A stretch of 64,000 nucleotides of DNA, from contig CANGPO010000003.1 in assembly GCA_947455705.1 (NCBI GenBank), forward strand, positions 1 to 64,000, given 5' to 3'. The position numbers were made by a program, and so were the translations under genes. Below are positions 1 to 64,000 of the stretch, piece after piece; within the stretch, counting starts at the first letter, position 1; each line of letters starts with the position of its first letter. The notes beneath the pieces are model-generated. The model worked only from the letters and a program-made list of their open reading frames with translations, was not told where the DNA came from and made no database searches. The stretch comes from Actinomycetota bacterium (GTDB lineage: Bacteria > Actinomycetota > Actinomycetes > S36-B12 > CAIYMF01).

Positions 1-851
1 ATCTTGCCTGCCTCGCTACCTCCAGAAACAATGCTGATCAGCACCACTGCGAGAACAGCCGCGTATCCCGTGAGTCGTGCAGCCGTGATGAGGCGACTGG
101 CTTCGCGCTTTTGTTCCTCGGTCGCAATTCTCAAATTGTCTGCACGGTGCGAAAAGCGTTCGCGCATCCAGTCACTGAGGTTCATCCCAGTTACGTTGCG
201 GTTGGCGGTGATCGACTCGTCGACGACCGCGCCGATTTCACTGCTGGTGTCGAGCCTGGCTGTATTGCGCGCGAGCATGCCGCGACTGATTCGGCTGTTC
301 AGAAAGAGGAAGAGGATCGTCGCGGCCAGAGTGATCAGTCCGGCGTTCGGCTCGAGGTACATCAGCAGTGCAAGGCTCACCACGATTCGACCCACGCCCG
401 GAAGTCCCTCAGTGACGGTGACGTCAACGGCTTCCTCAAGTCGATCAACATCACTCGTGTGGCGACTGATCACACTGGGTCGGCGCATGCCCTGTTGACG
501 CAACATCGGCGCATCGAGGGTGTGGTCGTAGACGTACTCCGACAGGTCCTGACCGATCTGAGCTGCTGACCGATACGACATCCAGCGCGAGATGCTCGAT
601 GCAATCAGACTTACGGCCATCAGGGCGGCAATAGCTAGGACGATAAGCGCTGTGTTTCCTTCGCCGGCGAGCACCGCGTCGACGCGCAAGGGGATGATGG
701 CCGCTGATCCGAGAGCAATTGTCGCGAGTACAAGAGCCAGAACGAGTCGACCGCGAACCGGTTGGATGAAAGGTGCGAGGAAATGCACCAGCTCGCCAGT
801 ACCCGCCCTGGATTTTCCAGCCGGTACCGACGTCAGAATGCGTGTGCTCAC
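1..851 (-). CDS. ABC transporter, transmembrane half (partial, runs off the window)
   Basis: The minus strand is open from a GTG at 851 to the window edge (about 283 residues). An in-frame TAG four codons upstream (CTG and two other codons between) limits the start to this GTG or later. Hydrophobic segments begin near residue 35 (VRGRLVLALVLATIALGS), recur near 68-90, and form a helix pair near 160-195. The middle carries the pattern of exporter transmembrane domains (RQQGMRRPSVISRHTSDVD), where the conserved GEV/GDI-like turn precedes a coupling region. This fits the N-terminal ABC_membrane domain of a half-exporter; the ATPase domain would lie outside the window. The substrate cannot be told. 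A weak promoter (TTGACA at 914-909 on the minus strand) lies upstream. Confidence 0.8.
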   Translation of the reverse strand, partial: MSTRILTSVPAGKSRAGTGELVHFLAPFIQPVRGRLVLALVLATIALGSAAIIPLRVDAVLAGEGNTALIVLAIAALMAVSLIASSISRWMSYRSAAQIGQDLSEYVYDHTLDAPMLRQQGMRRPSVISRHTSDVDRLEEAVDVTVTEGLPGVGRIVVSLALLMYLEPNAGLITLAATILFLFLNSRISRGMLARNTARLDTSSEIGAVVDESITANRNVTGMNLSDWMRERFSHRADNLRIATEEQKREASRLITAARLTGYAAVLAVVLISIVSGGSEAGK

Positions 852-1025
852 CAGCGCGGCCTACTCAACTGTCTCGGGGATTTGAGTGTTTCGGTAGGCG
901 ATTGCCGCTGTCAACAATCTGGGCGTGCATTGCGTGAACGCGTCGAGACACGCAGGTGAACAGTTGTCGTAGTTGATGTACGCCGCCATCACCGCACGCC
1001 CATTGCGACCCGGCCGTGGGATGGG

Positions 1026-1041
1026 CCAGCGTTAACGCTGG
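1026..1041. promoter_or_regulatory. 16-bp perfect palindrome, operator-like
   Basis: CCAGCGTTAACGCTGG is a perfect dyad. Its centre lies about 31 bases upstream of the TATTAT box at 1065, so it covers the place where the -35 element of the mini-ORF promoter would sit. That is typical of a repressor or activator site. The binding protein is unknown. Confidence 0.5.
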
Positions 1042-1064
1042 AGAAGTCGCACCGTAATCGCTGG

Positions 1065-1070
1065 TATTAT
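1065..1070 (+). promoter_or_regulatory. -10 box for a leaderless mini-ORF
   Basis: TATTAT is followed by six bases and then GTG at 1077, the actinobacterial layout in which transcription starts at the start codon. There is no Shine-Dalgarno sequence. Confidence 0.5.
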
Positions 1071-1076
1071 TGCTGT

Positions 1077-1214
1077 GTGAGCCAGTACATCGACCTTCAG
1101 GATTTGCGCAATCGTTTGCGCGACGAGGCTGGCGCACAGATCTTCAATTCCCATCGTGGCTCAGGGTTTTCATACCGGGCTAAGGTCCCACCGGACGGGG
1201 CAGTTCGCGCTTAA
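1077..1214 (+). CDS. Small ORF (45 aa) resembling the end of a winged-helix domain
   Basis: The GTG lies six bases after a TATTAT box. The 45 residues contain DLQDLRNRLRDE followed by FNSHRGSGFSYRA. That resembles the recognition-helix end and wing of OmpR-type DNA-binding domains, which usually read LRxKL then TxRGxGYR. Nothing recognisable as the rest of such a domain lies upstream. It could be a genuine small DNA-binding protein, perhaps acting at the palindrome beside it, or a remnant of a larger regulator. A 12-base palindrome (1207-1218) spans its stop codon and another (1243-1254) follows. I do not recognise a family. Confidence 0.35.
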   Translation: MSQYIDLQDLRNRLRDEAGAQIFNSHRGSGFSYRAKVPPDGAVRA

Positions 1215-1254
1215 GCGCTTTTGAATCTGCCTTTCACACTCCCGCGAATTCGCG
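1207..1254. repeat. Two 12-bp perfect palindromes
   Basis: GCGCTTAAGCGC (1207-1218, followed by TTTT) and CGCGAATTCGCG (1243-1254) lie between the mini-ORF and the PQ-loop gene. The first could be a weak terminator or an operator half; neither matches the 16-base palindrome at 1026 exactly. Confidence 0.4.
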
Positions 1255-1314
1255 TTGAGTAGCGCCGCTGTGCGCGCCGTCCTGCCTTAGTTCCCATTCC
1301 AAACGAAAACTGAT

Positions 1315-2079
1315 GTGACCACCATGCGCTCGGCCTTTGTCTCTCCCCAATTTACTTTTCTGCACGACCTGATGGCGTCACTGACGCATCTGGATCTGCA
1401 CACCCTCACGGTCAACCTGCTAGGGATCTCGATGTTGGCCCTGGCTTTCATCACTGGATTCCCGCAAGCCCGCCATGCCCTAGTGAACGAGACTCTTGCT
1501 GGCGTCTCGATGTCCGGCTTGATCAACGGATCTCTCTCGTCCGTTGCATGGCTTGCGTGGGCGATGAGTAACTCGCTCTATTGGATCGTTGGCTCATGTT
1601 TGGCTGGGGTTCCGGCCATCTTGGCGACGTGGTGGGCCGTGCATCGATCGGGAACGACGATCCATCGCAGGGATATCGTCGTCTCTGTTTCCTGGGCGGC
1701 GGTCTTAGGGGTGTCTGCTTTGGTCGATCACTATGCCCACCTAAGCACCATGTCTGTGGTACTTGGTACGTCCTTGCTCTGGTACATGCTTCCTGCGGTT
1801 ATCGAAGTTTGGCGTGTCCAAGATATTTCAGGGGTTTCCGCTGCTAGTTGGTGGCTCACCCTGACGTGCGCAGCTGTCGGCGTTTCGTATGGCCTCGTTG
1901 CCCACGTGCCTGCGGAGATTATTTACGGTGGATTGTCAGCACTTGGTTCATCGCTGATCTTGATCCGGCTCGCGCAGAAGTCGGCAGTGTGGTGTTCTGT
2001 CTGCGGTGCAGCGCAAGAGTGTTGGTGCCACATCGCGCACGAGTTAGACGAACTCGACAACGACCCGATCGCCGCATAG
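1315..2079 (+). CDS. PQ-loop / SWEET-like seven-helix membrane protein
   Basis: The 254-residue protein has about seven hydrophobic segments between residues 30 and 222. It has a PQ signature early on (ITGFPQARHAL, ~45-55) and a second repeat with GVSAASWWLT (~173-182), the spacing expected for two triple-helix bundles. Bacterial relatives are SemiSWEET or PQ-loop transporters for sugars or small solutes; the substrate is unknown. After the last helix comes a cysteine-rich tail (WCSVCGAAQECWCHIAHE) not expected in this family, which could bind metal or be redox-active. The start is GTG 1315; ATG 1324 and ATG 1372 are alternatives. Confidence 0.6.
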   Translation: MTTMRSAFVSPQFTFLHDLMASLTHLDLHTLTVNLLGISMLALAFITGFPQARHALVNETLAGVSMSGLINGSLSSVAWLAWAMSNSLYWIVGSCLAGVPAILATWWAVHRSGTTIHRRDIVVSVSWAAVLGVSALVDHYAHLSTMSVVLGTSLLWYMLPAVIEVWRVQDISGVSAASWWLTLTCAAVGVSYGLVAHVPAEIIYGGLSALGSSLILIRLAQKSAVWCSVCGAAQECWCHIAHELDELDNDPIAA

Positions 2080-2107
2080 CTCCGGCATTGTCATTGCGCG
2101 GTTGCGG

Positions 2108-3628
2108 TTACTTCGCCACAAATGCTTCGCCATCGGAGTACGGGAACCACCAGAAGTCTTGATCGCTCTGTACATAGTCGATCATGACGAGCTTGGTGTG
2201 GCGGAAAGTGTCGAGGCCCTCCTGCCCGAGTTGACGACCGATACCCGACATCTTGCGGCCCCCGAAGGGGCCGGCAGCGTTGTCGAGTAGTGGGGCGTTC
2301 ACCCAGACCATGCCGGCAACGAGTTCACGTGCGGCCCGGTCCATTTCGACGATATCCGCGGTGTAGATATTGGCACCAAGGCCAAACTCAGATCCGTTGG
2401 CCAGAGCGATTGCCTCGTCGAATGAGTCGACGCGGCACAGCGGTGCGATGGGTCCGAAGATTTCGCCGTGGAGGATATCCATGTCGGGCGTGACGTCAAC
2501 AAGAACCGTGGGTTCCAAGAAGCATCCACCGGAAAGCTCGTCAGGCAGATTCGTCGGACGTCCACCTCCGTGCGCCACGCGCGCACCCTGTTCGATGGCG
2601 CGCGCAAGGATCCGCTCAACGCGATCACGTTCACCGGCATGTTCCATCGGCCCGATATCAACGCGATCGAGCCCATTGCCAACTCGAAGCTTGGCAACCT
2701 CGGCCACGACGAGGGCTGCGAATTCGTCGTAGATGTCTGTATGGACGTAGATCCTCTCAGCGGAGGTGCACACCTGGCCACAGTTGATGAATGAGGCGAA
2801 AGTGACTCCGCGAGCAGCAGTAGCAAGGTCAGCCGAGGGCATCACAATGAATGGGTCGTTACCCGATGCTTCGATCAGGTACGGCTTGAACTGGTCGGCA
2901 CACGCTCGCGCAATTGCTTTACCCGTGGGCACACTTCCCGTGAACCCAACCATGTGCGTGTCGCGGTGACTTACAAGATGATTGCCTACTGCTGCGCCAC
3001 CAGTGACACATTGGAACAGGCCGTCGGGTAGGCACTCGAATGCTTCCATGAACTTCAACGTCGTGATGGACGAGAACTCAGAAGGCTTAACGATCACCGC
3101 ATTGCCCGCGGCGAGTGCGGCGGCGGCTTCCCACATCAGCAGCACGATGGGGAAGTTAGCCGGAAGAATGATCACAACTACACCCATAGGTTCCTTCGAG
3201 GTGTAGTGCATCTGGCCCGGAACCGTATTGCCAAGGTTAGAGCCGACGCAGTGCCGCCCAAGTTCGGCGTAGTAGTCCGTCGCGGTGTACGACCACGAGA
3301 GTTCGTCGACACCTTCCTTGAATGGCTTACCCGTTTCGCGGGTCATGATCTCTGCCACCTCGGGAGCGATGGCTTTGATCTTGCGTGCAGCTTCATGCAT
3401 CAGTTCCGAGCGCTCGAGCCCGCTCATTGCCCACCACGACTTCTGCGCGGCATTGGCGGCTGCAATGACCTCATCAACCTCGGGCAACGTCACGTGAGCC
3501 AGTTCACCGATCTTGGTGCCAGTGGCCGGATTGATTACCGGGGCGCGGGTGGCGCTGGCACTGCTTCGAAACTCTCCAGATACGTACAACGTGCCGGAAA
3601 GTCGATCGAACTCAGCTTGCGCGTCCAT
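2108..3628 (-). CDS. NAD(P)-dependent aldehyde dehydrogenase
   Basis: The 506-residue length and sequence fit the aldehyde dehydrogenase superfamily. The cofactor region reads PANFPIVLLMWEAAAALAAGNAVIVKPSE (split here at about residues 155-185), the general-base glutamate lies in IEASGNDPFIV (~253) and the nucleophile in FINCGQVCTSAERIYV (~283-288). It oxidises an aldehyde to the acid in the cytoplasm. The form resembles succinate-semialdehyde or related dehydrogenases, but the substrate cannot be read from the sequence. It converges on the PQ-loop gene with 28 bases between. GGGAG lies nine bases before the ATG at 3628. Confidence 0.9.
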   Translation of the reverse strand: MDAQAEFDRLSGTLYVSGEFRSSASATRAPVINPATGTKIGELAHVTLPEVDEVIAAANAAQKSWWAMSGLERSELMHEAARKIKAIAPEVAEIMTRETGKPFKEGVDELSWSYTATDYYAELGRHCVGSNLGNTVPGQMHYTSKEPMGVVVIILPANFPIVLLMWEAAAALAAGNAVIVKPSEFSSITTLKFMEAFECLPDGLFQCVTGGAAVGNHLVSHRDTHMVGFTGSVPTGKAIARACADQFKPYLIEASGNDPFIVMPSADLATAARGVTFASFINCGQVCTSAERIYVHTDIYDEFAALVVAEVAKLRVGNGLDRVDIGPMEHAGERDRVERILARAIEQGARVAHGGGRPTNLPDELSGGCFLEPTVLVDVTPDMDILHGEIFGPIAPLCRVDSFDEAIALANGSEFGLGANIYTADIVEMDRAARELVAGMVWVNAPLLDNAAGPFGGRKMSGIGRQLGQEGLDTFRHTKLVMIDYVQSDQDFWWFPYSDGEAFVAK

Positions 3629-3878
3629 GGTGTGGCTCCCTGGTGGTTGATCTACAAAGGGCTATTGAACTGCCGTCGTCTGCGAACGCTAGCGAATCAC
3701 CCAACATCAATGTCGAGAAACTACGGATTCGGCGGTGCGATTGTCGACCGTGACCTGATCCCGGGGTTGATCAAGATGCCGTACGGGGGATCGCTTGTTG
3801 TAGATGTGTGTGCACGAGACGTTAGTGTCACTGTTGCTAGTCCGACAAGACAGACGTTCTCAACCTGAGGAGCCCAAC

Positions 3879-4283
3879 GTGGCCACGCTCGTAGTAAGTC
3901 AGCACCCTGCCAGCCTTGCTCGCAGCAGCCACACCGTTGAGGGCCATCTCGGCGACACCTCTTTCTACTCTGCCGAGCTCACCATCGATGGTGAGCCGAG
4001 CGGGGCCGTCATGGGTCACCTTGAGACAGTTCGCCTCCAGGAGACTGAGTCGGGGGCCGAATGGGAGCGCGTCGGCACGGTCGTCTTTCAGTTCACACCC
4101 ACCGACACGATTGTGGTCATCGGCGCGGTCAACTATCCCGTCGGAACGCTGCATTCGCGCGACGACGTTCCGTTTGTGCGCGCCGTAGTCGGTGGCACCG
4201 GAGCCCACATCGGCGCCCGCGGCGAACTTTGGTCGGTGCGAAGCCCTGACGGCAGTTTCACCCATACCTTCACTCTGGTGTAG
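3879..4283 (+). CDS. Allene-oxide-cyclase/dirigent-like barrel protein
   Basis: The start is GTG 3879, with GAGGAG seven bases upstream; the open frame extends to 3804 but without a ribosome site. The 134-residue product has no signal peptide. Its alternating beta strands end with VVGGTGAHIGARGELWS, close to the GGTGxYxGARGE signature shared by dirigent proteins and the allene-oxide-cyclase barrel family. Bacterial members are secreted or cytosolic lipocalin-like barrels, mostly of unknown role. It is transcribed divergently from the aldehyde dehydrogenase. The function is unknown; a small hydrophobic ligand is a family-based guess. Confidence 0.6.
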   Translation: MATLVVSQHPASLARSSHTVEGHLGDTSFYSAELTIDGEPSGAVMGHLETVRLQETESGAEWERVGTVVFQFTPTDTIVVIGAVNYPVGTLHSRDDVPFVRAVVGGTGAHIGARGELWSVRSPDGSFTHTFTLV

Positions 4284-4335
4284 GTCCCGACCCCGGGCAC
4301 AGACCGCTGGGCTGACGAGGAATGTCGCCGGCCAG

Positions 4336-4372
4336 TGACATCGAATTAACCCGAATGGTTAGTTCGATGTCA
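4336..4372. repeat. Long inverted repeat, 16-bp stem
   Basis: The left arm (4336-4351) pairs with the right arm (4357-4372) over 16 positions with a single G:U pair and a five-base loop (CGAAT). No T-run follows on either strand. It lies between the AOC-like gene and the papain-like peptidase, so it could be a U-less terminator, an mRNA-stabilising hairpin or an operator for the peptidase gene. Confidence 0.65.
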
Positions 4373-4449
4373 GGCGGGCACTCAAATGGCGCAGTTTGAC
4401 TTTGTTCAGTCACCCACTGAGAACACCATGTGATCAGGGGGTGAGGAAA

Positions 4450-6276
4450 ATGGAGTTTCCTCGATGGGGTAAGTCGGCAGGCTTAGTCGGGTTGGTGCTA
4501 CTCGGCGTCGTGGGCTTTAGCCCGGGTATGGCAGAAGCGAGTTTTTCACAGTCACTGCCACCCGCTTCACTGACTCAGACGTCGTCGGCCGCTGCTCACG
4601 TACGCGCTTTGGGGTTCAAGCCGACGCCGGCGATTGATGCGGCGCAGTTCGCTGGTGCTCCACGTCCGCATTCAGCACTGAGCGCTAACGCGATTCCCGC
4701 AAGTGTCGACCTGACTCCATTCGCACCTACCCCGGGCGACCAAGGGCAGGTCAATTCCTGCGTCTCGTGGTCCGTCGGCTACGACCTGATGGGCTACTAC
4801 TCGAACAAGACCGGTCACGTCGGAGCGCCATATGCGCCGATGTATCTCTATAGCCAAGTCAATGGCGGAGTTGACGATGGCTCGACATTCGCCGATACCT
4901 TCCGCGTACTAGCCAGTCAGGGTGTTGACACTAAGGCGGACTATCGTCCGCAAGGGGATTTCGGTTGGCAGCAAAAGCCGACGGCAGCGCAAAAGGCTTC
5001 GGCGGCATTACACCGATCCTTGGCGCCGACGTTGCTATTCGCCGGCGCTGGCCAGGGCACAATCGCTCGCACGGCGTTGTCGAATGCGCTGGCTGCTGGG
5101 CAACCCGTGGTCATTGGGATCAGCGTTTACAACAACTTCTTCTATCTCGGCAACAGTAAGTCGACCTTCAGTCAAGCTGATGTCAGTGGACAGTTGTTGG
5201 GCTACCACGCTGTCACAGCTTTCGGATACAACGCAACCGGATTGGTGATCGAGAACTCGTGGGGGACGGGATGGGGTAAGAGCGGATTCGCCACACTTGG
5301 TTGGGATTTCGTTCAAAACGGAGTTATCGAAGCCTGGACCGCGGCTGGGTTTGCACCCACACTCGCACCTGTGTCGGTAGCGGTATCTCCCACAGCGTGG
5401 GCGAGCGCGGGAACCGGTACAGCCGCGACCATCACAGCTGCGTCTGCTGCGTTCGGATCTAGTGCCTCCGCGTTCACGTCACTTGGCTGGCGGTTGACGG
5501 TCGGCGGAGTTGTTGTGCCGCTCACGTGGCGCTCGTCGTCGCAACTTGCGTTTGTCGCTCCGGCGGGCGCGGTTGGTCCTGCGAGCGTTGTGCTTTCGCA
5601 GGTCGGTGTACCAGCCACAGTGACAACTCAAGTCAGCTATGTTCCGTCGATCTCAGGGCTTTCCATTACTCAACGTGCAGATGGCACGCGACTCCTCACC
5701 ATTTCTGGTGCGGGGTTTGTTAGTGGAGCGCAATGGAATCTTCTTGCACCCTCCGGTGCAACGAGTCCTTTAAATGCTTGGCCCATCAACAACATCGCTA
5801 CCGGGGCAGTGAACCGGATTTGGATTGCTCCGGGTGGTCGGTCCGCGATCGCGCTTGTGGGTGCTGTTGATCCAGTGCTGCGTGAGGTTGGCTCCTATGG
5901 CATTTCGTACGTGGCTCCATCGGGTGGTGCGATTTTGGCTTGGCCCAATGGGGGAGTGCCGTTCGTTGCTCCCACTGTTGCAAGCCTGTCGTTGACTCGC
6001 GTAACTGGATCCGTGGGTTCTGATGTCACGGTCTCGGGCGATGGGATGGCGGCATTCTTAGCCCCGTTCTCCGCTGGGGTGCGGCTCGTCTCTGCCGCCA
6101 CCGGCCAAGCCATTGAGCTCACCGTCAAAGCGAAGACGATCCGCTCGGTCACGGTTTCAATTCCGGCCGGTACGACGGTCGGCGCCTACCATCTCGTCGT
6201 GTGGACGCCGCTGGGTGTTTCGAATGCCGCTGCCCCTGCCGCGGCGATGAGCGTCGTAGCAACGGGGATTCGTTAA
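4450..6276 (+). CDS. Secreted papain-like (C1) cysteine peptidase with beta-sandwich repeats
   Basis: From ATG 4450 (GGGGG eight bases upstream; GTG 4441 is an alternative) the 608-residue product begins with a signal peptide ending near AEA. The C1 triad is complete: GDQGQVNSC holds the oxyanion Gln and nucleophile Cys104, GYHAVTAFGYN holds His253 and VIENSWGTGWGKSG holds Asn269. From about residue 300 to the end are Gly/Ser/Val-rich stretches that look like two or three IPT/Ig-like modules, suited to cell-surface or substrate attachment. No cell-wall sorting signal or C-terminal membrane segment is visible, so it is probably released. It likely degrades external protein. Confidence 0.85.
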   Translation: MEFPRWGKSAGLVGLVLLGVVGFSPGMAEASFSQSLPPASLTQTSSAAAHVRALGFKPTPAIDAAQFAGAPRPHSALSANAIPASVDLTPFAPTPGDQGQVNSCVSWSVGYDLMGYYSNKTGHVGAPYAPMYLYSQVNGGVDDGSTFADTFRVLASQGVDTKADYRPQGDFGWQQKPTAAQKASAALHRSLAPTLLFAGAGQGTIARTALSNALAAGQPVVIGISVYNNFFYLGNSKSTFSQADVSGQLLGYHAVTAFGYNATGLVIENSWGTGWGKSGFATLGWDFVQNGVIEAWTAAGFAPTLAPVSVAVSPTAWASAGTGTAATITAASAAFGSSASAFTSLGWRLTVGGVVVPLTWRSSSQLAFVAPAGAVGPASVVLSQVGVPATVTTQVSYVPSISGLSITQRADGTRLLTISGAGFVSGAQWNLLAPSGATSPLNAWPINNIATGAVNRIWIAPGGRSAIALVGAVDPVLREVGSYGISYVAPSGGAILAWPNGGVPFVAPTVASLSLTRVTGSVGSDVTVSGDGMAAFLAPFSAGVRLVSAATGQAIELTVKAKTIRSVTVSIPAGTTVGAYHLVVWTPLGVSNAAAPAAAMSVVATGIR

Positions 6277-6332
6277 CACCTTCAGCCGCTGGCAACGGCG
6301 CCTGCTCGTAGTGGCGCCCTGACATCTGCGCC

Positions 6333-6710
6333 TTAGGGACGTCCTCGAAGTCGATCAACGAGGCGACGATCACGCTTTGTTGGCCGACCTGATCCGGGAT
6401 CGCGCAGGATCGGCGCGGGTCGCTCCGTCTTGGGTGGTGGTGGCGGCGTGAGGTCGTTGTAGTGCTGGGCGGCGATGGTCGCACTGGTTCGTTTATCGAT
6501 CAGGCCAGTGACCACAACGATGCGTTCACCGCCGGGCGTTACGGCGCGAATCGTGTCGCCGATTCGCACAGGTTGTGCGGGTTTAGCCGTGACACCATCA
6601 ATCTTGATGTGACCGGCTTTGCACGCCTTCGTCGCTGCCGACCGCGTCGAAAACAAACGGATCGCCCAGACCCAGGCGTCCACGCGAACACTTCCACCGG
6701 TCGTTGTCAC
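6333..6710 (-). CDS. S4-domain RNA-binding protein, Hsp15-like
   Basis: The 125-residue protein opens with an S4 domain (RVDAWVWAIRLFSTRSAATK, then GHIKIDG and IGDTIRA). A basic tail follows, ending TKRDRRLVDRLRG. This is the Hsp15/YbcJ-type pattern; Hsp15 recycles stalled 50S subunits that carry nascent chains. The GTG start at 6710 lies six bases after a minus-strand TAGGCT box, so the mRNA is probably leaderless. Confidence 0.85.
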   Translation of the reverse strand: MTTTGGSVRVDAWVWAIRLFSTRSAATKACKAGHIKIDGVTAKPAQPVRIGDTIRAVTPGGERIVVVTGLIDKRTSATIAAQHYNDLTPPPPPKTERPAPILRDPGSGRPTKRDRRLVDRLRGRP

Positions 6711-6716
6711 GGTCCA

Positions 6717-6722
6717 AGCCTA
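6717..6722 (-). promoter_or_regulatory. -10 box, leaderless Hsp15-like gene
   Basis: On the minus strand TAGGCT ends six bases before the GTG at 6710, and there is no ribosome binding site. Confidence 0.55.
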
Positions 6723-6790
6723 GTCACGGTCCAACTTAGGACCGAGACACGTGCGTGCGTGGTTGGTGGCGTCGGGATGGTTAAGCAGCC

Positions 6791-7252
6791 CTACGCGGTG
6801 GTGGGCCAGTACCCACTTGCCCACGTTGCTGCGGCAAGTTTTGCCTGGCCGGCGGGGGATGGGTGGAAGTAGTCGATCGTCGACACGTCCGCTGCAACGA
6901 AATTCACGGCGAACGTTGCACCGTTGTCGTAGAGACAGTGAGAAAACGTTGCGCACACAGTCTTGAGTGCGTTGTTGAAGGCTGTCTCCTGGGTGGCCAC
7001 TTGAGTTCGTTGGGTGGCGGTCCCATTAGATGCCAACAGTGACTGGCAGACCTTGCCAGTTGACCACACCAGTTTCGCGCCAAGGTTCGTCGAGAAAAGG
7101 CTGTACAACTTATAAACGTGCGGAATCTGAGAACCTTCAATTCGGGAGCGCGGTCGCACTCCCGGGCACATCGTCGTACTCAACCACCAGACGTCATTGG
7201 TGTCGTAAGTGCAGGCATCAGTGGCGTCGTGAGTGGTCCAGAAGTCAGCGGT
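6791..7252 (-). pseudogene. C-terminal remnant of a secreted SGNH/GDSL hydrolase
   Basis: The frame opens at a TGA (7253-7255) and runs about 153 residues to the stop, with the first ATG only at 7183. The end (DYFHPSPAGQAKLAAATW) is the Asp-x-x-His block that supplies two catalytic residues in SGNH hydrolases. The middle (ALKTVCATFSHCLYDNG) fits the disulfide-rich secreted actinobacterial esterases. The N-terminal GDS block with the nucleophile and the signal peptide are missing, and the frame abuts the end of the neighbouring gene. It therefore looks like a 5'-deleted gene, not an active enzyme. Confidence 0.65.
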
Positions 7253-7844
7253 TCAAGGCGCGTAGGGATTGAGTGAATGCTTTCTGCAGGTCTCGATGTC
7301 GTGGACTATCCAACGCAAGGCGTCGGATCGTGGAGCTGATCTCGATCTGAACGGCATCGGCTCCGTGCGATTGGGCCCATGAGGTGACCCGATGTTCACC
7401 GCGTGCGGCGAATCTTCCGTCGCGATCGATCAGCACGTTGAAGCCCGCCTCGCGCAAAGCATCACCCATCGGCTCGATGAGCGATTCAGATCGCTCTGGG
7501 TAACGGCCTGGGCCGATGGCGATGTCGATTCCGTGCTTGTCCAACATTCCGTGCAAGTCGAGTAAGTACGTGCCCGGGCCTATTCGATTGTCTGCCAACA
7601 GCACATCTTTGAGCGGGTGACTGGCATCCCAGTTGGCGTCGCCGATGTCACTTGCGTTTACGGCTGATAGGCCGTGCAACTCTGCTGCCAGAAATCGAGC
7701 CAGGGATCCTGTACCAGGTTCGCTCATCTTGCGTTGTAGTACATCGTCGACGAGGCGGTGATGCGCCTTGTCGTGTGGCGCGGTGAAGACAAACGGTGCT
7801 GTACCAGGTCCGGTGATCTCAACGTGTTCGTCGAGCTCCGACAT
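7245..7844 (-). CDS. N-formylglutamate amidohydrolase-like protein
   Basis: The 199-residue product shows the metal-site pattern of the FGase family: FVFTAPHDKAHHR (~18-30) with the first His, LLDLHGM (~93-99) and AVQIEIS (~164-170) with the Glu. The family hydrolyses N-formyl- or N-acyl-amino acids and is related to zinc carboxypeptidases. It is shorter than typical histidine-pathway FGases (about 260 residues), and no hut genes are nearby, so the substrate is uncertain. GGGAACG precedes the ATG at 7844. Confidence 0.65.
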   Translation of the reverse strand: MSELDEHVEITGPGTAPFVFTAPHDKAHHRLVDDVLQRKMSEPGTGSLARFLAAELHGLSAVNASDIGDANWDASHPLKDVLLADNRIGPGTYLLDLHGMLDKHGIDIAIGPGRYPERSESLIEPMGDALREAGFNVLIDRDGRFAARGEHRVTSWAQSHGADAVQIEISSTIRRLALDSPRHRDLQKAFTQSLRALNR

Positions 7845-7974
7845 CGTTCCCGTCCTGTCTACATCAACATCTCACGTGGCATGGTTTGGCGACACAACTC
7901 GGGTTGTGAGCATAAGGGTCAAACTTTCAAGATCCCTGCACCATTCTCACATGTCATTGTGATGTGCTTGTGAC

Positions 7975-9663
7975 ATGAGTAATCATCCCTCTGGCGCAGA
8001 CGATGCGCCGCCGCTCCCATCCTCCAGTGGTGCTGAATTCGTTCCACCACTTGTTGCTTTCGAGACGATGACGCCCGCTGATGGCGACGACGTGGACCAT
8101 GCCATCGACGAAATCGATGATCACAATTCGGGAGTGGAGATCACCCCACGACCGGCTCGTCCAAGCTGGTGGGAGATCGGGGTGGCGGTTGCGATTTTCG
8201 TGGCGTTCTGCGGCCTTGTCTCAAGTAAGTCACCGCAACTATTGGAGCCGGACGACTACGCCTATCGGGCCTCGATCGTTGCGCTCTCGCACGGCGACGT
8301 CACACTGACTGCGGCTCAGTACCAAGCTCTCGCGAAGGAACTTGGTGGTACCTCAATCACCCTGCCGACGGCCGGCGGCAATGTGATCGGACCGGGTTCT
8401 GCGCCAGATCCAGGTGGGCTCGGGATTCCGTCCTTCGGGGCAGGTGGTCCGGGTGGTGACGGGCCAAAACCTGGATTCGGCGGTCCAGGCGACATGGGTA
8501 GCCAAGGCATCATGCAGTGGGTTAAACGTGCGGACGGTACGTACATCAGCGAGAAGAATCCTGGTTATCCGTACTTAGCGTTGCCATTCCAAGCCATGGG
8601 CATCTTGCGTGCTGCGCCGCTGTTCTACGGTGGTTTGGCATGTCTAGCGCTGTTCGCGGGTCTACGTCGGTGGGTGGGGTCTTGGGCGGGTACCTGGGCG
8701 GTCGCACTGTTCTGTGCATCAGGAGCGGCTGCTGCGTTCGCATGGCGTTCGACGATGCCTACGTTTACCGATGCCTCACTCATTGCCGTGGGAGTGGGTA
8801 CGTTGATCTGGGCGTTCTTGGCAACTGATCGTGCAGATCGTTGGCGAACGATCGTTGGACTGGCCGGATTCGTGGCTCTTGAGGCGGCGGTGGCGATTCG
8901 CTACACCAACATCATTTTCCTGATCGTAGCGATAGTGGCTGCTGTTGTGTTCCTGCGCAGGACGTCGCTGCCGAAGGTGACCGCAGGCTGGTGGGGCGGA
9001 TCACTCGTGGCCTTCGCCCTGCTGATGGCGTGGTGGAATCTGCATTACTACGGGAGTCCATTGTCGACGGGCTATTCATCGGGCGAGATCACCTTCAGCC
9101 TGGGGTCTATCGGCCCCAATCTCATTCACATGCCGGCGCATCTTGTGAAGAGCATGCCGATGATCGTTCTGGCATTGGCAGGGTTGGTATGGATGATCGT
9201 TCGATTGGTACAAAGTCGCAGCCTTGACGGAATTGCGCGCGGTCGTGCGCGGCGTGACGCAACGATCGGTGCCGTCTTGGCTGCCGGATGGTTCGGCTTA
9301 TGGGTTCTCTATCTGGCCTATGACTGGACGGTGCGCATGGCAGGTGATGATCACGGCGGAAGCATTCACACGATTCGCTTTTATATGCCCGCGCTGGGTG
9401 TTATCGCCGCGCTTGGTGCGTGGCTTCTCGTTCAACTACCGCGGTGGTTGGCACCGGTAACCGTCGCTGGGCTCATGGCGGTCTCAGTGAGTACGTTCGG
9501 GATCTTGTCCACCGATCAGGGTTCGCCAGGGGGCCATCGTCCGGACGGTGGTTTCGGACAGATCGGTCAACCTGGGGGTCCGGGTGATGATGGACTGATG
9601 CCCGATGGCTTCCCGCCGGGTATGGGTCCCGGTGAAGATGCCGGTCAAGACAATGGCAGTTGA
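7975..9663 (+). CDS. Polytopic membrane protein, GT-C glycosyltransferase-like, with Gly/Pro-rich insert
   Basis: The 562-residue protein has a ~65-residue acidic cytoplasmic N-terminus and a first helix (~66-84). A loop with EPDDYAYRASIVALSHGD follows, then at least eight more helices. An acidic pair in the first external loop is the hallmark of GT-C enzymes, which use polyprenyl-phosphate sugars outside the membrane. The loop then contains a Gly/Pro/Asp-rich low-complexity stretch (~133-178). The C-terminal tail is similar in character (GGFGQIGQPGGPGDDGLMPD). The function is not proven; a transferase acting on cell-envelope glycans or proteins is plausible. Confidence 0.5.
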   Translation: MSNHPSGADDAPPLPSSSGAEFVPPLVAFETMTPADGDDVDHAIDEIDDHNSGVEITPRPARPSWWEIGVAVAIFVAFCGLVSSKSPQLLEPDDYAYRASIVALSHGDVTLTAAQYQALAKELGGTSITLPTAGGNVIGPGSAPDPGGLGIPSFGAGGPGGDGPKPGFGGPGDMGSQGIMQWVKRADGTYISEKNPGYPYLALPFQAMGILRAAPLFYGGLACLALFAGLRRWVGSWAGTWAVALFCASGAAAAFAWRSTMPTFTDASLIAVGVGTLIWAFLATDRADRWRTIVGLAGFVALEAAVAIRYTNIIFLIVAIVAAVVFLRRTSLPKVTAGWWGGSLVAFALLMAWWNLHYYGSPLSTGYSSGEITFSLGSIGPNLIHMPAHLVKSMPMIVLALAGLVWMIVRLVQSRSLDGIARGRARRDATIGAVLAAGWFGLWVLYLAYDWTVRMAGDDHGGSIHTIRFYMPALGVIAALGAWLLVQLPRWLAPVTVAGLMAVSVSTFGILSTDQGSPGGHRPDGGFGQIGQPGGPGDDGLMPDGFPPGMGPGEDAGQDNGS

Positions 9664-9672
9664 GACGACGTA

Positions 9673-10731
9673 CTAGTTCGCAGTTGAGCTCACATCGACC
9701 ACGCCCCAAGTCGATTCGGTGGGCGGCCCAAGCGCGTAGCGCATGCGGATCGGTTGAATGAGTTCAGTGACAATGCTGCCGAATGTCATCCAGTCGCCCG
9801 TATCCGCCCGCTCGACACAGATCGGTCCCGTGCGATCGTGCAACAACTCGATGAGATCGTCGGCGCTGTTAACCGACGCCCCGTGCTTGGTTGCCACCTC
9901 GTAACGCGCATGTGTTGACGTGGCTGGTGTCTGAACCGCTGGGTCAAGATCGGTGGTCGCTATCGGATGGTTCGTGTGAGCAAACCGCACCGCACCCTCG
10001 CTCGAGGTCACCGCACCTCCGGCCGAGCATTCGATTCCAGTTGCTGTTACAACTCCGTGTGTAGTCGGTCCGACGATGGCGTAGTGCTGACCCGAGGCGT
10101 GGGGAACCGATCGAACAAACTCAACGGCTGACGTTGACGTTGACGACGTGAGGGCACCTCGTAGAACGAACGCTACTGGAAGGCCACTGCCCGAGTGGTT
10201 AAGCATCGACAGTGCATTGACGCTCATGCCGACGCCGTGGGAGTTGACCCCGCATAAGCCGATCAGGCCGGCCGAACTCAGCACCGCTGACGATGATCCG
10301 TCAGGGAAGCGACTGCGCAAAATGAACTGGCTGCCGTCCATGTACGAGGGTAGGTCCATCGTTTGGCCGATGATGGGGGTAGGACTGCTCGTTGCCAACA
10401 AGGTGCAGGCCTCGCGGCGATTTTGATTGGTCGACCACCACCAGTGCTCATCCATCAAGTTATGGGCCAGCACGAGCTGCAGCGGCATGTTGCTACCGAT
10501 GGCAATGCCGCGAACTTCCTGACCGAGATCAGGTGTGAGTCGATCGATCGTCGAAAGGAAGTCCGTTTCCGTGATGAATCGCTCGATCTCGGCCGCGCCA
10601 CCGAGTGCATTCACGACATTTCCGACGGAGATCTGTACCGCTTCTCTGAGTTGCTCACCGTGGGCTAAACCGCGGTCGTAGCCGTCGCCCGATACGTCGA
10701 TCACCGGTGGATGAGAAGCTGAAGTAGTCAT
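9673..10731 (-). CDS. C45-like acyltransferase / NTN hydrolase family protein
   Basis: The 352-residue protein matches the acyl-CoA:6-aminopenicillanate acyltransferase (peptidase C45) family. It has GDGYDRGLAHGEQLREAV near the N-terminus, EACTLLATS (~120) with the Cys expected to become the N-terminal nucleophile after self-cleavage, then GQTMDLP and GLCGVNSHGVGMSVNAL. Members hydrolyse or transfer acyl groups on small amides, and most have unknown substrates. The start is ATG 10731, seven bases after a minus-strand TAGCCT box. It converges on the upstream membrane protein with nine bases between. Confidence 0.75.
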   Translation of the reverse strand: MTTSASHPPVIDVSGDGYDRGLAHGEQLREAVQISVGNVVNALGGAAEIERFITETDFLSTIDRLTPDLGQEVRGIAIGSNMPLQLVLAHNLMDEHWWWSTNQNRREACTLLATSSPTPIIGQTMDLPSYMDGSQFILRSRFPDGSSSAVLSSAGLIGLCGVNSHGVGMSVNALSMLNHSGSGLPVAFVLRGALTSSTSTSAVEFVRSVPHASGQHYAIVGPTTHGVVTATGIECSAGGAVTSSEGAVRFAHTNHPIATTDLDPAVQTPATSTHARYEVATKHGASVNSADDLIELLHDRTGPICVERADTGDWMTFGSIVTELIQPIRMRYALGPPTESTWGVVDVSSTAN

Positions 10732-10738
10732 GGGCGAC

Positions 10739-10744
10739 AGGCTA
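10739..10744 (-). promoter_or_regulatory. -10 box, leaderless C45-like gene
   Basis: The minus strand reads TAGCCT, a seven-base spacer, then ATG (10731). No ribosome binding site is present. Confidence 0.55.
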
Positions 10745-10830
10745 GTGGCATTGCCGCCGGATGCGTGCATCTGCCAAGTCTTCCTGCAAGTATGGGAATG
10801 TTTGATGTTCAAGCGACTGGGAGAACGGCA

Positions 10831-11385
10831 ATGAGTGCAGCATTAAGTGGATGGATTCTGATCGCGCTTGGCATTGTTCTTGCCTTCACTGGAAAGCGAT
10901 TGATTTGGCTCGCGGTTGGCATCACCGGATTCGGCCTCGGATGGTTGTTCACCGTGTTGCTGCTTCCCAACATCGAAACGTTGGCGCGCTTCCTCGTCGG
11001 CGCAGTCGTTGGTATTGCCGTTGCACTCGTTGCTTTGCGTGGCCTACCGATCATTGGCCTTGCGATGGGGGCGGTATTGGTTGGCCTGTTCGGAATGACC
11101 CTGGCCAATGAATGGTTCGATGGCAACACCTTGCTTCGCCTCTTGGGATTCGTGATCGGTGCAGCGATCGGTTACAGCTTGGTCAAAGCATCAATCGACT
11201 GGGGTATTTCGCTGGTCACCGCCCTCGGTGGCGGTGTTTTGGTCTGGAACGGCCTACTCGAGGTGATGCCGAATATCGCAGCGTGGGTTCCCGCAACGGC
11301 GGGCATTGTTACCTTGATAGGTGGGTTCTTCGCGCAGCGACCGAATAAGCCAGTTAGCGATTCAGACGCCGTCGCGAAAGCGTGA
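10831..11385 (+). CDS. Multi-helix membrane protein of unknown function
   Basis: The start is ATG 10831, with GGGAGAA seven bases upstream; the open frame extends to 10765 without support. The 184 residues are almost entirely hydrophobic, about six helices with Gly-rich faces (GLAMGAVLVGLFGMTLANEWF, split near residue 85). A short hydrophilic tail follows (RPNKPVSDSDAVAKA). The pattern recalls small DUF4203/TMEM198-like proteins. No catalytic or ligand residues stand out. Confidence 0.6.
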   Translation: MSAALSGWILIALGIVLAFTGKRLIWLAVGITGFGLGWLFTVLLLPNIETLARFLVGAVVGIAVALVALRGLPIIGLAMGAVLVGLFGMTLANEWFDGNTLLRLLGFVIGAAIGYSLVKASIDWGISLVTALGGGVLVWNGLLEVMPNIAAWVPATAGIVTLIGGFFAQRPNKPVSDSDAVAKA

Positions 11386-11389
11386 ATCG

Positions 11390-11980
11390 CTAGTCGAACT
11401 GTCGAGTCATGACGAGCTCGTCATCGCTTCTGCTCCATTCGCCAAATCCCATCGAGCGATAAACCTTTTGGGCGCGCGCATTGGACGCAGCGACACCGAG
11501 GTGAACGCCGCGAGAGCCCGCTTCAGCGAGTCGATTCAAAATGAACTCAAGGCATCTCGGGCCAAATCCATGACCTTGGGCGCGTGGTACGAGGTCGATG
11601 TGCAGATGTGATGGGAAATCTCGCAGCAGGTCTTCTGAACGACCCTCGGGGGCGTGGATGAAACGGACCAATTCCTGATCGCTGGGTCGTCGCGTCACGT
11701 CAATCGGGTACGCCGCTCGTAACGCAGGCCACCAGGAGGACTCACATCGCGTTTCCAAGGAACCGGTATCAAGGCAGCCGAGAACGTAGCCGGCGATCCC
11801 GTCATAGTGGACGGAGTACGCGAATTCTGGTTCGAGATGGATGTAGGGTCCAACAAATACCTCTCCGAGAAGTCGAGGATCGTCGAACAGATGAGTGCCG
11901 TCGGCGCCACCATCACCGGTGACGAGTGCAACGTTGTAGAGCGCGTTTTCCTCTTCTGGGCGAGCGAGCCGAAGTTCCAT
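11390..11980 (-). CDS. GNAT acetyltransferase, O-GlcNAcase-associated type
   Basis: The start is ATG 11980, with AAGGAGG five bases before it. The 196-residue protein carries a GNAT acetyl-CoA loop (LVPRAQGHGFGPRCLEFIL, split at ~135-153) followed by GSRGVHLGVAASNARAQKVYRSMGF. The HxHIDLxP...GVHLGVxxxNxxA arrangement matches the acetyltransferase-like domain fused to GH84 in animal O-GlcNAcase and its bacterial homologues. The GH84 enzyme is encoded 1.8 kb away on the opposite strand. The acceptor is unknown. It diverges from the kinase-SIS gene with only 44 bases between, so they probably share a control region. Confidence 0.75.
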   Translation of the reverse strand: MELRLARPEEENALYNVALVTGDGGADGTHLFDDPRLLGEVFVGPYIHLEPEFAYSVHYDGIAGYVLGCLDTGSLETRCESSWWPALRAAYPIDVTRRPSDQELVRFIHAPEGRSEDLLRDFPSHLHIDLVPRAQGHGFGPRCLEFILNRLAEAGSRGVHLGVAASNARAQKVYRSMGFGEWSRSDDELVMTRQFD

Positions 11981-12024
11981 CCCCACCTCCTTGTTGACCC
12001 GATGGTAGTAGCGGGCCAGTTGCT

Positions 12025-13737
12025 ATGACGCAAAGCCACCTGCACAAACCGGGCGTCGGCGTCGATGGAGGCCAATCGCAACTACGTTTGCGAGTCGACG
12101 GCCTAGACGACGTCATCATCGTGCCAGGTGTGAGCCATGGCCAGGATGTTGGTGCCCGCGTCCGCGACGCCATCGTTGAAGCAGCTACCGCGTCGGGTAT
12201 CACCTCGTATGGCCGCTTGGTTGCTGGTCTTACGGCGCTGCCGGTGACGCAAAGCGATATCGATCTTCTGGCCGCCGATGTAGCGCACGCAGTGAGTGCC
12301 GACGAGGTGATCATCGTTGATGACACGGTTACCGCACACAGTGCAGCCTTCGGCGGAGCTTCTGGAATCGCGCTTGTTGTTGGAACTGGAGTCGCCTGCC
12401 TCGCTGTCGATGCGGCGTCTGGTCGGATCCATCGAACCAGCGGATCGGGTTATCTCCTCGGTGACGAAGGAGGCGCCTTTTGGATTGGTCGTCACGGATT
12501 GGCGCGCGCAGTTAAAAGTCATGACGGTCGTGGCGCGTCGACGATGCTCCTTGCGGCCGCGACCAAACGATTCGACGTTGAAGCCGCAGATCTCGCAGTT
12601 CGGGTCCATGTTGATGATCGCGCAGTTTCAGCCATCGCGGCCTTCGCCGTTGACGTGACGTCCGCTGCAGCACAGGGGGATGCGATTGCCCTGCAGATCC
12701 TCGAACATGCGGCTGATGAGTTGGCCGCATGTGTTCATTCGTGTTCGAGCGTTTTGCCAGGGTCGGCTGCTGGTGGGGTTGCACTCATGGGTCGACTCAT
12801 CACCGGGTCAGAACTCTTTGTTTCGCTCGTGATTCGGGCTATTGCGCAGATCAACCCTGAGATCGATGTGCGCGTGGAAGAGAGGTCACCACTTGATGGG
12901 GCCTTGGCGTTAGCGACGAGTGACGATGTGGCGGTTTATCGCTCCGCAATCATTGCGCACTCAACGCCGTCGACGCGGCCGCCTCACAGCCGGCCCAGCG
13001 GTTCCGCGGCTTTGGCGTATTTGACGGCAGCCCATGCCACGCTGAGTGAGGCGTCGAAGGATGAAATCGAGACTGTTTCTCGGGCCGCCGATCACATCGC
13101 GTCGAGTCTCAAAGCCGGCGGCATGGTTCACACATTCGGGACAGGTCATTCGCATATGCTCGCTGAGGAGTTATTCTACCGTGCCGGCGGATTAGCTCGC
13201 GTCGATCCGATCCTTATCGGTGAGCTGATGCTGCACGAGTCTGCGTCGCGAAGCACCGAGATTGAAAGACAACCTGGACTGGCTGACACGATTCTTCGCG
13301 ATCACCCGATGAGCGCCGGTGACGTCTTGATCATCGCATCGAATTCCGGTGGCAACTGCGTTGCGGTGGAGTTGGCGCTCAGAGCGCGCGAGATCGGTGT
13401 CTTTGTCATCGCCCTCACGAGCCTGCGCCACGCGACCTCCGCTCAGGCTCGTACTGGGACCGGAGCGCGTCTTCATGACGTCGCCGATCTGACACTCGAC
13501 AATCATGGCGTTGTCGGTGATGCCGCCGTCTCGATCGGCGGGAGTGATCGACGTGTTGGTGCGACCAGCACCGTTGTCGGAGCTGCGTTGCTGCAGGCGA
13601 TGGCCGTTGAGGTTGTTGCCCTGCTTGTGGAGCAGGGCGTGGATCCCGAGGTGTTTGCGAGTTCTAACACCGCTGGTGGCGATGAGATCAACAGGGTCTT
13701 GCTTGACCGCTATCGGGATCGCGTGCGTTCCCTTTGA
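12025..13737 (+). CDS. Fusion of GlcNAc kinase-like (BadF/BadG) ATPase and SIS sugar-phosphate domain
   Basis: Residues 1 to about 310 form a BadF/BcrA-type sugar kinase: phosphate loop GVDGGQSQLRL (11-21), VVGTGVACLAV (118-128), and the N-acetylglucosamine-kinase signature GSGYLLGDEGGAFWIG (140-155). From about 335 to 560 is a SIS domain of the UPF0309 type, with HTFGTGHSHMLAEELFYRAGG and ASNSGGNCVAVELA. The two activities are normally on separate proteins. In one chain they suggest phosphorylation of GlcNAc or MurNAc followed by handling of the 6-phosphate (isomerase or etherase-like chemistry). It is followed after 16 bases by the GH84 gene, so the sugar probably comes from that enzyme. 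Confidence 0.85.
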   Translation: MTQSHLHKPGVGVDGGQSQLRLRVDGLDDVIIVPGVSHGQDVGARVRDAIVEAATASGITSYGRLVAGLTALPVTQSDIDLLAADVAHAVSADEVIIVDDTVTAHSAAFGGASGIALVVGTGVACLAVDAASGRIHRTSGSGYLLGDEGGAFWIGRHGLARAVKSHDGRGASTMLLAAATKRFDVEAADLAVRVHVDDRAVSAIAAFAVDVTSAAAQGDAIALQILEHAADELAACVHSCSSVLPGSAAGGVALMGRLITGSELFVSLVIRAIAQINPEIDVRVEERSPLDGALALATSDDVAVYRSAIIAHSTPSTRPPHSRPSGSAALAYLTAAHATLSEASKDEIETVSRAADHIASSLKAGGMVHTFGTGHSHMLAEELFYRAGGLARVDPILIGELMLHESASRSTEIERQPGLADTILRDHPMSAGDVLIIASNSGGNCVAVELALRAREIGVFVIALTSLRHATSAQARTGTGARLHDVADLTLDNHGVVGDAAVSIGGSDRRVGATSTVVGAALLQAMAVEVVALLVEQGVDPEVFASSNTAGGDEINRVLLDRYRDRVRSL

Positions 13738-13753
13738 GTAGAACGGGTTTCCA

Positions 13754-15406
13754 ATGAGTCGATCATGGTTCTTGCGTACTGGTGAGTGGACGGATGTTCT
13801 TCGTCGGAGTGTTGAGCGATGGGGGTATCAGGTTGCCGACGTGCAAGGCGATGCGGATGTCGTCGTCTCGGTTCGTGTCGACCCAGCTCAACTTGCACTT
13901 GATATCGATTCCGGGGTGACACTGCGTCAATGGGATGAACGATTCCGGCTCGACATCGAGTCTCGAGACCCATGGGGCATGACCCTGACTGTGGCTGGTG
14001 ATCTGGGCATTCGGTCCGGCTTCAATGCCATCAGGCGGGGGTTGGAAACTGATGAGTGGACTCTAGGGAAAACTGCCTACGCGAAGTTTGGGCAACGCGG
14101 CGTTCTCGAAGGCTTCTATGGCCCCCCGTGGTCGCATTCTGAACGTCTCGACATGGTCGACTTCCTCGCTGACCATGATTTCAACCTCTTCGTGCTTGCT
14201 CCCAAGGATGAAGCGTCGCAACGCTGGGATTGGCGGAGTTTGCTGAGTGATTCCGATAAGGAGCGGATTGCTGAGATCGTAACTCGCGCTCAGGGCCACG
14301 GACTTTCCATCATGTGCTGCGTGTCACCGGGGCTGAGTATTCGGTACAGCGATTCCGGTGATCGACAAGCGCTCGTCGATCGCATGTTGCAGTTCTATCG
14401 CCTTGGGGTGAAGCGGATCGGCTTACTTCTTGACGACATTCCCGAAGAGTTGCAATTCGACGAGGATGAGGCCGCCTACGGGTCAATCGCTGCGGCACAT
14501 GGCGCCCTAGCGACGTTTGTTGCCCAACAGTTATGGGCGGTCGATCCAGATATCGAGCTAGCTGTTTGCCCGTTGGTCTATCACGGCATGGGTGACGAAC
14601 CGTACGTGCTAGAGCTCGGACGATCACTGCATCCCCGCATCGATCTTTTCTGGACGGGTCGCGAAATCTGTTCTCATCGGCTCGATTTGGCTGACGCGGC
14701 GATTTTCATGCGCTCTACGCGGAGGCCACCGCTGTATTGGGATAACTATCCGGTCAACGATGTTGCCATGGTGGGTGAGCTACATATTGGCCCGTATCGA
14801 GGACGTGATCGTCACCTGTATCGCCTGAGCGCAGGGATCGCCGCGAATGCCAGTGACCGAGCCGAAACCTCGAAGATTTCATTCGCCACGATCGGCGATT
14901 ATCTGCGAGACCCGGAGAGCTATTCACCGGAACGAAGTTGGCGAGCAGCGATTAATGAAGTCGCTGGACGTGACGCCGATGCTTACATGAGGTTCGCGGA
15001 GAACGCCCAATGGTCGTGCCTAGCCACAGTGGACGCGCCATCGCTGGGGGATGTGCTTGCAAAGGCGTGGCTGCAATTCGGTGACGGTGATTCGGTGTCG
15101 GGTTGTCGCACTTTGACGGATTTTGCTGACGAGATCGATCGGACAGCTACCTCTCTGCTGAGGGGGGACTCGGCAAACCCCGCTCTCATAGAGCAGTCGC
15201 GGCCGTGGATCGAGCAGTACGCCCGGGGCGCGGCAGCGCTGCGTCAGGTCGCAGCCCTTGTTTCCGGTGGCATTAGTCCTGAGATCGCCCGCGGCGTGCT
15301 ACGTCCGATGACCCACCAAGCCGCCTTCGCTGATCACCCTCGAGTCTTCGCCGACACGTTATCGATGTTCATCGACGATGTACTCGCCCAAGACTGGTCT
15401 GACTAG
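13754..15406 (+). CDS. GH84 beta-N-acetylhexosaminidase (O-GlcNAcase/hyaluronidase family)
   Basis: The 550-residue protein starts at ATG 13754. Residues 1-105 resemble the small GH20b-like N-domain. The GH84 barrel opens with GVLEGFYGPPWSHSER (117-132) and has the catalytic Asp pair in GLLLDDIPEEL (Asp227-Asp228), followed by an all-helical C-terminal region. The family removes N-acetylglucosamine from glycans or proteins by substrate-assisted catalysis. I see no signal peptide, so it probably acts in the cytoplasm on imported oligosaccharides or glycoproteins. It forms a two-gene operon with the kinase-SIS fusion. Confidence 0.9.
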   Translation: MSRSWFLRTGEWTDVLRRSVERWGYQVADVQGDADVVVSVRVDPAQLALDIDSGVTLRQWDERFRLDIESRDPWGMTLTVAGDLGIRSGFNAIRRGLETDEWTLGKTAYAKFGQRGVLEGFYGPPWSHSERLDMVDFLADHDFNLFVLAPKDEASQRWDWRSLLSDSDKERIAEIVTRAQGHGLSIMCCVSPGLSIRYSDSGDRQALVDRMLQFYRLGVKRIGLLLDDIPEELQFDEDEAAYGSIAAAHGALATFVAQQLWAVDPDIELAVCPLVYHGMGDEPYVLELGRSLHPRIDLFWTGREICSHRLDLADAAIFMRSTRRPPLYWDNYPVNDVAMVGELHIGPYRGRDRHLYRLSAGIAANASDRAETSKISFATIGDYLRDPESYSPERSWRAAINEVAGRDADAYMRFAENAQWSCLATVDAPSLGDVLAKAWLQFGDGDSVSGCRTLTDFADEIDRTATSLLRGDSANPALIEQSRPWIEQYARGAAALRQVAALVSGGISPEIARGVLRPMTHQAAFADHPRVFADTLSMFIDDVLAQDWSD

Positions 15407-15508
15407 GGGATCCCTGCGCCGCGGTCCATCAGGGCTCTGTGTGGAGTTTCATAGTGGCACTTCAAGGTTCGCATCGTCATTCCGGCGCATATGCGCAAGG
15501 ATGAACTA

Positions 15509-16246
15509 GTGAGCACAACAGTGGATGCGTACGAGGCCCTGCTTCATCAGGGCCAGGAACTGTACGGTGACGTTCCCATCGGTCGCCCCGGGCGCGCGCA
15601 GACGTATAAGTGGACCGTTCGCGCCTTGAACGCACTTCGCATCCGCATGTCGATCGATCTCACCGGACAGGACAATGTTGCTGCGGGTCCGGCCATTTTG
15701 ATCGGCAACCACACCTCCACTTTTGACCCGATCGTCGTAGTGATGGAAACGGGATGGCGGGTTACCGCGTTCACCAAAGCCGAATGGTTCTCGCACAAGA
15801 TCGGTCCGTTCTTCCGCTTCATGGGCCAAATCCCATTGCGGCGAGGGGACGAGCCTGCAACAGATTGGGCGATGAGCATGGCCCAATCAACATTGAACGA
15901 TGGCAACAAAGTCGGTATTTACCCAGAAGGCACTCGGGCGCCAGATCAGGGCAAGCTCTACCGGCTGCATTCTCGAATCTTGGTGCCTTTGCTGGAGGCC
16001 AACCCGACGGTCCCCGTCCATGCAATAGCGACGCGATACGAATCCATCTCGCTTGGTCGCACGCGGGCCACGGTTAAGATCTCGCCACGATTGGCCATTG
16101 ATGCTGCCGTCATGAGCGCAGACGAGATGGTGACGACGATCAGAGACGCACTGGTGCAACTTGGTGATCTGGTTTACGTCAATCAGTATGCGTTCGTGGC
16201 GAAGGCTCGGGCGGCGCGCCTAGCTCAAGGCGAATCCGCTAAGTAG
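15509..16246 (+). CDS. 1-acyl-sn-glycerol-3-phosphate acyltransferase (PlsC family)
   Basis: The 245-residue protein contains the acyltransferase box GNHTSTFDP (His-x4-Asp), a glycerol-phosphate pocket segment IPLRRGDEPATDW and YPEGTRAP. It transfers a second acyl chain to lysophosphatidate at the membrane. I chose GTG 15509 because AAGGATG lies six bases upstream; ATG 15491 is in frame but sits in a 12-base palindrome (15485-15496) with no ribosome site. It precedes the glycerol operon, fitting a glycerolipid theme. Confidence 0.85.
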   Translation: MSTTVDAYEALLHQGQELYGDVPIGRPGRAQTYKWTVRALNALRIRMSIDLTGQDNVAAGPAILIGNHTSTFDPIVVVMETGWRVTAFTKAEWFSHKIGPFFRFMGQIPLRRGDEPATDWAMSMAQSTLNDGNKVGIYPEGTRAPDQGKLYRLHSRILVPLLEANPTVPVHAIATRYESISLGRTRATVKISPRLAIDAAVMSADEMVTTIRDALVQLGDLVYVNQYAFVAKARAARLAQGESAK

Positions 16247-16305
16247 CGCACTTCGGTGAACGCTGCTTCGACCCGTAGAGACACACGCCGTGAAGGAGGT
16301 GCACC

Positions 16306-17736
16306 ATTCGCATCCTTGCGATCGATCAAGGCACCTCAGGCACGAAAGCCGTGGTTGTCGACGATGGTGTGGTCATCAGTGAATCCTTCGTCGTCGTGCG
16401 CCCCGACTATTTAGCTGATGGTCGCGTTGAACAGAATCCTCTTGAACTCCTCGAGTCTGTTCGCCAAGCGGGTGCCGAAGCGGTGGGAGCCGTCGGCACG
16501 GTAGATGCCGTTGCTATCGCCAATCAGGGTGAAACGGTGCTCGCATGGGATCAGTCGTCAGGTGAGCCGCTAACGACGGCAATCGTGTGGCAGGACGGAC
16601 GGGCCGCCGACATCTGCGCGGAACTCGTTGAGCACGCGGCATGGATTGGCGAGCGCACAGGTTTGGTTTTGGATCCCTACTTCAGCGCGCCGAAAATGGC
16701 GTGGATTCGTCGGAATCTGACCACTGAAGGTGTCGTTACGACAACGGATACCTGGCTGGTCCATGCGTTAACCCAGGAATACGTCACAGATGTGACAACG
16801 GCCAGTCGCTCACTTGTCCTTGATCTCGATAGTGCTGCCTGGAATCACGAACTGTTGGATGTGTTTTCCCTTGGTGGAGAGCCAATGCCACGCATTGTTG
16901 CTTGTGATGAGTACGTCGGGGTCACAACCGCATTTGGTGGCGAAACTCCGGTGCACGGCTTGATGGTCGATCAGCAGGCGGCACTTTTGGCACAAGACTG
17001 TCGACGAGTCGGTCAAACGAAATGCACCTATGGAACAGGTGCATTCCTGCTGACAGCGGCTGGGAGCGCAGCCCCTCGATCTGGCCATGGACTAACGACC
17101 TCGGTTGCGGCAACTCTTCGGGGGGAGACCACCTACTGTCTCGATGGTCAGGTGTTTACGGCAGGTTCAGCGATGCGATGGCTACATCAGCTTGGCGTTG
17201 TTGAGGATCTGCACCAAACGTTGGCCAGTATCGATGTAGACGCTGCCGAGGAAATTCTCTTTGTGCCCGCGCTGGCGGGGCTTGGCGCACCTTGGTGGCG
17301 TGCTGATGCTGCGGCATCGTTCATCGGATTGACGCTCGCCACCACGCGGCACGATCTGGTGCTTGCCGTCTTGCGTGGAATTGCGGCGCAGGTTGTTGAC
17401 GTGATTGGCGTTGCCAGTACGGATACCGGTCACGGGGTTGATGTTCTTCGTGTGGACGGTGGGCTTGCCAACTCCGCTCCGTTCATGCAACTTCAAGCTG
17501 ATCTCGCGCAGGTACCGGTTGAGGTTTATCCCTCACCGAATGCCACTGCGCTAGGAGTGGCTGCCGCGGCACGAATCGGGATGATGCCCGGTGAATCTGT
17601 CGGCTCCATAGTCGGATCGTGGACACCGGCTTCTCGGTACGAACCTCGATGGTCAGCTGATCGGGCCGCTGATTATGTCGCTCGGTGGCGACGTGCAGTG
17701 GCGAACTCTCTGACCAATGACGGTGACGCCTCATGA
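16306..17736 (+). CDS. glpK: Glycerol kinase-like FGGY kinase, apparent ATT start
   Basis: The FGGY N-terminal phosphate loop is complete only if translation starts at ATT 16306: RILAIDQGTSGTKAVVV follows directly. An ideal AGGAGG lies six bases upstream of the ATT. An in-frame TGA five codons upstream (16291-16293) leaves no ATG, GTG or TTG. The next GTG (16351) would cut off the ATP-binding motif. The 476 residues include NQGETVLAWD, GLMVDQQAALLAQ, CTYGTGAFLL and GLGAPWW, all glycerol-kinase-like. It phosphorylates glycerol (or a related polyol) with ATP. Its stop overlaps the next start by four bases. Confidence 0.85.
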   Translation: MRILAIDQGTSGTKAVVVDDGVVISESFVVVRPDYLADGRVEQNPLELLESVRQAGAEAVGAVGTVDAVAIANQGETVLAWDQSSGEPLTTAIVWQDGRAADICAELVEHAAWIGERTGLVLDPYFSAPKMAWIRRNLTTEGVVTTTDTWLVHALTQEYVTDVTTASRSLVLDLDSAAWNHELLDVFSLGGEPMPRIVACDEYVGVTTAFGGETPVHGLMVDQQAALLAQDCRRVGQTKCTYGTGAFLLTAAGSAAPRSGHGLTTSVAATLRGETTYCLDGQVFTAGSAMRWLHQLGVVEDLHQTLASIDVDAAEEILFVPALAGLGAPWWRADAAASFIGLTLATTRHDLVLAVLRGIAAQVVDVIGVASTDTGHGVDVLRVDGGLANSAPFMQLQADLAQVPVEVYPSPNATALGVAAAARIGMMPGESVGSIVGSWTPASRYEPRWSADRAADYVARWRRAVANSLTNDGDAS

Positions 17737-19175
17737 GTCCGGTGACGTGGTCGGGCGCTATGAATGGCAGTCCAGAGGTGTTTGATGTCGTGGTGATCGG
17801 CGGTGGCATCGTCGGATGCGCTGTTGCAAGAGAACTTACCGGCTTCGAGCTCACCGTTGGCTTAATCGAGGCCCGGTCCGACATCGGTGATGTGACCAGC
17901 AAAGCTAACACTGCGATCTTGCACACCGGTTTTGATGCAACTCCGGGATCCCTTGAATCGCAACTGGTTCGACGAGGTTACGAATTACTCAGTGCCTATG
18001 CCCCGACGGCTGGTATTCCGATCGAGCGGACAGGTGCGTTGCTCGTGGCGTGGACGGATGAAGAACTCACTACACTTCCGAAACTCGCCGACAAGGCCCG
18101 CCAGAACGGATACGAACACGCGGTTCTTGTTGATGCGCAAGAGGTTTATCGTCGCGAACCGCGTTTAGGTCCCGGTGCTCTGGGTGGCTTGGCCATTCCT
18201 GATGAGTCGATTATCTGTTCGTGGACAAGTGCGCTCGCGTACGTAACGGAGGCTGTCGGGCGTGGTCTTCATCTACTACTTGACCAGCGGGTGACGGGGC
18301 TGGAGGTGAACGATTCCGTTACGAAAATCCAGACGACGCGTGGTGCCGTTCACGCTCGGTGGGTGATCAACGCGGCAGGACATGGTGCCGACGTGATTGA
18401 TCGACACCTTGGCTATGACCGATTTACGGTCGTCCCGCGCAAGGGTGAACTCATCGTGTTCGACAAACTTGCCCGCGAACTCGTCAACTCAATCGTGCTA
18501 CCCGTTCCGTCGTCGCTGGGTAAGGGGGTTCTGGTCAGTCCGACGATTTATGGCAACGTCATGTTGGGGCCGACGTCTGAGAACATCATCGATCGTTCGG
18601 ACACCTCGACGACCCCGGCAGGATTGGAATTCCTTTTCGAGAAAGGGGTTCGCATTATGCCCACACTTCTCACCGAGGAGATCACTGCGACGTACGCCGG
18701 CTTAAGGGCATCCACCGAGCACGACGACTTTGTGATTGATCTCGATGGTCAACGCAGGTACATCCTTCTCGGTGGTATTCGCTCAACTGGACTCACCGCG
18801 TCGATGGCCCTGGCCGAACATGTTGTTGAGTTGATGAACAATGCCGGTGAGATGCTGGCTCCGCGGTCAGGCCTGCCGCCCGTGCCCCGCATGCCGTCTA
18901 TTGGCCAAGCGACGGAGCGTCCATTTCAGGACGCGCCGCGAATTGATCTCGATGCTGAATACGGGCGGATAGTTTGTTTTTGTGAGCGGGTTAGCCGCGG
19001 CGAGATACGAGATGCGTTGGAAAGTGTTGTGCCACCAACTGATCTCGACGGGCTACGCCGTCGCACTCGGGCGCTCATGGGGCGGTGCCAGGGTTTCTAT
19101 TGCGCAGCCGAAGTCGAGGCCTTACTCGACAAGGGCGCCTCGGGTCGCGGTGGGCACCCAGAGGAGACGTCGTGA
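17733..19175 (+). CDS. FAD-dependent glycerol-3-phosphate dehydrogenase with BFD-like [2Fe-2S] domain
   Basis: The 480-residue protein begins with a Rossmann FAD motif (VVVIGGGIVGCAVAREL, ~19-35) and continues as a DAO-type oxidase with NTAILHTGFDATPGSL and GLRASTEHDDFVI. The C-terminal 70 residues form a BFD-like cluster domain: CFCERVSRGEI, then GRCQGFYCAAEVEALL, giving C-x-C and C-x4-C. This architecture is GlpA-type glycerol-3-phosphate dehydrogenase, which passes electrons to a partner flavoprotein. ATGA overlaps join it to glpK and a GTGA overlap to the next gene. Confidence 0.85.
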   Translation: MSPVTWSGAMNGSPEVFDVVVIGGGIVGCAVARELTGFELTVGLIEARSDIGDVTSKANTAILHTGFDATPGSLESQLVRRGYELLSAYAPTAGIPIERTGALLVAWTDEELTTLPKLADKARQNGYEHAVLVDAQEVYRREPRLGPGALGGLAIPDESIICSWTSALAYVTEAVGRGLHLLLDQRVTGLEVNDSVTKIQTTRGAVHARWVINAAGHGADVIDRHLGYDRFTVVPRKGELIVFDKLARELVNSIVLPVPSSLGKGVLVSPTIYGNVMLGPTSENIIDRSDTSTTPAGLEFLFEKGVRIMPTLLTEEITATYAGLRASTEHDDFVIDLDGQRRYILLGGIRSTGLTASMALAEHVVELMNNAGEMLAPRSGLPPVPRMPSIGQATERPFQDAPRIDLDAEYGRIVCFCERVSRGEIRDALESVVPPTDLDGLRRRTRALMGRCQGFYCAAEVEALLDKGASGRGGHPEETS

Positions 19176-20407
19176 TCACGCAACGTTGTGATGTCCTCAT
19201 TATCGGTGGTGGACCATCTGGTCTCACGGCGGCGGCCAATCTTGCCGGAGATCACCACGTGGTGGTCCTGGAACGTGAGAGGTTCGGCGGTGGGATACCG
19301 CGTCATAGTGATCACACGGGATATGGAATCCGCGATCTTCATCGAGTGATGTCCGGACCTGCATATGCCAAGCGCCTCGTCGACACAGCTCTTGCGTCAG
19401 GTGTTGATCTGCGCACTGAGTCGATGATGACGTCATGGATCGGCGAACGGTCCGTGGCGGTGACCTCACCGCAGGGCCGATACGAGTTGGCGGCCACCGC
19501 GATCATCCTTGCCACAGGTGCGCGTGAGCGTCCGCGGTCTGCTCGTCTGGTTGCCGGTGATCGACCGGCCGGAGTCTTCACGACCGGTGCGTTGCAAAAC
19601 CTCGTCCACCTTCACCACCGATCACCCGGAAGCAAAGCGGTGGTGGTCGGAAGTGAGTTGGTAAGTTGGTCGGCCGTTCTTACCCTGCGTGAAGCGGGCT
19701 GCGAGACGGTCGAAATGATCACCGACCGCGAGCGGTCTGAGTCGTATGCGGCATTTCATCACGTCGCCAAGCGGGTGCTGTCGACGCCCGTGTCGACGCT
19801 CACGCGAGTGCGTCGCATTGTCGGCCGCGATCGTGTGGAAGCGGTGGAACTTGAGCACCTTGCATCGGGCGCTGTTCGAACTGTCCCATGCGACACCATC
19901 GTGTTTACCGGGGATTGGATCCCCGACAATGAACTTGCACGTCTTGGTGGCATAGAACTCGCCGCCGGCTCACTCGCACCCGCCGTTGACACCACGCTGC
20001 GTACGTCACGTCCGGGAGTATTCGCGATCGGAAATCTGGTCCATCCTGTCGATACCGCGGATGTATGCGCTCAGGACGGCCACCATGTCGCCCAGGGTGT
20101 GCGCGAGCTCCTGCACGGACGACAGAACGAGTCGGCCAACATCGCAATCACTGTGGATTCACCCCTGCGTTGGGTTTCCCCGTCCCGCATCTGGCGAGTT
20201 GACGTCGCGCCGGCCCGTCGACGCCTCCTGCTTTGGACCGATGAGTATCGACCCGTCGCGAAGTTGACTGCCACTCAAGCTGATGGGGTGATCGGTCGCA
20301 TCACCCTGCCATGGCCGGCTGCGCCCGGTCGAGTGCTTCGGGTGCCGTGGTCATTGCTAGCCAACGTGGACCCCGACGGTGGAGATGTCGGGATTCGGTT
20401 GGGCTGA
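19172..20407 (+). CDS. FAD/NAD(P)-dependent oxidoreductase partner of the glycerol-3-phosphate dehydrogenase
   Basis: The start is GTG 19172, with GAGGAG five bases upstream and a GTGA overlap with the previous stop; the longer frame from 19085 is unsupported. The 411-residue protein has CDVLIIGGGPSGLTAAANLA (FAD), ILATGARERPR, VVVGSELVSW (second nucleotide fold) and GVFAIGNLVHPVDTADVC (redox-chain C-terminus). It resembles the NADH-oxidase-like proteins that follow GlpA-like enzymes in Thermotoga and Clostridium glycerol operons. It probably moves electrons between the dehydrogenase and NAD(P) or a quinone. The small DUF1667 protein often found third in those operons is absent. Confidence 0.8.
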   Translation: MITQRCDVLIIGGGPSGLTAAANLAGDHHVVVLERERFGGGIPRHSDHTGYGIRDLHRVMSGPAYAKRLVDTALASGVDLRTESMMTSWIGERSVAVTSPQGRYELAATAIILATGARERPRSARLVAGDRPAGVFTTGALQNLVHLHHRSPGSKAVVVGSELVSWSAVLTLREAGCETVEMITDRERSESYAAFHHVAKRVLSTPVSTLTRVRRIVGRDRVEAVELEHLASGAVRTVPCDTIVFTGDWIPDNELARLGGIELAAGSLAPAVDTTLRTSRPGVFAIGNLVHPVDTADVCAQDGHHVAQGVRELLHGRQNESANIAITVDSPLRWVSPSRIWRVDVAPARRRLLLWTDEYRPVAKLTATQADGVIGRITLPWPAAPGRVLRVPWSLLANVDPDGGDVGIRLG

Positions 20408-20433
20408 CGGTTACGTTGATGATCACAAAGTCG

Positions 20434-20456
20434 CAACTTTCCGACCGCGAAAGTTG
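20434..20456 (+). terminator. Hairpin after the glycerol operon
   Basis: CAACTTTC (20434-20441) pairs perfectly with GAAAGTTG (20449-20456) across a seven-base loop, 27 bases after the last stop. There is no U-run, so it is either a U-less terminator or part of the next gene's upstream region. Confidence 0.4.
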
Positions 20457-20543
20457 GGCACCGTAGGGATCGAGGACGTAGGGTAGTAATGCATCTTGAT
20501 TGTGTTTGCCCCCCGCATACGGCACTGACTAAAGGAACGAGTC

Positions 20544-21494
20544 TTGGAGTTCGACGAGAACGCGCAGCTTGATACGTCGCAGATCAATGACATCCGAAGT
20601 CAGGGTGGTTCGGGCGGCGGCACTTTTGGTGGAGCCGGTGCATCAGGTGGCCCCAACATGGGTGCCGTTGTCGGTGCGAGCATGGTCAGCAAGATGTTCG
20701 GTGGCGGCATCGGCGGATTGATTGCTGTTGGTGTGCTGTTTTTCATCTTGAATAGTTGCTCGCAGTCGAATCAGGCCCAGACTCAATCGCAGGTCCAAAA
20801 CCCAGCCAGCGGTGTCCAAAATATTGCGTCCACCTGTGTGACGGGCGCGGATGCCAACACCAAGCCGGATTGCCGGATCGTTGCCGCCGTTAACAGCACG
20901 CAGGCTTACTGGTCGAAGGCACTTGCTGGCTCCAAGACTCCGTATCGTAAAGCGCCCACCGTGTTCTTCCGTGGTTCAGTCAAGACGGCGTGTGGCCCGG
21001 CTACCGCTGCAGTTGGCCCGTTCTACTGTCCGGGCGATGAGAAGGTCTATATCGATCTTGGATTCTTCGATCAGTTGCGACGCGACTTCGGCGCCAACGG
21101 CGGCCCATTTGCCGAGACGTACGTGATCGCTCATGAATACGGACATCACGTCCAACACGTCGTCGGATTCGACAAACTCGTAGGCAAGGATCGAAGCGGT
21201 CCCAAGAGTGGCTCTGTTCGACTTGAGTTGCAGGCGGATTGCTTCGCCGGGGTGTGGGCTCGGAACGCGGTGGCCACCGGCTTCGTCAAGTCCATTACGC
21301 AGGCTGACATCGATGACGGCCTGAACGCCGCCTCGGTGATCGGTGACGATCGCATCATGCAGACCGCCGGTCAGCGGGTTAACCCGGAGAAGTTCACCCA
21401 TGGCACCTCGGCTCAACGCCAGCGCTGGCTCACGCAGGGTTACACCACGGGTGATCCCAACAAATGCGATACCTGGAACACCAATCAGCTCTAG
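20544..21494 (+). CDS. Membrane-anchored neutral zinc metallopeptidase (YpfJ/KPN_02809 family)
   Basis: The start is TTG 20544, preceded by AAAGGAA at good spacing. The 316-residue protein has a Gly-rich cytoplasmic N-terminus, one membrane helix (~56-70), and an external domain with the zinc site HEYGHH (197-202) and downstream LQADCFAGVWA, which gives the third ligand region. Paired cysteines (99/110, 150/162) fit an extracytoplasmic location. The length is typical. The substrate is unknown. Confidence 0.85.
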   Translation: MEFDENAQLDTSQINDIRSQGGSGGGTFGGAGASGGPNMGAVVGASMVSKMFGGGIGGLIAVGVLFFILNSCSQSNQAQTQSQVQNPASGVQNIASTCVTGADANTKPDCRIVAAVNSTQAYWSKALAGSKTPYRKAPTVFFRGSVKTACGPATAAVGPFYCPGDEKVYIDLGFFDQLRRDFGANGGPFAETYVIAHEYGHHVQHVVGFDKLVGKDRSGPKSGSVRLELQADCFAGVWARNAVATGFVKSITQADIDDGLNAASVIGDDRIMQTAGQRVNPEKFTHGTSAQRQRWLTQGYTTGDPNKCDTWNTNQL

Positions 21495-21711
21495 AGGTTG
21501 ATGTACGATTTGTCCCTTTCGCGCTAAAATGGACGTGGGAATGGTTCCCCAAGAACGATCATTCTTGACGATTCTTATCTAATTCAAAGGTGTAATTCGA
21601 CCCTTCTGGTACGACCCTCGGGTTGGTGTAGCCGATGATTAAGACATACGGGAAATCAATTCCGTACTAGGCACATCGCTTGGATGGGCTGTCAACGACG
21701 GGAGGTCAGCC
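21495..21711 (+). other. Long structured leader upstream of the flavin operon
   Basis: These 217 bases hold no convincing ORF. A TAAAAT box (21525-21530) could start a transcript with a ~170-base leader. It contains a small hairpin (CAAGAA/TTCTTG, 21550-21567) and an imperfect one around TACGGGAA/TTCCGTA (~21648-21667). A GGGAGG ribosome site lies just before the ATG at 21712. I tried to fit it to FMN and c-di-AMP riboswitch patterns and could not. Confidence 0.3.
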
Positions 21712-22206
21712 ATGAAGCGCACAAGCCGACTTATGGCGACCGGACTAGCTGCCACGGGAGTCGTGGCTACCGCTGGTGTGGCCACGGGAATGGGATTGCC
21801 GCAGGGAGCAGCACCCACCTCATCAACCACTGCGTCCGTCGTTCGTAATCAAGCCACCTCCGCCGTCATGGCCGATCTTGAGCGTCAACTGGCCGACCTC
21901 AGGGATCAAACAGGTGTGCTCAGTGCTGAAGCGCGCGCAGCAGCGGCGTCACTTCGATTGGCCAAACATGCCCAGTTGGTTGCCCTTCAGCGGGCTGCCG
22001 CCGATGCGGCGGCAGCCGCGGTACGACGCAAGGCCGCGCAGCAGGCCGCCGATGCGGCACGTTTGAAGGCCGCCACGCGGGCAGCGTCGACACCGAAGGC
22101 GACGTACAGCTCCTCGAGCTCGCAAGCTCCTCAATCTCACGGTTCAACCGGTGCAAGCGGATCGTCCTCCTCAAACAGCGAAGACGAAGGTGGCACTGAT
22201 GACTAA
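21712..22206 (+). CDS. Small exported coiled-coil protein with TGASGS tail, candidate flavinylated carrier
   Basis: The 164-residue protein has a signal peptide or anchor (residues 1-30), a heptad-like Ala-rich helix (52-125) and a Ser-rich tail. At 144-150 the tail reads GSTGASG, followed by S, so residues 146-151 fit the (S/T)-G-A-(S/T)-x-(S/T) site to which ApbE attaches FMN in NqrC/RnfG-type proteins. The gene is three positions upstream of apbE in one operon. The FMN-binding fold normally surrounding the site is absent. No known family is recognised. It overlaps the next gene by eight bases. Confidence 0.6.
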   Translation: MKRTSRLMATGLAATGVVATAGVATGMGLPQGAAPTSSTTASVVRNQATSAVMADLERQLADLRDQTGVLSAEARAAAASLRLAKHAQLVALQRAAADAAAAAVRRKAAQQAADAARLKAATRAASTPKATYSSSSSQAPQSHGSTGASGSSSSNSEDEGGTDD

Positions 22207-22669
22207 TCGTGGAACACGGGCGCGATGGACCACCGCGGCCCTTATCGCCCCCACTGCCGCTGCGCTTTTCACGGGGACAACCGTGTGGGCAGCGGGTCAC
22301 CAACCTGCCCCAGCCGTTAAGGCAGCGCCGAAGGTGGCAGCGACGCCAGATCCAGCCGTCGTCGCATTACGTCAGGAAGTGGCAACGAACGCAGCGCAGG
22401 TGGCAAGTCTGCGTAAAACGGTCGCATCGCTGAAGAAGCAAGCCGATGCCATTGTTACCGGGACCCCGGGAACGGCAAAGAAGTCGTCCAAGGCCAGCAG
22501 TTCCTCTGCATCATCTACTGGGTCATCCACGGTGACAAAGAAGAAGTCAAAGAAGAAGAAGTCGAGTTCGTCATCGTCTTCATCTGGATCGAGTAATTCA
22601 GGTGGATCGTCAACGTACGTCGCACCGCCGCCGGCCCAGGGCTCGACCGGTGCCTCAGGAGCACCGTAG
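22199..22669 (+). CDS. Second small exported protein with GSTGASG tail, candidate flavinylated carrier
   Basis: The start is ATG 22199, overlapping the previous stop, with AAGG upstream; the longer frame from 22151 is unsupported. The 156-residue protein has a signal peptide or anchor (~8-33), a short helix (~52-85), a Lys/Ser-rich linker (95-138) and the C-terminus GSTGASGAP. Residues 148-154 repeat the seven-residue motif of the preceding protein, but four of the seven codons differ synonymously. That points to selection on the peptide and not to a recent DNA copy. The last position of the flavinylation consensus is Ala here, so modification is less certain. Confidence 0.6.
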   Translation: MTNRGTRARWTTAALIAPTAAALFTGTTVWAAGHQPAPAVKAAPKVAATPDPAVVALRQEVATNAAQVASLRKTVASLKKQADAIVTGTPGTAKKSSKASSSSASSTGSSTVTKKKSKKKKSSSSSSSSGSSNSGGSSTYVAPPPAQGSTGASGAP

Positions 22670-22672
22670 GCC

Positions 22673-23653
22673 ATGACGACTCACGTCAGCCCGACTGACA
22701 GCGAGTCTGATCTTCGGACGTCGTTTACCTCTATGGCCTCGCAGGTTCGATTCTGGGTTCATCACCCGAACACCGAGGCAGCGGTTCTGGCGGAACGCGC
22801 GCAAAGAGTCTTTGAATCCGTTGCATCCTCGTGTACCCGGTTCGATCCGTCGAGTGCATTGATGCGGGCGAATACTGCTGCGAAGAACTGGGCGACCCTG
22901 CCGGTCGAATGCTACGACGCCATAGCCGCTGCATACGACGCACATCGGTTCACCCTTGGGCTCTTCGATCCGCGCACTCTTGAAACGTTGACGGAACTGG
23001 GCTACGAATCAACACTTCCATTTGAGTCACAAGAGATTTCGCTGACGACCTCGGCTGTCGCGGTCGGTGCGAAGGAACATCGCATTCGACCATGGAAGCC
23101 TTCGTTCGATCTGGCGAGGCATGCTGTGCGAGTGGGGGATCGCCCCATAGATCTAGGTGGCATCGGTAAAGGCTTGGCGGTTCGGTGGAGCGCTGACGTA
23201 CTTCGTGACGCCGGTGATGCGGTGCTGATCGAAGCTGGTGGAGATGTCATGGCACTCGGTGCCGGTCCGAACGGTGACGGTTGGATGATCTCGGTGGAGA
23301 ATCCAAGCTCAGGATCGGATCCCGTCGCAGTGTTGCGATTGACCGATCGGGCAGTGGCTACATCATCGACCAGGATTCGATCGTGGGTTGTCGATGGTGA
23401 GCAGGTGCATCACATCATCGATCCGCGCACCCGTCGTCCGGCACAGTCTTTTCTTCGTGCCGTCACGGTCGTGCATAGCGACCCGGCTGACGCTGAGGTC
23501 TGGAGCAAGTCTCTCTTTATCGCGGGTCGTAGTCAGATCCGAAAGCTCTCTGACGACAAGGGATTAGCCGCGCTCTGGGTCGATGTGGATGGCCGCATGA
23601 CCATGAGTCGAGCGATGCGAGAATTTGTCGCATGGCAGGTTTCAGATGTCTGA
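22673..23653 (+). CDS. apbE: ApbE family FAD:protein FMN transferase
   Basis: The 326-residue protein has the ApbE hallmarks: CTRFDPSSALMRANT near residue 55, LFDPRTLETLTELGY, DLGGIGKGLAV (the FAD/Mg region), LIEAGGDVMALG and HHIIDPRTRRPA. The enzyme transfers FMN from FAD to a Thr or Ser in target proteins. I see no signal peptide or lipobox at the N-terminus. Three bases separate it from the small GSTGASG protein upstream and it overlaps the cytochrome b gene downstream, so the targets are likely in the same operon. Confidence 0.9.
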   Translation: MTTHVSPTDSESDLRTSFTSMASQVRFWVHHPNTEAAVLAERAQRVFESVASSCTRFDPSSALMRANTAAKNWATLPVECYDAIAAAYDAHRFTLGLFDPRTLETLTELGYESTLPFESQEISLTTSAVAVGAKEHRIRPWKPSFDLARHAVRVGDRPIDLGGIGKGLAVRWSADVLRDAGDAVLIEAGGDVMALGAGPNGDGWMISVENPSSGSDPVAVLRLTDRAVATSSTRIRSWVVDGEQVHHIIDPRTRRPAQSFLRAVTVVHSDPADAEVWSKSLFIAGRSQIRKLSDDKGLAALWVDVDGRMTMSRAMREFVAWQVSDV

Positions 23654-24425
23654 TAAATCAGCCCGGTCGGCAGTTACCCAGCATCCGCGTGCTTTTGCTC
23701 GAGGTGCGGGATTGGTGCTCGGTATCACGTTCAGCGCCGTCGCTACGTCCTTTCTGATCGGCACGGCCGTTGCATCCATCGCATCTGATCGCATGGCACC
23801 GTGGATCCTAGGTAGAGCAGCCGGAATCTCGTCGTATCTCCTGCTTGTCGCTCTCGTGGTCATGGGCCTTCTCCTATCGCATCCCCGGCGAGCGCAATGG
23901 AATCGGCCAAGCTCAGCCACTCGAATCCGCATACACGTGAGCCTGTCTGTTTTCACCCTTGTGTTCGTGGTACTGCACATTGTTGTCCTTGCGACAGACA
24001 AGTACGCCGGCGTGGGCTGGTGGGGCTCCTTCGTTCCCATGGGCTCGTCTTATCGTCCAGTGGCGGTAACCCTTGGCGTTATTGGGTTGTACGCGGGCTT
24101 GATCGCAGGGCTCACAGCTGCTTTTGCTGGTCGGGTATCGCAGCGGGTCTGGTGGCCGCTGCACAAAGTGGCAATAGTGTCGCTGGTGCTCGTCTGGCTA
24201 CATGGAGTACTTGCGGGCGTCGATACGCCAACACTTCTGGGCATGTACATCGTGACGGGCGCGTCGGTGTTGGTTCTTGCGATCACTCGTTACGTCGCCA
24301 AGAGCAATAGCGACGATCTGGCCGAGTTGGAAGCAGCTCAGGCCCACGAGCTCATCTTGCATCCGCCAAAGAGTTCGCAGCGAGGTTCGTCTGGGCGTCG
24401 ATCATCCGATGGTCGTTTCCTATGA
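23646..24425 (+). CDS. Ferric-reductase-like transmembrane cytochrome b
   Basis: The start is ATG 23646 inside the end of apbE. The 259-residue protein has six hydrophobic segments. Two pairs of histidines are placed one helix turn-set apart for two stacked hemes: HVSLSVFTLVFVVLH (spacing 14) and HKVAIVSLVLVWLH (spacing 13), the pattern of ferric reductases and NADPH oxidases. No flavin or NAD domain is attached. That role probably falls to the NuoF-like protein and ferredoxin inside the cell and a flavin carrier outside. Confidence 0.85.
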   Translation: MSDKSARSAVTQHPRAFARGAGLVLGITFSAVATSFLIGTAVASIASDRMAPWILGRAAGISSYLLLVALVVMGLLLSHPRRAQWNRPSSATRIRIHVSLSVFTLVFVVLHIVVLATDKYAGVGWWGSFVPMGSSYRPVAVTLGVIGLYAGLIAGLTAAFAGRVSQRVWWPLHKVAIVSLVLVWLHGVLAGVDTPTLLGMYIVTGASVLVLAITRYVAKSNSDDLAELEAAQAHELILHPPKSSQRGSSGRRSSDGRFL

Positions 24426-25711
24426 GCGGCCAGAACGTAACGGTTGATCGTTCGATTTTCGGTGGAGCAACAGCTGTTGTGCCGCGAGGTGGCACTGAAA
24501 CTTTGTCCGGTGTTAGCCGGATGGATTTGGCATCACATCGTGCCGCATTCGGGCGACGTACGAGCTCTCGCGGGCAAGCCGGAGCTGCATTGATCGACGA
24601 GCTGGCAGCCGTTGCACTGACCGGACGCGGAGGCGGACACTTTCCGGCTGCGGTCAAGTGGCGATCGGTCGCTAGTGCTGGCACGGGCGGGATTGTCGTT
24701 GTTAACGGCGCTGAGGGAGAGCCGGGTTCAGCCAAGGATGCAGTCCTGCTGCAGACTCGACCTCATCTAGTCCTCGACGGAGTCATCGCGGCCATGGAGG
24801 TTACGGGTGCGCGCGAAGGGGTCGTGTGGCTTCATCAAGGTGCAGATTCGACCGTGCGGTCGGTACGTTCTGCGATCGCAGAACGGATTGCAGCGAGTGA
24901 GGATGAGCTACCGCTGCGAGTAGTTCTTGCACCTGATCGATACGTCTCCGGTGAAGCGACGTCGATCATTCGCACCATCGAGGGTGGGCCCACCCTCCCG
25001 CGATTCGTGAACAATCCAGCGCAGCCGTGGTCCGATGGTGGTCGGCCGATTCTGGTGAACAACACCGAGACCATGGCTCGGGCTGGACTTATCGCACTGC
25101 GTGGAGCGGCTCAGTATGTGCCCACGTCACTTGTGACCGTCATTTCTCGCGGCTATCGATCAGTGATCGAAGTTGGCGTCGATGAAACATTCGGGACGTT
25201 GATTGGCTCTCATTGGTCGGACTTTGCCGCCGGTGAGCCGCAGGCGGTACTGCTCGGGGGTTACGGGGGTTCATGGGTGTCATGGAGCGACGTTCGACGC
25301 CTTCGCGTCGACCCCGTCGCACTCAAGCCGGCTGGGCTCTCGATTGGCGCAGGCCTCGTCGGGCCGCTTCCCGCGACTGCATGTGGCATCGAGGAGTCCA
25401 CCCGCATCGTGAACTATCTTGCGGGTCAGTCTGCTCGCCAATGTGGGCCATGTGTCTTTGGGCTTGCTGCGGTGGCCCAACTATGTGACGACCTGACTGC
25501 AGGTGCGCTCACTTCGGCCGGACGAAAGCGGCTTACTCGTTTTATGGGCGAGATCTCCGGGCGCGGTGCGTGTCGCCATCCCGACGGCGCGATCCGCATG
25601 GTCACATCGGCACTGCATGTGTTTGGGGCTGACGTTTCTCGGCATCGGCGCGGCCGCACGTGCAATGCCAAGGTCTACGGTGTGATGCCTCTTCCGGGAG
25701 AACTGTCATGA
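24422..25711 (+). CDS. NuoF-like NADH dehydrogenase subunit
   Basis: The 429-residue protein has the FMN/NADH fold of the 51-kDa complex I subunit: GRGGGHFPAAVKW (~69-81), VVNGAEGEPGSAKD, PDRYVSGEATSIIRTIEGG and GRPILVNNTETMA. The iron-sulfur region reads SARQCGPCVFG and later GRGACRHPDG. Against the usual SCGxCTPCR...C pattern the first Cys is an Ala, though an extra Cys (QLC) lies in between. It should oxidise NADH and feed the neighbouring ferredoxin or cytochrome b. ATGA overlaps connect it on both sides. Confidence 0.8.
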   Translation: MSGQNVTVDRSIFGGATAVVPRGGTETLSGVSRMDLASHRAAFGRRTSSRGQAGAALIDELAAVALTGRGGGHFPAAVKWRSVASAGTGGIVVVNGAEGEPGSAKDAVLLQTRPHLVLDGVIAAMEVTGAREGVVWLHQGADSTVRSVRSAIAERIAASEDELPLRVVLAPDRYVSGEATSIIRTIEGGPTLPRFVNNPAQPWSDGGRPILVNNTETMARAGLIALRGAAQYVPTSLVTVISRGYRSVIEVGVDETFGTLIGSHWSDFAAGEPQAVLLGGYGGSWVSWSDVRRLRVDPVALKPAGLSIGAGLVGPLPATACGIEESTRIVNYLAGQSARQCGPCVFGLAAVAQLCDDLTAGALTSAGRKRLTRFMGEISGRGACRHPDGAIRMVTSALHVFGADVSRHRRGRTCNAKVYGVMPLPGELS

Positions 25712-25956
25712 CCCGTCACCATGCCCAGGATGCTCGCCAGCAGGTAACGGATCTGGTCGGCCCAACACTTCGGATTGATCCCAGCTTGTGCGACGGGGTT
25801 GGTATTTGTGCCCATCTTGCGCCCGACCTGATCGCGCTAGATTCATGGGGCTACCCGATCATTGACGATCATGCCCTAACCCGCAAAAGACTTATGCGTC
25901 AAGCCCAATCGGTCGTTTCGGCATGTCCGAAAAAGGCGCTCTTCATTCAGGGTTAA
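25708..25956 (+). CDS. Single-cluster ferredoxin, probably [3Fe-4S]
   Basis: The start is ATG 25708, overlapping the previous stop. The 82-residue protein has only three cysteines: CDGVGIC (C-x5-C) and SACPKKAL. This is the layout of small [3Fe-4S] ferredoxins known from actinobacterial P450 systems. It probably carries electrons between the NuoF-like protein and the membrane cytochrome b, as the last gene of the operon. Confidence 0.85.
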   Translation: MTRHHAQDARQQVTDLVGPTLRIDPSLCDGVGICAHLAPDLIALDSWGYPIIDDHALTRKRLMRQAQSVVSACPKKALFIQG

Positions 25957-26001
25957 GTCACAGCTTCGCGAGTGAGCCAGGGTAGCGAGTGTGGCGTTCG
26001 G

Positions 26002-26229
26002 CTAGTCCTCATACGGACAGTGGCGGCAACCGCTAAGGCAACACACCTCTCGATCGACCAGATAGCGCGCACTAAAGACCCACCAGCCAGTTGCGGGGTC
26101 GATGTATCCATCTTCGTTACGGTCCAACGCTGCGTCATGTGCGGTAAGAATTGCTGCCCGCATGGGATGGTCCACAGGCAACCGCGATTCGCGTGGCATG
26201 TTCAAGGGTCGATCGTCGAGCGAACTCAC
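26002..26229 (-). CDS. Small DUF5522-like cysteine-motif protein
   Basis: The 75-residue protein has the segment NEDGYIDPATGWWVFSARYL and ends CCLSGCRHCPYED, the C-C-x-x-x-C-R-H-C-P motif of DUF5522. That family is small and uncharacterised; the cysteines could bind a metal or a cluster. The start is GTG 26229. It lies 28 bases from the subtilase gene and on the same strand. Confidence 0.75.
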   Translation of the reverse strand: MSSLDDRPLNMPRESRLPVDHPMRAAILTAHDAALDRNEDGYIDPATGWWVFSARYLVDREVCCLSGCRHCPYED

Positions 26230-26257
26230 ATCTGCACCAGGTCCTCGCGCGAGCGTC

Positions 26258-29200
26258 TCAGGCGCCGAGGTAGTACGAGTATCCGGTTACGTGGAACGAG
26301 TTAACTGTCCACGTGTTTCCGGGCAGGCTGCCATTTCCAACCCAGAATTGCAGGGTGTTTTTAACGATGGCGAAGTCTGGCGCGCTGGCCTTAGCCGCGT
26401 AGCAACCTGTTGCGTCACCAACGCGGTAGGCCCAATCAGAGGTGAACGAAGGATCATCGGCCGGACCGCTGAAGTAGCCCAAGAAGGCATTGTTCGCTGC
26501 GGTGTTGTCCTGATGGGTGGTGCACGCCCTGACCACAACCGAGGTTGGGGTCACTATCGACGCGGGGAGGGCTCGAGTGAATGTGGCCAGGTTAAGTTCC
26601 AAATCGACCGGCGTTGCGGGGTCATCGCCGCCGTCGATTTGAACACCCCTATTCGAATCGACAACACTGACACCTAACGAGGCAGCCTTCATCGCTGCGG
26701 CCGCATCAAATGAGATCGAAAAGGGCTTCGGGATAGCCCGCAGCGCCGAAACCATGAGTTTACGTAGCTTGACCGATGGCTTGCCATCGAGTCCCTGAGC
26801 TGTGATGCGCAGGGTGTATGAGCCGACAGGCATGGTGGCGCCCTGATCGTTCGTGCCATTCCACGGGACCGTCAGGGTGAGCCGTCGACTATAGGTGCGG
26901 TGATAGGCAACTCGGCCCTTGTCGACGATGTCGAGTACGAACGTTGATGGAACAACTGCGCTTGCCTTGACCGGAATGCTGTCGAGGTAGCCATCTGGGT
27001 GCGGGTAAACAGTTTCGTTTGCCAGTGTGATTGTTGGGATTGCGGCCTGGCTGGAGGTGACCACAAGAGTGGATTTCTTCAGTAGCTGCGCGGTTGACGA
27101 CCGGATAGGACGCATAAACTCAACGCTGTACGAACCATTGGCTACCCGGGCGCCTTGAGCGTTCTTTCCAGACCACACCACACCCCATGAACTCGTGGCG
27201 GGCACAGTCCATGACATGACGACAGCACCGGCAGCGTTACGGATCCGCACGCTCCCGACTCGAGGCACGTTCGAGGTGGCACGGAACGTGACAGTGTCTT
27301 GGAAGCCGTCTTTAGCCGGACGAAGAGTCGTCGCCGAACTCGTAGCTGTTTGCACGAGCGCCGCAACTGAACCAGTGCCGCGTACCGATGCAGGACCAGC
27401 AGTGGAGCCGTTGAGTGCCGCGACGCGAACGTCGTAGATGCCGGATGCTAAGGGGGACGCGGGCCATGTGGTGTACGTGAAACTGCGGGCACTTGCGGGT
27501 AGCGAGGCTGCAATGGTCGTCCACGCCGAGCTCGCTGCGCGGCGATGGGCAAAGATTCGATAACTCGTTGGAGTTACTCCGGGTGCTGGAGCTGACCAGG
27601 TGACCGTGAGTTTTTCAACCCCGCCAACAACAGTTGGTTTGTCAACCGCGTTGGGCGTCAATGGTGAGGTGACCGTGGTGACACCACTGGTCATCGTGGC
27701 CCAGTTGTAAGCACTCGGGTTTCCTTGATTGAGTTGGCTTACCGCGGCTACCCGGAACCTGTAGGTGTTGCCATGGGTGAGACCCGTGATGGTTGAAACC
27801 ATGTCGCTGCTCTGCACCGTGGGAGTGCTCGCAGTCGCTGTCTGCCAGGTTTGACCCGAATCACCCGATAGCTCAATGACGTAACTCAGGATGGGTGATC
27901 CACCCCACTGTGGCCGCGTCCACTCGAGATGAATGGCGTCATTGGCCAGTGGTGTGGCGCCAATGTAATCGGGGGCGGACGGTGCCACCGGAATCGCTGC
28001 GCCCACATTGAGAATTCCGGCCCCGCATCGAGTGATCGTGCAACCGCTCCCGGTTGGGAATGGTGACGCAGTTTCGCGGAGTCTTTGGGCGACTTGGTTC
28101 GGGGTGAGCGGGGTGGTGACATGTGATTGCATCAACGCCACTGCCGCTGCGACGTGTGGCGTCGCCATACTTGTGCCGGCCATGTACGCGTAGTCATAGA
28201 CGCCGTGCGTCCCGTTTGCCAGAGTGGTCGGACTGTTCCACCACGTTGAAAGAATGTTGTCGGTTCCTGTGACGCCGAAGTCGTCACCACCGGGTGCGGC
28301 AATCGTGATGGCTCCTGGTGAGGTGCCGTAGTTGCTGTATTGAGCAAGCTCGCCTGCACGGCCAGTGGCCGATACTGCGATGACACCGCTGCAGTCGCCT
28401 GGTGAACTGCCGGAGTACTGATCGACGGCGGTGATATCCGTCCCATCATTACCAGCTGCAACGACAACAGTGGTACCGGCGGCGCGTGCATCGTCGATTG
28501 CTAACTGCAAGGCCGTACTACAGATACCGGGCCCGCCGAGGGACATGTTGATCACCTGGGCAGGGTGAGTGTTCGTTGGAACATTGGCGACTGCATGTCC
28601 GGATGCCCATTCGATCGCGTCGATAATGTCGCTTTCAGCGCCACCGCAACGTCCCAGAACGCGAATCGGCTCGAGCTTTACCCCTGGCGCAATTCCAGCG
28701 ATTCCTTCGGTGTTTTGTGCGGCCGCGATCGTGCCCGCCAGATGAGTACCGTGCCATGAGCTGTCTTCGACTCGGGCGCAGCCGTAATCGGTGGTGGTGC
28801 CGAAGTTGGCGACATCGTCTGCGGTGACCCAATCGCCCGCATCGAGCGGATTAGCATCGCGCGAACTCGGCATGCCAACAGTTGGCCTTGACGGGACGGG
28901 GTAAACCGGGTCGTTGTCGTGTGCCATGAATGGATCGGTGATGAAGTCGTAGCCGTATGGAACAGGAAATGTTCCATCTGACGTACCCGTCGGAATCAGG
29001 GCGTCCACAAGTTCTGGATGTGGGGCAACTCCGGTATCGAGAATGGCCACGACAACGTCACTTCGGCCACGCTCATGCTGCCAGGCCACTGGTGCTTTGA
29101 TGGAGTAACCACCGGAGGGATTTCCATAGGTGGTGTCCCAAAGATCCCACTGCTGACCAAAGTACGGATCCGCATCAGCAACTGGACTCGCGCCAAGTGC

Positions 29201-29635
29201 GACAAAGTGGTGATCAGGTTGGGCCCACGCAACATCGGATCTCGCGGTGAGATCCGCAGCGACTCGGCGTGCACTCGATGCACTAAGTGGTTTCGCGAAT
29301 CGAAGCACCGTCATACCCGAAGGCAAGCGACGAACAGTCGTGGCCGTTACACCGCCACTGGCTGCTGTTGCCGCCTTCGTGATCGCTGCCGTCGGAAGTT
29401 TGCCGTTGGTTGTCTTGACGATCAGTTGTCGAACAGACGTGGCAGTCGTATCCAATGGCGTCTTGACGTGCACAGATTCAGTCGCGTTTTGCTGGGTCAG
29501 ATGATCAGGGGGGATGATATGAACGTCTGCAGGAACCACCGGCGTTACCGAAGCGGCCAAGGATGTCGTGGCTGATGCGATGACCAATGATCCCGCCATC
29601 AGTACCGACAATGTGGTTCCAACGACCCGCTTCAC
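26258..29635 (-). CDS. Secreted subtilisin-like (S8) peptidase with FN3 and FlgD-like repeats
   Basis: The 1125-residue protein starts at GTG 29635, with GGGGG four bases upstream. It has a signal peptide (1-28), an inhibitor-like propeptide (~65-145) and a complete catalytic triad: Asp200 (VAILDTGVAPH), His295 (WHGTHLAGT) and Ser489 (AGTSMATPH). Two fibronectin type III modules (~565-760) and two FlgD-like Ig repeats (~775-965, with WSGKNAQG and WNGTNDQGATM) follow, then a ~150-residue unknown C-terminal domain. It is an extracellular protease with binding modules. Confidence 0.92.
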   Translation of the reverse strand: MKRVVGTTLSVLMAGSLVIASATTSLAASVTPVVPADVHIIPPDHLTQQNATESVHVKTPLDTTATSVRQLIVKTTNGKLPTAAITKAATAASGGVTATTVRRLPSGMTVLRFAKPLSASSARRVAADLTARSDVAWAQPDHHFVALGASPVADADPYFGQQWDLWDTTYGNPSGGYSIKAPVAWQHERGRSDVVVAILDTGVAPHPELVDALIPTGTSDGTFPVPYGYDFITDPFMAHDNDPVYPVPSRPTVGMPSSRDANPLDAGDWVTADDVANFGTTTDYGCARVEDSSWHGTHLAGTIAAAQNTEGIAGIAPGVKLEPIRVLGRCGGAESDIIDAIEWASGHAVANVPTNTHPAQVINMSLGGPGICSTALQLAIDDARAAGTTVVVAAGNDGTDITAVDQYSGSSPGDCSGVIAVSATGRAGELAQYSNYGTSPGAITIAAPGGDDFGVTGTDNILSTWWNSPTTLANGTHGVYDYAYMAGTSMATPHVAAAVALMQSHVTTPLTPNQVAQRLRETASPFPTGSGCTITRCGAGILNVGAAIPVAPSAPDYIGATPLANDAIHLEWTRPQWGGSPILSYVIELSGDSGQTWQTATASTPTVQSSDMVSTITGLTHGNTYRFRVAAVSQLNQGNPSAYNWATMTSGVTTVTSPLTPNAVDKPTVVGGVEKLTVTWSAPAPGVTPTSYRIFAHRRAASSAWTTIAASLPASARSFTYTTWPASPLASGIYDVRVAALNGSTAGPASVRGTGSVAALVQTATSSATTLRPAKDGFQDTVTFRATSNVPRVGSVRIRNAAGAVVMSWTVPATSSWGVVWSGKNAQGARVANGSYSVEFMRPIRSSTAQLLKKSTLVVTSSQAAIPTITLANETVYPHPDGYLDSIPVKASAVVPSTFVLDIVDKGRVAYHRTYSRRLTLTVPWNGTNDQGATMPVGSYTLRITAQGLDGKPSVKLRKLMVSALRAIPKPFSISFDAAAAMKAASLGVSVVDSNRGVQIDGGDDPATPVDLELNLATFTRALPASIVTPTSVVVRACTTHQDNTAANNAFLGYFSGPADDPSFTSDWAYRVGDATGCYAAKASAPDFAIVKNTLQFWVGNGSLPGNTWTVNSFHVTGYSYYLGA

Positions 29636-29870
29636 GAAACCCCCACGTATCTAGGCCACCCATGGCGACCGCACTCATTGACCTCATCGTACGTCGAACT
29701 TCGTTCCGCGGTTGCTTCCACGGTTGATTCCTCGGCCAGTGAGCTGGATAGGCCATGAGAGTCCACTGAACGTCTCTACCCGCATTGAGCCCTTGGTAAA
29801 CCGAACGTCCAGAGCGTGAACGGGTTAGTCTCGAGGTAAGACCGTTGACCAGTTGTATGGAGGGACCGAC

Positions 29871-30278
29871 ATGACGCCGTCACCAGTAGATTCGGGGCGC
29901 AATGATTTGGGCCGACTTCTGGTCCGAACATCGGAGTCCCTTGCCTCGGAACCGTGGGCGGACTTACGGGGTATCGAAGGCGCGACGCATAAGGTTCTGT
30001 GGCAATCGGGTGACGTTGTCATCGGGCTAGTGCGGGTCGAGGCAGGCAAGACCAAGCCTGAGCATATGCATCATGGTGCGCACCATCACATGTTGATCAC
30101 GAAAGGATCCTGCGTCATGTTGGGATCTCGCGTTGACGAAGGTTCGTATATCTACGTCCCGCCTGGGGTGCCGCATGCTGTCGACGAGGTTGGCCCAGAC
30201 GGGGTTGAGTTCTTCTATACCTATCGTCCCGTTGAGCTGGGGCTTGATGACGAAAAGGTTGTCGCACATCCTGTCTGA
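29871..30278 (+). CDS. Single-domain cupin protein
   Basis: The start is ATG 29871, with GGAGGG five bases upstream. The 135-residue protein has a cupin motif 1 with a metal-binding His cluster (EHMHHGAHHHMLITKG) and motif 2 YVPPGVPHAVDE. It resembles ChrR-like or small sugar/anti-sigma cupins. The ligand and reaction are unknown. A 21-base tandem repeat follows its stop. Confidence 0.8.
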   Translation: MTPSPVDSGRNDLGRLLVRTSESLASEPWADLRGIEGATHKVLWQSGDVVIGLVRVEAGKTKPEHMHHGAHHHMLITKGSCVMLGSRVDEGSYIYVPPGVPHAVDEVGPDGVEFFYTYRPVELGLDDEKVVAHPV

Positions 30279-30302
30279 CAGTGTGCATCAGTGCCCGTCG
30301 GC

Positions 30303-30361
30303 GCGACGTGCAACTCAATACTCGCGATGTGCAACTCAATACTCGCGATGTGCAACGCAAT
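30303..30361. repeat. Tandem repeat, 21-base unit, 2.8 copies
   Basis: A 21-base unit containing GTGCAACTCAATACTCGCG runs at 30303-30323 and 30324-30344, with a partial third copy at 30345-30361. The copies differ by one or two bases. It lies between convergent genes, 24 bases after the cupin stop and ending eight bases before the end of the triple-fusion gene. There are no unique spacers, so it is not a CRISPR. Confidence 0.85.
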
Positions 30362-30369
30362 CCTGAGGC

Positions 30370-33300
30370 TTACCAACCTTCGCGAAGAACCCGTTCGAGT
30401 TGCTCGACGTAGAAGTCTGCCTCAGTGATCGTCAGCGTCATGGGTGGCTTCATTTTCAGCACGTTCGCTCGTTCACCCGTTGGCTGAACGATGATGCCGA
30501 GTTCACGCAGCCGGTCGCAGATCGCTGCACATTCACCGGTGGCGGGCTCACGTGTCGCCCGATCGCGTACGAGTTCGACGCCGAGATACAGGCCCATCCC
30601 ATGGACGGCGCCGATGATCGGGTAATCCTGCATCAATGCGGTGCATCGTTCGATGAGTCGATCACCGACAACGGCAGCGTTCTGCTGCAGGCCCTCATCC
30701 TTAATGATGTCGAGAACTGTGCTACCAACGACGCAGGACACCGGGCTGCCACCGGCCGACGAGAAGAAGTTTCCTTGATCACCGAAAGCCTCGGCGATCG
30801 CGCGGGTTGTGATCACGGCACCAAGCGGCTGGCCGTTACCCATCGCCTTAGCAACCGTGATGATGTCGGGAGTTACTCCGTGCATTTGGAAAGCCCACCA
30901 GTAGTGGCCCAACCGTCCGTAACCAACCTGGACTTCATCGGCGATGCATAGGCCACCGGCCTTACGCACAGCGTCGTACGCCGCCGCCAAATATCCATCC
31001 GGTAGGAGTACACCGCCGGCGTTACCGAAGACCGGTTCGCAGATGAACGCGGCAGGCGCGGTCGCCTGTGCACACATGGTTTCAACGGTGTTTTCAAACT
31101 CCGCGATGTAGCTGGCAGCGGAGTCTTCACCGCGGAATTGACCTCGGTACGGGTTTGGTGCGGAGACGAGGTGAATCCAATCCGGCCGAGTCTCTAAGGC
31201 CTTCGGATTGTCATAGAGGGACGTGGTGACTGCGTCGGAAAGAAGGGTCCATCCGTGGTACGCCTCGCGCACTGCGATGAGATCCATTCTGTCCGTGGCG
31301 ATTTGCGCGATGTGCAACGCAAGGTCGACTGCTTCAGAGCCGCTATTGACCAGGAACACGGTGTCCAGGCCGGGAGGGGTGAGTGCGGTGAGACGTTCAG
31401 TGAACTCAACGATCGCGCTGTAATGGAAACGAGAATTCGTGTTGAGTTTTCGCATCTGTCGATCGACGGCGTCGGCTAGTCGTGGATGTCCATGCCCCAC
31501 GACGGCCACGTTGTTGACCATGTCGAGATACGACCGAGCGTTCGTGTCGATCAGGTGGCTTCGCCAGCCGCGTTCGATCTGCATGGGATCGGCGTAGTAG
31601 TGCTCCTGTAGACGTGCGAAAGATTTGTCTCTTCGTTCAAGCAGCTCGCGCGTGGGCATCGCCGACGCCCACGCCGATGCATTTACGTCTGCGCCGATCA
31701 GCGGGGATGGATCCAAACACAGGTAGAGCCAGCCACTGGCCTGCGTCGGGGTGCAAAAGTTGGGCGCCGATTCAACGCAGGGCTCTGCCAGAACCTGAAC
31801 CCACATCGATCCGGTCGACGCGGTGCCGATCAGCTCACCGATGGTGAAACTCGCGCCTACTCCAGCGGTGGTGCTGACGCCGTGTATCTCGATCAGCCCG
31901 GCGCGTGTGGTCAGGACCAGCCGGGTGTCGTCCCGGTAGTGAATAACCGCATCGAGAGGTGCCTGAACAGCGGACCCTGGGCTGGTGGCCAGGTGGACGC
32001 CGAGTGCAATTGTGGCGGGTTCGGTTGCGCTGGTTGGGACGGTGCGTGGAAGGTATGCCTCCCCGAACCGTGACACCGATGTACCGTCGTGAGGACGGGC
32101 TTCGGCCAGGCTGCTGTTCACCACGTCCTGATCGATGAATCGACCGTCATCGAGGTCGTCACTTAGGACGGATAAATCCACGACGGTGATCTCGCCCGGC
32201 GAGGCGAGCAACGGAATCGCCGTGGCGAGTGCTTCACGGGCCTGGGCTATGTGCCCGGATGCTGGAAGCTCCAACGCGGTGCGAATGGCGGCCTGCGCAA
32301 GTTCAAACGGGATGGACCTGCTCCGGTCGTAAATGCGACGCTCACCCTCAAGTGGTTCGACGGCGGCCGCGTTATCGGGATCAAGGGCAGCCTGATGATC
32401 TCCGGCAACAACCAAGACGGCGCCGCGCAGCACGACCAGTGGCCATAGGGCGGCAACCTCCGCCTCGGTCAGCGGCACAACCTGGTGATAAGCACGAATT
32501 GCCTCTAGGGCGGCGAAGGGGTGGTCAACCTGATGGCGCAGAATGCACGCAGCGGTCATGGCGATATCACCAACGAGCCAACTGCGGGTCATGTCCCCGA
32601 AATCGATAATGCCTTCAGGCCGAATGCGACCAGCGTCATCTGGCGAGCCCACCGTGTTGTCATCGGTCACGTCATTGTGGATAGCGCGGATGCGAAGGTC
32701 GTCAGAAACCTGAGAAAGCACGGCCTCAATCTGTTCGAGGCTCTCACCGATCAACCTACGTCGTTCTGGTTCGGCCACGGATTCTAGATACGTGCGGACA
32801 AATGCGACCCCGTGCATCAGATCCCACTGACCACCGGGGGTAAGCCCGCTATGTTCAAAGCCCTCGAGTGCTCGTGCTGCCTCGCCCGCGAGGCGACCCA
32901 GATCCCTGCAGATCGACGGCGCGAGGTAATGCTCGCCGGTTAGCGTGTCGCCATCGATGTACGTGATGAGGCGGACGAACAACTCCTCACCGTCGATATC
33001 TGCAGTCTGGAGATAGTTGCCGTCGAGTCCGGTCCGGGGGATCGGGGCGTGGAAGGACGTGTCTTGATTCGCCAGGTACAGCAGGGCGTCGTTCTGAGCC
33101 TCAAGAGCCCCGCGTCGCCACGACTTGTTGGCGATCTTGAGAACGACGTCATCGTCGTTGGTGACGATGCGAAAGTTTCGGTCCTGATGACTGCTCAGTT
33201 CGGAGATGGATCCCTGGATGCCGAAAAGTTCGAGCGCGAGGATGGCTGCATTCTCCACACCCACCTTGGGGCGAGGTGAAATTTCGAGCGACTGGGTCAT
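30370..33300 (-). CDS. Triple fusion: APH-type kinase, M23-like domain, class-III aminotransferase/phospho-lyase
   Basis: The 976-residue protein has three parts. Residues ~1-345 are a choline-kinase-like phosphotransferase ([10 protein letters not shown] catalytic loop, GIIDFGDM). Residues ~400-525 resemble an M23/lipoyl-like beta domain ([20 protein letters not shown], split). Residues ~550-976 are a class-III PLP enzyme with [17 protein letters not shown] and the Schiff-base Lys in VAKAMGNG. Relatives of the two end domains are vertebrate hydroxylysine kinase and the phospho-lyases for phosphohydroxylysine and phosphoethanolamine. The likely job is to phosphorylate an amino alcohol and then eliminate the phosphate. 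The substrate is not known. Confidence 0.88.
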
Positions 33301-33365
33301 ATCTCCGCGTCCGAGTTTGGTGTGTCAGTGTGGGCGAATCACTAGCGCATCCCCTCGGTTGCATC

Positions 33366-34598
33366 CTAGGGGTTCGCGGGCGTAGCACCTGTCGCTTGGT
33401 GGCGTTTCATATACGACATCGTGATCCACGCAGACATCAATGCGATCACTTGCAGCAGTGCACCGATGCCGAACACATAGCCAACGCCAAAGTGTGCCAC
33501 GGCCCCGAGTCCAGCCGCGGCCAGCGCATAGAACGACGTCTTGATGCTCGCCGCCGTCGTGAAGACCACAGATCGGATCTCGGGTGCCGCTTCGCGTGAG
33601 CGAACGGAAAATGTCGCTGCCAGGAGGGGCCCATCTGCCAAACCGATGATGAACGCGAGGATCAAAGTGAGAGTGAATGACGGGGTAAAGCTCAGCACGA
33701 GTAAGGCCAGCGCCACGACGATCGTTGTCAGGACAACCGTCCGATCGAGATTCTTGATCGGACGGACGGTGATCCAGGTACTGGCCAAAAGGCCACCAAC
33801 GGCCAAGGCGCCAAAGACCCAACCAGAGTGTGCGAGTGAATCCTGCTGAATCATCACCAGCAGTGGCACGCCGACTAAGAAACCCGCCTGGCCAACGAAG
33901 CCGATCGTGTTGATCAGCGTTACTCCCGCAAGCGACGGAGTCGAGAACAGGCCCTTGAATCCGGTGGTGACATCGCGAACGAGGGAATGGCGAATCCCCG
34001 GCTCGGATCGCGTGGGAAATGGAACGAAGGGACGCATCAGGAGTGCGACCCCTAACAGTGCCAAGGTGAAGATCAGAGGTCCGGTCGGGCCGAGGATCAC
34101 CGCGCCCGCAGCTAGCGGCGGACCAGCCACTGCGCCGATGTTGTATGTGGCCGCGTCAATTCCATAGGCACGATGCAGTTGCTGGGGGCTAACCAAACTT
34201 GGCAACTGTGAACTTAAGCCACCGGTCAAGGCTGGTTGTGCGATACCGCCGGCGCTAGCGATGACAAGCAATGCCCATAGTGGCGCATGTGGCATCAACC
34301 AGGCGAGTAACGCCACACCTGCTGCGAGTACCACGATGGCCGCGCTGACAACGCGGCCCGGGTGGCGAACTCGATCAAGGGTCGCTCCGATGAATGGTCC
34401 GCCCACAGCCGCGAGCCCCGTAACGCCGGCGAGAATAACGGCGCCTTCCAATGCGCTGTGCCCGGTGGCTAGAGCTGATACCAAGACCGCGGGGGCGATC
34501 GCCTCGGTCACGGCGCGAGATGCCGTGGCCAAGATCGTATAGTTCAGAACACTCGAGTAGCCGGTGCGAGATGCACGGCTGTCGATCGTCGAGGTCAT
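33366..34598 (-). CDS. MFS transporter
   Basis: The 410-residue protein has about 12 hydrophobic segments. A motif-A-like loop GATLDRVRHPGRVVS follows helix 2, and a second arginine-rich loop lies at mid-protein. The pattern fits a drug/metabolite efflux type of the major facilitator superfamily. The substrate is unknown. The ATG at 34598 follows a TACCGT box by six bases, so the transcript is probably leaderless and independent of its neighbours. Confidence 0.85.
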   Translation of the reverse strand: MTSTIDSRASRTGYSSVLNYTILATASRAVTEAIAPAVLVSALATGHSALEGAVILAGVTGLAAVGGPFIGATLDRVRHPGRVVSAAIVVLAAGVALLAWLMPHAPLWALLVIASAGGIAQPALTGGLSSQLPSLVSPQQLHRAYGIDAATYNIGAVAGPPLAAGAVILGPTGPLIFTLALLGVALLMRPFVPFPTRSEPGIRHSLVRDVTTGFKGLFSTPSLAGVTLINTIGFVGQAGFLVGVPLLVMIQQDSLAHSGWVFGALAVGGLLASTWITVRPIKNLDRTVVLTTIVVALALLVLSFTPSFTLTLILAFIIGLADGPLLAATFSVRSREAAPEIRSVVFTTAASIKTSFYALAAAGLGAVAHFGVGYVFGIGALLQVIALMSAWITMSYMKRHQATGATPANP

Positions 34599-34604
34599 GT
34601 CCCC

Positions 34605-34610
34605 ACGGTA
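34605..34610 (-). promoter_or_regulatory. -10 box, leaderless MFS gene
   Basis: The minus strand reads TACCGT, six bases, then ATG (34598). Confidence 0.5.
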
Positions 34611-34659
34611 TCGCCGCAGCAGATCTCAACAGTCGACGGCGCCCCATGAACCTGAACGA

Positions 34660-35898
34660 TCACGTCAGATTGAGTGCCCGCGCCTCTTCCCACAACTCGT
34701 CCCTGATTTGTGGACTGGCGGCCTGCTCGATCAGGTGCTTGGCCTGAGCCTGCTGCGAGTATCCCCAGATAGGGGCGATTCCCTGCTCGGTAACGATGGC
34801 CGTGGCTTGGAATGATGTAACCGGCTCATCGATGAGGGGCACAATCGTCGAGACGTCCGCTCGAGGATGCCACGATCGCAGAGCGAGAATGGCTTGTCCG
34901 CCGGGTGAGTGCAATGCGCCGACGATGAAATCGGTCTGTCCGCCAAACCCTGAGTAAATGTGTCCGTTCACGCGAGCCGCGTTTGCCTGTGCGTACAGAT
35001 CAACTTCTAGGGCGGTGTTGACCGAGGTCATCATGGGGTTGGCGGCGATGTTCGCTGGCTCGTTGGTTGTCTCTGTGCGCTTCATCGAGATACGTGGATT
35101 GCGGTCAACCCAGGCATAGAGTTCTGGCGAGCCAAACAGGAACGACGAAATCAACGGTGCTGACGGATCTAGGGCCCCAGCGCGATCAAGTTCGAGCACG
35201 CCATCGCTAAACATTTCGCTCCAGATCCGAAGTCCGCGGCGTGATTTCAGGCTCGCGAGTACTGCATCGGGGACTGCGCCAATTCCCAACTGAAGGGTTG
35301 CGCCATCCAGTACCCGCTCAGCGACTCGATCACCGATGGCCCGCGATACATCGTCGATCTCGGTGTGCAGTGGCGATGGGAGTGGCACATCCACGGCTAC
35401 GCCGAAATCGATTTCATCGAGACTGATTTCGCTATCGCCAAATGTGTAGGGCATCTGTGCGTTCAACTGGGCGATGACCAGTGCGCCACGTGCGCGAGCC
35501 GCTTCGATTGCCGCAGGCAAGATGTTGACCTCGACACCGAGTGAGACCTTGCCGTCGAACGGGATGCTCGTGTGCACGATGACGATGTCCGGGGGACAGG
35601 TCGAGGTGAAAAGGTGCGGCACCATCGATAGCCGTGCCGGGATGTAGACCAGTCCGGCGCTCTTGCGCATTCCCGGGCCGACGAAACACGTTTCCATGGT
35701 GATCCCAGATCGGATGGGTAGACCTAGTTGTGCGTTGAGTGCATGCAACGTGAACTCGGGCAGGACCTCCGATACGGCGTCCACGACAGCGTGTGGGGTG
35801 GCGACATTACCGCTGACCACCACCCGCGGTGCACCATCGGCCGCTGGGGCAGGAACTGTTATCTGGCGGCCCAAGTCTTCGAGTGTTACGAGTTTCAT
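34660..35898 (-). CDS. Acetyl-CoA hydrolase / 4-hydroxybutyrate CoA-transferase family
   Basis: The 412-residue protein fits the Cat1/4-hydroxybutyrate CoA-transferase fold: PDIVIVHTSIPFDGKVSLGVEV in the N-half, LQLGIGAVPDAVL, GLRIWSEMFSDGVLEL (catalytic Glu region, split) and GHIYSGFGGQTDF in the C-half. It moves CoA between acyl groups, and its acyl donor and acceptor are unknown. The start is ATG 35898, with GGAGGGG six bases upstream; the open frame extends to 36036 but without a ribosome site. Confidence 0.85.
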   Translation of the reverse strand: MKLVTLEDLGRQITVPAPAADGAPRVVVSGNVATPHAVVDAVSEVLPEFTLHALNAQLGLPIRSGITMETCFVGPGMRKSAGLVYIPARLSMVPHLFTSTCPPDIVIVHTSIPFDGKVSLGVEVNILPAAIEAARARGALVIAQLNAQMPYTFGDSEISLDEIDFGVAVDVPLPSPLHTEIDDVSRAIGDRVAERVLDGATLQLGIGAVPDAVLASLKSRRGLRIWSEMFSDGVLELDRAGALDPSAPLISSFLFGSPELYAWVDRNPRISMKRTETTNEPANIAANPMMTSVNTALEVDLYAQANAARVNGHIYSGFGGQTDFIVGALHSPGGQAILALRSWHPRADVSTIVPLIDEPVTSFQATAIVTEQGIAPIWGYSQQAQAKHLIEQAASPQIRDELWEEARALNLT

Positions 35899-36269
35899 GG
35901 TGATCCCCTCCATCCCCAGACTATCTCCCGTAGCAGTAACGCTCAGTGATGGATCAGCAACGATCTGGAGTGAGATGGGCCTTCTGAGTGCGATAGCAGG
36001 CGGGTTGTGCGCGTCCTGCGGAACGTCGACGCGCAATCTTTACTTGAGTACGCGATGATCAGACGTAGAGATTGGTTACCGTATGGTGGGCTCAGGTCGA
36101 GGAAATCTATACCTCCAAACGGGTGGATAGAGTCGTCATGAGCATGGCGTGAGTGTCACACTCGGTAACGGAGCACGAGATGTTCTGGCTAACGGGACGT
36201 GACGATGCTGGTGATAGATGTGAATGATCAGGTTTCAGGCCACCCTGCGGTGGCTTATAAGGGGAGAGG
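35899..36269. other. Divergent intergenic region with a hairpin before the response regulator
   Basis: No convincing gene lies in these 371 bases. At 36239-36254 a perfect six-base stem (GCCACC/GGTGGC, loop CTGC) sits just before TTATAAGGGGAGAGG and the ATG at 36270. It could hide or expose the ribosome site or be an operator. A promoter for the gas-sensing cluster must lie here, but I cannot fix it. Confidence 0.4.
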
Positions 36270-36965
36270 ATGTCCACGGTGACGGGTGACCGCGCGCAAG
36301 CACTAGTCATTGAGGACTCTCCAGAGATCACCCTTCTAGTTCGAGGTCTCCTGGAAAAAGAAGGGTATGCAGTCGTTGCAACCCCCCAGGGACGTCGCGG
36401 GGTCGAGTATGCCCGCGCTGAGCAGCCAGAACTCATCATTTTGGATCTCTCACTTCCAGATGCTGACGGAGTAGAGGTTTGCCGCGAGCTACGCGCATTC
36501 AGTGACGCGTACATCGTGATGGTCACGGCCCGCGATGACGAAGTCGATAAGATTGTCGGACTCACCGTGGGCGCTGACGACTACGTAACCAAGCCGTTTT
36601 CACCGCGCGAGTTAGCAGCCCGTGTACGAGCAATGCGCCGCCGGCCCCGCGTCGCGCCGCAACGCGAATCACGGGAATTCGGCGAACTAGTCATCGATCC
36701 GATTGCCCGCGAGGTCATGGTTGATGGCGTCAACATTGAACTCACCAAGATTGAGTTCGACATCCTTGATCTGCTCTCCGGTAGTCCGCGTCGCACCTTC
36801 ACTCGTGAGCAACTTCTCGAGCATGTGTGGGGTGACTGGTTTGGTGATGACCACGTCATCGAAGTTCACATGGGGAAACTGCGTAAGAAACTAGGCGAGT
36901 CGGCGTCAGCGCCGCGCCATATCCGTACCCTTCGTGGTGTGGGTTATCGTTTTGAACCTGCCTGA
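36270..36965 (+). CDS. OmpR-family response regulator
   Basis: The 231-residue protein has a receiver with the acidic pocket VIEDSPE, phospho-acceptor Asp59 (LIILDLSLPDADG), VTARDDE and KPFSPRELAARVRAM. A winged helix follows, with LLEHVWGDWFGDDHVIEVH and HIRTLRGVGYRFEP. It is the DNA-binding output nearest to the H-NOX kinases and is probably phosphorylated by them, directly or through the Hpt protein. GGGGAGAGG precedes the ATG. Confidence 0.95.
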   Translation: MSTVTGDRAQALVIEDSPEITLLVRGLLEKEGYAVVATPQGRRGVEYARAEQPELIILDLSLPDADGVEVCRELRAFSDAYIVMVTARDDEVDKIVGLTVGADDYVTKPFSPRELAARVRAMRRRPRVAPQRESREFGELVIDPIAREVMVDGVNIELTKIEFDILDLLSGSPRRTFTREQLLEHVWGDWFGDDHVIEVHMGKLRKKLGESASAPRHIRTLRGVGYRFEPA

Positions 36966-37023
36966 TCCGCGTTCGACAATCGGTCAATCCGCGGGCCTGC
37001 TGTAACGATCGCTGGGGGTGTAG

Positions 37024-37569
37024 GTGTACGGACTCATCAACGAGGCGATGCGTCGGCTCATTACTGATCAGGCCGGGGCGCAGACGTGGTCACGGATCGC
37101 CGCTAGGGCGGAAACCGCTGAGACCTTCGTCGGACTGTTGTATTACGACGATGACGTGACCTATCGGCTCGTGGGTGCTGCTAGCGCCGAGCTCGATACG
37201 CCGGCGGAGGATTTGCTCCGCGCCTTCGGACAGTACTGGTCGTCTCGGGTCGGGCCCGAAAATTACCGCGATGTGCTGGGCGCAACAGGAACCAGCGTCA
37301 CTACGGTTCTGGCCAACCTTGACCTCATGCATGCCCGGATTCAAAACCTTTATCCAGAGTTGGTGCCGCCGTCGTTCTCCGTCTCGGACACATTCGATGG
37401 TGGGGTGATGGTCGAGTACCGGTCTCACCGCGAGGGCTTAGCCCCCTTCGTCGTGGGTCTACTCGAGGGGCTCGGAACGTTGTACAACACCCCGACGGTC
37501 GTCACTCATGAGCGTCCTCGTTCTGAAGAACTGCCGTTCGACGTCTTCCGCGTGCAGATCGGGGGATAG
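37024..37569 (+). CDS. H-NOX heme sensor protein 1
   Basis: The 181-residue protein starts at GTG 37024 (MYGLINEAMRRLI). The proximal heme ligand is His103 in LDLMHARIQNLYP, and the heme-propionate clamp YRSHR is at 132-136. These are the invariant H-NOX residues, so it should bind heme and sense NO (or O2/CO). It lacks the C-terminal cysteine pair seen in the second H-NOX. It is followed after five bases by an HNOBA-type kinase, the usual partner. GGGGG upstream serves as ribosome site. Confidence 0.85.
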   Translation: MYGLINEAMRRLITDQAGAQTWSRIAARAETAETFVGLLYYDDDVTYRLVGAASAELDTPAEDLLRAFGQYWSSRVGPENYRDVLGATGTSVTTVLANLDLMHARIQNLYPELVPPSFSVSDTFDGGVMVEYRSHREGLAPFVVGLLEGLGTLYNTPTVVTHERPRSEELPFDVFRVQIGG

Positions 37570-37574
37570 CGTCG

Positions 37575-39986
37575 GTGCAAATTAGCATCGGGAGTGATGA
37601 TCTCGATCGGGTCGCACCGTTCGGGATCTTCCTCGATGAGGGGATGAGAGTCATCCGCGTTGGCTCATCGTTCGAGCGGCTCGGCGTCTTCAGCGAACAG
37701 CAGTTGCTCTGGGATTTGTTTGACCCGGTGCGCCCGACTGCACTTACCGACGCGAATTCGCTGCGCCGACATGCCGGCACCCTGATCTTGATGGTGTTTA
37801 AGAAGACGCACACGCAGTTCAGATTTCAGGCGGTACCGGTGGCAGACCCGGCTGGTGTCTTTCTCGTGGGCTCGCCGGTGGTCACGTCGTCGACCGAGCT
37901 TGAGGCGCTTGGCCTTTCTGCCTCGGACTTTTCACCAACAGACCAGACGCCCGATCTGCTGTTTTTGCGTCAAGGGCAGGAACGAAGTCTCGACAACTTG
38001 AAGTTGCTCAACCAGGAACTACAAGACACGGCCGCAGAGCTAAGGGTGTCAAACCGTCAGTTGGCTCGAGCGGAGTCTCGCTATCGGAAGTTGGTTGAGG
38101 CTCAACCGTTGGCGATGTACATCGATCGCTTGGGCCCCACCGCATCTGCTGAATTCGTGTCACCACAAACCGAAGAGATGTTTGGGTACCCCATCGATCG
38201 TTGGATGAACGAATCTGCCTTCTTCTTCGAGATGATGCATCCTGATGATCGCCAGCGGGTATGGCGGGCCCATGTGGCGGCCGATCGCGACGACGAGCCA
38301 TTCGACCAAGAATTCCGCGTCATCACAGCCGATGGGCGAACAAAGTGGGTGCGTGCGGTCGACTCCGTCATTGATGCTGATGAAGGGGAACGACGCCGGC
38401 TCGGCTTCATGATCGACATCACCAAAGCCAAGCTCGACGAACAGAAGGTCGTTGAATCTGGTACCCGCATGACATCACTGTTGGAAAACATGCGGCATGG
38501 GGTGTTGGTTGAAGACGCCGTTCGATCTGTTGTTCTGGTCAATGAGGCGCTATGTGCCATGTTCCGCTCTGGTGTTGATCATCAGACACTGATCGGGCTA
38601 CCGGTTTCCGCCGCCATCAGCAGGCTGGTACCAAGTGCGGATGATCCCGCCTCATTCCTTCGTCGCACCGAAGAGTTCGTAAGTCGACGATGGCCAGCGG
38701 TGGGCCAAGTGTTCAAACTCAGTGATGGCCGCGTACTCGAATTCGACTTTCAGTTAATCCTGGATGACGGTGCTCAGGTCGGTGCCATCTGGCTGTTCGA
38801 GGATGTCACAGAGCGAGTCCACGATCGTGATGCGCTAGCTCGGGCCCGTGACCTTGCCGTGGCGGCATCGGATGCAAAGGGCCAATTCTTGGCCACAATG
38901 AGCCACGAAATCCGCACTCCTATGCACGGCATCATCGCGCAGATCGATCTCTTGCGCGGTACCCCACTGGATAGAGATCAGCGTGAGGGGATTGATGTGA
39001 TCAGCCAATCCTCTGAGGCGCTGGTGAGCATCATCAATGACATTCTTGACTATGAAAAAGTCGAGGCGGGACGCATCGACCTCAACGTCGTCCCAACTGA
39101 TGTACGCGATGTTGTGAATGGCGTTTCGACGCTGCTGTCAGCTCAAGCCGCAGCCAAGGGGTTGACGATTCACGCGACCGTGGATCCGCTTACACCTCAA
39201 CTCGTGCTCGGAGACGGCAGTCGGCTGAGGCAGATTCTGCTGAACCTGGCTAACAATGCAGTGAAATTCACCTCTGTTGGCTCGGTGGACTTAGAGGTAC
39301 GAGTGGATCGTGACGGTGCCGGTGGCGATGTCATCGCCTTCGAGGTTCGCGACACCGGGCAAGGGATTCCACGTGATCGACTGAGCACGATCTTTGATCC
39401 ATTCGTTCAGGCCAAGGCGGGTCAGGAAGGTACCGGGCTAGGACTTGCGATTTCGCATCGCTTGGTGTCTTTGATGGGAGGCTCTCTGACGGTGAGCTCG
39501 ACGGTTGGTGAGGGCTCGCGTTTCCGCTTCGCGATTCCGATGCCGTCGGTAACAGATTCATGGGATGTGGGCATCAGAACTCCTGTCGCCGAGCCGCCTC
39601 CGATCGACGATACGGCTCTGATTGTTGACGATTCGCAGGCCAGTCGAGCGCTACTTGGTCGCCAGGTGGCTCGCCTCGGCGTACCGCACCGTGCTGTTGC
39701 CTCTGGTGCAGAGGCACTTGACGCGTTGGGCCACCGCGTCCGGTATACATCGGTGCTCCTCGATCTCGAGATGCCCGACATGGACGGCTTTGAGGTTGCT
39801 GCTGCGATTCGTTCGTCATCGGATCCGCGGGTGGCTCGAATCCCGATCATCGCGTTAGCGACGCAGGCAGATCAAGATCTGGCTGCGCGTTGTCGAGCGG
39901 CGAGCATGGATGGCCTTCTAACTAAGCCCGTTGATCTTTCCGAACTCCGTGACCAGTTCGATCGGTTGTTGGTGAACCGTCGATGA
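37575..39986 (+). CDS. Hybrid histidine kinase with HNOBA-like input, two PAS domains and a receiver
   Basis: The 803-residue protein starts with an HNOBA-like input (1-120, APFGIFLDEGMRVIRVGSSF then LWDLFDPVRP), the module that contacts H-NOX proteins. A coiled coil (135-168) and two PAS domains (~170-285, ~298-415) follow. The kinase core has His444 (FLATMSHEIRTPMHGI), the N box LANNAVKF, DTGQGIP and GTGLGLAISH. The receiver has Asp730 (VLLDLEMPDMDG). No membrane segment is seen. It probably relays the gas signal to the Hpt protein and then to a regulator. Confidence 0.92.
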   Translation: MQISIGSDDLDRVAPFGIFLDEGMRVIRVGSSFERLGVFSEQQLLWDLFDPVRPTALTDANSLRRHAGTLILMVFKKTHTQFRFQAVPVADPAGVFLVGSPVVTSSTELEALGLSASDFSPTDQTPDLLFLRQGQERSLDNLKLLNQELQDTAAELRVSNRQLARAESRYRKLVEAQPLAMYIDRLGPTASAEFVSPQTEEMFGYPIDRWMNESAFFFEMMHPDDRQRVWRAHVAADRDDEPFDQEFRVITADGRTKWVRAVDSVIDADEGERRRLGFMIDITKAKLDEQKVVESGTRMTSLLENMRHGVLVEDAVRSVVLVNEALCAMFRSGVDHQTLIGLPVSAAISRLVPSADDPASFLRRTEEFVSRRWPAVGQVFKLSDGRVLEFDFQLILDDGAQVGAIWLFEDVTERVHDRDALARARDLAVAASDAKGQFLATMSHEIRTPMHGIIAQIDLLRGTPLDRDQREGIDVISQSSEALVSIINDILDYEKVEAGRIDLNVVPTDVRDVVNGVSTLLSAQAAAKGLTIHATVDPLTPQLVLGDGSRLRQILLNLANNAVKFTSVGSVDLEVRVDRDGAGGDVIAFEVRDTGQGIPRDRLSTIFDPFVQAKAGQEGTGLGLAISHRLVSLMGGSLTVSSTVGEGSRFRFAIPMPSVTDSWDVGIRTPVAEPPPIDDTALIVDDSQASRALLGRQVARLGVPHRAVASGAEALDALGHRVRYTSVLLDLEMPDMDGFEVAAAIRSSSDPRVARIPIIALATQADQDLAARCRAASMDGLLTKPVDLSELRDQFDRLLVNRR

Positions 39987-39999
39987 TGGGACGGCATCG

Positions 40000-40536
40000 G
40001 TGAAGGGCATTATCTTCAACATCGTTGAGTCGGTGGTGATCGCCGAGCAGGGGATCGATGCGTGGGACGACGTCATCGACGAATCAGGGGTACTGGGCGC
40101 GTACACGTCGTTGGGGACGTATCCAGATTCCGATTTGTTGGCGATCGCGTCGTCGGTTGCAAGCCGTGTAAACGCCACTCCCTCAGCGGTTATCAAACAT
40201 GTTGGCCATCAGGGTTTGAGTCGAATCTACGACCGGTACCCGGAGTTCTTCACCGACCACGATGATGTGCTGTCCTTCTTGTTATCGATCGACTCGATCA
40301 TTCATCCGGAAGTTCGAAGTCTTTATCCCGGTGCGGACGTGCCGTTCTTTACCTACAACGTGGTTGATGAGCACACCCTTGAGATGACCTACCGATCCTC
40401 ACGGAAGCGATGCGATTTTGCTGAAGGGCTGATCCTTGGTGCGGCAGAGCATTATGGCCAGACAGTAGATATTGCGCGGCCTCGCTGCATGATGCGTGGC
40501 GATGATGATTGCGTATTGAGAGTGACGACGACGTGA
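40000..40536 (+). CDS. H-NOX heme sensor protein 2
   Basis: The 178-residue protein starts at GTG 40000 (MKGIIFNIVESVVI). It places its key residues exactly as in the reference Thermoanaerobacter H-NOX: His102 (SIIHPEVRSLYP) and Tyr131-Ser133-Arg135 (YRSSR). The C-terminus CMMRGDDDCVLRV supplies a cysteine pair like the zinc or redox site of some proteobacterial H-NOX proteins. It is clearly diverged from H-NOX 1, so the two are not a recent duplication. It overlaps the next gene by four bases. Confidence 0.85.
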   Translation: MKGIIFNIVESVVIAEQGIDAWDDVIDESGVLGAYTSLGTYPDSDLLAIASSVASRVNATPSAVIKHVGHQGLSRIYDRYPEFFTDHDDVLSFLLSIDSIIHPEVRSLYPGADVPFFTYNVVDEHTLEMTYRSSRKRCDFAEGLILGAAEHYGQTVDIARPRCMMRGDDDCVLRVTTT

Positions 40537-42254
40537 GTCACGAACTGGCACTTGCCCGCCTCGAACGGCGAGCTGCGCGCGAAAATGCCGCCCGACGAGA
40601 GGCAGAGGCAACCGCGGAAATCCAGATCCGTCGCGTTCGCGAACACGCTCGCGAAGTTGAACTGCTCGGGTCGATCGCTGCCATCGTTAATGAGAGTGAT
40701 GATGCCGAATCTGCACTGACGCTCGCGGCCAAGGCGATTCGTAGACATTGTCGATTTGCTGTTGCCCACGTGCTGGTTCCCGATCAGACAGGGGCTTTCG
40801 TCAGTGCGGATATCTGGGATGCAGATGCCAATCAAGTCGAGTTCTTAGAACAAGTCATCACTGCGACGATCGATCAGCGGTTTGTGCCGCCAGAAGATCT
40901 GCCTGGTCAGGTTGTCTCCTCCCATCAAACGGTGTGGCTGGCAGATCTGCATTCGACCGGTCAGTTCTCCAAGAGACCGGATATTCGAAACGGTTCCGCG
41001 TGGGCATTCCCCGTGATCGCCGGGGTAGATGTTGTTGCAGTGATCGAGTTCTTTGATCCACGTTCCCGGCAACCCGATGAGCGGCTGCTACAACTGGCTC
41101 CTGCCTTTGGCACGCAACTTGGTCGCGCTGTCGAGTGGGAACGGACGCGACTGCGCGAAGTGCAGGATCGCCGGCGTCTTGAAGAACTGTTAGCGCAACG
41201 GACCAAAGAGGCTCAAGAGGTCGAGCGTTCGTATGCAGTTGCCGATCAAGCACGTGATGCCTTTGTTGCGTTCTTGGCGCATGATGCGCGAGCGCAAATC
41301 GGCGGTATCAGACACGATGAATCTCCCGAGCTTGCTGACTCCGGCTCAACTATTGACGAGCTGGCTGCACTTTTGGACCGGCTGGTCCGCGTGATTGACC
41401 GCTCCGATCGAAGATTTGCTGGCGATCGGGTGGCAGTAAGCCTTGACGAGTTAGCCGCATCGATTGTCGCTACCCAAACGAGGTTCGATGAATCATCTGT
41501 GGACGTCGTGGTGCAAGGTTCGACTGATGCGGTGATCGAACTCAATGTGGAGTTGATGACTCGACTCATGTCATTGGTTTTCGAGCACATCAGCTCAACT
41601 GCTGAAAGCCCCTCGGTGGTTGCGGAATTAGATGTGTCTCCGGACACGTTGTCTGCGACCGTCTCGAGCTCAACGGCATTCGAGTTGTGGGACGCCGATG
41701 CGCGAGTGAGCGGTGATGACGCCATTAGTCAGGCTGCTCGCCTCGCCAAAGCACTTGGTGGATTCCTGACCGTGTCACACGGCGAGAAGCACGATCATGT
41801 TGTGCGCGTCGTGGTCGCAACTCAGTACCAGGCCGCAGGACCTGTGCGCGACACTAATCGGCGCATCCTGTTGGTCGACGACAACGAGATTAACCGCAAG
41901 TTAGCCGGAGCCATGCTCACCAGACTCGGCCTTGAGGCTGACGTTGTTAACGGGGGACTTGATGCCTTGACGGCGATGAGTGAGCGCGAATACGGGCTGA
42001 TTCTGATGGATGTTCAAATGCCGGATCTTGATGGTCGGGATGCCACGCGTCGTTGGCGCAGTGGACATGGCGGTGCGACGAAGGTGGATGTTCCTATCGT
42101 CGCGGTGACGGCGCACGTTGCCGAGTCTGAGCGCGCCGAGTGCCTGAGTGCTGGAATGAACGACTATCTCAGCAAGCCGTTTGGTCTAGAAGGATTGCAG
42201 TCGACCGTTCGCCGTTGGATCCGCGAAGGGTCAATCGATCAAGCGGGCGCGTGA
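40533..42254 (+). CDS. GAF-domain protein with degenerate kinase core and receiver
   Basis: The start is GTG 40533, overlapping the H-NOX 2 stop. The 573-residue protein has an Arg/Glu-rich coiled coil (5-45), a GAF domain (~48-200), a second helix and a dimerisation helix with FVAFLAHDARAQIGGI that keeps His250. The expected ATPase region (~300-430) shows no N, G1 or G2 box, so ATP binding is doubtful. The receiver is intact, with Asp493 (LILMDVQMPDLDG) and KPFGLEGL. It may act as a phosphate acceptor or adaptor for H-NOX 2 and not as a true kinase. Confidence 0.8.
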   Translation: MSHELALARLERRAARENAARREAEATAEIQIRRVREHAREVELLGSIAAIVNESDDAESALTLAAKAIRRHCRFAVAHVLVPDQTGAFVSADIWDADANQVEFLEQVITATIDQRFVPPEDLPGQVVSSHQTVWLADLHSTGQFSKRPDIRNGSAWAFPVIAGVDVVAVIEFFDPRSRQPDERLLQLAPAFGTQLGRAVEWERTRLREVQDRRRLEELLAQRTKEAQEVERSYAVADQARDAFVAFLAHDARAQIGGIRHDESPELADSGSTIDELAALLDRLVRVIDRSDRRFAGDRVAVSLDELAASIVATQTRFDESSVDVVVQGSTDAVIELNVELMTRLMSLVFEHISSTAESPSVVAELDVSPDTLSATVSSSTAFELWDADARVSGDDAISQAARLAKALGGFLTVSHGEKHDHVVRVVVATQYQAAGPVRDTNRRILLVDDNEINRKLAGAMLTRLGLEADVVNGGLDALTAMSEREYGLILMDVQMPDLDGRDATRRWRSGHGGATKVDVPIVAVTAHVAESERAECLSAGMNDYLSKPFGLEGLQSTVRRWIREGSIDQAGA

Positions 42255-42256
42255 CG

Positions 42257-42622
42257 TCAGTGTTCGCGCGCGAGGTAATCGGTCATCGCCGCCACGGAAA
42301 GACGCCCGGCTGTCTCGACCTCGGTGAGTCGCTCGTCCATATCCTCGACCTCTTCGCTGATCGCAGCTCGTTGCATCTCCTTCGTGCTCACCGAAACCGC
42401 CGTTGCACCGAGCATGGCGGCGGGGGAGCCCAAGGCATGTGCCACAGATCGAATTTTGTCCGGATCGCCATCGGCCACGGCCTCTCGAATCGCCGCGAGC
42501 CGTGCGGGGAGTTCGTCGACGAAAGCTTGGACCGCCTCGAGCACAAGCCCGCGGTCACCAATTTCGTCAACCAAGGATGCAAGCCGGGCTTCATCCAAGA
42601 CGACAGGAAGGTGATCAGACAC
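42257..42622 (-). CDS. Stand-alone Hpt phosphotransfer protein
   Basis: The 121-residue helical protein carries the Hpt signature SVAHALGSPAAMLGA with phospho-accepting His62. The usual Lys after the His motif (HxLKG) is replaced, giving HALGS. It converges on the GAF-receiver gene with two bases between and probably shuttles phosphate among the two receivers of the cluster and the OmpR-type regulator. The start is GTG 42622. Confidence 0.85.
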   Translation of the reverse strand: MSDHLPVVLDEARLASLVDEIGDRGLVLEAVQAFVDELPARLAAIREAVADGDPDKIRSVAHALGSPAAMLGATAVSVSTKEMQRAAISEEVEDMDERLTEVETAGRLSVAAMTDYLAREH

Positions 42623-42864
42623 TGAGTCTCCGGTAGGTCTTCAAAGGCGGACACAGTGACCTCAGCGAACTAGCGCCGATGCCTGTGACTGGTACCCCTA
42701 ACTTAGAACTCGAGACCGTCGGAAGCGACTTCTGATGAGCAAAGTGAGAGGGAGTTTTCAGCCACAGTCTGCTCTCGCAGTCACGAATCGTCCCAAAACG
42801 CCCCTGGATCGTCACCGATCCAAGGATGTCGACGCTCGGCCGGGTCATGACGAGACGATAGGTA

Positions 42865-42915
42865 GCTCAGTTCCTCGTCTGGCTCAGTTCCTCGTCTGGC
42901 TCAGTTCCTCGTCAG
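42865..42915. repeat. Tandem repeat, 17-base unit, three copies
   Basis: GCTCAGTTCCTCGTCTG occurs at 42865-42881 and 42882-42898, and again at 42899-42915 with the third-last and second-last bases changed to CA. It ends 20 bases before the TACGAT box of the next gene, so it may bear on that promoter. Confidence 0.9.
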
Positions 42916-42935
42916 CACATCTACCGGCGTGAAGG

Positions 42936-42941
42936 TACGAT
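42936..42941 (+). promoter_or_regulatory. -10 box, leaderless small membrane protein gene
   Basis: TACGAT, six bases, then GTG at 42948, with no ribosome site. Confidence 0.55.
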
Positions 42942-42947
42942 CAGGTC

Positions 42948-43217
42948 GTGTCTGATACCTCCTTGCGACGTGGGACGGTTCGCATGCCATTCATGGCGGC
43001 TCTGACACTTCTTATGACCGGGCTATTGTGCCTAGTGTCTGCGGGCACGTCACACGCATTGGCGCAGTCGCAACAGAGCCCCTCGCCAACTCCTTCGACG
43101 ATTCCGTCGGGTGAGACCCCGCCTTCACCACTGGGGGGCTTGGCACCATTTGGCCTCGTTATTGGGGTTCTGTTGATCGGCGGGGTTAGCGTTCTCTACG
43201 GTCGGCGCAACCAATGA
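42948..43217 (+). CDS. Small exported protein with C-terminal membrane anchor
   Basis: The 89-residue protein has a signal peptide (~13-40, ending near SHALAQ), a short Pro/Ser/Thr linker (SPSPTPSTIPSGETPPSP) and one C-terminal helix (~66-83) followed by GRRNQ. The layout could expose the linker outside the cell. The next gene starts inside its stop (ATGA), so it probably works with the CopD-CtaG protein in copper handling or oxidase assembly; this is inferred from position only. Confidence 0.65.
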   Translation: MSDTSLRRGTVRMPFMAALTLLMTGLLCLVSAGTSHALAQSQQSPSPTPSTIPSGETPPSPLGGLAPFGLVIGVLLIGGVSVLYGRRNQ

Positions 43218-45256
43218 CGACCCAGACCAAACCCACGCCAACTAAAACCTCCTCACTGGCCGTGGGGCCGATGCTTTTTGTATGGACGGTCACCGGTCTA
43301 GTCGCTGCGGCGGTGTTCCTGTGGACCGGTGATGGCCGGCCTGTGCCAAGCCCAGTCGGAATCCCCGATCCGGGTGTCGGCACGACGTGGGCGCTGCCGG
43401 TTTTTCGGACAATGTCGGATCTGGCCGCAATTCTCACGATCGGTCTGCTTCTCTTGGGGGCATTCCTAGTCCCCGCCCGTGATGGAGTCTTAGCGGGCGC
43501 ACGACTGACGTGGACGAGGGCTGCGCGATGGTCCGCGGCGGTGTGGGCGATATGCATTGTGTTTCAAGCAATTTTCACGCTGTCGAATGTGTTGGCTGAG
43601 CCGTTACCGGAGGCTGCGGATCCGTCTGTCCTGTGGAGTTTCCTTACCCAGATCGATCTCGGACGGGCGCTGGTGGTGCAGGCGGCGCTAGCTGGCCTCG
43701 TTGCAGTTATTGCCTCGTACACCAGAACGACGGTGGGTGCTCTGGAATGTGGGCTACTGGCACTCGTGGCACTTGTGCCGCCCGTGTTGACCGGGCATGC
43801 GGGTACGTCCTCTGACCACACGATCGCCGTGAGTGCGCTGATGGTGCACGTTCTGGCTCTGAGTCTGTGGTGCGGTGGGTTAGCCGCGCTCGTCCTTCTC
43901 GGCGCTTCGGATCGACGCTCGTATCCAGTGGCAGTACCGAGGTTTTCCAGCCTCGCGGTGTGGTGCGCGGTTGCTGTCGCGTTAAGTGGTGGGCTGAGTG
44001 CGTGGATCCGTCTCACTGCGCCTGTCGAACTGCTCACCACCTCATACGGCCGCATTATCGTGGTCAAGGTGCTGCTCATCATCACGTTGAGCATCTTCGG
44101 TGTGTGGTATCGACGGCGGATCATCCCAACATTGGCGCAGGAATCGACGCGCTTCACGTTCTTGCGCGTGGCCGCCTTCGACGTGGGGATCATGGCCGCG
44201 ACTGTTGGTGTGGGCGTGGCACTTTCACGCACCCCACCACCGAACTCGGGTGCCGTGGATCCAGGTTCACTCTCACCCGCTCGAGCGATTCTCGGGTTCG
44301 ACTTGCCACCGGCTCCTGATGTGCAAAACCTGCTCTGGGGTCAGGCCCGGATCGACGGCTTCTGGTTGACCGTGGTGCTTCTCATGGCTGCGCTATACCT
44401 AACTGGTCTGCGCGTGATGAGGAAATCAGGAGATGCGTGGCCAGTCGGACGCACCGTGTCATGGTTCGTCGGCGTTGCCATGCTGACTGTGATTACGCAG
44501 TCGGGTTTTGCGACGTACACCCACGTCATGTTCAGCATGCACATGTACTCGCACATGATCGAAGCAATGGTGATTCCGATCTTCCTTGTTCTCGGTGCGC
44601 CCATCACATTGGCTTTGCGAACCCTGCCGCGTCGACCCGATGAGCGGGGACCTCGGGAAGTGCTCACCAGCATCCTGTCGTCGAAATATGTTCAGTTCGT
44701 TAGCTATCCGCTTGTTGCGACGGCCATATTCGTTGGCAGTTTCTATATCCTCTACTTCACGCCGCTTTTCCCGTGGCTGATTTCGAGTCACTGGGGACAC
44801 ATTGCTATTGGTGTTCACTTTTTACTGAGCGGCTATCTGTTCTTCTGGGTGTTGATTGGCGTCGATCCGTCACCTCATAAGCCGCCATACGTCGTGAGTA
44901 TGGCCATCATGTTGATCGTCATGCCCATCCATTCCTTCTTTAATGTCGCTTTGATGATGTCGACCACCGTGTTGGCGCAGGAGTTTTACACGTCGCTGCA
45001 GCGTCCCTACGCAACTGATCTTTTGGCCGATCAGCACTTGGGGGCCAGTGCGGGATGGGCCATGGGTGAGATTCCGATGGTCATCATGATGGCCGTGATG
45101 TTCTTTCAGTGGATGCGCTCGGACGAACGTGAAGCCCGTCGTTTGGATCGTGCGCAGGATCGGGCCGCGGCTACCGGAGTCGGACACGATGAACTTGCCG
45201 AATACAACGCGCGGTTAGCCAAACTGGCTGAACGCGATCGGGCGTCTCGCTCGTAG
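43214..45256 (+). CDS. CopD-CtaG fusion, copper import / cytochrome oxidase assembly
   Basis: The 680-residue membrane protein has a CopD-like half (~20-345; ALSLWCGGLAALVLLG and a helix-rich core) and a CtaG-type half (~365-660). The CtaG half is rich in His/Met pairs on helix ends: FSMHMYSHMIEAM, SSHWGHIAIGVHFL and MPIHSFFNVALMM. The fusion is known in actinobacteria. It probably moves copper across the membrane for insertion into cytochrome c oxidase. Confidence 0.88.
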   Translation: MTTQTKPTPTKTSSLAVGPMLFVWTVTGLVAAAVFLWTGDGRPVPSPVGIPDPGVGTTWALPVFRTMSDLAAILTIGLLLLGAFLVPARDGVLAGARLTWTRAARWSAAVWAICIVFQAIFTLSNVLAEPLPEAADPSVLWSFLTQIDLGRALVVQAALAGLVAVIASYTRTTVGALECGLLALVALVPPVLTGHAGTSSDHTIAVSALMVHVLALSLWCGGLAALVLLGASDRRSYPVAVPRFSSLAVWCAVAVALSGGLSAWIRLTAPVELLTTSYGRIIVVKVLLIITLSIFGVWYRRRIIPTLAQESTRFTFLRVAAFDVGIMAATVGVGVALSRTPPPNSGAVDPGSLSPARAILGFDLPPAPDVQNLLWGQARIDGFWLTVVLLMAALYLTGLRVMRKSGDAWPVGRTVSWFVGVAMLTVITQSGFATYTHVMFSMHMYSHMIEAMVIPIFLVLGAPITLALRTLPRRPDERGPREVLTSILSSKYVQFVSYPLVATAIFVGSFYILYFTPLFPWLISSHWGHIAIGVHFLLSGYLFFWVLIGVDPSPHKPPYVVSMAIMLIVMPIHSFFNVALMMSTTVLAQEFYTSLQRPYATDLLADQHLGASAGWAMGEIPMVIMMAVMFFQWMRSDEREARRLDRAQDRAAATGVGHDELAEYNARLAKLAERDRASRS

Positions 45257-45319
45257 TTTGCTCTGCCGGTCTCGTCGAAACGACGTGACTACCGCTCATC
45301 GGTCCGTCAGACTGGGCGG

Positions 45320-46072
45320 GTGAGTCTCACCTTGGCCGTTGATTGCGGTGGTACCGGCATCAAGGCATCAGTCCTTGACGAGGTCGGGACCCTTCGAGTG
45401 AAGCCTCATCGCGTCCCCACTCCGTACCCGTTGTCCATTGAACGGTTTCTCTCGACGCTGAGTGGTTTGGCTGCCGAGTTACCCAATGCCGATCGTGCCA
45501 CTGTGGGTATCCCGGGAATGATTCGGCACGGTGTGGTTATTCAAACTCCGCACTACATCACTGAGGCGGGGCCTCGTAGTCGTCCGCATCCAGAGCTGAT
45601 TGATCAATGGCACGGTTTCGATGCCGAAGCGGCCCTGAGCGATCTGTTTGGGATACCTACTCTGGTGTTGAACGACGCCGAAGTTCATGGGGCGGGTGTT
45701 GTGTCCGGTGCTGGTCTCGAACTCGTACTCACCCTGGGAACCGGTTTAGGTTGCGCCCTTTTCGACGGTGGTCGGTTGGCCCCGCACCTCGAGTTGTCGC
45801 AGGCGCCAGTGCGCTGGGGACTTACCTATGACACGTACATCGGTGATCGCGAACGTCGACGATTGGGGCCGGCATTCTGGTCGCGTCGGGTTCGTCGCGT
45901 TGTTGACGCCCTTCGTCCCGTCTTCGTCTGGGATCGGCTCTACGTGGGTGGCGGTAATGCGCGAGTGATCACTCCCGAAGTCGTCGGTGAGCTAGGAGAC
46001 GATGTTGTGATCGTGCCCAATACGGCTGGAATCATCGGTGGTGTTCGCGCCTGGGATTTGCGCACCCGATAG
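45320..46072 (+). CDS. ROK-family kinase, polyphosphate-glucokinase-like
   Basis: The 250-residue protein has the ROK phosphate loop AVDCGGTGIKASVLDE, GIPGMIRHGVVI, LVLNDAEVHGAG and LTLGTGLGCALF. It lacks the CxCGxxGC zinc motif of most ROK sugar kinases, as do actinobacterial polyphosphate glucokinases, which also share its length. It probably phosphorylates glucose or a related hexose. The GTG at 45320 lies six bases after CAGACT, perhaps another leaderless start. Confidence 0.75.
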   Translation: MSLTLAVDCGGTGIKASVLDEVGTLRVKPHRVPTPYPLSIERFLSTLSGLAAELPNADRATVGIPGMIRHGVVIQTPHYITEAGPRSRPHPELIDQWHGFDAEAALSDLFGIPTLVLNDAEVHGAGVVSGAGLELVLTLGTGLGCALFDGGRLAPHLELSQAPVRWGLTYDTYIGDRERRRLGPAFWSRRVRRVVDALRPVFVWDRLYVGGGNARVITPEVVGELGDDVVIVPNTAGIIGGVRAWDLRTR

Positions 46073-46105
46073 GTTCGTCACCGTTGGTACTCATCTGGAG
46101 GTTCC

Positions 46106-47326
46106 GTGGTAGACGTTCGTCCATTTCGTGCGCTTAGGCCGGCGACGGGTCGCGCGCAGGCGTTGATCTCACCTCCCTATGACGTTATTGACGTTGAGGA
46201 AGCGCGCGCGTATGCGGCGGGCGACCCGGATTCGTTCTTACGCGTTTCGCGCGCCGAAATCGACCTACCTGCCACGGTCGACCCACATGCCGATGAGGTG
46301 TATGCCCAGGGGCGCGCGAATCTCGACGAGTTCGTCTCACGCGGTTTACTCGTTCAGGATGATGTGCCGACGTACTCGGTCTACCGGCTCATCATGGGTG
46401 AGGTAACGCAGATCGGGATTGTTGCGGCGGTGTCTGTCGACGACTACGACGCAGGTCGAGTGCGGATTCACGAATACACGCGACCGGATAAGGAACTTGA
46501 CCGGGTCAAGCACATTGAGGCGTTGGATGCCCAGGATGAGCCGGTGTTCTTGCTGAGCCGACGTTCAGCCGACGTTGACGCCATTGTGCGCTCCGCCATG
46601 GCGGGTCAACCAGCGATTGACCTGGTCAGCAGAGAGGGAATCGCACACACGCTGTGGGTCATTGATGACGCCCAGCAGGTTGCCTCTCTCCACCGCGCCC
46701 TGGCGGAAGTGGGCGACCTCTATGTGGCTGATGGGCATCACCGCAGTGCGGCCGCATCTCGCGTTCATGCCGCTCGGCTTGGTGAGGCGGGGGAGCACGA
46801 CTCGTTCATGGCGGTGGTGTTCCCACTCGATGATGTTCACGTCATGGCCTACAACAGAGTGGTGGCCGATCTTGGCGGTCGCACGACGCAAGATTTCTTG
46901 GACGAACTTTCCGGAGTGATGGCTCTGACCGAGTCCTCCACGCCAGTGGCACCCACGAGCCGCCATCATGTTGGAGTTCACCTCGATGGAGTTTGGTACT
47001 CGGGTGAGATCACTGACGTAGATGAGGGTGATCCCCTTGCGCGACTAGATGTTTCCCTTCTGCAGGATCGAGTTCTTGGCCCGATCTTGGGGATCGGTGA
47101 TCCGCGAACCGACGCTCGCATCGCTTTCGTTGGTGGAATTCGTGGTACGAAGGAGATCGAGCGTTTGGTGTCCAGTGGACGTGCGGCAGTCGGATTCACC
47201 CTGTGTCCGACATCAACGCAGGAACTAGTTGACGTTGCCGCCGCAGGCCAGGTGATGCCGCCGAAGTCGACGTGGTTTGAACCGAAGTTAGCCAGCGGAT
47301 TATTCGTTCATCCAATCGCGCAGTGA
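46106..47326 (+). CDS. DUF1015 family protein
   Basis: The 406-residue protein matches the DUF1015 family: VRPFRALRPATGRA at the start, ISPPYDVIDVEEARAYA, FLRVSRAEID, then VADGHHRSAAASRVH and FPLDDVHVMAYNRVV. The family is widespread and its biochemical role is not established; a catalytic-looking ADGHHR segment is conserved. CTGGAGG precedes GTG 46106. It follows the ROK gene by 33 bases. Confidence 0.85.
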   Translation: MVDVRPFRALRPATGRAQALISPPYDVIDVEEARAYAAGDPDSFLRVSRAEIDLPATVDPHADEVYAQGRANLDEFVSRGLLVQDDVPTYSVYRLIMGEVTQIGIVAAVSVDDYDAGRVRIHEYTRPDKELDRVKHIEALDAQDEPVFLLSRRSADVDAIVRSAMAGQPAIDLVSREGIAHTLWVIDDAQQVASLHRALAEVGDLYVADGHHRSAAASRVHAARLGEAGEHDSFMAVVFPLDDVHVMAYNRVVADLGGRTTQDFLDELSGVMALTESSTPVAPTSRHHVGVHLDGVWYSGEITDVDEGDPLARLDVSLLQDRVLGPILGIGDPRTDARIAFVGGIRGTKEIERLVSSGRAAVGFTLCPTSTQELVDVAAAGQVMPPKSTWFEPKLASGLFVHPIAQ

Positions 47327-47344
47327 CGGCGAACCACTGGCTGA

Positions 47345-48715
47345 CTAACCCAGCAGAGTCTGTGCCGCATGCACGTGGAATGCCGCAGATAGAGCGATGT
47401 CGTCGATGTGCACGCGTTCGTTCTTATTGTGGAAGCCAGCCTCGATCACCTCGCTGGGGGTCGTGGTGAACGGGCTGAATCCGTAAGCGACCGTTCCGAA
47501 CTCTTGGCGCAGAAACACCGAATCGGTGAAACCCGTGCACAACACGGGCATGAGTTGCGAGCCCAAGGTCTGAGCAGCGTAAGCGGCCATCAAGGCCCAC
47601 AGTGCACCTTCGGGTTTCGACGCATTTCCGTGAATCGCAGGCTCGACATGGGACAGTTCGTATGACAGGTCGTCACCTAGCCGAGCCCGCACCGCTGCCA
47701 TCACTTCAGCCTCGGTTGTGCCCGGCAGGATGCGACAGTCGAGCTCGACGGCGGCGCGTGCCGGCATGACATTGCGTGCCTTTGATCCGTGCAGCATGGT
47801 CGGTGCCATGGTGATGCCGGAGGTTGAGGTGAGTGCACCATGCCACCGTGGATGCATCTGCGATGCCTGTGCGATGGCTCCGACAAGACCGAGCCGATCG
47901 ATCGCGTCGTCATCGTTCAACAAAGCTGAAACCATCGCTCGAATCGTGGGATGGTCTATCGGCTCTGCTTGGCCTTTGCCCAGAATGGTCAGCAGTTGGC
48001 CAAGGATCGGCACAGCGTTATCGCCAATCTCCGGCATGGACGCGTGTCCTGCCTCCCCGACCGCGTCAACGCGGATGGGACAGGTCCCCTTCTCGCCGAT
48101 GGCCACATCGATAACGGCACGCCCGTCAGCCAGGGGGTAGGCCATGCCGCCACCCTCATTGAGGGCAAAGTCGGTAGCGATATCGGGTCGCTCTTTGACG
48201 AGCCAATTCATTCCGACATTCGCCGAGCCATCTTCCTCGTCCGCGACGATGACCAGCAGTAGGTCGCCCGCACCTCTCCAGCCCTGTCGCGACAGGGACG
48301 CCATTGCTGCAGTGCGCGCAGCAACCTCGTCCTTCATGTCGACTGCGCCTCGACCCCAGAGGAATCCGGCATCGTCAAGAACTGCCTCGAACGGGGGCAC
48401 CTCCCAGTCGCGGGGATCGGCCGGAACCACATCGTTGTGACCGACGAATGCCAGCGACGGTCCACCGCCCGTTCCAGGGATCCGAGCCACAATGTTTGCG
48501 CGAGCGGGGTCATTGGCTATGAGTTCGGCCTCGACCCCATTGGCGCGCAGGTAGTCGGCCAGGATTTCCGCTACAGCAGTCTCATTGCCGTTGGTCGAGT
48601 CGATTTTGATGATCTCGCGCGCCAGTTCAATGGACTCGCGACTGCGGCGATCAGCCTCCTGCGGTGATTCGGGGCTGCCGGGCGCTTGTGACGTGGGGTT
48701 TGCGGAGATCGTCAT
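47345..48715 (-). CDS. M20-family metallopeptidase/deacylase
   Basis: The 456-residue protein shows the two-zinc pattern of M20: FVGHNDVVPADP (His and Asp), WGRGAVDMKDEVAA, IVADEEDGSANVG (Glu pair) and GFTDSVFLRQEFG near the C-terminus, with a dimerisation lid in between. It cleaves dipeptides or N-acyl-amino acids. The ATG at 48715 lies seven bases after TAGCCT, so the mRNA is probably leaderless. Confidence 0.88.
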   Translation of the reverse strand: MTISANPTSQAPGSPESPQEADRRSRESIELAREIIKIDSTNGNETAVAEILADYLRANGVEAELIANDPARANIVARIPGTGGGPSLAFVGHNDVVPADPRDWEVPPFEAVLDDAGFLWGRGAVDMKDEVAARTAAMASLSRQGWRGAGDLLLVIVADEEDGSANVGMNWLVKERPDIATDFALNEGGGMAYPLADGRAVIDVAIGEKGTCPIRVDAVGEAGHASMPEIGDNAVPILGQLLTILGKGQAEPIDHPTIRAMVSALLNDDDAIDRLGLVGAIAQASQMHPRWHGALTSTSGITMAPTMLHGSKARNVMPARAAVELDCRILPGTTEAEVMAAVRARLGDDLSYELSHVEPAIHGNASKPEGALWALMAAYAAQTLGSQLMPVLCTGFTDSVFLRQEFGTVAYGFSPFTTTPSEVIEAGFHNKNERVHIDDIALSAAFHVHAAQTLLG

Positions 48716-48722
48716 GGCTCTC

Positions 48723-48728
48723 AGGCTA
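48723..48728 (-). promoter_or_regulatory. -10 box, leaderless M20 peptidase gene
   Basis: The minus strand reads TAGCCT, seven bases, then ATG (48715). Confidence 0.55.
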
Positions 48729-48864
48729 GGGGAGTTTGGGGCTGATCGGTGTGTGATCGGTCACGAACGGCCATTTTGAGGCCGTGCGGGGACGACGAGA
48801 CGGGCTGGAAATGGCAGACTCAGCGCAGAATCTGCACATTGCTGCACGAGGAGTGGAAAGCCGA

Positions 48865-49656
48865 ATGGCGACGACTGGAATTGAAGCCCCGGGCCGTGCC
48901 CAGATTGGGGCCAAGACTCTGCGCACGGATGCATGGTGGATTGCACCATTGCTGACCTTCTTGGCGTTGACGGCTTTCGTCGTCTACTCCGCATGGCGTG
49001 TGTTCAGCGGTAAGTACTACTTCTATGAGCCGTACATCTCGGTGTACTACTCGCCATGTCTGACCACGTCCTGTGTGCCCGGCTCGGAGTTCGCCGGCTC
49101 GCCCATCTCGTGGTGGAAGATGTCACCGGCTCTGCTCGTGGCGTGGATCCCGCTGGCATTCCGCTTCACCTGCTACTACTACCGCAAGGCGTACTTCCGT
49201 TCGTTCTGGTTGTCGCCGCCGGCATGTGCCGTGGCCGAACCACATAGCAAGTACACCGGTGAGCGTCGTCTGCCGTTGATCTTGAACAATGCTCACCGCT
49301 ACGCCTTCTACCTCGGTCTCGTGCTGAACGTGATCCTCACCTGGGATGCGATCTTGGCATTCCGCAACCACAACGGTGAGTGGGGCCACATGGGCTTGGG
49401 CACTGTCTTTCTGACTGTTAATGCCGCCTGTCTGTGGTTGTACAGCTTGTCGTGTCACTCGTGCCGCAACGCGGTTGGTGGACGCATCACGCACTTCAGT
49501 AAGCACCCAGTCCGCTACCAGATGTGGACCCTGATCTCAAAGCTGAATTCGCGTCACATGATGTGGGCTTGGATCTCACTGTGCACGGTGGTTGTTGCCG
49601 ACTTCTACGTCTACCTGTTGGCATCAGGAAAACTGACAGATCTCACGTTCTTTTAG
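48865..49656 (+). CDS. sdhC: Succinate dehydrogenase membrane subunit, five-helix type
   Basis: From ATG 48865 (GAGGAG ten bases upstream; ATG 48811 is an alternative) the 263-residue protein has five helices. Histidines at helix positions (NNAHRYAFYLG, LYSLSCHSCRNAVGG, NSRHMMWAW) are suited to heme or quinone binding. This matches the actinobacterial SdhC-like subunit encoded ahead of sdhAB (the Mycobacterium Sdh1 type). It anchors the enzyme and passes electrons to quinone. Confidence 0.85.
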   Translation: MATTGIEAPGRAQIGAKTLRTDAWWIAPLLTFLALTAFVVYSAWRVFSGKYYFYEPYISVYYSPCLTTSCVPGSEFAGSPISWWKMSPALLVAWIPLAFRFTCYYYRKAYFRSFWLSPPACAVAEPHSKYTGERRLPLILNNAHRYAFYLGLVLNVILTWDAILAFRNHNGEWGHMGLGTVFLTVNAACLWLYSLSCHSCRNAVGGRITHFSKHPVRYQMWTLISKLNSRHMMWAWISLCTVVVADFYVYLLASGKLTDLTFF

Positions 49657-49686
49657 TCGTACGAGCGCACTGCGAAAAGGATTTTC

Positions 49687-51579
49687 ATGAGCGAGATTGA
49701 ACGGCACTCCTTCGACGTCGTTGTCATTGGTGCCGGCGGTGCAGGTTTGCGTGCGGCCATTGAGGCACGCATGCAGGGTAAGCGCGTTGCCATCGTGTGT
49801 AAGTCGCTGTTCGGCAAGGCACACACCGTGATGGCCGAAGGTGGAATCGCCGCGGCCATGGGTAACGTCAACTCTCACGACAACTGGCAGGTTCACTTCC
49901 GCGACACCATGCGCGGTGGAAAGTTCCTGAACTCCTGGCGGATGGCGGAACTTCACGCCAAGGAAGCGCCAACGCGAGTATGGGAACTTGAAACCTACGG
50001 TGCGCTGTTCGACCGCACCCCCGATGGCAAGATCAGCCAACGTAATTTCGGTGGTCATGAGTACCCACGCCTTGCCCATGTCGGCGACCGTTCGGGTCTT
50101 GAACTCATTCGTACCCTGCAGCAAAAGATTGTTTCCCTCCAGCAGGAGGATTACCGCGAGACCGGTGACTACGAGGCGAAGATCAAGATTTTCGCTGAGG
50201 TCACAATTACTCGTCTGCTGACGGTGGATGGTCGCGCCGCTGGCGCTTTCGGTTACTACCGTGAGACCGGCAACTTTGTGACCTTCGAAGCCCCGGCTGT
50301 TGTTCTGGCTACCGGTGGTATCGGGAAGACCTTCAAAGTGACGAGTGGGTCGTGGGAGTACACGGGCGACGGGCACGCACTGGCCATGCGAGCCGGTGCA
50401 ACAACTCTCAACATGGAGTTCATTCAGTTCCACCCGACCGGCATGGTGTGGCCGCCCTCAGTGAAGGGAATCTTGGTCACCGAGTCTGTTCGCGGTGATG
50501 GTGGTGTTCTGACGAACTCAGAGGGCACCCGCTTCATGTTCAACTACATCCCTGATGTCTTCAAGGACAAGTACGCAACGACACCGGAAGAAGCAGATCG
50601 CTGGTACACCGACCCGGACAACAACCGTCGTCCACCGGAGCTGTTGCCACGTGACGAGGTTGCCCGCGCCATCAACTCTGAGGTCAAGGCTGGACGTGGC
50701 ACTCCACATGGTGGCGTTTACCTTGATGTCTCCAGCCGTCTACCGGCCGAGGTCATCAAGAAGAAGCTCCCGTCAATGTGGCACCAGTTCAAAGAACTTG
50801 CAGATGTTGATATCACCAAGGAAGCCATGGAAGTTGGCCCCACCTGCCATTACGTCATGGGTGGTGTTGAGGTAGATCCGGATACGCAGCAGACCCTGCT
50901 TCCAGGCTTGTTCGCGGCCGGTGAGGTTTCCGGTGGCTTGCACGGCTCCAATCGACTCGGTGGCAACTCGCTGTCCGACCTGCTGGTCTTTGGTCGACGA
51001 GCTGGCCTTGGTGCAGCCGAGTACGTCGAGGCCCTCCCTGTCCGACCTGCGGTAGACGACGCGATGTTGGCCGACGCCGAAGCCGAAGCACTGGCACCGT
51101 TCTCCAACGTGGGTGACGAGAACCCGTACACGATTCACGCTGACTTGCAGAACACCATGAACGACTTGGTCGGAATTATCCGCACCGAGAGCGAAATGGT
51201 GGACGCACTTGCTCGCTTGCAAGAGTTCAAGGTCCGCGTGAAGAACTCGAGTGTGAAGGGTGGCCGCGCCTTCAATCCGGGCTGGCACCTTGCCCTCGAT
51301 CTGAAGAACATGCTGCTCGTCGCTGAGGCTGTTGCCAAGGCGTCACTTGATCGTCAGGAAAGTCGCGGTGGTCACACACGCGATGATTACCCGAAGATGA
51401 GTGATGAATGGCGCAAGATCAATATCATCTGCCGCTACGACGGCGAGGGTGCGGTTATCGAGCATCAGCCGATGCAGCCCATGCGTCCAGATCTACTTGA
51501 GCTGTTTGATGTTGAAGAATTGAAGAAGTACCTAACTGCCGAAGAACTGCCCACGCACGATGCAGGGAGTGATCACTGA
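49687..51579 (+). CDS. sdhA: Succinate dehydrogenase flavoprotein subunit
   Basis: The 630-residue protein has VVVIGAGGAGLRAAIEA (FAD), the His for covalent FAD at 46 (GKAHTVMAEGGIAAAMG), FIQFHPTGM, RGDGGVLTNSEG, LPRDEVARAI and the substrate Arg region GSNRLGGNSLSDLLVFGRRAG. It oxidises succinate to fumarate on the cytoplasmic face. It lies 30 bases after sdhC and overlaps sdhB by one base. Confidence 0.95.
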   Translation: MSEIERHSFDVVVIGAGGAGLRAAIEARMQGKRVAIVCKSLFGKAHTVMAEGGIAAAMGNVNSHDNWQVHFRDTMRGGKFLNSWRMAELHAKEAPTRVWELETYGALFDRTPDGKISQRNFGGHEYPRLAHVGDRSGLELIRTLQQKIVSLQQEDYRETGDYEAKIKIFAEVTITRLLTVDGRAAGAFGYYRETGNFVTFEAPAVVLATGGIGKTFKVTSGSWEYTGDGHALAMRAGATTLNMEFIQFHPTGMVWPPSVKGILVTESVRGDGGVLTNSEGTRFMFNYIPDVFKDKYATTPEEADRWYTDPDNNRRPPELLPRDEVARAINSEVKAGRGTPHGGVYLDVSSRLPAEVIKKKLPSMWHQFKELADVDITKEAMEVGPTCHYVMGGVEVDPDTQQTLLPGLFAAGEVSGGLHGSNRLGGNSLSDLLVFGRRAGLGAAEYVEALPVRPAVDDAMLADAEAEALAPFSNVGDENPYTIHADLQNTMNDLVGIIRTESEMVDALARLQEFKVRVKNSSVKGGRAFNPGWHLALDLKNMLLVAEAVAKASLDRQESRGGHTRDDYPKMSDEWRKINIICRYDGEGAVIEHQPMQPMRPDLLELFDVEELKKYLTAEELPTHDAGSDH

Positions 51580-52370
51580 TGGGTTACACAGCGAAATTCA
51601 AAGTGTGGCGTGGCGACGATACCGGCGGCGGTATCGAGGACTTCAGTGTGGATGTTAACGAAGGTGAAGTTGTTCTCGACATCATTCACCGACTACAGGC
51701 AACCCAAGCCCCAGACTTGGCGGTTCGTTGGAACTGTAAGGCCGGCAAGTGTGGATCATGTAGCGCCGAGGTCAATGGCAAGCCGCGCTTGATGTGCATG
51801 ACGCGGATGAGCACCTTCACCGAAGATGAGACCATCACTGTCACTCCGATGCGCACCTTCCCAGTGATCCGCGACCTAGTCACTGATGTCTCGTACAACT
51901 ACGAGAAGGCACGCATGGTTCCGGCGTTCGCACCACCGGCTGACCTTGCTCCGGGCGATTACCGGATGGCTCAGGTAGACGTTGAGCGGTCACAGGAATT
52001 CCGTAAGTGCATCGAGTGCTTCATGTGTAACAACGTCTGTCACGCAGTGCGCGACCACGAAGAGAACAAGACGACGTTCTCAGGCCCGCGCTTCTTGATG
52101 CGTATCGCTGAACTGGATATGCATCCCCTGGACACGGTCGATCGTCGTGAGGTTGCCGTTGAGGATCACGGAGTCGGCTACTGCAACATCACCAAGTGCT
52201 GCACCGAGGTCTGCCCCGAACACATCAAGATCACCGATAACGCGATCATCCCGTTGAAGGAGCGCATCGCGGACAAGAAGTACGACCCGATCTTCTCGAT
52301 CGCGTCATTGTTCAAGCGCAACAAGGAAGGTCGCCAGTCGGCACCTGACACCCCGAAAGCGACTAAGTAA
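51579..52370 (+). CDS. sdhB: Succinate dehydrogenase iron-sulfur subunit
   Basis: The 263-residue protein has the three cluster sites in order: [2Fe-2S] at WNCKAGKCGSCSAEV and LMC, [4Fe-4S] at CIECFMCNNVC, and [3Fe-4S] at CCTEVCPEHIKI. It relays electrons from SdhA to the membrane subunit. The operon ends with a hairpin after this gene. Confidence 0.95.
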   Translation: MGYTAKFKVWRGDDTGGGIEDFSVDVNEGEVVLDIIHRLQATQAPDLAVRWNCKAGKCGSCSAEVNGKPRLMCMTRMSTFTEDETITVTPMRTFPVIRDLVTDVSYNYEKARMVPAFAPPADLAPGDYRMAQVDVERSQEFRKCIECFMCNNVCHAVRDHEENKTTFSGPRFLMRIAELDMHPLDTVDRREVAVEDHGVGYCNITKCCTEVCPEHIKITDNAIIPLKERIADKKYDPIFSIASLFKRNKEGRQSAPDTPKATK

Positions 52371-52397
52371 GTATCAGCGAGCAGTTTTTTGCCCGAC

Positions 52398-52436
52398 GTT
52401 GGCCTCATCCCCGGAATGATCGGGGATTAGGCCAAC
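52398..52436. terminator. Bidirectional hairpin between sdhB and the amine oxidase gene
   Basis: GTTGGCCT and the following ATCCCC pair with GGGGAT and AGGCCAAC across an eight-base loop with one mismatch, about 14 stem pairs. It lies 28 bases after the sdhB stop, and its right arm covers the last codons of the convergent gene. There is no strong U-run on either side. Confidence 0.65.
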
Positions 52437-53650
52437 GGCATTTCTGCCATCAATTCGGCTGCAGCTCGCGATCCTGTTCGCAGTGCGCCCTCCATCAGGC
52501 CCGACCACTCACCCGCGGTGTGTTCGCCGGCGAAGTACAGGCATCCCAGCGGTGCGCAGAAGATGTCCACGTCACCGGGTAGCTGACGTACGGTGTCGGC
52601 GGTGTAGGCGCCACGAGCCCATGGATCGTCGTGCCAGGTGGTGATGACGGTCGAATCAAGATCGAGGTCAAGATCCGAGCGAATCTCGGCCAATCGGTTC
52701 GCCCACGATGTGGGTCCGTTCTCGGTATCAAGGCGGCCCACCGATTCGGGTGAACCAGCGAAGGTATTGAGTACTGGCACAACTGATCCGTCGAGACCCG
52801 TGCAGGTCCAGCACCAGAACAGGTCACGCACCGAGAGCACGGCGCTCGTCGGCGCCGGAGCCTTCAGCGAGATATGTGCCTTAGCTGCATTCCCCATGGT
52901 CATTCGATCCAACGCTTCATGGCGATCGCTCGGCAGTGGCGGGTGGAAAGGGAATTCGCGTAGGTGGGGAAGCGGGATCGTAACGATGACTGCGTCGACA
53001 TCATGATCGATGTCATCGGTTCTTATGGTTGCCCCATTCGTGTCCCAGTCGATGGAATAGACCTCATTGTCTAGGTGAACTCGTTCGCCAAGGAATGCTG
53101 CCATCGCCTTTGCCAACGATTGATTGCCGGTGGCTACCCTGAAACTTGGGTGCGCTGTGAATGATCCTGCATGGTCGATTACCGACACGTTGAGCTGATC
53201 AATGCCGAACGCGGAAGAGACCTGAATGCGCGCTCCGACGGCGGCGGCGACATCGGGGCGTACGTCGATGCGAGCTAAAACATCACCCACGGAATCTGAC
53301 TCGCTGCGAGGGGCTGCGCCAAGTACGGCCGCCGCTGCACGCATATCTGCGCGAGATACGTCCTGCACTCCGTAGGCGTCGCGCTCGTAGTACGACATCC
53401 CTGTGTTCGCTAATTCGAGGCCAAAGCGATTGAGCCAGCGACGCATGTGGTCGTAGCCGTCGAGTACAAACTCAGCGCCACGCTCGATGATCGGACCTGT
53501 GCCGTCGGGGCCGTCAATCGGCTCAGACCACACCCGGCCTCCCACCCGTGGACGCGCTTCAAAGACCTGAACGTCGTAGCCGGCATCAACCAGATCCACC
53601 GCCGCGGCGAGCCCTGAGAAACCTGCACCCACTACTGCTACTCGAGTCAT
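52427..53650 (-). CDS. Flavin-containing amine oxidase
   Basis: The 407-residue protein has VAVVGAGFSGLAAAVDLV with FEARPRVGGRVWSE, the FAD site of the amine-oxidase family. The C-terminus has YFAGEHTAGEWSGLMEGALRTG, which closes the FAD pocket. The family oxidises amines or acts as desaturases and protoporphyrinogen oxidases; the short form here fits a bacterial monoamine or polyamine oxidase. The substrate is unknown. Confidence 0.85.
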   Translation of the reverse strand: MTRVAVVGAGFSGLAAAVDLVDAGYDVQVFEARPRVGGRVWSEPIDGPDGTGPIIERGAEFVLDGYDHMRRWLNRFGLELANTGMSYYERDAYGVQDVSRADMRAAAAVLGAAPRSESDSVGDVLARIDVRPDVAAAVGARIQVSSAFGIDQLNVSVIDHAGSFTAHPSFRVATGNQSLAKAMAAFLGERVHLDNEVYSIDWDTNGATIRTDDIDHDVDAVIVTIPLPHLREFPFHPPLPSDRHEALDRMTMGNAAKAHISLKAPAPTSAVLSVRDLFWCWTCTGLDGSVVPVLNTFAGSPESVGRLDTENGPTSWANRLAEIRSDLDLDLDSTVITTWHDDPWARGAYTADTVRQLPGDVDIFCAPLGCLYFAGEHTAGEWSGLMEGALRTGSRAAAELMAEMPLA

Positions 53651-53707
53651 AACTCCATCTCACCAGATCAGCAGCCCTGCGGATGCATCAGTAGCCAATT
53701 TCGCGGG

Positions 53708-53713
53708 TACCGT
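53708..53713 (+). promoter_or_regulatory. -10 box, leaderless fdhD
   Basis: TACCGT, seven bases, then ATG at 53721. Confidence 0.5.
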
Positions 53714-53720
53714 TATACCT

Positions 53721-54596
53721 ATGGACGTGGACTCAACCGACGAGGATCGCTCACAGCGCACCACGATGGCCTCCCGGGTGCGCGTAACGCGCATGGGTGG
53801 TGCAGGTGCGGGTACACGTGCCGATCAGGTGGTTGTGGAAGAGCCCCTTCGGATCAACATCGAGCAGGGTGACCTGCGTGAAGTCCTTGGTTCCACGATG
53901 CGTACCCCTGGTCATGATCTTGAGCTTGCGGCCGGTCTTGCGGTGGGCGAGGGAATTCTGCGTAGGCCTGATCAACTCGTCTCTGTGCGGCCATGTCGAG
54001 ATGGCAATGGCCCCGTTCAGGGTGAAGTTACGGTCACCGTCAGCGCGGATGCGGTGATCGATGCCTCGCATCTGGGCCGGGTCGCAACTCCGTCAAGTGC
54101 GTGCGGGGTGTGCGGCCGTGATCACATCGACGAGATTGTCGCCGCTGCGCCGAGGATTGAACGTGACGTCCGCATCGACCTTGAGGTCTTAGCCGCGTTA
54201 CCTGAGCAGATGAGAGCCCGTCAGAGTGTTTTCGACCGCACGGGTGGTCTGCATGCTGCGGCGATCGCTATGGCAGATGGCACGATCCTGGCAGTTCGTG
54301 AGGATGTAGGTCGTCACAACAGTGTCGACAAGGTCATTGGGTACGCCATCATGAATGGCCTCCAACCGGATGTCCTTACTGTCAGTGGTCGCGCTGGTTT
54401 TGAAATCGTCCAAAAAGCTGCCATGGCCGCAATCCCCGTTGTTGCTTCGGTTTCTGCCGCGACCTCGCTGTCTGTCGACGTGGCGATTGCCTGCAACCTC
54501 ACGCTGGCAGGGTTCGTACGTGATGGACGGATGACGGTTTACTCAGCCGCCGAGCGGATCGTTTCGACGTCGTCCGCTGACGTCGTCAATGGCTGA
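53721..54596 (+). CDS. fdhD: Formate dehydrogenase accessory sulfurtransferase FdhD
   Basis: The 291-residue protein has EEPLRINIE, RTPGHDLELAAGLAVGEGI, the persulfide loop TPSSACGVCGRDHID (~117-130), FDRTGGLHAAAI, REDVGRHNSVDKVIG and SGRAGFEIVQKAAMA, all family blocks. FdhD passes sulfur from a cysteine desulfurase to the molybdenum cofactor of formate dehydrogenase. No formate dehydrogenase gene is in the window. Confidence 0.93.
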   Translation: MDVDSTDEDRSQRTTMASRVRVTRMGGAGAGTRADQVVVEEPLRINIEQGDLREVLGSTMRTPGHDLELAAGLAVGEGILRRPDQLVSVRPCRDGNGPVQGEVTVTVSADAVIDASHLGRVATPSSACGVCGRDHIDEIVAAAPRIERDVRIDLEVLAALPEQMRARQSVFDRTGGLHAAAIAMADGTILAVREDVGRHNSVDKVIGYAIMNGLQPDVLTVSGRAGFEIVQKAAMAAIPVVASVSAATSLSVDVAIACNLTLAGFVRDGRMTVYSAAERIVSTSSADVVNG

Positions 54597-54601
54597 CGCA
54601 C

Positions 54602-55984
54602 GTGCAACTGCGCCGCCCCGCTCCACCGACCGCACCCGGCCCGCAGGGTGGGGAGATGGTTCGATCCATTCGAGAGATTCGCCGAGATCCGCTGTCGTTC
54701 CTTAATCGCATGTACGCACAATTCGGTGATGTTGTGCAGTTTCCGATCCCCGATCCGCCCACCTATTTGGTCAGTGATCCGGAAATCGCTCGCCGCATTC
54801 TGGTCACTAATGCGCGCGCTTACGGAAAGCGCACCATTCAGTACACGACGCTGTCGCTGGTGACAGGGGAAGGGCTCTTGACCGCTGATACGGATGTGTG
54901 GCGCGGTCAACGACGAAGGCTTCAGCCGGCATTTCATCACAGCACCCTTGAGTTCATTGCCGACCATGTCCGAACCTCCTCGGATCGCTTGTTGGCTCGG
55001 TGGTCTGCCGTTGACGGCGCGATCGTCGATGTTGACGAAGCGATGATGCATCTGGCACTTGAGGTTGTCGGAAAATCGTTGTTCGGCGCGGATCTAGCAG
55101 GTGATGCCGCTCGCCTCGCACAGGCCACTGTTGAGGCGCTCGACGTTGTCGTCAAGAAAGCGCGGTCGCCACTGTCCCCGCCGCTACGAGTGCCGACACC
55201 GGCGAATATTGCCCTGCGCAAGGCGATCGCAGATCTTGATTCTGCTGTGGACGCGATGTTGGCTGATCGGGCAAAACGGCCACTTGCTCGCGATGAAAGT
55301 CCGCGCGACATGCTTGATCTTCTGCTTGCTCGCGACGACGACGGCCGGGTGATGCCGCGCGACGAGATCCGCAATCAAGTCATCACCTTCATCGTGGCCG
55401 GTCATGAAACTGTTGCGAGCGCGCTCACGTGGGCCTGGCAATTGCTTGTCGCACACCCGGATTCGTGGAACCGCCTACGTGCCGAGGCATTGCCAATTGT
55501 TGAAGGTGGTGGACCGCATTTCACTGATCTAGGCGCCCTGCCATACACGGCAGCTGTGATTGATGAAGTGCTCCGACTGTACCCGCCGGCATGGCTCATT
55601 ACCCGACGATCGCATGAGGATGATGTCCTCGGTGGGATCGAGGTCAAGGCCGGTTCTCTGTTAATTGTCAGCCCATGGCTGGTGCATAGGCATACGTCCA
55701 TCTGGGATCGCCCACACCAGTTCATTCCAGAGCGCTTCCTCGACCAAGACGGTCAGCGGCGACGCGATGTGATCAACGGTTCGGGTTACATCCCCTTTGG
55801 TGCGGGGCCCCGGTTATGTATTGGTCGAGATATGGCGCTCGTCGAAGCAATCTTGGTGCTGGCTTCGATTGCTCCGCGCGTGGACATGACGCGTGTCGGA
55901 GCGACTCCCGCCGCAATGCCGATGGTGACGATTCGTCCGCAGGGCGGCCTACCCATGCGGGTGACGGTTAAGCCGGTGCCTTAG
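54602..55984 (+). CDS. Cytochrome P450
   Basis: The 460-residue protein has the I-helix oxygen-binding motif FIVAGHETVASAL, the K-helix EVLRLYPPAW (E-x-x-R) and the heme loop FGAGPRLCIGRDMA with the Cys ligand. The sequence style (AGHETV, LYPPAW, RFLDQDGQRRRD) resembles CYP102/CYP4-like fatty-acid or terpene hydroxylases. The GTG start is five bases after fdhD. The substrate is unknown; the ferredoxin at 25.7 kb is a possible but unproven partner. Confidence 0.93.
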   Translation: MQLRRPAPPTAPGPQGGEMVRSIREIRRDPLSFLNRMYAQFGDVVQFPIPDPPTYLVSDPEIARRILVTNARAYGKRTIQYTTLSLVTGEGLLTADTDVWRGQRRRLQPAFHHSTLEFIADHVRTSSDRLLARWSAVDGAIVDVDEAMMHLALEVVGKSLFGADLAGDAARLAQATVEALDVVVKKARSPLSPPLRVPTPANIALRKAIADLDSAVDAMLADRAKRPLARDESPRDMLDLLLARDDDGRVMPRDEIRNQVITFIVAGHETVASALTWAWQLLVAHPDSWNRLRAEALPIVEGGGPHFTDLGALPYTAAVIDEVLRLYPPAWLITRRSHEDDVLGGIEVKAGSLLIVSPWLVHRHTSIWDRPHQFIPERFLDQDGQRRRDVINGSGYIPFGAGPRLCIGRDMALVEAILVLASIAPRVDMTRVGATPAAMPMVTIRPQGGLPMRVTVKPVP

Positions 55985-56366
55985 CCCACGTGCGGACGAC
56001 ATCGCGGACTGACAGCATCCCGGCCACATCATTGCCCTCGAGCACAATCAGGTGTCGAAATCCGCCGCGCATCATCGCTAGCGCTGCCTCGCCCATAGTC
56101 CAGTCGGTGGTCGCATAGACGACGTCCGTGGTTTGGTGATCGAGGGCTCGTTCAACATCGGGGTCTTCGTCAGCTGCGATGGAGCGAAGAATGTCTCGCT
56201 CGGTGATGATTCCGACGCCGGAGCTTTCGTTATCTGCCACCACCGCTGCACCCACGTTGCGTTTAGCCATCACTGCCGCGACCTGTCGCAACGTATGTCC
56301 GGGGCCAACCATGACGACATCGCGGCTCATGGCCTCTCTGACGAGTTCACGTTCGTTCACCAACAT
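55968..56366 (-). CDS. Two-CBS-domain protein
   Basis: The 132-residue protein has two CBS modules: VREAMSRDVVMVGPGHTLRQ to GIITERDILRSI, and VVYATTDWTMGEAALAMM to GMLSVRDVVRTW. Such proteins bind adenosine nucleotides and regulate partners. Its 3' end overlaps the convergent P450 gene by 17 bases. Confidence 0.9.
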   Translation of the reverse strand: MLVNERELVREAMSRDVVMVGPGHTLRQVAAVMAKRNVGAAVVADNESSGVGIITERDILRSIAADEDPDVERALDHQTTDVVYATTDWTMGEAALAMMRGGFRHLIVLEGNDVAGMLSVRDVVRTWAKAPA

Positions 56367-56458
56367 GTAAGGCTCCCTAGATCGCAGTACGGGGGTGCTA
56401 GGCCGATGAAATCACAAGCGCACAAACACTGTCAGGTGATTTCCGGGACAATAGCCGA

Positions 56459-57268
56459 ATGGACATCAACCGGGTCGGAGTGCAGAGTTCTGCTCCCGCG
56501 CCTATGGCTGATGAGGTAACCCGTCCCAAGTTGCCGTCGACTGGTTGGACCGACCAGCGTGCCCTGGTCCTGGCCTTCATCTGGATTCCATCGGTGTTGT
56601 GGTGCGACACGTGGGTCAATTTGACCGGTCAACTGGTCTTAGGGGTTATCACCTGGGGGCTGCTGCTCTGGTGGCTCAAGCATGAGTCGACCCTGGTTCG
56701 CGCTCAAACAGCGATAGTTGTTGTTCTGGCCACGATCATCGAATACGTATTTTCAGGATGGCTGGGGGTCTACCTCTACCGTCTGGATCACGTACCTGCA
56801 TACGTACCGCCAGGTCACGGTTTGGTCTATCTGGCTGCCCTGACGATCGGACGCTTACCGTATGTCCGTGCACATGCGCGGGCATTCGTTCGCTGGACAG
56901 TAGTACTGGCCGGCGCGTGGGCGCTGTGGGGTTTCTTGATTTCCCCTCGCCGAGATGTCCTTGGCTTCTTCTGGTACCTATGTCTGCTGGGATTTCTGAA
57001 GTGGGGGAAGTCAACCCTGCTTTACGTGGGCGCGTTCATCACCGTGAGCTATTTAGAGATTCTTGGCACGACCATGGGCGTGTGGGCGTGGCAACCGTTC
57101 GACACCATTATGGGCTGGGTTCCGATGGGCAACCCACCGAGTATTGCGGCCGGTGGATACGGCTGGTTCGACCTTTATGCGACCCTTCTCGCACCCGTGA
57201 TTCTCGCCCGTTGGCTGCCGAGGCGTGATGCGAGGTTAGCGCAACGCGTCGATGATTCGGTCGTGTAG
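56459..57268 (+). CDS. Conserved integral membrane protein of unknown function
   Basis: The 269-residue protein has about seven helices from residue 37 on. Conserved-looking loops contain YRLDHVPAYVPPGHGLVYLAAL and GWVPMGNPPSIAAGGYGWFD, with charged and aromatic residues at helix ends. I do not recognise the family. The ATG may be leaderless (GACAAT six bases upstream). The 3' end overlaps the convergent hisN-like gene by 33 bases. Confidence 0.6.
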   Translation: MDINRVGVQSSAPAPMADEVTRPKLPSTGWTDQRALVLAFIWIPSVLWCDTWVNLTGQLVLGVITWGLLLWWLKHESTLVRAQTAIVVVLATIIEYVFSGWLGVYLYRLDHVPAYVPPGHGLVYLAALTIGRLPYVRAHARAFVRWTVVLAGAWALWGFLISPRRDVLGFFWYLCLLGFLKWGKSTLLYVGAFITVSYLEILGTTMGVWAWQPFDTIMGWVPMGNPPSIAAGGYGWFDLYATLLAPVILARWLPRRDARLAQRVDDSVV

Positions 57269-58027
57269 CTGCCCGTTTGTGGCCACGGCACTCTTGCGAT
57301 CAGGACCGTCGACACCGTCGATTCCGGTGAACCGCCCGCCGGCCTCAGTCACGATGATTGCGACCCCCGCGACGTCGTAGAGATTGACCCCAGGCTCAAC
57401 CGCAACGTCGACAGCTCCCTCGGCCACGAGCACGTGACTGTAGAAGTCGCCATAACCACGGACGCGCCAAACCGAGCGAATCAGCGCATCCCACTGCGGT
57501 TGTTTGTCCGCCGGATCGAACACGACTTCGGAATAGCCAAGTGATGCATCGCTAAGTTCAGAAACCTTGGACACGTGAATCTGACGGGGCACCTCGCTGC
57601 CGGGTTCAGTGACGAAAGCTCCACCACCGAGAGTCGCCCACCAGCGTCGGCCGAGGGCCGGCGCGGACACCACGCCAACCACCATCTGACCGTCTGCATC
57701 CTGTAGGCCAATAACAGTTGCCCACACGGGGACTCCGCGGACGAAATTCTTTGTGCCATCAACGGGATCGACAATCCATCGCCGACCGCTCTTTGACGGT
57801 CGCTCGCCGTACTCCTCGCCGACTACTCCGTCCTCGGGGCATTCAACCTCGACGAGTTCGCGTAGTGCTCGCTCAACCCCCTTGTCGGCATCGCTGACGG
57901 GAGTTAGGTCTGGCTTGGTCTCAACGATGAGGTCACGCGCATTGAAGCGGTCCATCGTGATTGCGTCAGCGCGGTCTGCCATCAGGATGGCCAATTCAAG
58001 ATCTGCAAAGAAAGGCGGCGTGGTCAC
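57236..58027 (-). CDS. Inositol-monophosphatase-like / histidinol-phosphatase
   Basis: The 263-residue protein has the metal site of the FIG family: VGEEYGE, WIVDPVDGTKNFVRG (Asp-Pro-x-Asp-Gly-Thr) and NLYDVAGVAIIVTEAGG. Actinobacterial HisN has this form and length, and the gene is often near rsgA and aroA as here, so histidinol phosphate is the likely substrate. An inositol phosphatase role cannot be excluded. The GTG at 58027 follows TAACGT by seven bases. Confidence 0.85.
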   Translation of the reverse strand: MTTPPFFADLELAILMADRADAITMDRFNARDLIVETKPDLTPVSDADKGVERALRELVEVECPEDGVVGEEYGERPSKSGRRWIVDPVDGTKNFVRGVPVWATVIGLQDADGQMVVGVVSAPALGRRWWATLGGGAFVTEPGSEVPRQIHVSKVSELSDASLGYSEVVFDPADKQPQWDALIRSVWRVRGYGDFYSHVLVAEGAVDVAVEPGVNLYDVAGVAIIVTEAGGRFTGIDGVDGPDRKSAVATNGQLHDRIIDALR

Positions 58028-58034
58028 GAGTAAG

Positions 58035-58040
58035 ACGTTA
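58035..58040 (-). promoter_or_regulatory. -10 box, leaderless hisN-like gene
   Basis: The minus strand reads TAACGT, seven bases, then GTG (58027). Confidence 0.55.
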
Positions 58041-58140
58041 CCGCTTGGGGGGTTGGGGGCGTACCGTCGGTATATGTCACGAACTCGTGGCTCACATGCG
58101 GTCGTCGATTAAGTCCTGCGCTACGTACAAGGGGATTCAC

Positions 58141-58617
58141 GTGTTTGACACCATTGGCGGATTGCCGCTGCACCCACTCGTCGTTCATGCCGTGGTGATT
58201 TTGATGCCGTTGACGGCCATCGCTTTGATCGCATTCACGTTTAAGCCAGCCCTCAATCGCAAGTATGGCTGGATCGTCTGCTGGCTTGCATTCTTCAGCA
58301 CGGGCGCTGCCGCTGTTGCCAAGGAAAGTGGTGAACGCCTAGCTTCGCGGGTCGGATTTCCTGCCGAGCACATCGCGGTAGCGCGTTGGACTCCATACGT
58401 CGCGGGGCTCTTGTTTCTGCTGACGTTTGCGCTCTGGTGGTACGACCGTAAAGGTGACGATCGACGTAGCGCGGCAGGTTCAGCGCTGGCACTGGTTGCG
58501 ATGGCGATGGCCTTCGTCTCGATTTACTGGGCGGTGCGCGCTGGGCACAGTGGAGCAACCGCAGTGTGGGAGCCGATCATGAAGCATACGAAGCCAGGTA
58601 CCTTCCCCAAGCCGTGA
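58141..58617 (+). CDS. DUF2231 membrane protein
   Basis: The start is GTG 58141, with AAGGGGA six bases upstream; the frame is open from 57961 but unsupported. The 158-residue protein has four helices and the DUF2231 opening GGLPLHPLVVHAVVILMPLTA with the conserved HPLVVH, and a later AVRAGHSG. The histidines may bind heme or metal, as suggested for other family members. The function is unknown. Confidence 0.75.
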   Translation: MFDTIGGLPLHPLVVHAVVILMPLTAIALIAFTFKPALNRKYGWIVCWLAFFSTGAAAVAKESGERLASRVGFPAEHIAVARWTPYVAGLLFLLTFALWWYDRKGDDRRSAAGSALALVAMAMAFVSIYWAVRAGHSGATAVWEPIMKHTKPGTFPKP

Positions 58618-58636
58618 CGGCGGGTATCGCTACCGG

Positions 58637-59701
58637 TTAGTCGACGTCACGATCATCAGCACTGCCACCCACCTGTTCTGATGCCGCCGATGGATCTTCA
58701 ACGCGGCTTTGTAGAAGGCGTCTGAACGATTCAAGCCGAGCTGCACCACCGTCGGGGTTATCTGATGCAGCCACCCAGGCATCGAGGCCACACTCCGGCT
58801 CGTCGTGGCTGCACGCACGAGGACATGCTTGTGTGCCCGCCGCGAGATCGTCGAAGGCGTTAATGACACGAGCGGGATCCACATGGCCGAGCCCAAACGA
58901 TCGAACACCAGGTGTGTCGATCACCCATCCGCCGTCGGGGAGTTCAAGTGCCACAGCCGATGTCGAGGTGTGTCGTCCACGGCCAGTGACGTCATTGACG
59001 CGGCCCGTGGCTCGTTGGGCATCCGGCACGAGCGCATTCACGAGAGTTGATTTTCCGACGCCGGAGTGGCCAATCATGACGGACATTCGGTCAACGAGAT
59101 GTGACCCCAAATCCGCGAGATTGAGTTCCCGATCCTCGTTCCGCGAAGTCACCACATAGGGGACGTCAAGGGCGCCATAAAGACCGAGCAGCTCATCGGG
59201 GCTGGTCAGATCCGCCTTTGTGAGCACCAACAAGGGGGACAGGCCGGCATCGTATGCCGCCACCAAACATCGATCGATAAGACGCGGGCGAGGTTCGGGG
59301 TTAATCAGTGACGTCACGATGACGAGTTGATCTGCATTGGCAACGACGACCCGTTCGATCGGATCTCCGTCGTCAGCACTTCGTCGAAGCGTGGTGGCAC
59401 GCGTTTCCACGCGGACGATGCGGGCTAGAGTGTCGGGCTTGCCTGACAGATCGCCGACGATGGCAACCCGGTCGCCGACAACGACCCCCTTGCGCCCAAC
59501 CTCGCGCGCCTTAACGGCGTAGATCTCGATACCTGGATTGGTTGGTGAACCGATGACGATAGTGAATCGACCGCGATCAACAGCGACCACGAATCCTTGG
59601 CCGGCGTCGTCGTGACTTGGTCGTTCTTTACTTCGCGGACGTGACTTACCGCGTCCAGGGCGGACGCGCACATCGTCTTCGTCAAGATCGCGACGACTCA
59701 C
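58637..59701 (-). CDS. rsgA: Ribosome small-subunit GTPase RsgA
   Basis: The start is GTG 59701, overlapping the aroA stop (GTGA). The 354-residue protein is a circularly permuted GTPase: LTKAD (G4) precedes [14 protein letters not shown] (G1) and [13 protein letters not shown] (G3). An OB fold lies before it and the zinc motif [18 protein letters not shown] after it. It checks late 30S assembly. A basic N-terminal ~35 residues ([15 protein letters not shown]) is longer than usual. Confidence 0.93.
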
Positions 59702-61002
59702 GCAGAGCGACCTTCCAGCATCGATGCCCACATGGACGTGAAGTGAGGCAATGTCTTACTGGTTGTGGCGATATCCACGATATCGACGTTCGGTATGACC
59801 AGCCCGAGAAGTGCTCCGGCTGTTGCCATTCGGTGATCGTCGTACGTTTCGAAGATGCCGCCCTGAAGTGGGCGGGGCTTGATGATGAGTCCATCGTCGG
59901 TCTCTGTGACGTCGCCACCGAGCCGATTGAGTTCGTTCGCGAGTGCAGCTAAGCGATCGGTTTCGTGCCCGCGAAGGTGCGCAATCCCGCGAAGGTGAGA
60001 CGGGGTACTTGCAAGGGCGCATAGCGCGGCGATCACGGGTGTTAACTCTCCGACATCGCGTAAATCAGCATCCAGTCCAAGAACTGATTCGCCAGCACGC
60101 ACCGTGAGCCCGGAATCGTCGAGAGTGACGGTGGCGCCCATGTGCGTGAACAAGTCACGAAGTGCTGCGCCAGGTTGGGTGGTGTGCTCGGGCCAGCCGG
60201 GAATGGTCAGTGTTCCACCTGTTGCTATTGCGGCAGCCAAGAACGGTGCAGCGTTAGACAGGTCAGGTTCGACAATTCGGTCGACCGCGTTGATAGCCCC
60301 CGGATGAACTGTCCACGACGCTGATGTCGGGTCGTTCGTGTCGTGGTCAACCCGCACACCATGTTCACGCAACAAGGTCACGCTCATGTCGATGTGTGGC
60401 ATCGACGGTACGGCTGCACCGCGGTGGATGATGTGGGCCCCATCATCAAAGCGGGCCGCGGAAAGCAGTAGCGCGCTCACAAACTGGCTCGAAGCCGATG
60501 CGTCGATTTCGACGGTGCCGCCCCGTACGTTTCCGGTTCCGCGAACGGTAAACGGCAAGGTGCGTCGCCCGTAATCGTCGATGTCAACGTTCAGATCTTC
60601 GAGGGCTTGAATAACTGCACCCATGGGGCGGACTCGAGCTCGTGGGTCGCCATCGAATCGCACGTCACCTGCTGCCAACGCTGCCACCGGCGGCAAGAAC
60701 CGCATCACGGTGCCGGCAAGTCCACAATCGACGTGGGCTGGTCCGCGTAGTTGTTGAGGGGCGACGTTAACGATCCCGGTTTCATGGGACCAATTCACAG
60801 ACGCACCCAATGCGCCTAAAGCGTGAGCCATCAACGTGGTGTCTCTGGCTTCAAGGGCGCCGGTGATGGTTGAAGGCGCATCCGCGAGTGCGGCTAGTAC
60901 CAGTGCACGGTTTGTGAGCGACTTAGATCCCGGCACCTGCACAACGGCGTCGATAGGCGCTGTGGCTGTGGGTGCCGGCCAGGGTTGCTCTCCAGAAGTC
61001 AC
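59698..61002 (-). CDS. aroA: 3-phosphoshikimate 1-carboxyvinyltransferase (EPSP synthase)
   Basis: The 434-residue protein has [18 protein letters not shown] (~23-40), [17 protein letters not shown] (~93-109), [33 protein letters not shown] and [12 protein letters not shown] at the end. It joins phosphoenolpyruvate to shikimate-3-phosphate in the aromatic pathway. The GTG start lies six bases after TAGGCT. rsgA follows in the same operon. Confidence 0.95.
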
Positions 61003-61008
61003 GGCCTA

Positions 61009-61014
61009 AGCCTA
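61009..61014 (-). promoter_or_regulatory. -10 box, leaderless aroA-rsgA operon
   Basis: The minus strand reads TAGGCT, six bases, then GTG (61002). Confidence 0.6.
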
Positions 61015-61091
61015 GTGGAGCACGCACCTGAACCCCTTACCAATTTCGCTCTGAGGGCGACGTTGGCTTCAATCTGGGGCAAGATCGGATT

Positions 61092-61898
61092 ATGTGCGGA
61101 CGGTATGCGGCGAGTAAAAACCCGGCTGACCTAGTCGAGGAATTTGAGGTTGTGGCTTCACCTGACAAGGTGCTCAAGCCCGATTACAACGTTGCGCCGA
61201 CCAAGTTCGTTTACGCCGTCATGGATCGTCGACCTCGTCAAGAACGTGCAGGAACCACCGCAGAGACAGCCAGTGGCGAGGTGCGACCAGACGTGCGACG
61301 GGAGCTAGCGATCGTTAAGTGGGGTCTAGTGCCGAGTTGGGCGAAGGACCCGGCGATCGGTAACAAAATGATCAATGCGCGCATGGAAACCGTGGCTGAA
61401 AAGCCTTCGTACAGAGGTGCTTTCGCTAAGCGACGCTGTATTTTACCTGCGGATGGATACTACGAGTGGTACACCCCACAGGATGGTCCGAAAGGTAAGA
61501 ACGGGAAACCTCTCAAGCAGCCCTTCTTCATTCACCCCACTGATGGCAGCAGCCTGGCGATGGCGGGTCTCTATGAACTTTGGCGTGACCCGTCACGCGA
61601 TGACGACGATCCGTACGCATGGTTGATGACGGCCACCGTGCTTACAACCACTGCCGAGGATTCACTCGGCCAGATTCACGATCGAATGCCACTTTTGGTT
61701 GAACGTGAGCGCTGGTCTGATTGGCTCAATCCCGAGATTGACGGCAAGTCGAGTGATCCTCGTGACTTACTCGTTCCTGCCGCGCCTGGCCGCTTAACGG
61801 CATATCCGGTATCAACCTTGGTGAACGATGTTCGCCATAACGGCCCTGAGTTACTCGATCCCATACCTATAGATGACCAGCCGGACGCACTGTTCTGA
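61092..61898 (+). CDS. SOS response-associated peptidase (SRAP/HMCES family)
   Basis: The 268-residue protein begins MCGRYAAS, so Cys2 becomes the N-terminal nucleophile that cross-links abasic sites in single-stranded DNA. Other family blocks are WGLVPSWAKDP, NARMETVAEKPSYRGAF, RCILPADGYYEW and GQIHDRMPLLV with the catalytic His. It protects abasic sites during replication. It diverges from aroA. Confidence 0.93.
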   Translation: MCGRYAASKNPADLVEEFEVVASPDKVLKPDYNVAPTKFVYAVMDRRPRQERAGTTAETASGEVRPDVRRELAIVKWGLVPSWAKDPAIGNKMINARMETVAEKPSYRGAFAKRRCILPADGYYEWYTPQDGPKGKNGKPLKQPFFIHPTDGSSLAMAGLYELWRDPSRDDDDPYAWLMTATVLTTTAEDSLGQIHDRMPLLVERERWSDWLNPEIDGKSSDPRDLLVPAAPGRLTAYPVSTLVNDVRHNGPELLDPIPIDDQPDALF

Positions 61899-61927
61899 TC
61901 GGCATGTGGCACACGTCGCAGGGGGCT

Positions 61928-63259
61928 TTAACCCATCGCTCGCTGTGGTGTGACTGATCGCAGTCGCGAGAAGTGGCCAAGATCGACAGTCACGCCCGTC
62001 CACGAACCGGTGACCTGTAATGGATCCCGATCGTGATCGTGGCCGTTTTCGACAGCCGTGACGAGTTCAGCCATTAATTCGCCGACGAACGGTGCTTGCT
62101 TGAATCCGTGTCCACTCGTTCCGATGGTTACGTAGTACCCGCCGATGCTGGTCTTGTCATAGATCGGAATCCAGTCATCGGTGAGATCGTAGATTCCGAT
62201 GATTCCGCTGGGCTTACTTGGGATTCCGAGATCGCGGACTCGTCGAGCGAGGCGCAACGTCTGGGTTTCCCACGTTGATTGACGTACGGATGTGACGGCA
62301 TCCTCGGGTGAATCGAGCATGACGAGCTCATCACAATCAGGTTCCATCGCGCCGACGATGATCGTGTTTCCGGCATGTACGCGAAAGTAGGTGGCGAAGT
62401 CGGGGTCGGTGACGCAGGTACCACCATCGCCGAGCCGGAATCCGGGTGGAGCTGGAACGGAGATGACTTCCTGCTCCATGGGCTGGGTCGTCGGAACGAA
62501 ATCACCGAGTGCTCCTGCCATGGCGTTGATCTTGGCCGACCACGGCCCAGCAACGTTGATGACGATAGGGGATTCGACCCTCGTACCGTCGGCCAAGATC
62601 ACTGCGTTGACGCGTCCGTCTGCGGTCAGAATGTCAACGACTTCACGTCGATATAGGAACTGTGCTCCGGCTTGCTCGGCAGCGTAGGCGAGGTTGTGAG
62701 CGCTGAGTTGCGGGTCGTCCATGTGGCCGGCTGACTCAACCCAGAACGCCGACAGTTCGCCGGTGGCGTCCTGCCAGAAGTGGTCATCCTCCGGTAGTGC
62801 GGGCGGGCCATATTTACCGGGATCTAGACCAGGGAATCGTGCTGCTAGCTCGGCTCCATCAAGCTCCTCGACGGGACAGCCGAGCGTTCGTAGGTGTGAC
62901 ACCATCCGCGGCAGGTCGTAGCCGGGCCCTTCCAAGACCAAGCCGCCGGATTTGATGAAACTGGCCATCCCGGCAGGGTCGACAGCGCCGAGGTAGCGCT
63001 CCCACTGCTGCCAGCGCGCACCGGCTTCCCATGCCAGCGCTGCCTCAGGAAAGTGATGATAGTGATAGCGAACCATTGCGCTCGAGGCGCTGGTGCTGCC
63101 GTACCCCGGCCCACCACGTGAGTCCACGACCGTCACCGAGTCGAAGCGCCGCGCCAATTCAAGTGCTACAGCGCTGCCGATGACCCCGGCTCCGATCACC
63201 AATACGTCTGTGGCAATGGTGGTTCCGGGTATCTGATCTGCGGCATCTGTGCTGGTCAC
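61928..63259 (-). CDS. FAD-dependent oxidoreductase, DAO family (sarcosine/glycine-oxidase-like)
   Basis: From GTG 63259 the 443-residue protein has [20 protein letters not shown] with [13 protein letters not shown], typical of the DAO family. The C-terminal FAD block reads [20 protein letters not shown]. The open frame continues upstream to 63373, but a TACGCT box ends six bases before the GTG, so the shorter protein is favoured. It probably oxidises an N-methyl or alpha-amino acid. The substrate is unknown. Confidence 0.85.
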
Positions 63260-63265
63260 GCGCCC

Positions 63266-63271
63266 AGCGTA
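63266..63271 (-). promoter_or_regulatory. -10 box, leaderless DAO-family gene
   Basis: The minus strand reads TACGCT, six bases, then GTG (63259). The box lies 18 bases from the divergent sigR stress promoter. Confidence 0.55.
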
Positions 63272-63288
63272 GCGGCCACCCGCCGAAA

Positions 63289-63315
63289 GGGAATGAAATC
63301 GCTCAGATGGTCGTT
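63289..63315 (+). promoter_or_regulatory. SigR/SigH-type (thiol stress) promoter of sigR
   Basis: GGGAAT (63289-63294), exactly 18 bases, then GTT (63313-63315) matches the GGGAAT-N18/19-GTT consensus of actinobacterial SigR/SigH. Seven bases later is an ATG (63323) in frame with sigR, so a transcript from here would begin at that codon. Confidence 0.8.
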
Positions 63316-63419
63316 GACACCGATGGCGAACAGACTGGAGGGCACTATTTTGCTGGTTCTCACGCTCGACCAACCCGGTTTCACAGTTCTAGATCAACTC
63401 ACCGGCGTCTCAGCACCGC

Positions 63420-63425
63420 TAGGCT
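63420..63425 (+). promoter_or_regulatory. Housekeeping-type -10 box for the short sigR form
   Basis: TAGGCT lies eight bases before ATG 63434. This would give a near-leaderless mRNA for the shorter protein. Confidence 0.45.
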
Positions 63426-63433
63426 CTACCCCA

Positions 63434-64000
63434 ATGGACTCCGATGAGATTGACGCACTATCCGGCTCAGCTGCACTTGCAGTAGATGAGACGGATGATC
63501 AGCGACGTGCTCGATTCGAGCGGGATGCGTTGCCATTGATGGATCAGCTCTACGCCGGTGCGATGCGCATGACGCGCAACCCATCCGATGCTGAAGACCT
63601 GCTTCAAGAGACATTCGTGCGTGCCTTCTCCGCATTCCATCAGTATCAAGACGGTACGAACCTCAAAGCCTGGCTCTACCGCATCCTGACGAACACGTTC
63701 ATCAATAGCTACCGAAAGAAGCAGCGCGAGCCGCTGGCATCAAACACCGATGACATCGAAGATTGGCAAATGGCGCGCGCTCAGTCGCACACGTCAACGG
63801 GTCTTCGCTCGGCCGAGATGGAAGCCCTCGATCGACTTCCTGATTCCGATATTAAGCAGGCCCTTGCGGATCTTCCTGAAGAGTTCCGGATGGCCGTTTA
63901 TCTTGCCGACGTCGAGGGATTTCCGTACAAGGAGATCGCCGACATTATGGAAACGCCGATCGGCACTGTGATGTCGCGTCTACATCGGGGTCGTCGTCAA
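63434..64000 (+). CDS. sigR: ECF sigma factor SigR/SigH type (partial, runs off the window)
   Basis: The visible 189 residues hold region 2 ([60 protein letters not shown]) and most of region 4 ([26 protein letters not shown], then [14 protein letters not shown]). The sequence is close to Streptomyces SigR and Mycobacterium SigH, which respond to oxidised thiols through the zinc anti-sigma RsrA/RshA; that gene would be expected just beyond the window. An in-frame ATG at 63323 would add 37 residues. Confidence 0.93.

Follow-up and report, generated by a model that had tools for sequence, protein, structure and literature searches.

A six-gene operon on the forward strand (positions 21712-25956) of the window, by which we mean the whole 64,000-nucleotide stretch of Actinomycetota DNA that was analysed, probably encodes an MsrQ-like, flavinylation-type electron-export chain in which two small carriers without a flavin-binding fold, here called P1 and P2, take the place of FMN_bind. 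Shown below are the structure of the operon, the conservation of its tail motif together with apbE, the lack of other ApbE targets in certain genomes and the predicted disorder of the tails; the covalent attachment of FMN, the topology, the order in which electrons move, and in which direction, and the last acceptor are all inferred. The original prediction, that P1 and P2 are short, stripped-down flavinylated carriers that replace FMN_bind proteins and move electrons from NADH to the cell exterior, is supported by the comparative tests, with covalent FMN and electron flow remaining inferences.

The operon begins with P1 (21712-22206; this and the following gene coordinates include the stop codon), a 164-residue N-anchored coiled-coil protein, and P2 (22199-22669, 156 residues), neither of which matches a Pfam family above cut-off. 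These are followed on the same strand by an ApbE-type FAD:protein FMN transferase (22673-23653; PF02424, 2.2e-48), an MsrQ-like or ferric-reductase-like membrane protein (23646-24425; Ferric_reduct PF01794, 3.5e-6), a NuoF-like NADH-oxidising subunit (24422-25711; Complex1_51K 1.9e-30 and NADH_4Fe-4S 2.2e-13) and a small three-cysteine ferredoxin (25708-25956; Fer4_15). Neighbouring genes overlap by 8, 8, 4 and 4 bases and there is one 3-base gap, so the coordinates bear out the tight packing, noted earlier, of six genes with overlaps or gaps of at most three bases. P1 and P2 look otherwise unrelated, and both carry the peptide GSTGASG, at residues 144-150 of P1 (22141-22161, GGT TCA ACC GGT GCA AGC GGA) and residues 148-154 of P2 (22640-22660, GGC TCG ACC GGT GCC TCA GGA); these placements, and the claim that four of the seven codons differ synonymously, also held, the last serine of the motif being AGC in P1 and TCA in P2. 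No other ORF among the 311 of at least 80 residues in the window matches TGASG. The motif sits at the extreme C-terminus in P2 only, and in P1 a short acidic end comes after it.

AlphaFold models of the two proteins contain helices and disorder only, with no flavin-binding fold: P1 is modelled as a single long helix (residues 40-126) and P2 as two helices (6-33 and 52-86), each with a tail that is predicted to be disordered, which fits the earlier description of two small exported coiled-coil proteins. A Pfam profile search likewise gave no match of P1 or P2 to FMN_bind (PF04205) at E<=1. From its N-terminus P2 consists of a strongly conserved hydrophobic helix, a short coiled coil, a long Ser/Lys/Pro-rich linker and the C-terminal ...PPPAQGSTGASGAP, and pairwise identity is 0.90 in the transmembrane segment, 0.24 in the linker and 0.84 in the tail.

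P1/P2-type proteins, the tail motif and apbE recur jointly in dozens of related gene clusters. TGAS lies within the last 12 residues of 30 of the 44 proteins encoded directly upstream of a related apbE, where 0.07 would be expected from composition-preserving shuffles, and the looser T-x-[A/G]-S is found in 40 of the 44 (1.6 expected on shuffling); outside the motif these proteins diverge freely, and their extended tail consensus is P-x-x-[H/Q/N/D]-[A/T]-[T/S]-T-G-A-S. Since P1 and P2 are compositionally biased, it could be argued that the motif arose by chance from low-complexity sequence rich in Ser, Gly, Ala and Thr. That explanation is all but excluded by the shuffles and by a control on 4279 ORFs of at least 80 residues in the loci, only two of which end in a stray TGAS (within the last 12 residues) without being of the P1/P2 type.

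In the orthologous clusters of 12 genomes, drawn from the genus and the order, both P1 and P2 have TGAS-type tails wherever the upstream genes are intact, the exceptions being TGGS (P2 of locus L052 and P1 of L054) and TSGGS (P2 of L048). Relatives that seem to be tail-less mostly have variant tails such as TTHAS, TTKAS, TTRAS or WTGSS, the glycine of TGAS being replaced in some by K, R, H or S. Two Streptomyces loci, L101 and L109, have the variant VTRSSGS. The predicted acceptor serine is encoded by AGY codons in some tails and by TCN codons in others. Within the genus, P2 and the operon-type ApbE are present together in 10 of 11 genomes and both are lost in the 11th. Homologues beside apbE had been proposed as a check on whether the tail motif is retained, and this came out in the prediction's favour. 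There were too few independent changes to analyse whether tail variants covary with residues of ApbE.

The published ApbE site is D-x-x-[S/T]-G-A-[S/T], with FMN attached to the last Ser/Thr (PMC12052999), and the tail consensus matches it with the aspartate relaxed to H/Q/N/D. The [S/T]-G-A-[S/T] portion is present as TGAS in P1, P2 and most orthologues; the aspartate six residues before the acceptor is absent, being H in P1 and Q in P2, and is found in only 3 of 41 P2-type tails, the rest having mostly H, Q or N there. This aspartate is strictly conserved in the known motif, yet its replacement by alanine had only a minor effect in one substrate that was tested (PMC12052999). Because the published rule places FMN on the last Ser/Thr, the predicted acceptors are S149 of P1 and S153 of P2. 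In this respect the original prediction needs correction: it had named a threonine, and its Thr147 was misnumbered as well, the threonine of P1 being residue 146 and residue 147 a glycine. Threonine is reported to be a better ApbE acceptor than serine (PMC12052999). Tails of the TGGS, TAGS and WTGSS types, and those in which Gly is exchanged for K, R, H or S, fall outside the ApbE motif that has been tested experimentally.

The operon's ApbE matches ApbE proteins of known structure (PDB entry 1vrm, 5e-37) and keeps the catalytic Ser/His positions; at metal-site positions it has Glu for Asp (E275) and Lys for Thr (K279). This Glu/Lys pair is invariant throughout its clade, at metal and catalytic positions that are Asp/Thr in ApbEs of known structure; of 30 further ApbEs in the comparison, 20 likewise have Glu for the catalytic Asp. 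The tail-linked enzymes make up 46 of the 51 rows of one supported clade and are essentially a single clade, and loci L067 and L124, which belong to it, also carry tails. The tails might instead be sites of some other modification, or sorting or wall-attachment signals, whose likeness to the ApbE motif is coincidental, and Ser/Thr/Pro-rich linkers are indeed typical of secreted, possibly O-glycosylated proteins. We regard this as very unlikely in view of the strict co-occurrence with one ApbE clade, the agreement with the spacing of the published site and the presence of the motif in two unlike proteins of one operon. No signal peptide was found on the operon's ApbE, which would place the enzyme in the cytosol; flavinylation would therefore probably precede export, and it is the FMN-bearing tails that would have to be exported.

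Are there other proteins that this ApbE could modify? FMN_bind proteins are most of the known ApbE targets (PMC8238504), and the genome to which the window belongs encodes five FMN_bind domains, all on other contigs. The motif could be a peptide for docking or regulating ApbE or the membrane protein, with the true target an FMN_bind protein elsewhere. Against this, one of these FMN_bind proteins (contig C128) lies in a canonical MsrQ/FMN_bind/ApbE cluster beside its own ApbE and ferric reductase, and the tail itself is a textbook flavinylation motif. A motif scan revealed no FMN_bind-type protein in the tail clusters, and a Pfam model search found none on the tail-cluster contig of this genome or of 13 relatives. 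Three tail-bearing genomes (G017, G048 and G054) have neither FMN_bind nor NqrB/RnfD, nor any DUF2271 match above cut-off (G054 has one 22-bit fragment), and in G048 and G054 the operon-type apbE is the sole apbE. An FMN_bind protein elsewhere as the only target is rejected for these two genomes, as are DUF2271 and NqrB/RnfD as hidden targets above cut-off, and the docking explanation as a whole appears very unlikely. A separate FMN_bind protein as true target, which had been named beforehand as a result that would refute the prediction, is not borne out in the three FMN_bind-free genomes.

The remaining genes have the features expected of electron-transfer proteins. The PF01794 match of the MsrQ-like protein falls half a bit short of the gathering score (27.5 bits, threshold 28), and its His97, His111, His173 and His186 are kept in 43-45 of 45; judged from sequence alone, these four histidines are consistent with two b haems. 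The NuoF-like protein has an FMN domain and a 4Fe-4S region with conserved C321, C341, C344 and C384, and C28, C34 and C73 of the ferredoxin are invariant (32 of 32). In the mechanism that we propose, cytosolic ApbE would attach FMN to the serine of T-G-A-S in the disordered tails before or during export, the N-terminal helices would hold P1 and P2 in the membrane, the coiled coils would associate the two, and the tails, as flexible tethers, would display FMN on the cell exterior. The NuoF-like protein would oxidise NADH and the ferredoxin would relay the electrons to the two-haem MsrQ-like protein, which would reduce the tethered FMN; this may then swing to the wall or to an extracellular acceptor. 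A note of caution is that FMN without a binding fold would be exposed to solvent and might auto-oxidise.

Flavinylated tails could also serve as an FMN store, a wall-bound redox buffer or a sensor and not as obligatory carriers, or electrons could flow inward. None of the conserved operon neighbours could be identified as a gene for a dedicated extracellular acceptor, and the two-component system that adjoins the operon in several relatives is compatible with signalling. However, the operon combines a two-haem protein, a NuoF-like subunit and a ferredoxin, all with conserved cofactor ligands, which fits electron transfer, and we consider these alternatives unlikely, although sequence leaves the direction undetermined.

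The electron-export chain that we favour resembles the MsrQ-like systems of Actinobacteria (Meheust et al. 2021, PMC8238504), specifically the NuoF-like subtype, a described minority (31 of 1797), in clustering apbE, a PF01794-type two-haem protein and a NuoF-like (PF10589) NADH module. It differs in having no FMN_bind, DUF2271 or DUF3570 substrate and in having two small disordered tail proteins and a separate gene for a three-cysteine ferredoxin. That survey sought signal peptides on the genes for ApbE, FMN_bind, DUF2271 or DUF3570, so tail-type clusters would largely escape it. Another close relation is the engineered flavin-tag, a terminal seven-residue D-x-x-[S/T]-G-A-[S/T] peptide that is enough for flavinylation by ApbE without a flavin-binding fold (Tong et al. 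2021, cited in PMC12052999) and that performs best at protein termini (PMC12052999). P1 and P2, which share the short motif and the lack of a fold, are likely its natural counterparts, covalent FMN and electron flow again being inferred; the engineered tag is artificial and begins with Asp, whereas the natural tails have H/Q/N/D there and a conserved upstream proline. Flavinylation sites beyond the FMN_bind fold are known, including an FMN_red site on an unstructured C-terminal extension (2024, PMC11334425), but in those cases the FMN is received by a flavin-binding fold that is already present, a kind of fold that P1 and P2 lack. Disordered ApbE substrates were not found in the open-access literature searched, whose coverage leaves out most subscription journals; in all the described substrates met within that literature, FMN sits inside or beside a folded domain.

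If our interpretation is correct, a tail of seven residues is enough in nature too and not just in the laboratory, some genomes with an "orphan" apbE acquire candidate substrates, and annotation of flavin-based electron export should seek tails rather than domains. On balance we lean toward a bolder reading, in which natural flavin-tags are a multi-phylum class of fold-less ApbE substrates: disordered proteins, anchored in the membrane, whose C-terminal tail carries FMN as a redox arm that would swing across the cell wall. The class may not be limited to T-G-A-S and may include the [S/T]-G-[A/G]-S and similar tails that accompany MsrQ-like apbE clusters of Streptomyces, Chloroflexota and other groups. 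The canonical cluster on contig C128 is like the operon in its Ferric_reduct membrane protein, exported substrate and signal-less ApbE, and differs in its FMN_bind protein (SGATLSS), its fused FAD/NAD-binding domain and its different ApbE lineage.

The original prediction of a six-gene operon with small gaps or overlaps held: gene coordinates at 21712–25956 on the forward strand give the order P1, P2, apbE, MsrQ-like, nuoF-like and ferredoxin, with 4–8 base overlaps and a single 3-base gap, in a 2.98 Mb draft genome that is 97.7% complete. The small proteins P1 (21712–22206) and P2 (22199–22669) have no above-cut-off match in Pfam or NCBIfam. Both contain the predicted GSTGASG, whose Thr is residue 146 of P1 (numbered 147 in that prediction) and 150 of P2, and whose last Ser is residue 149 or 153, respectively. 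Thr and Ser had both been proposed as acceptors; since the residue of D-x-x-[S/T]-G-A-[S/T] to which ApbE attaches FMN is the C-terminal Ser/Thr (PMC12052999), the predicted acceptor is the Ser (S149 in P1, S153 in P2). In nearly all P1 homologues, though not in P2, the motif is followed by a terminal Asp/Glu/Gly-rich acidic stretch (22162–22203 here); it could conceivably bind a metal or a partner.

Loci of ApbE orthologues were opened in twelve genomes, nine from congeners and three from elsewhere in the order, and two small proteins precede apbE in every one whose contig includes the upstream genes. Both end in TGAS-type tails there, so the motif is found in homologues beside apbE, as the prediction required, save for three variants (TGGS in L052-P2 and L054-P1, TSGGS in L048-P2). 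Between species of the genus the tail heptamer is 78–84% identical versus 24–34% for the preceding linker, and P2's N-terminal hydrophobic helix reaches 90% identity within the genus. A wider scan, covering named genomes and a further 395 from the class (with mechanical ORFs serving as gene calls in GC-rich MAGs), gave 44 proteins directly upstream of apbE, of which 30 have TGAS inside the last 12 residues (shuffle expectation 0.07, maximum 2) and 40 a T-x-[A/G]-S tail (expectation 1.6, maximum 7); 24 of 37 P1-type proteins have TGAS within the last 60 residues (expectation 0.3). Chance origin of the motif is ruled out by these shuffles (30/44 against 0.07) and by an ORF control: of the loci's 4279 ORFs of ≥80 aa, only two outside the P1/P2 type carry TGAS that near the C-terminus (last 12 residues).

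The aligned tails have the consensus P-x-x-[H/Q/N/D]-[A/T]-[T/S]-T-G-A-S, with the Pro in 37 of 41 P2 tails. Fitting proteins were anchored on T and S; the A between these is nearly fixed (37/41), and the G is at times K, R, H, S, T or A. Against flavinylation, the Asp of the published motif is absent from the P1 and P2 tails of this operon; the His/Gln/Asn/Asp of the aligned tails falls exactly on its position. AGY and TCN Ser codons are not interchangeable by a single synonymous step, and the acceptor Ser is encoded by AGY versus TCN in 14 versus 12 P1 and 6 versus 25 P2 genes.

In an 81-row ApbE tree, a single clade of 51 rows (SH-aLRT 95) contains 46 tail-linked enzymes; among the other five, L067 (TTRASGA) and L124 (HAKTGASG) are also tailed, and L093 sits at the edge of its contig. 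Members of the clade come from Actinomycetota, Chloroflexota and MAGs labelled Bacillota (MAG labels are from record titles), and within the genus P2 occurs in exactly the ten genomes having this ApbE, while the eleventh lacks P2. In the clade's ApbE (22673–23653 here), the metal/catalytic-site positions that are Asp and Thr in solved ApbEs are invariantly Glu275 and Lys279; of 30 other ApbEs compared, 20 also have the Glu and 16 the Lys, so these residues do not alone imply inactivity. One speculation is that Lys279 compensates for a substrate without a Lys such as NqrC Lys207. By inspection none of 13 orthologues has a signal peptide, which makes flavinylation of the tail inside the cell, before export, probable; cytosol-active ApbEs without signal peptides are known (PMC12052999).

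The rival explanation, that a separate FMN_bind protein is the true target, was also checked. FMN_bind and NqrB/RnfD are absent from three genomes (G017, G048, G054), where DUF2271 gives nothing above cut-off; within the range of families tested, the tail proteins are thus the only possible ApbE substrates seen there. The apbE of G048 and G054 is single-copy and of tail-clade type, and a second apbE in G017 adjoins a small disordered protein ending TTPASGGS and MsrQ-like and NuoF-like genes (both read from sequence, not model-scored). As an internal contrast, the window genome has a canonical cluster on contig C128: a Ferric_reduct/FAD/NAD-binding protein, an FMN_bind protein that is exported and has SGATLSS, and an ApbE of the cluster's own that lacks a signal peptide. 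FMN_bind domains also occur on contig C19 (locus L010), C-terminally in large secreted proteins that carry DUF7507/DUF11-like repeats, and on C111 (L011), in a 1198-aa frame containing fibronectin-III-like repeats.

AlphaFold models of P1 (one long helix, 40–126, pLDDT about 95, followed by a disordered tail) and P2 (N-terminal helix 6–33, coiled-coil-like helix 52–86, disordered remainder of pLDDT around 45–52) contain no flavin-binding fold. The P1/P2 tails are likely to be natural fold-less ApbE substrates, an inference from sequence and models, with covalent FMN unproven. We found no description of such substrates in the literature searched, which was restricted to open access. Among natural substrates, the closest precedent is the FMN_red proteins, whose sites lie on an unstructured C-terminal extension but whose flavin still has a flavin-binding fold to dock in (PMC11334425). 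The tails would be the natural counterpart of the engineered C-terminal flavin-tag, which works alike (PMC12052999). The 1797 MsrQ-like clusters of Meheust et al. (PMC8238504), typically with FMN_bind, include only 31 that have a NuoF-like gene; the operon resembles those MsrQ-like systems in its working but does not meet their FMN_bind criterion.

MsrQ-like His97, 111, 173 and 186 are kept in 43–45 of 45 relatives, NuoF-like Cys341/344/384 in all 31 rows reaching them and Cys321 in 28, and three ferredoxin Cys are kept. What is established about these families supports a path in which electrons would pass from NADH to the NuoF-like protein, the ferredoxin, the two MsrQ-like haems and outward, with order, direction and final acceptor all inferred. 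The N-termini of P1 and P2, ahead of a hydrophobic helix, are basic, which by the positive-inside rule favours an inferred N-in, C-out topology. ApbE would place FMN on their tails inside the cell, followed by export. In the NuoF-like protein (24422–25711), Ala takes the place of the first Cys in the usual SCGxCxPC cluster motif; the conserved Cys321, twenty residues upstream of that position, may substitute as ligand.

A response-regulator-type gene lies upstream of P1 in six loci (L059, L062, L063, L066, L069, L075), and in L075 it was confirmed as a response regulator with an adjoining sensor kinase. Upstream of apbE in L155 and L157, DUF2271 proteins of these actinobacteria end TTYTRGS at the very C-terminus; DUF2271 is a known ApbE substrate family, and this could be their flavinylation site. 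In the Streptomyces loci L101 and L109, with an adjacent MsrQ-like gene, the protein upstream of apbE is small, N-anchored and disordered and carries [VM]TRSSGS twice, once right at its C-terminal end, perhaps the Streptomyces version of the tail.
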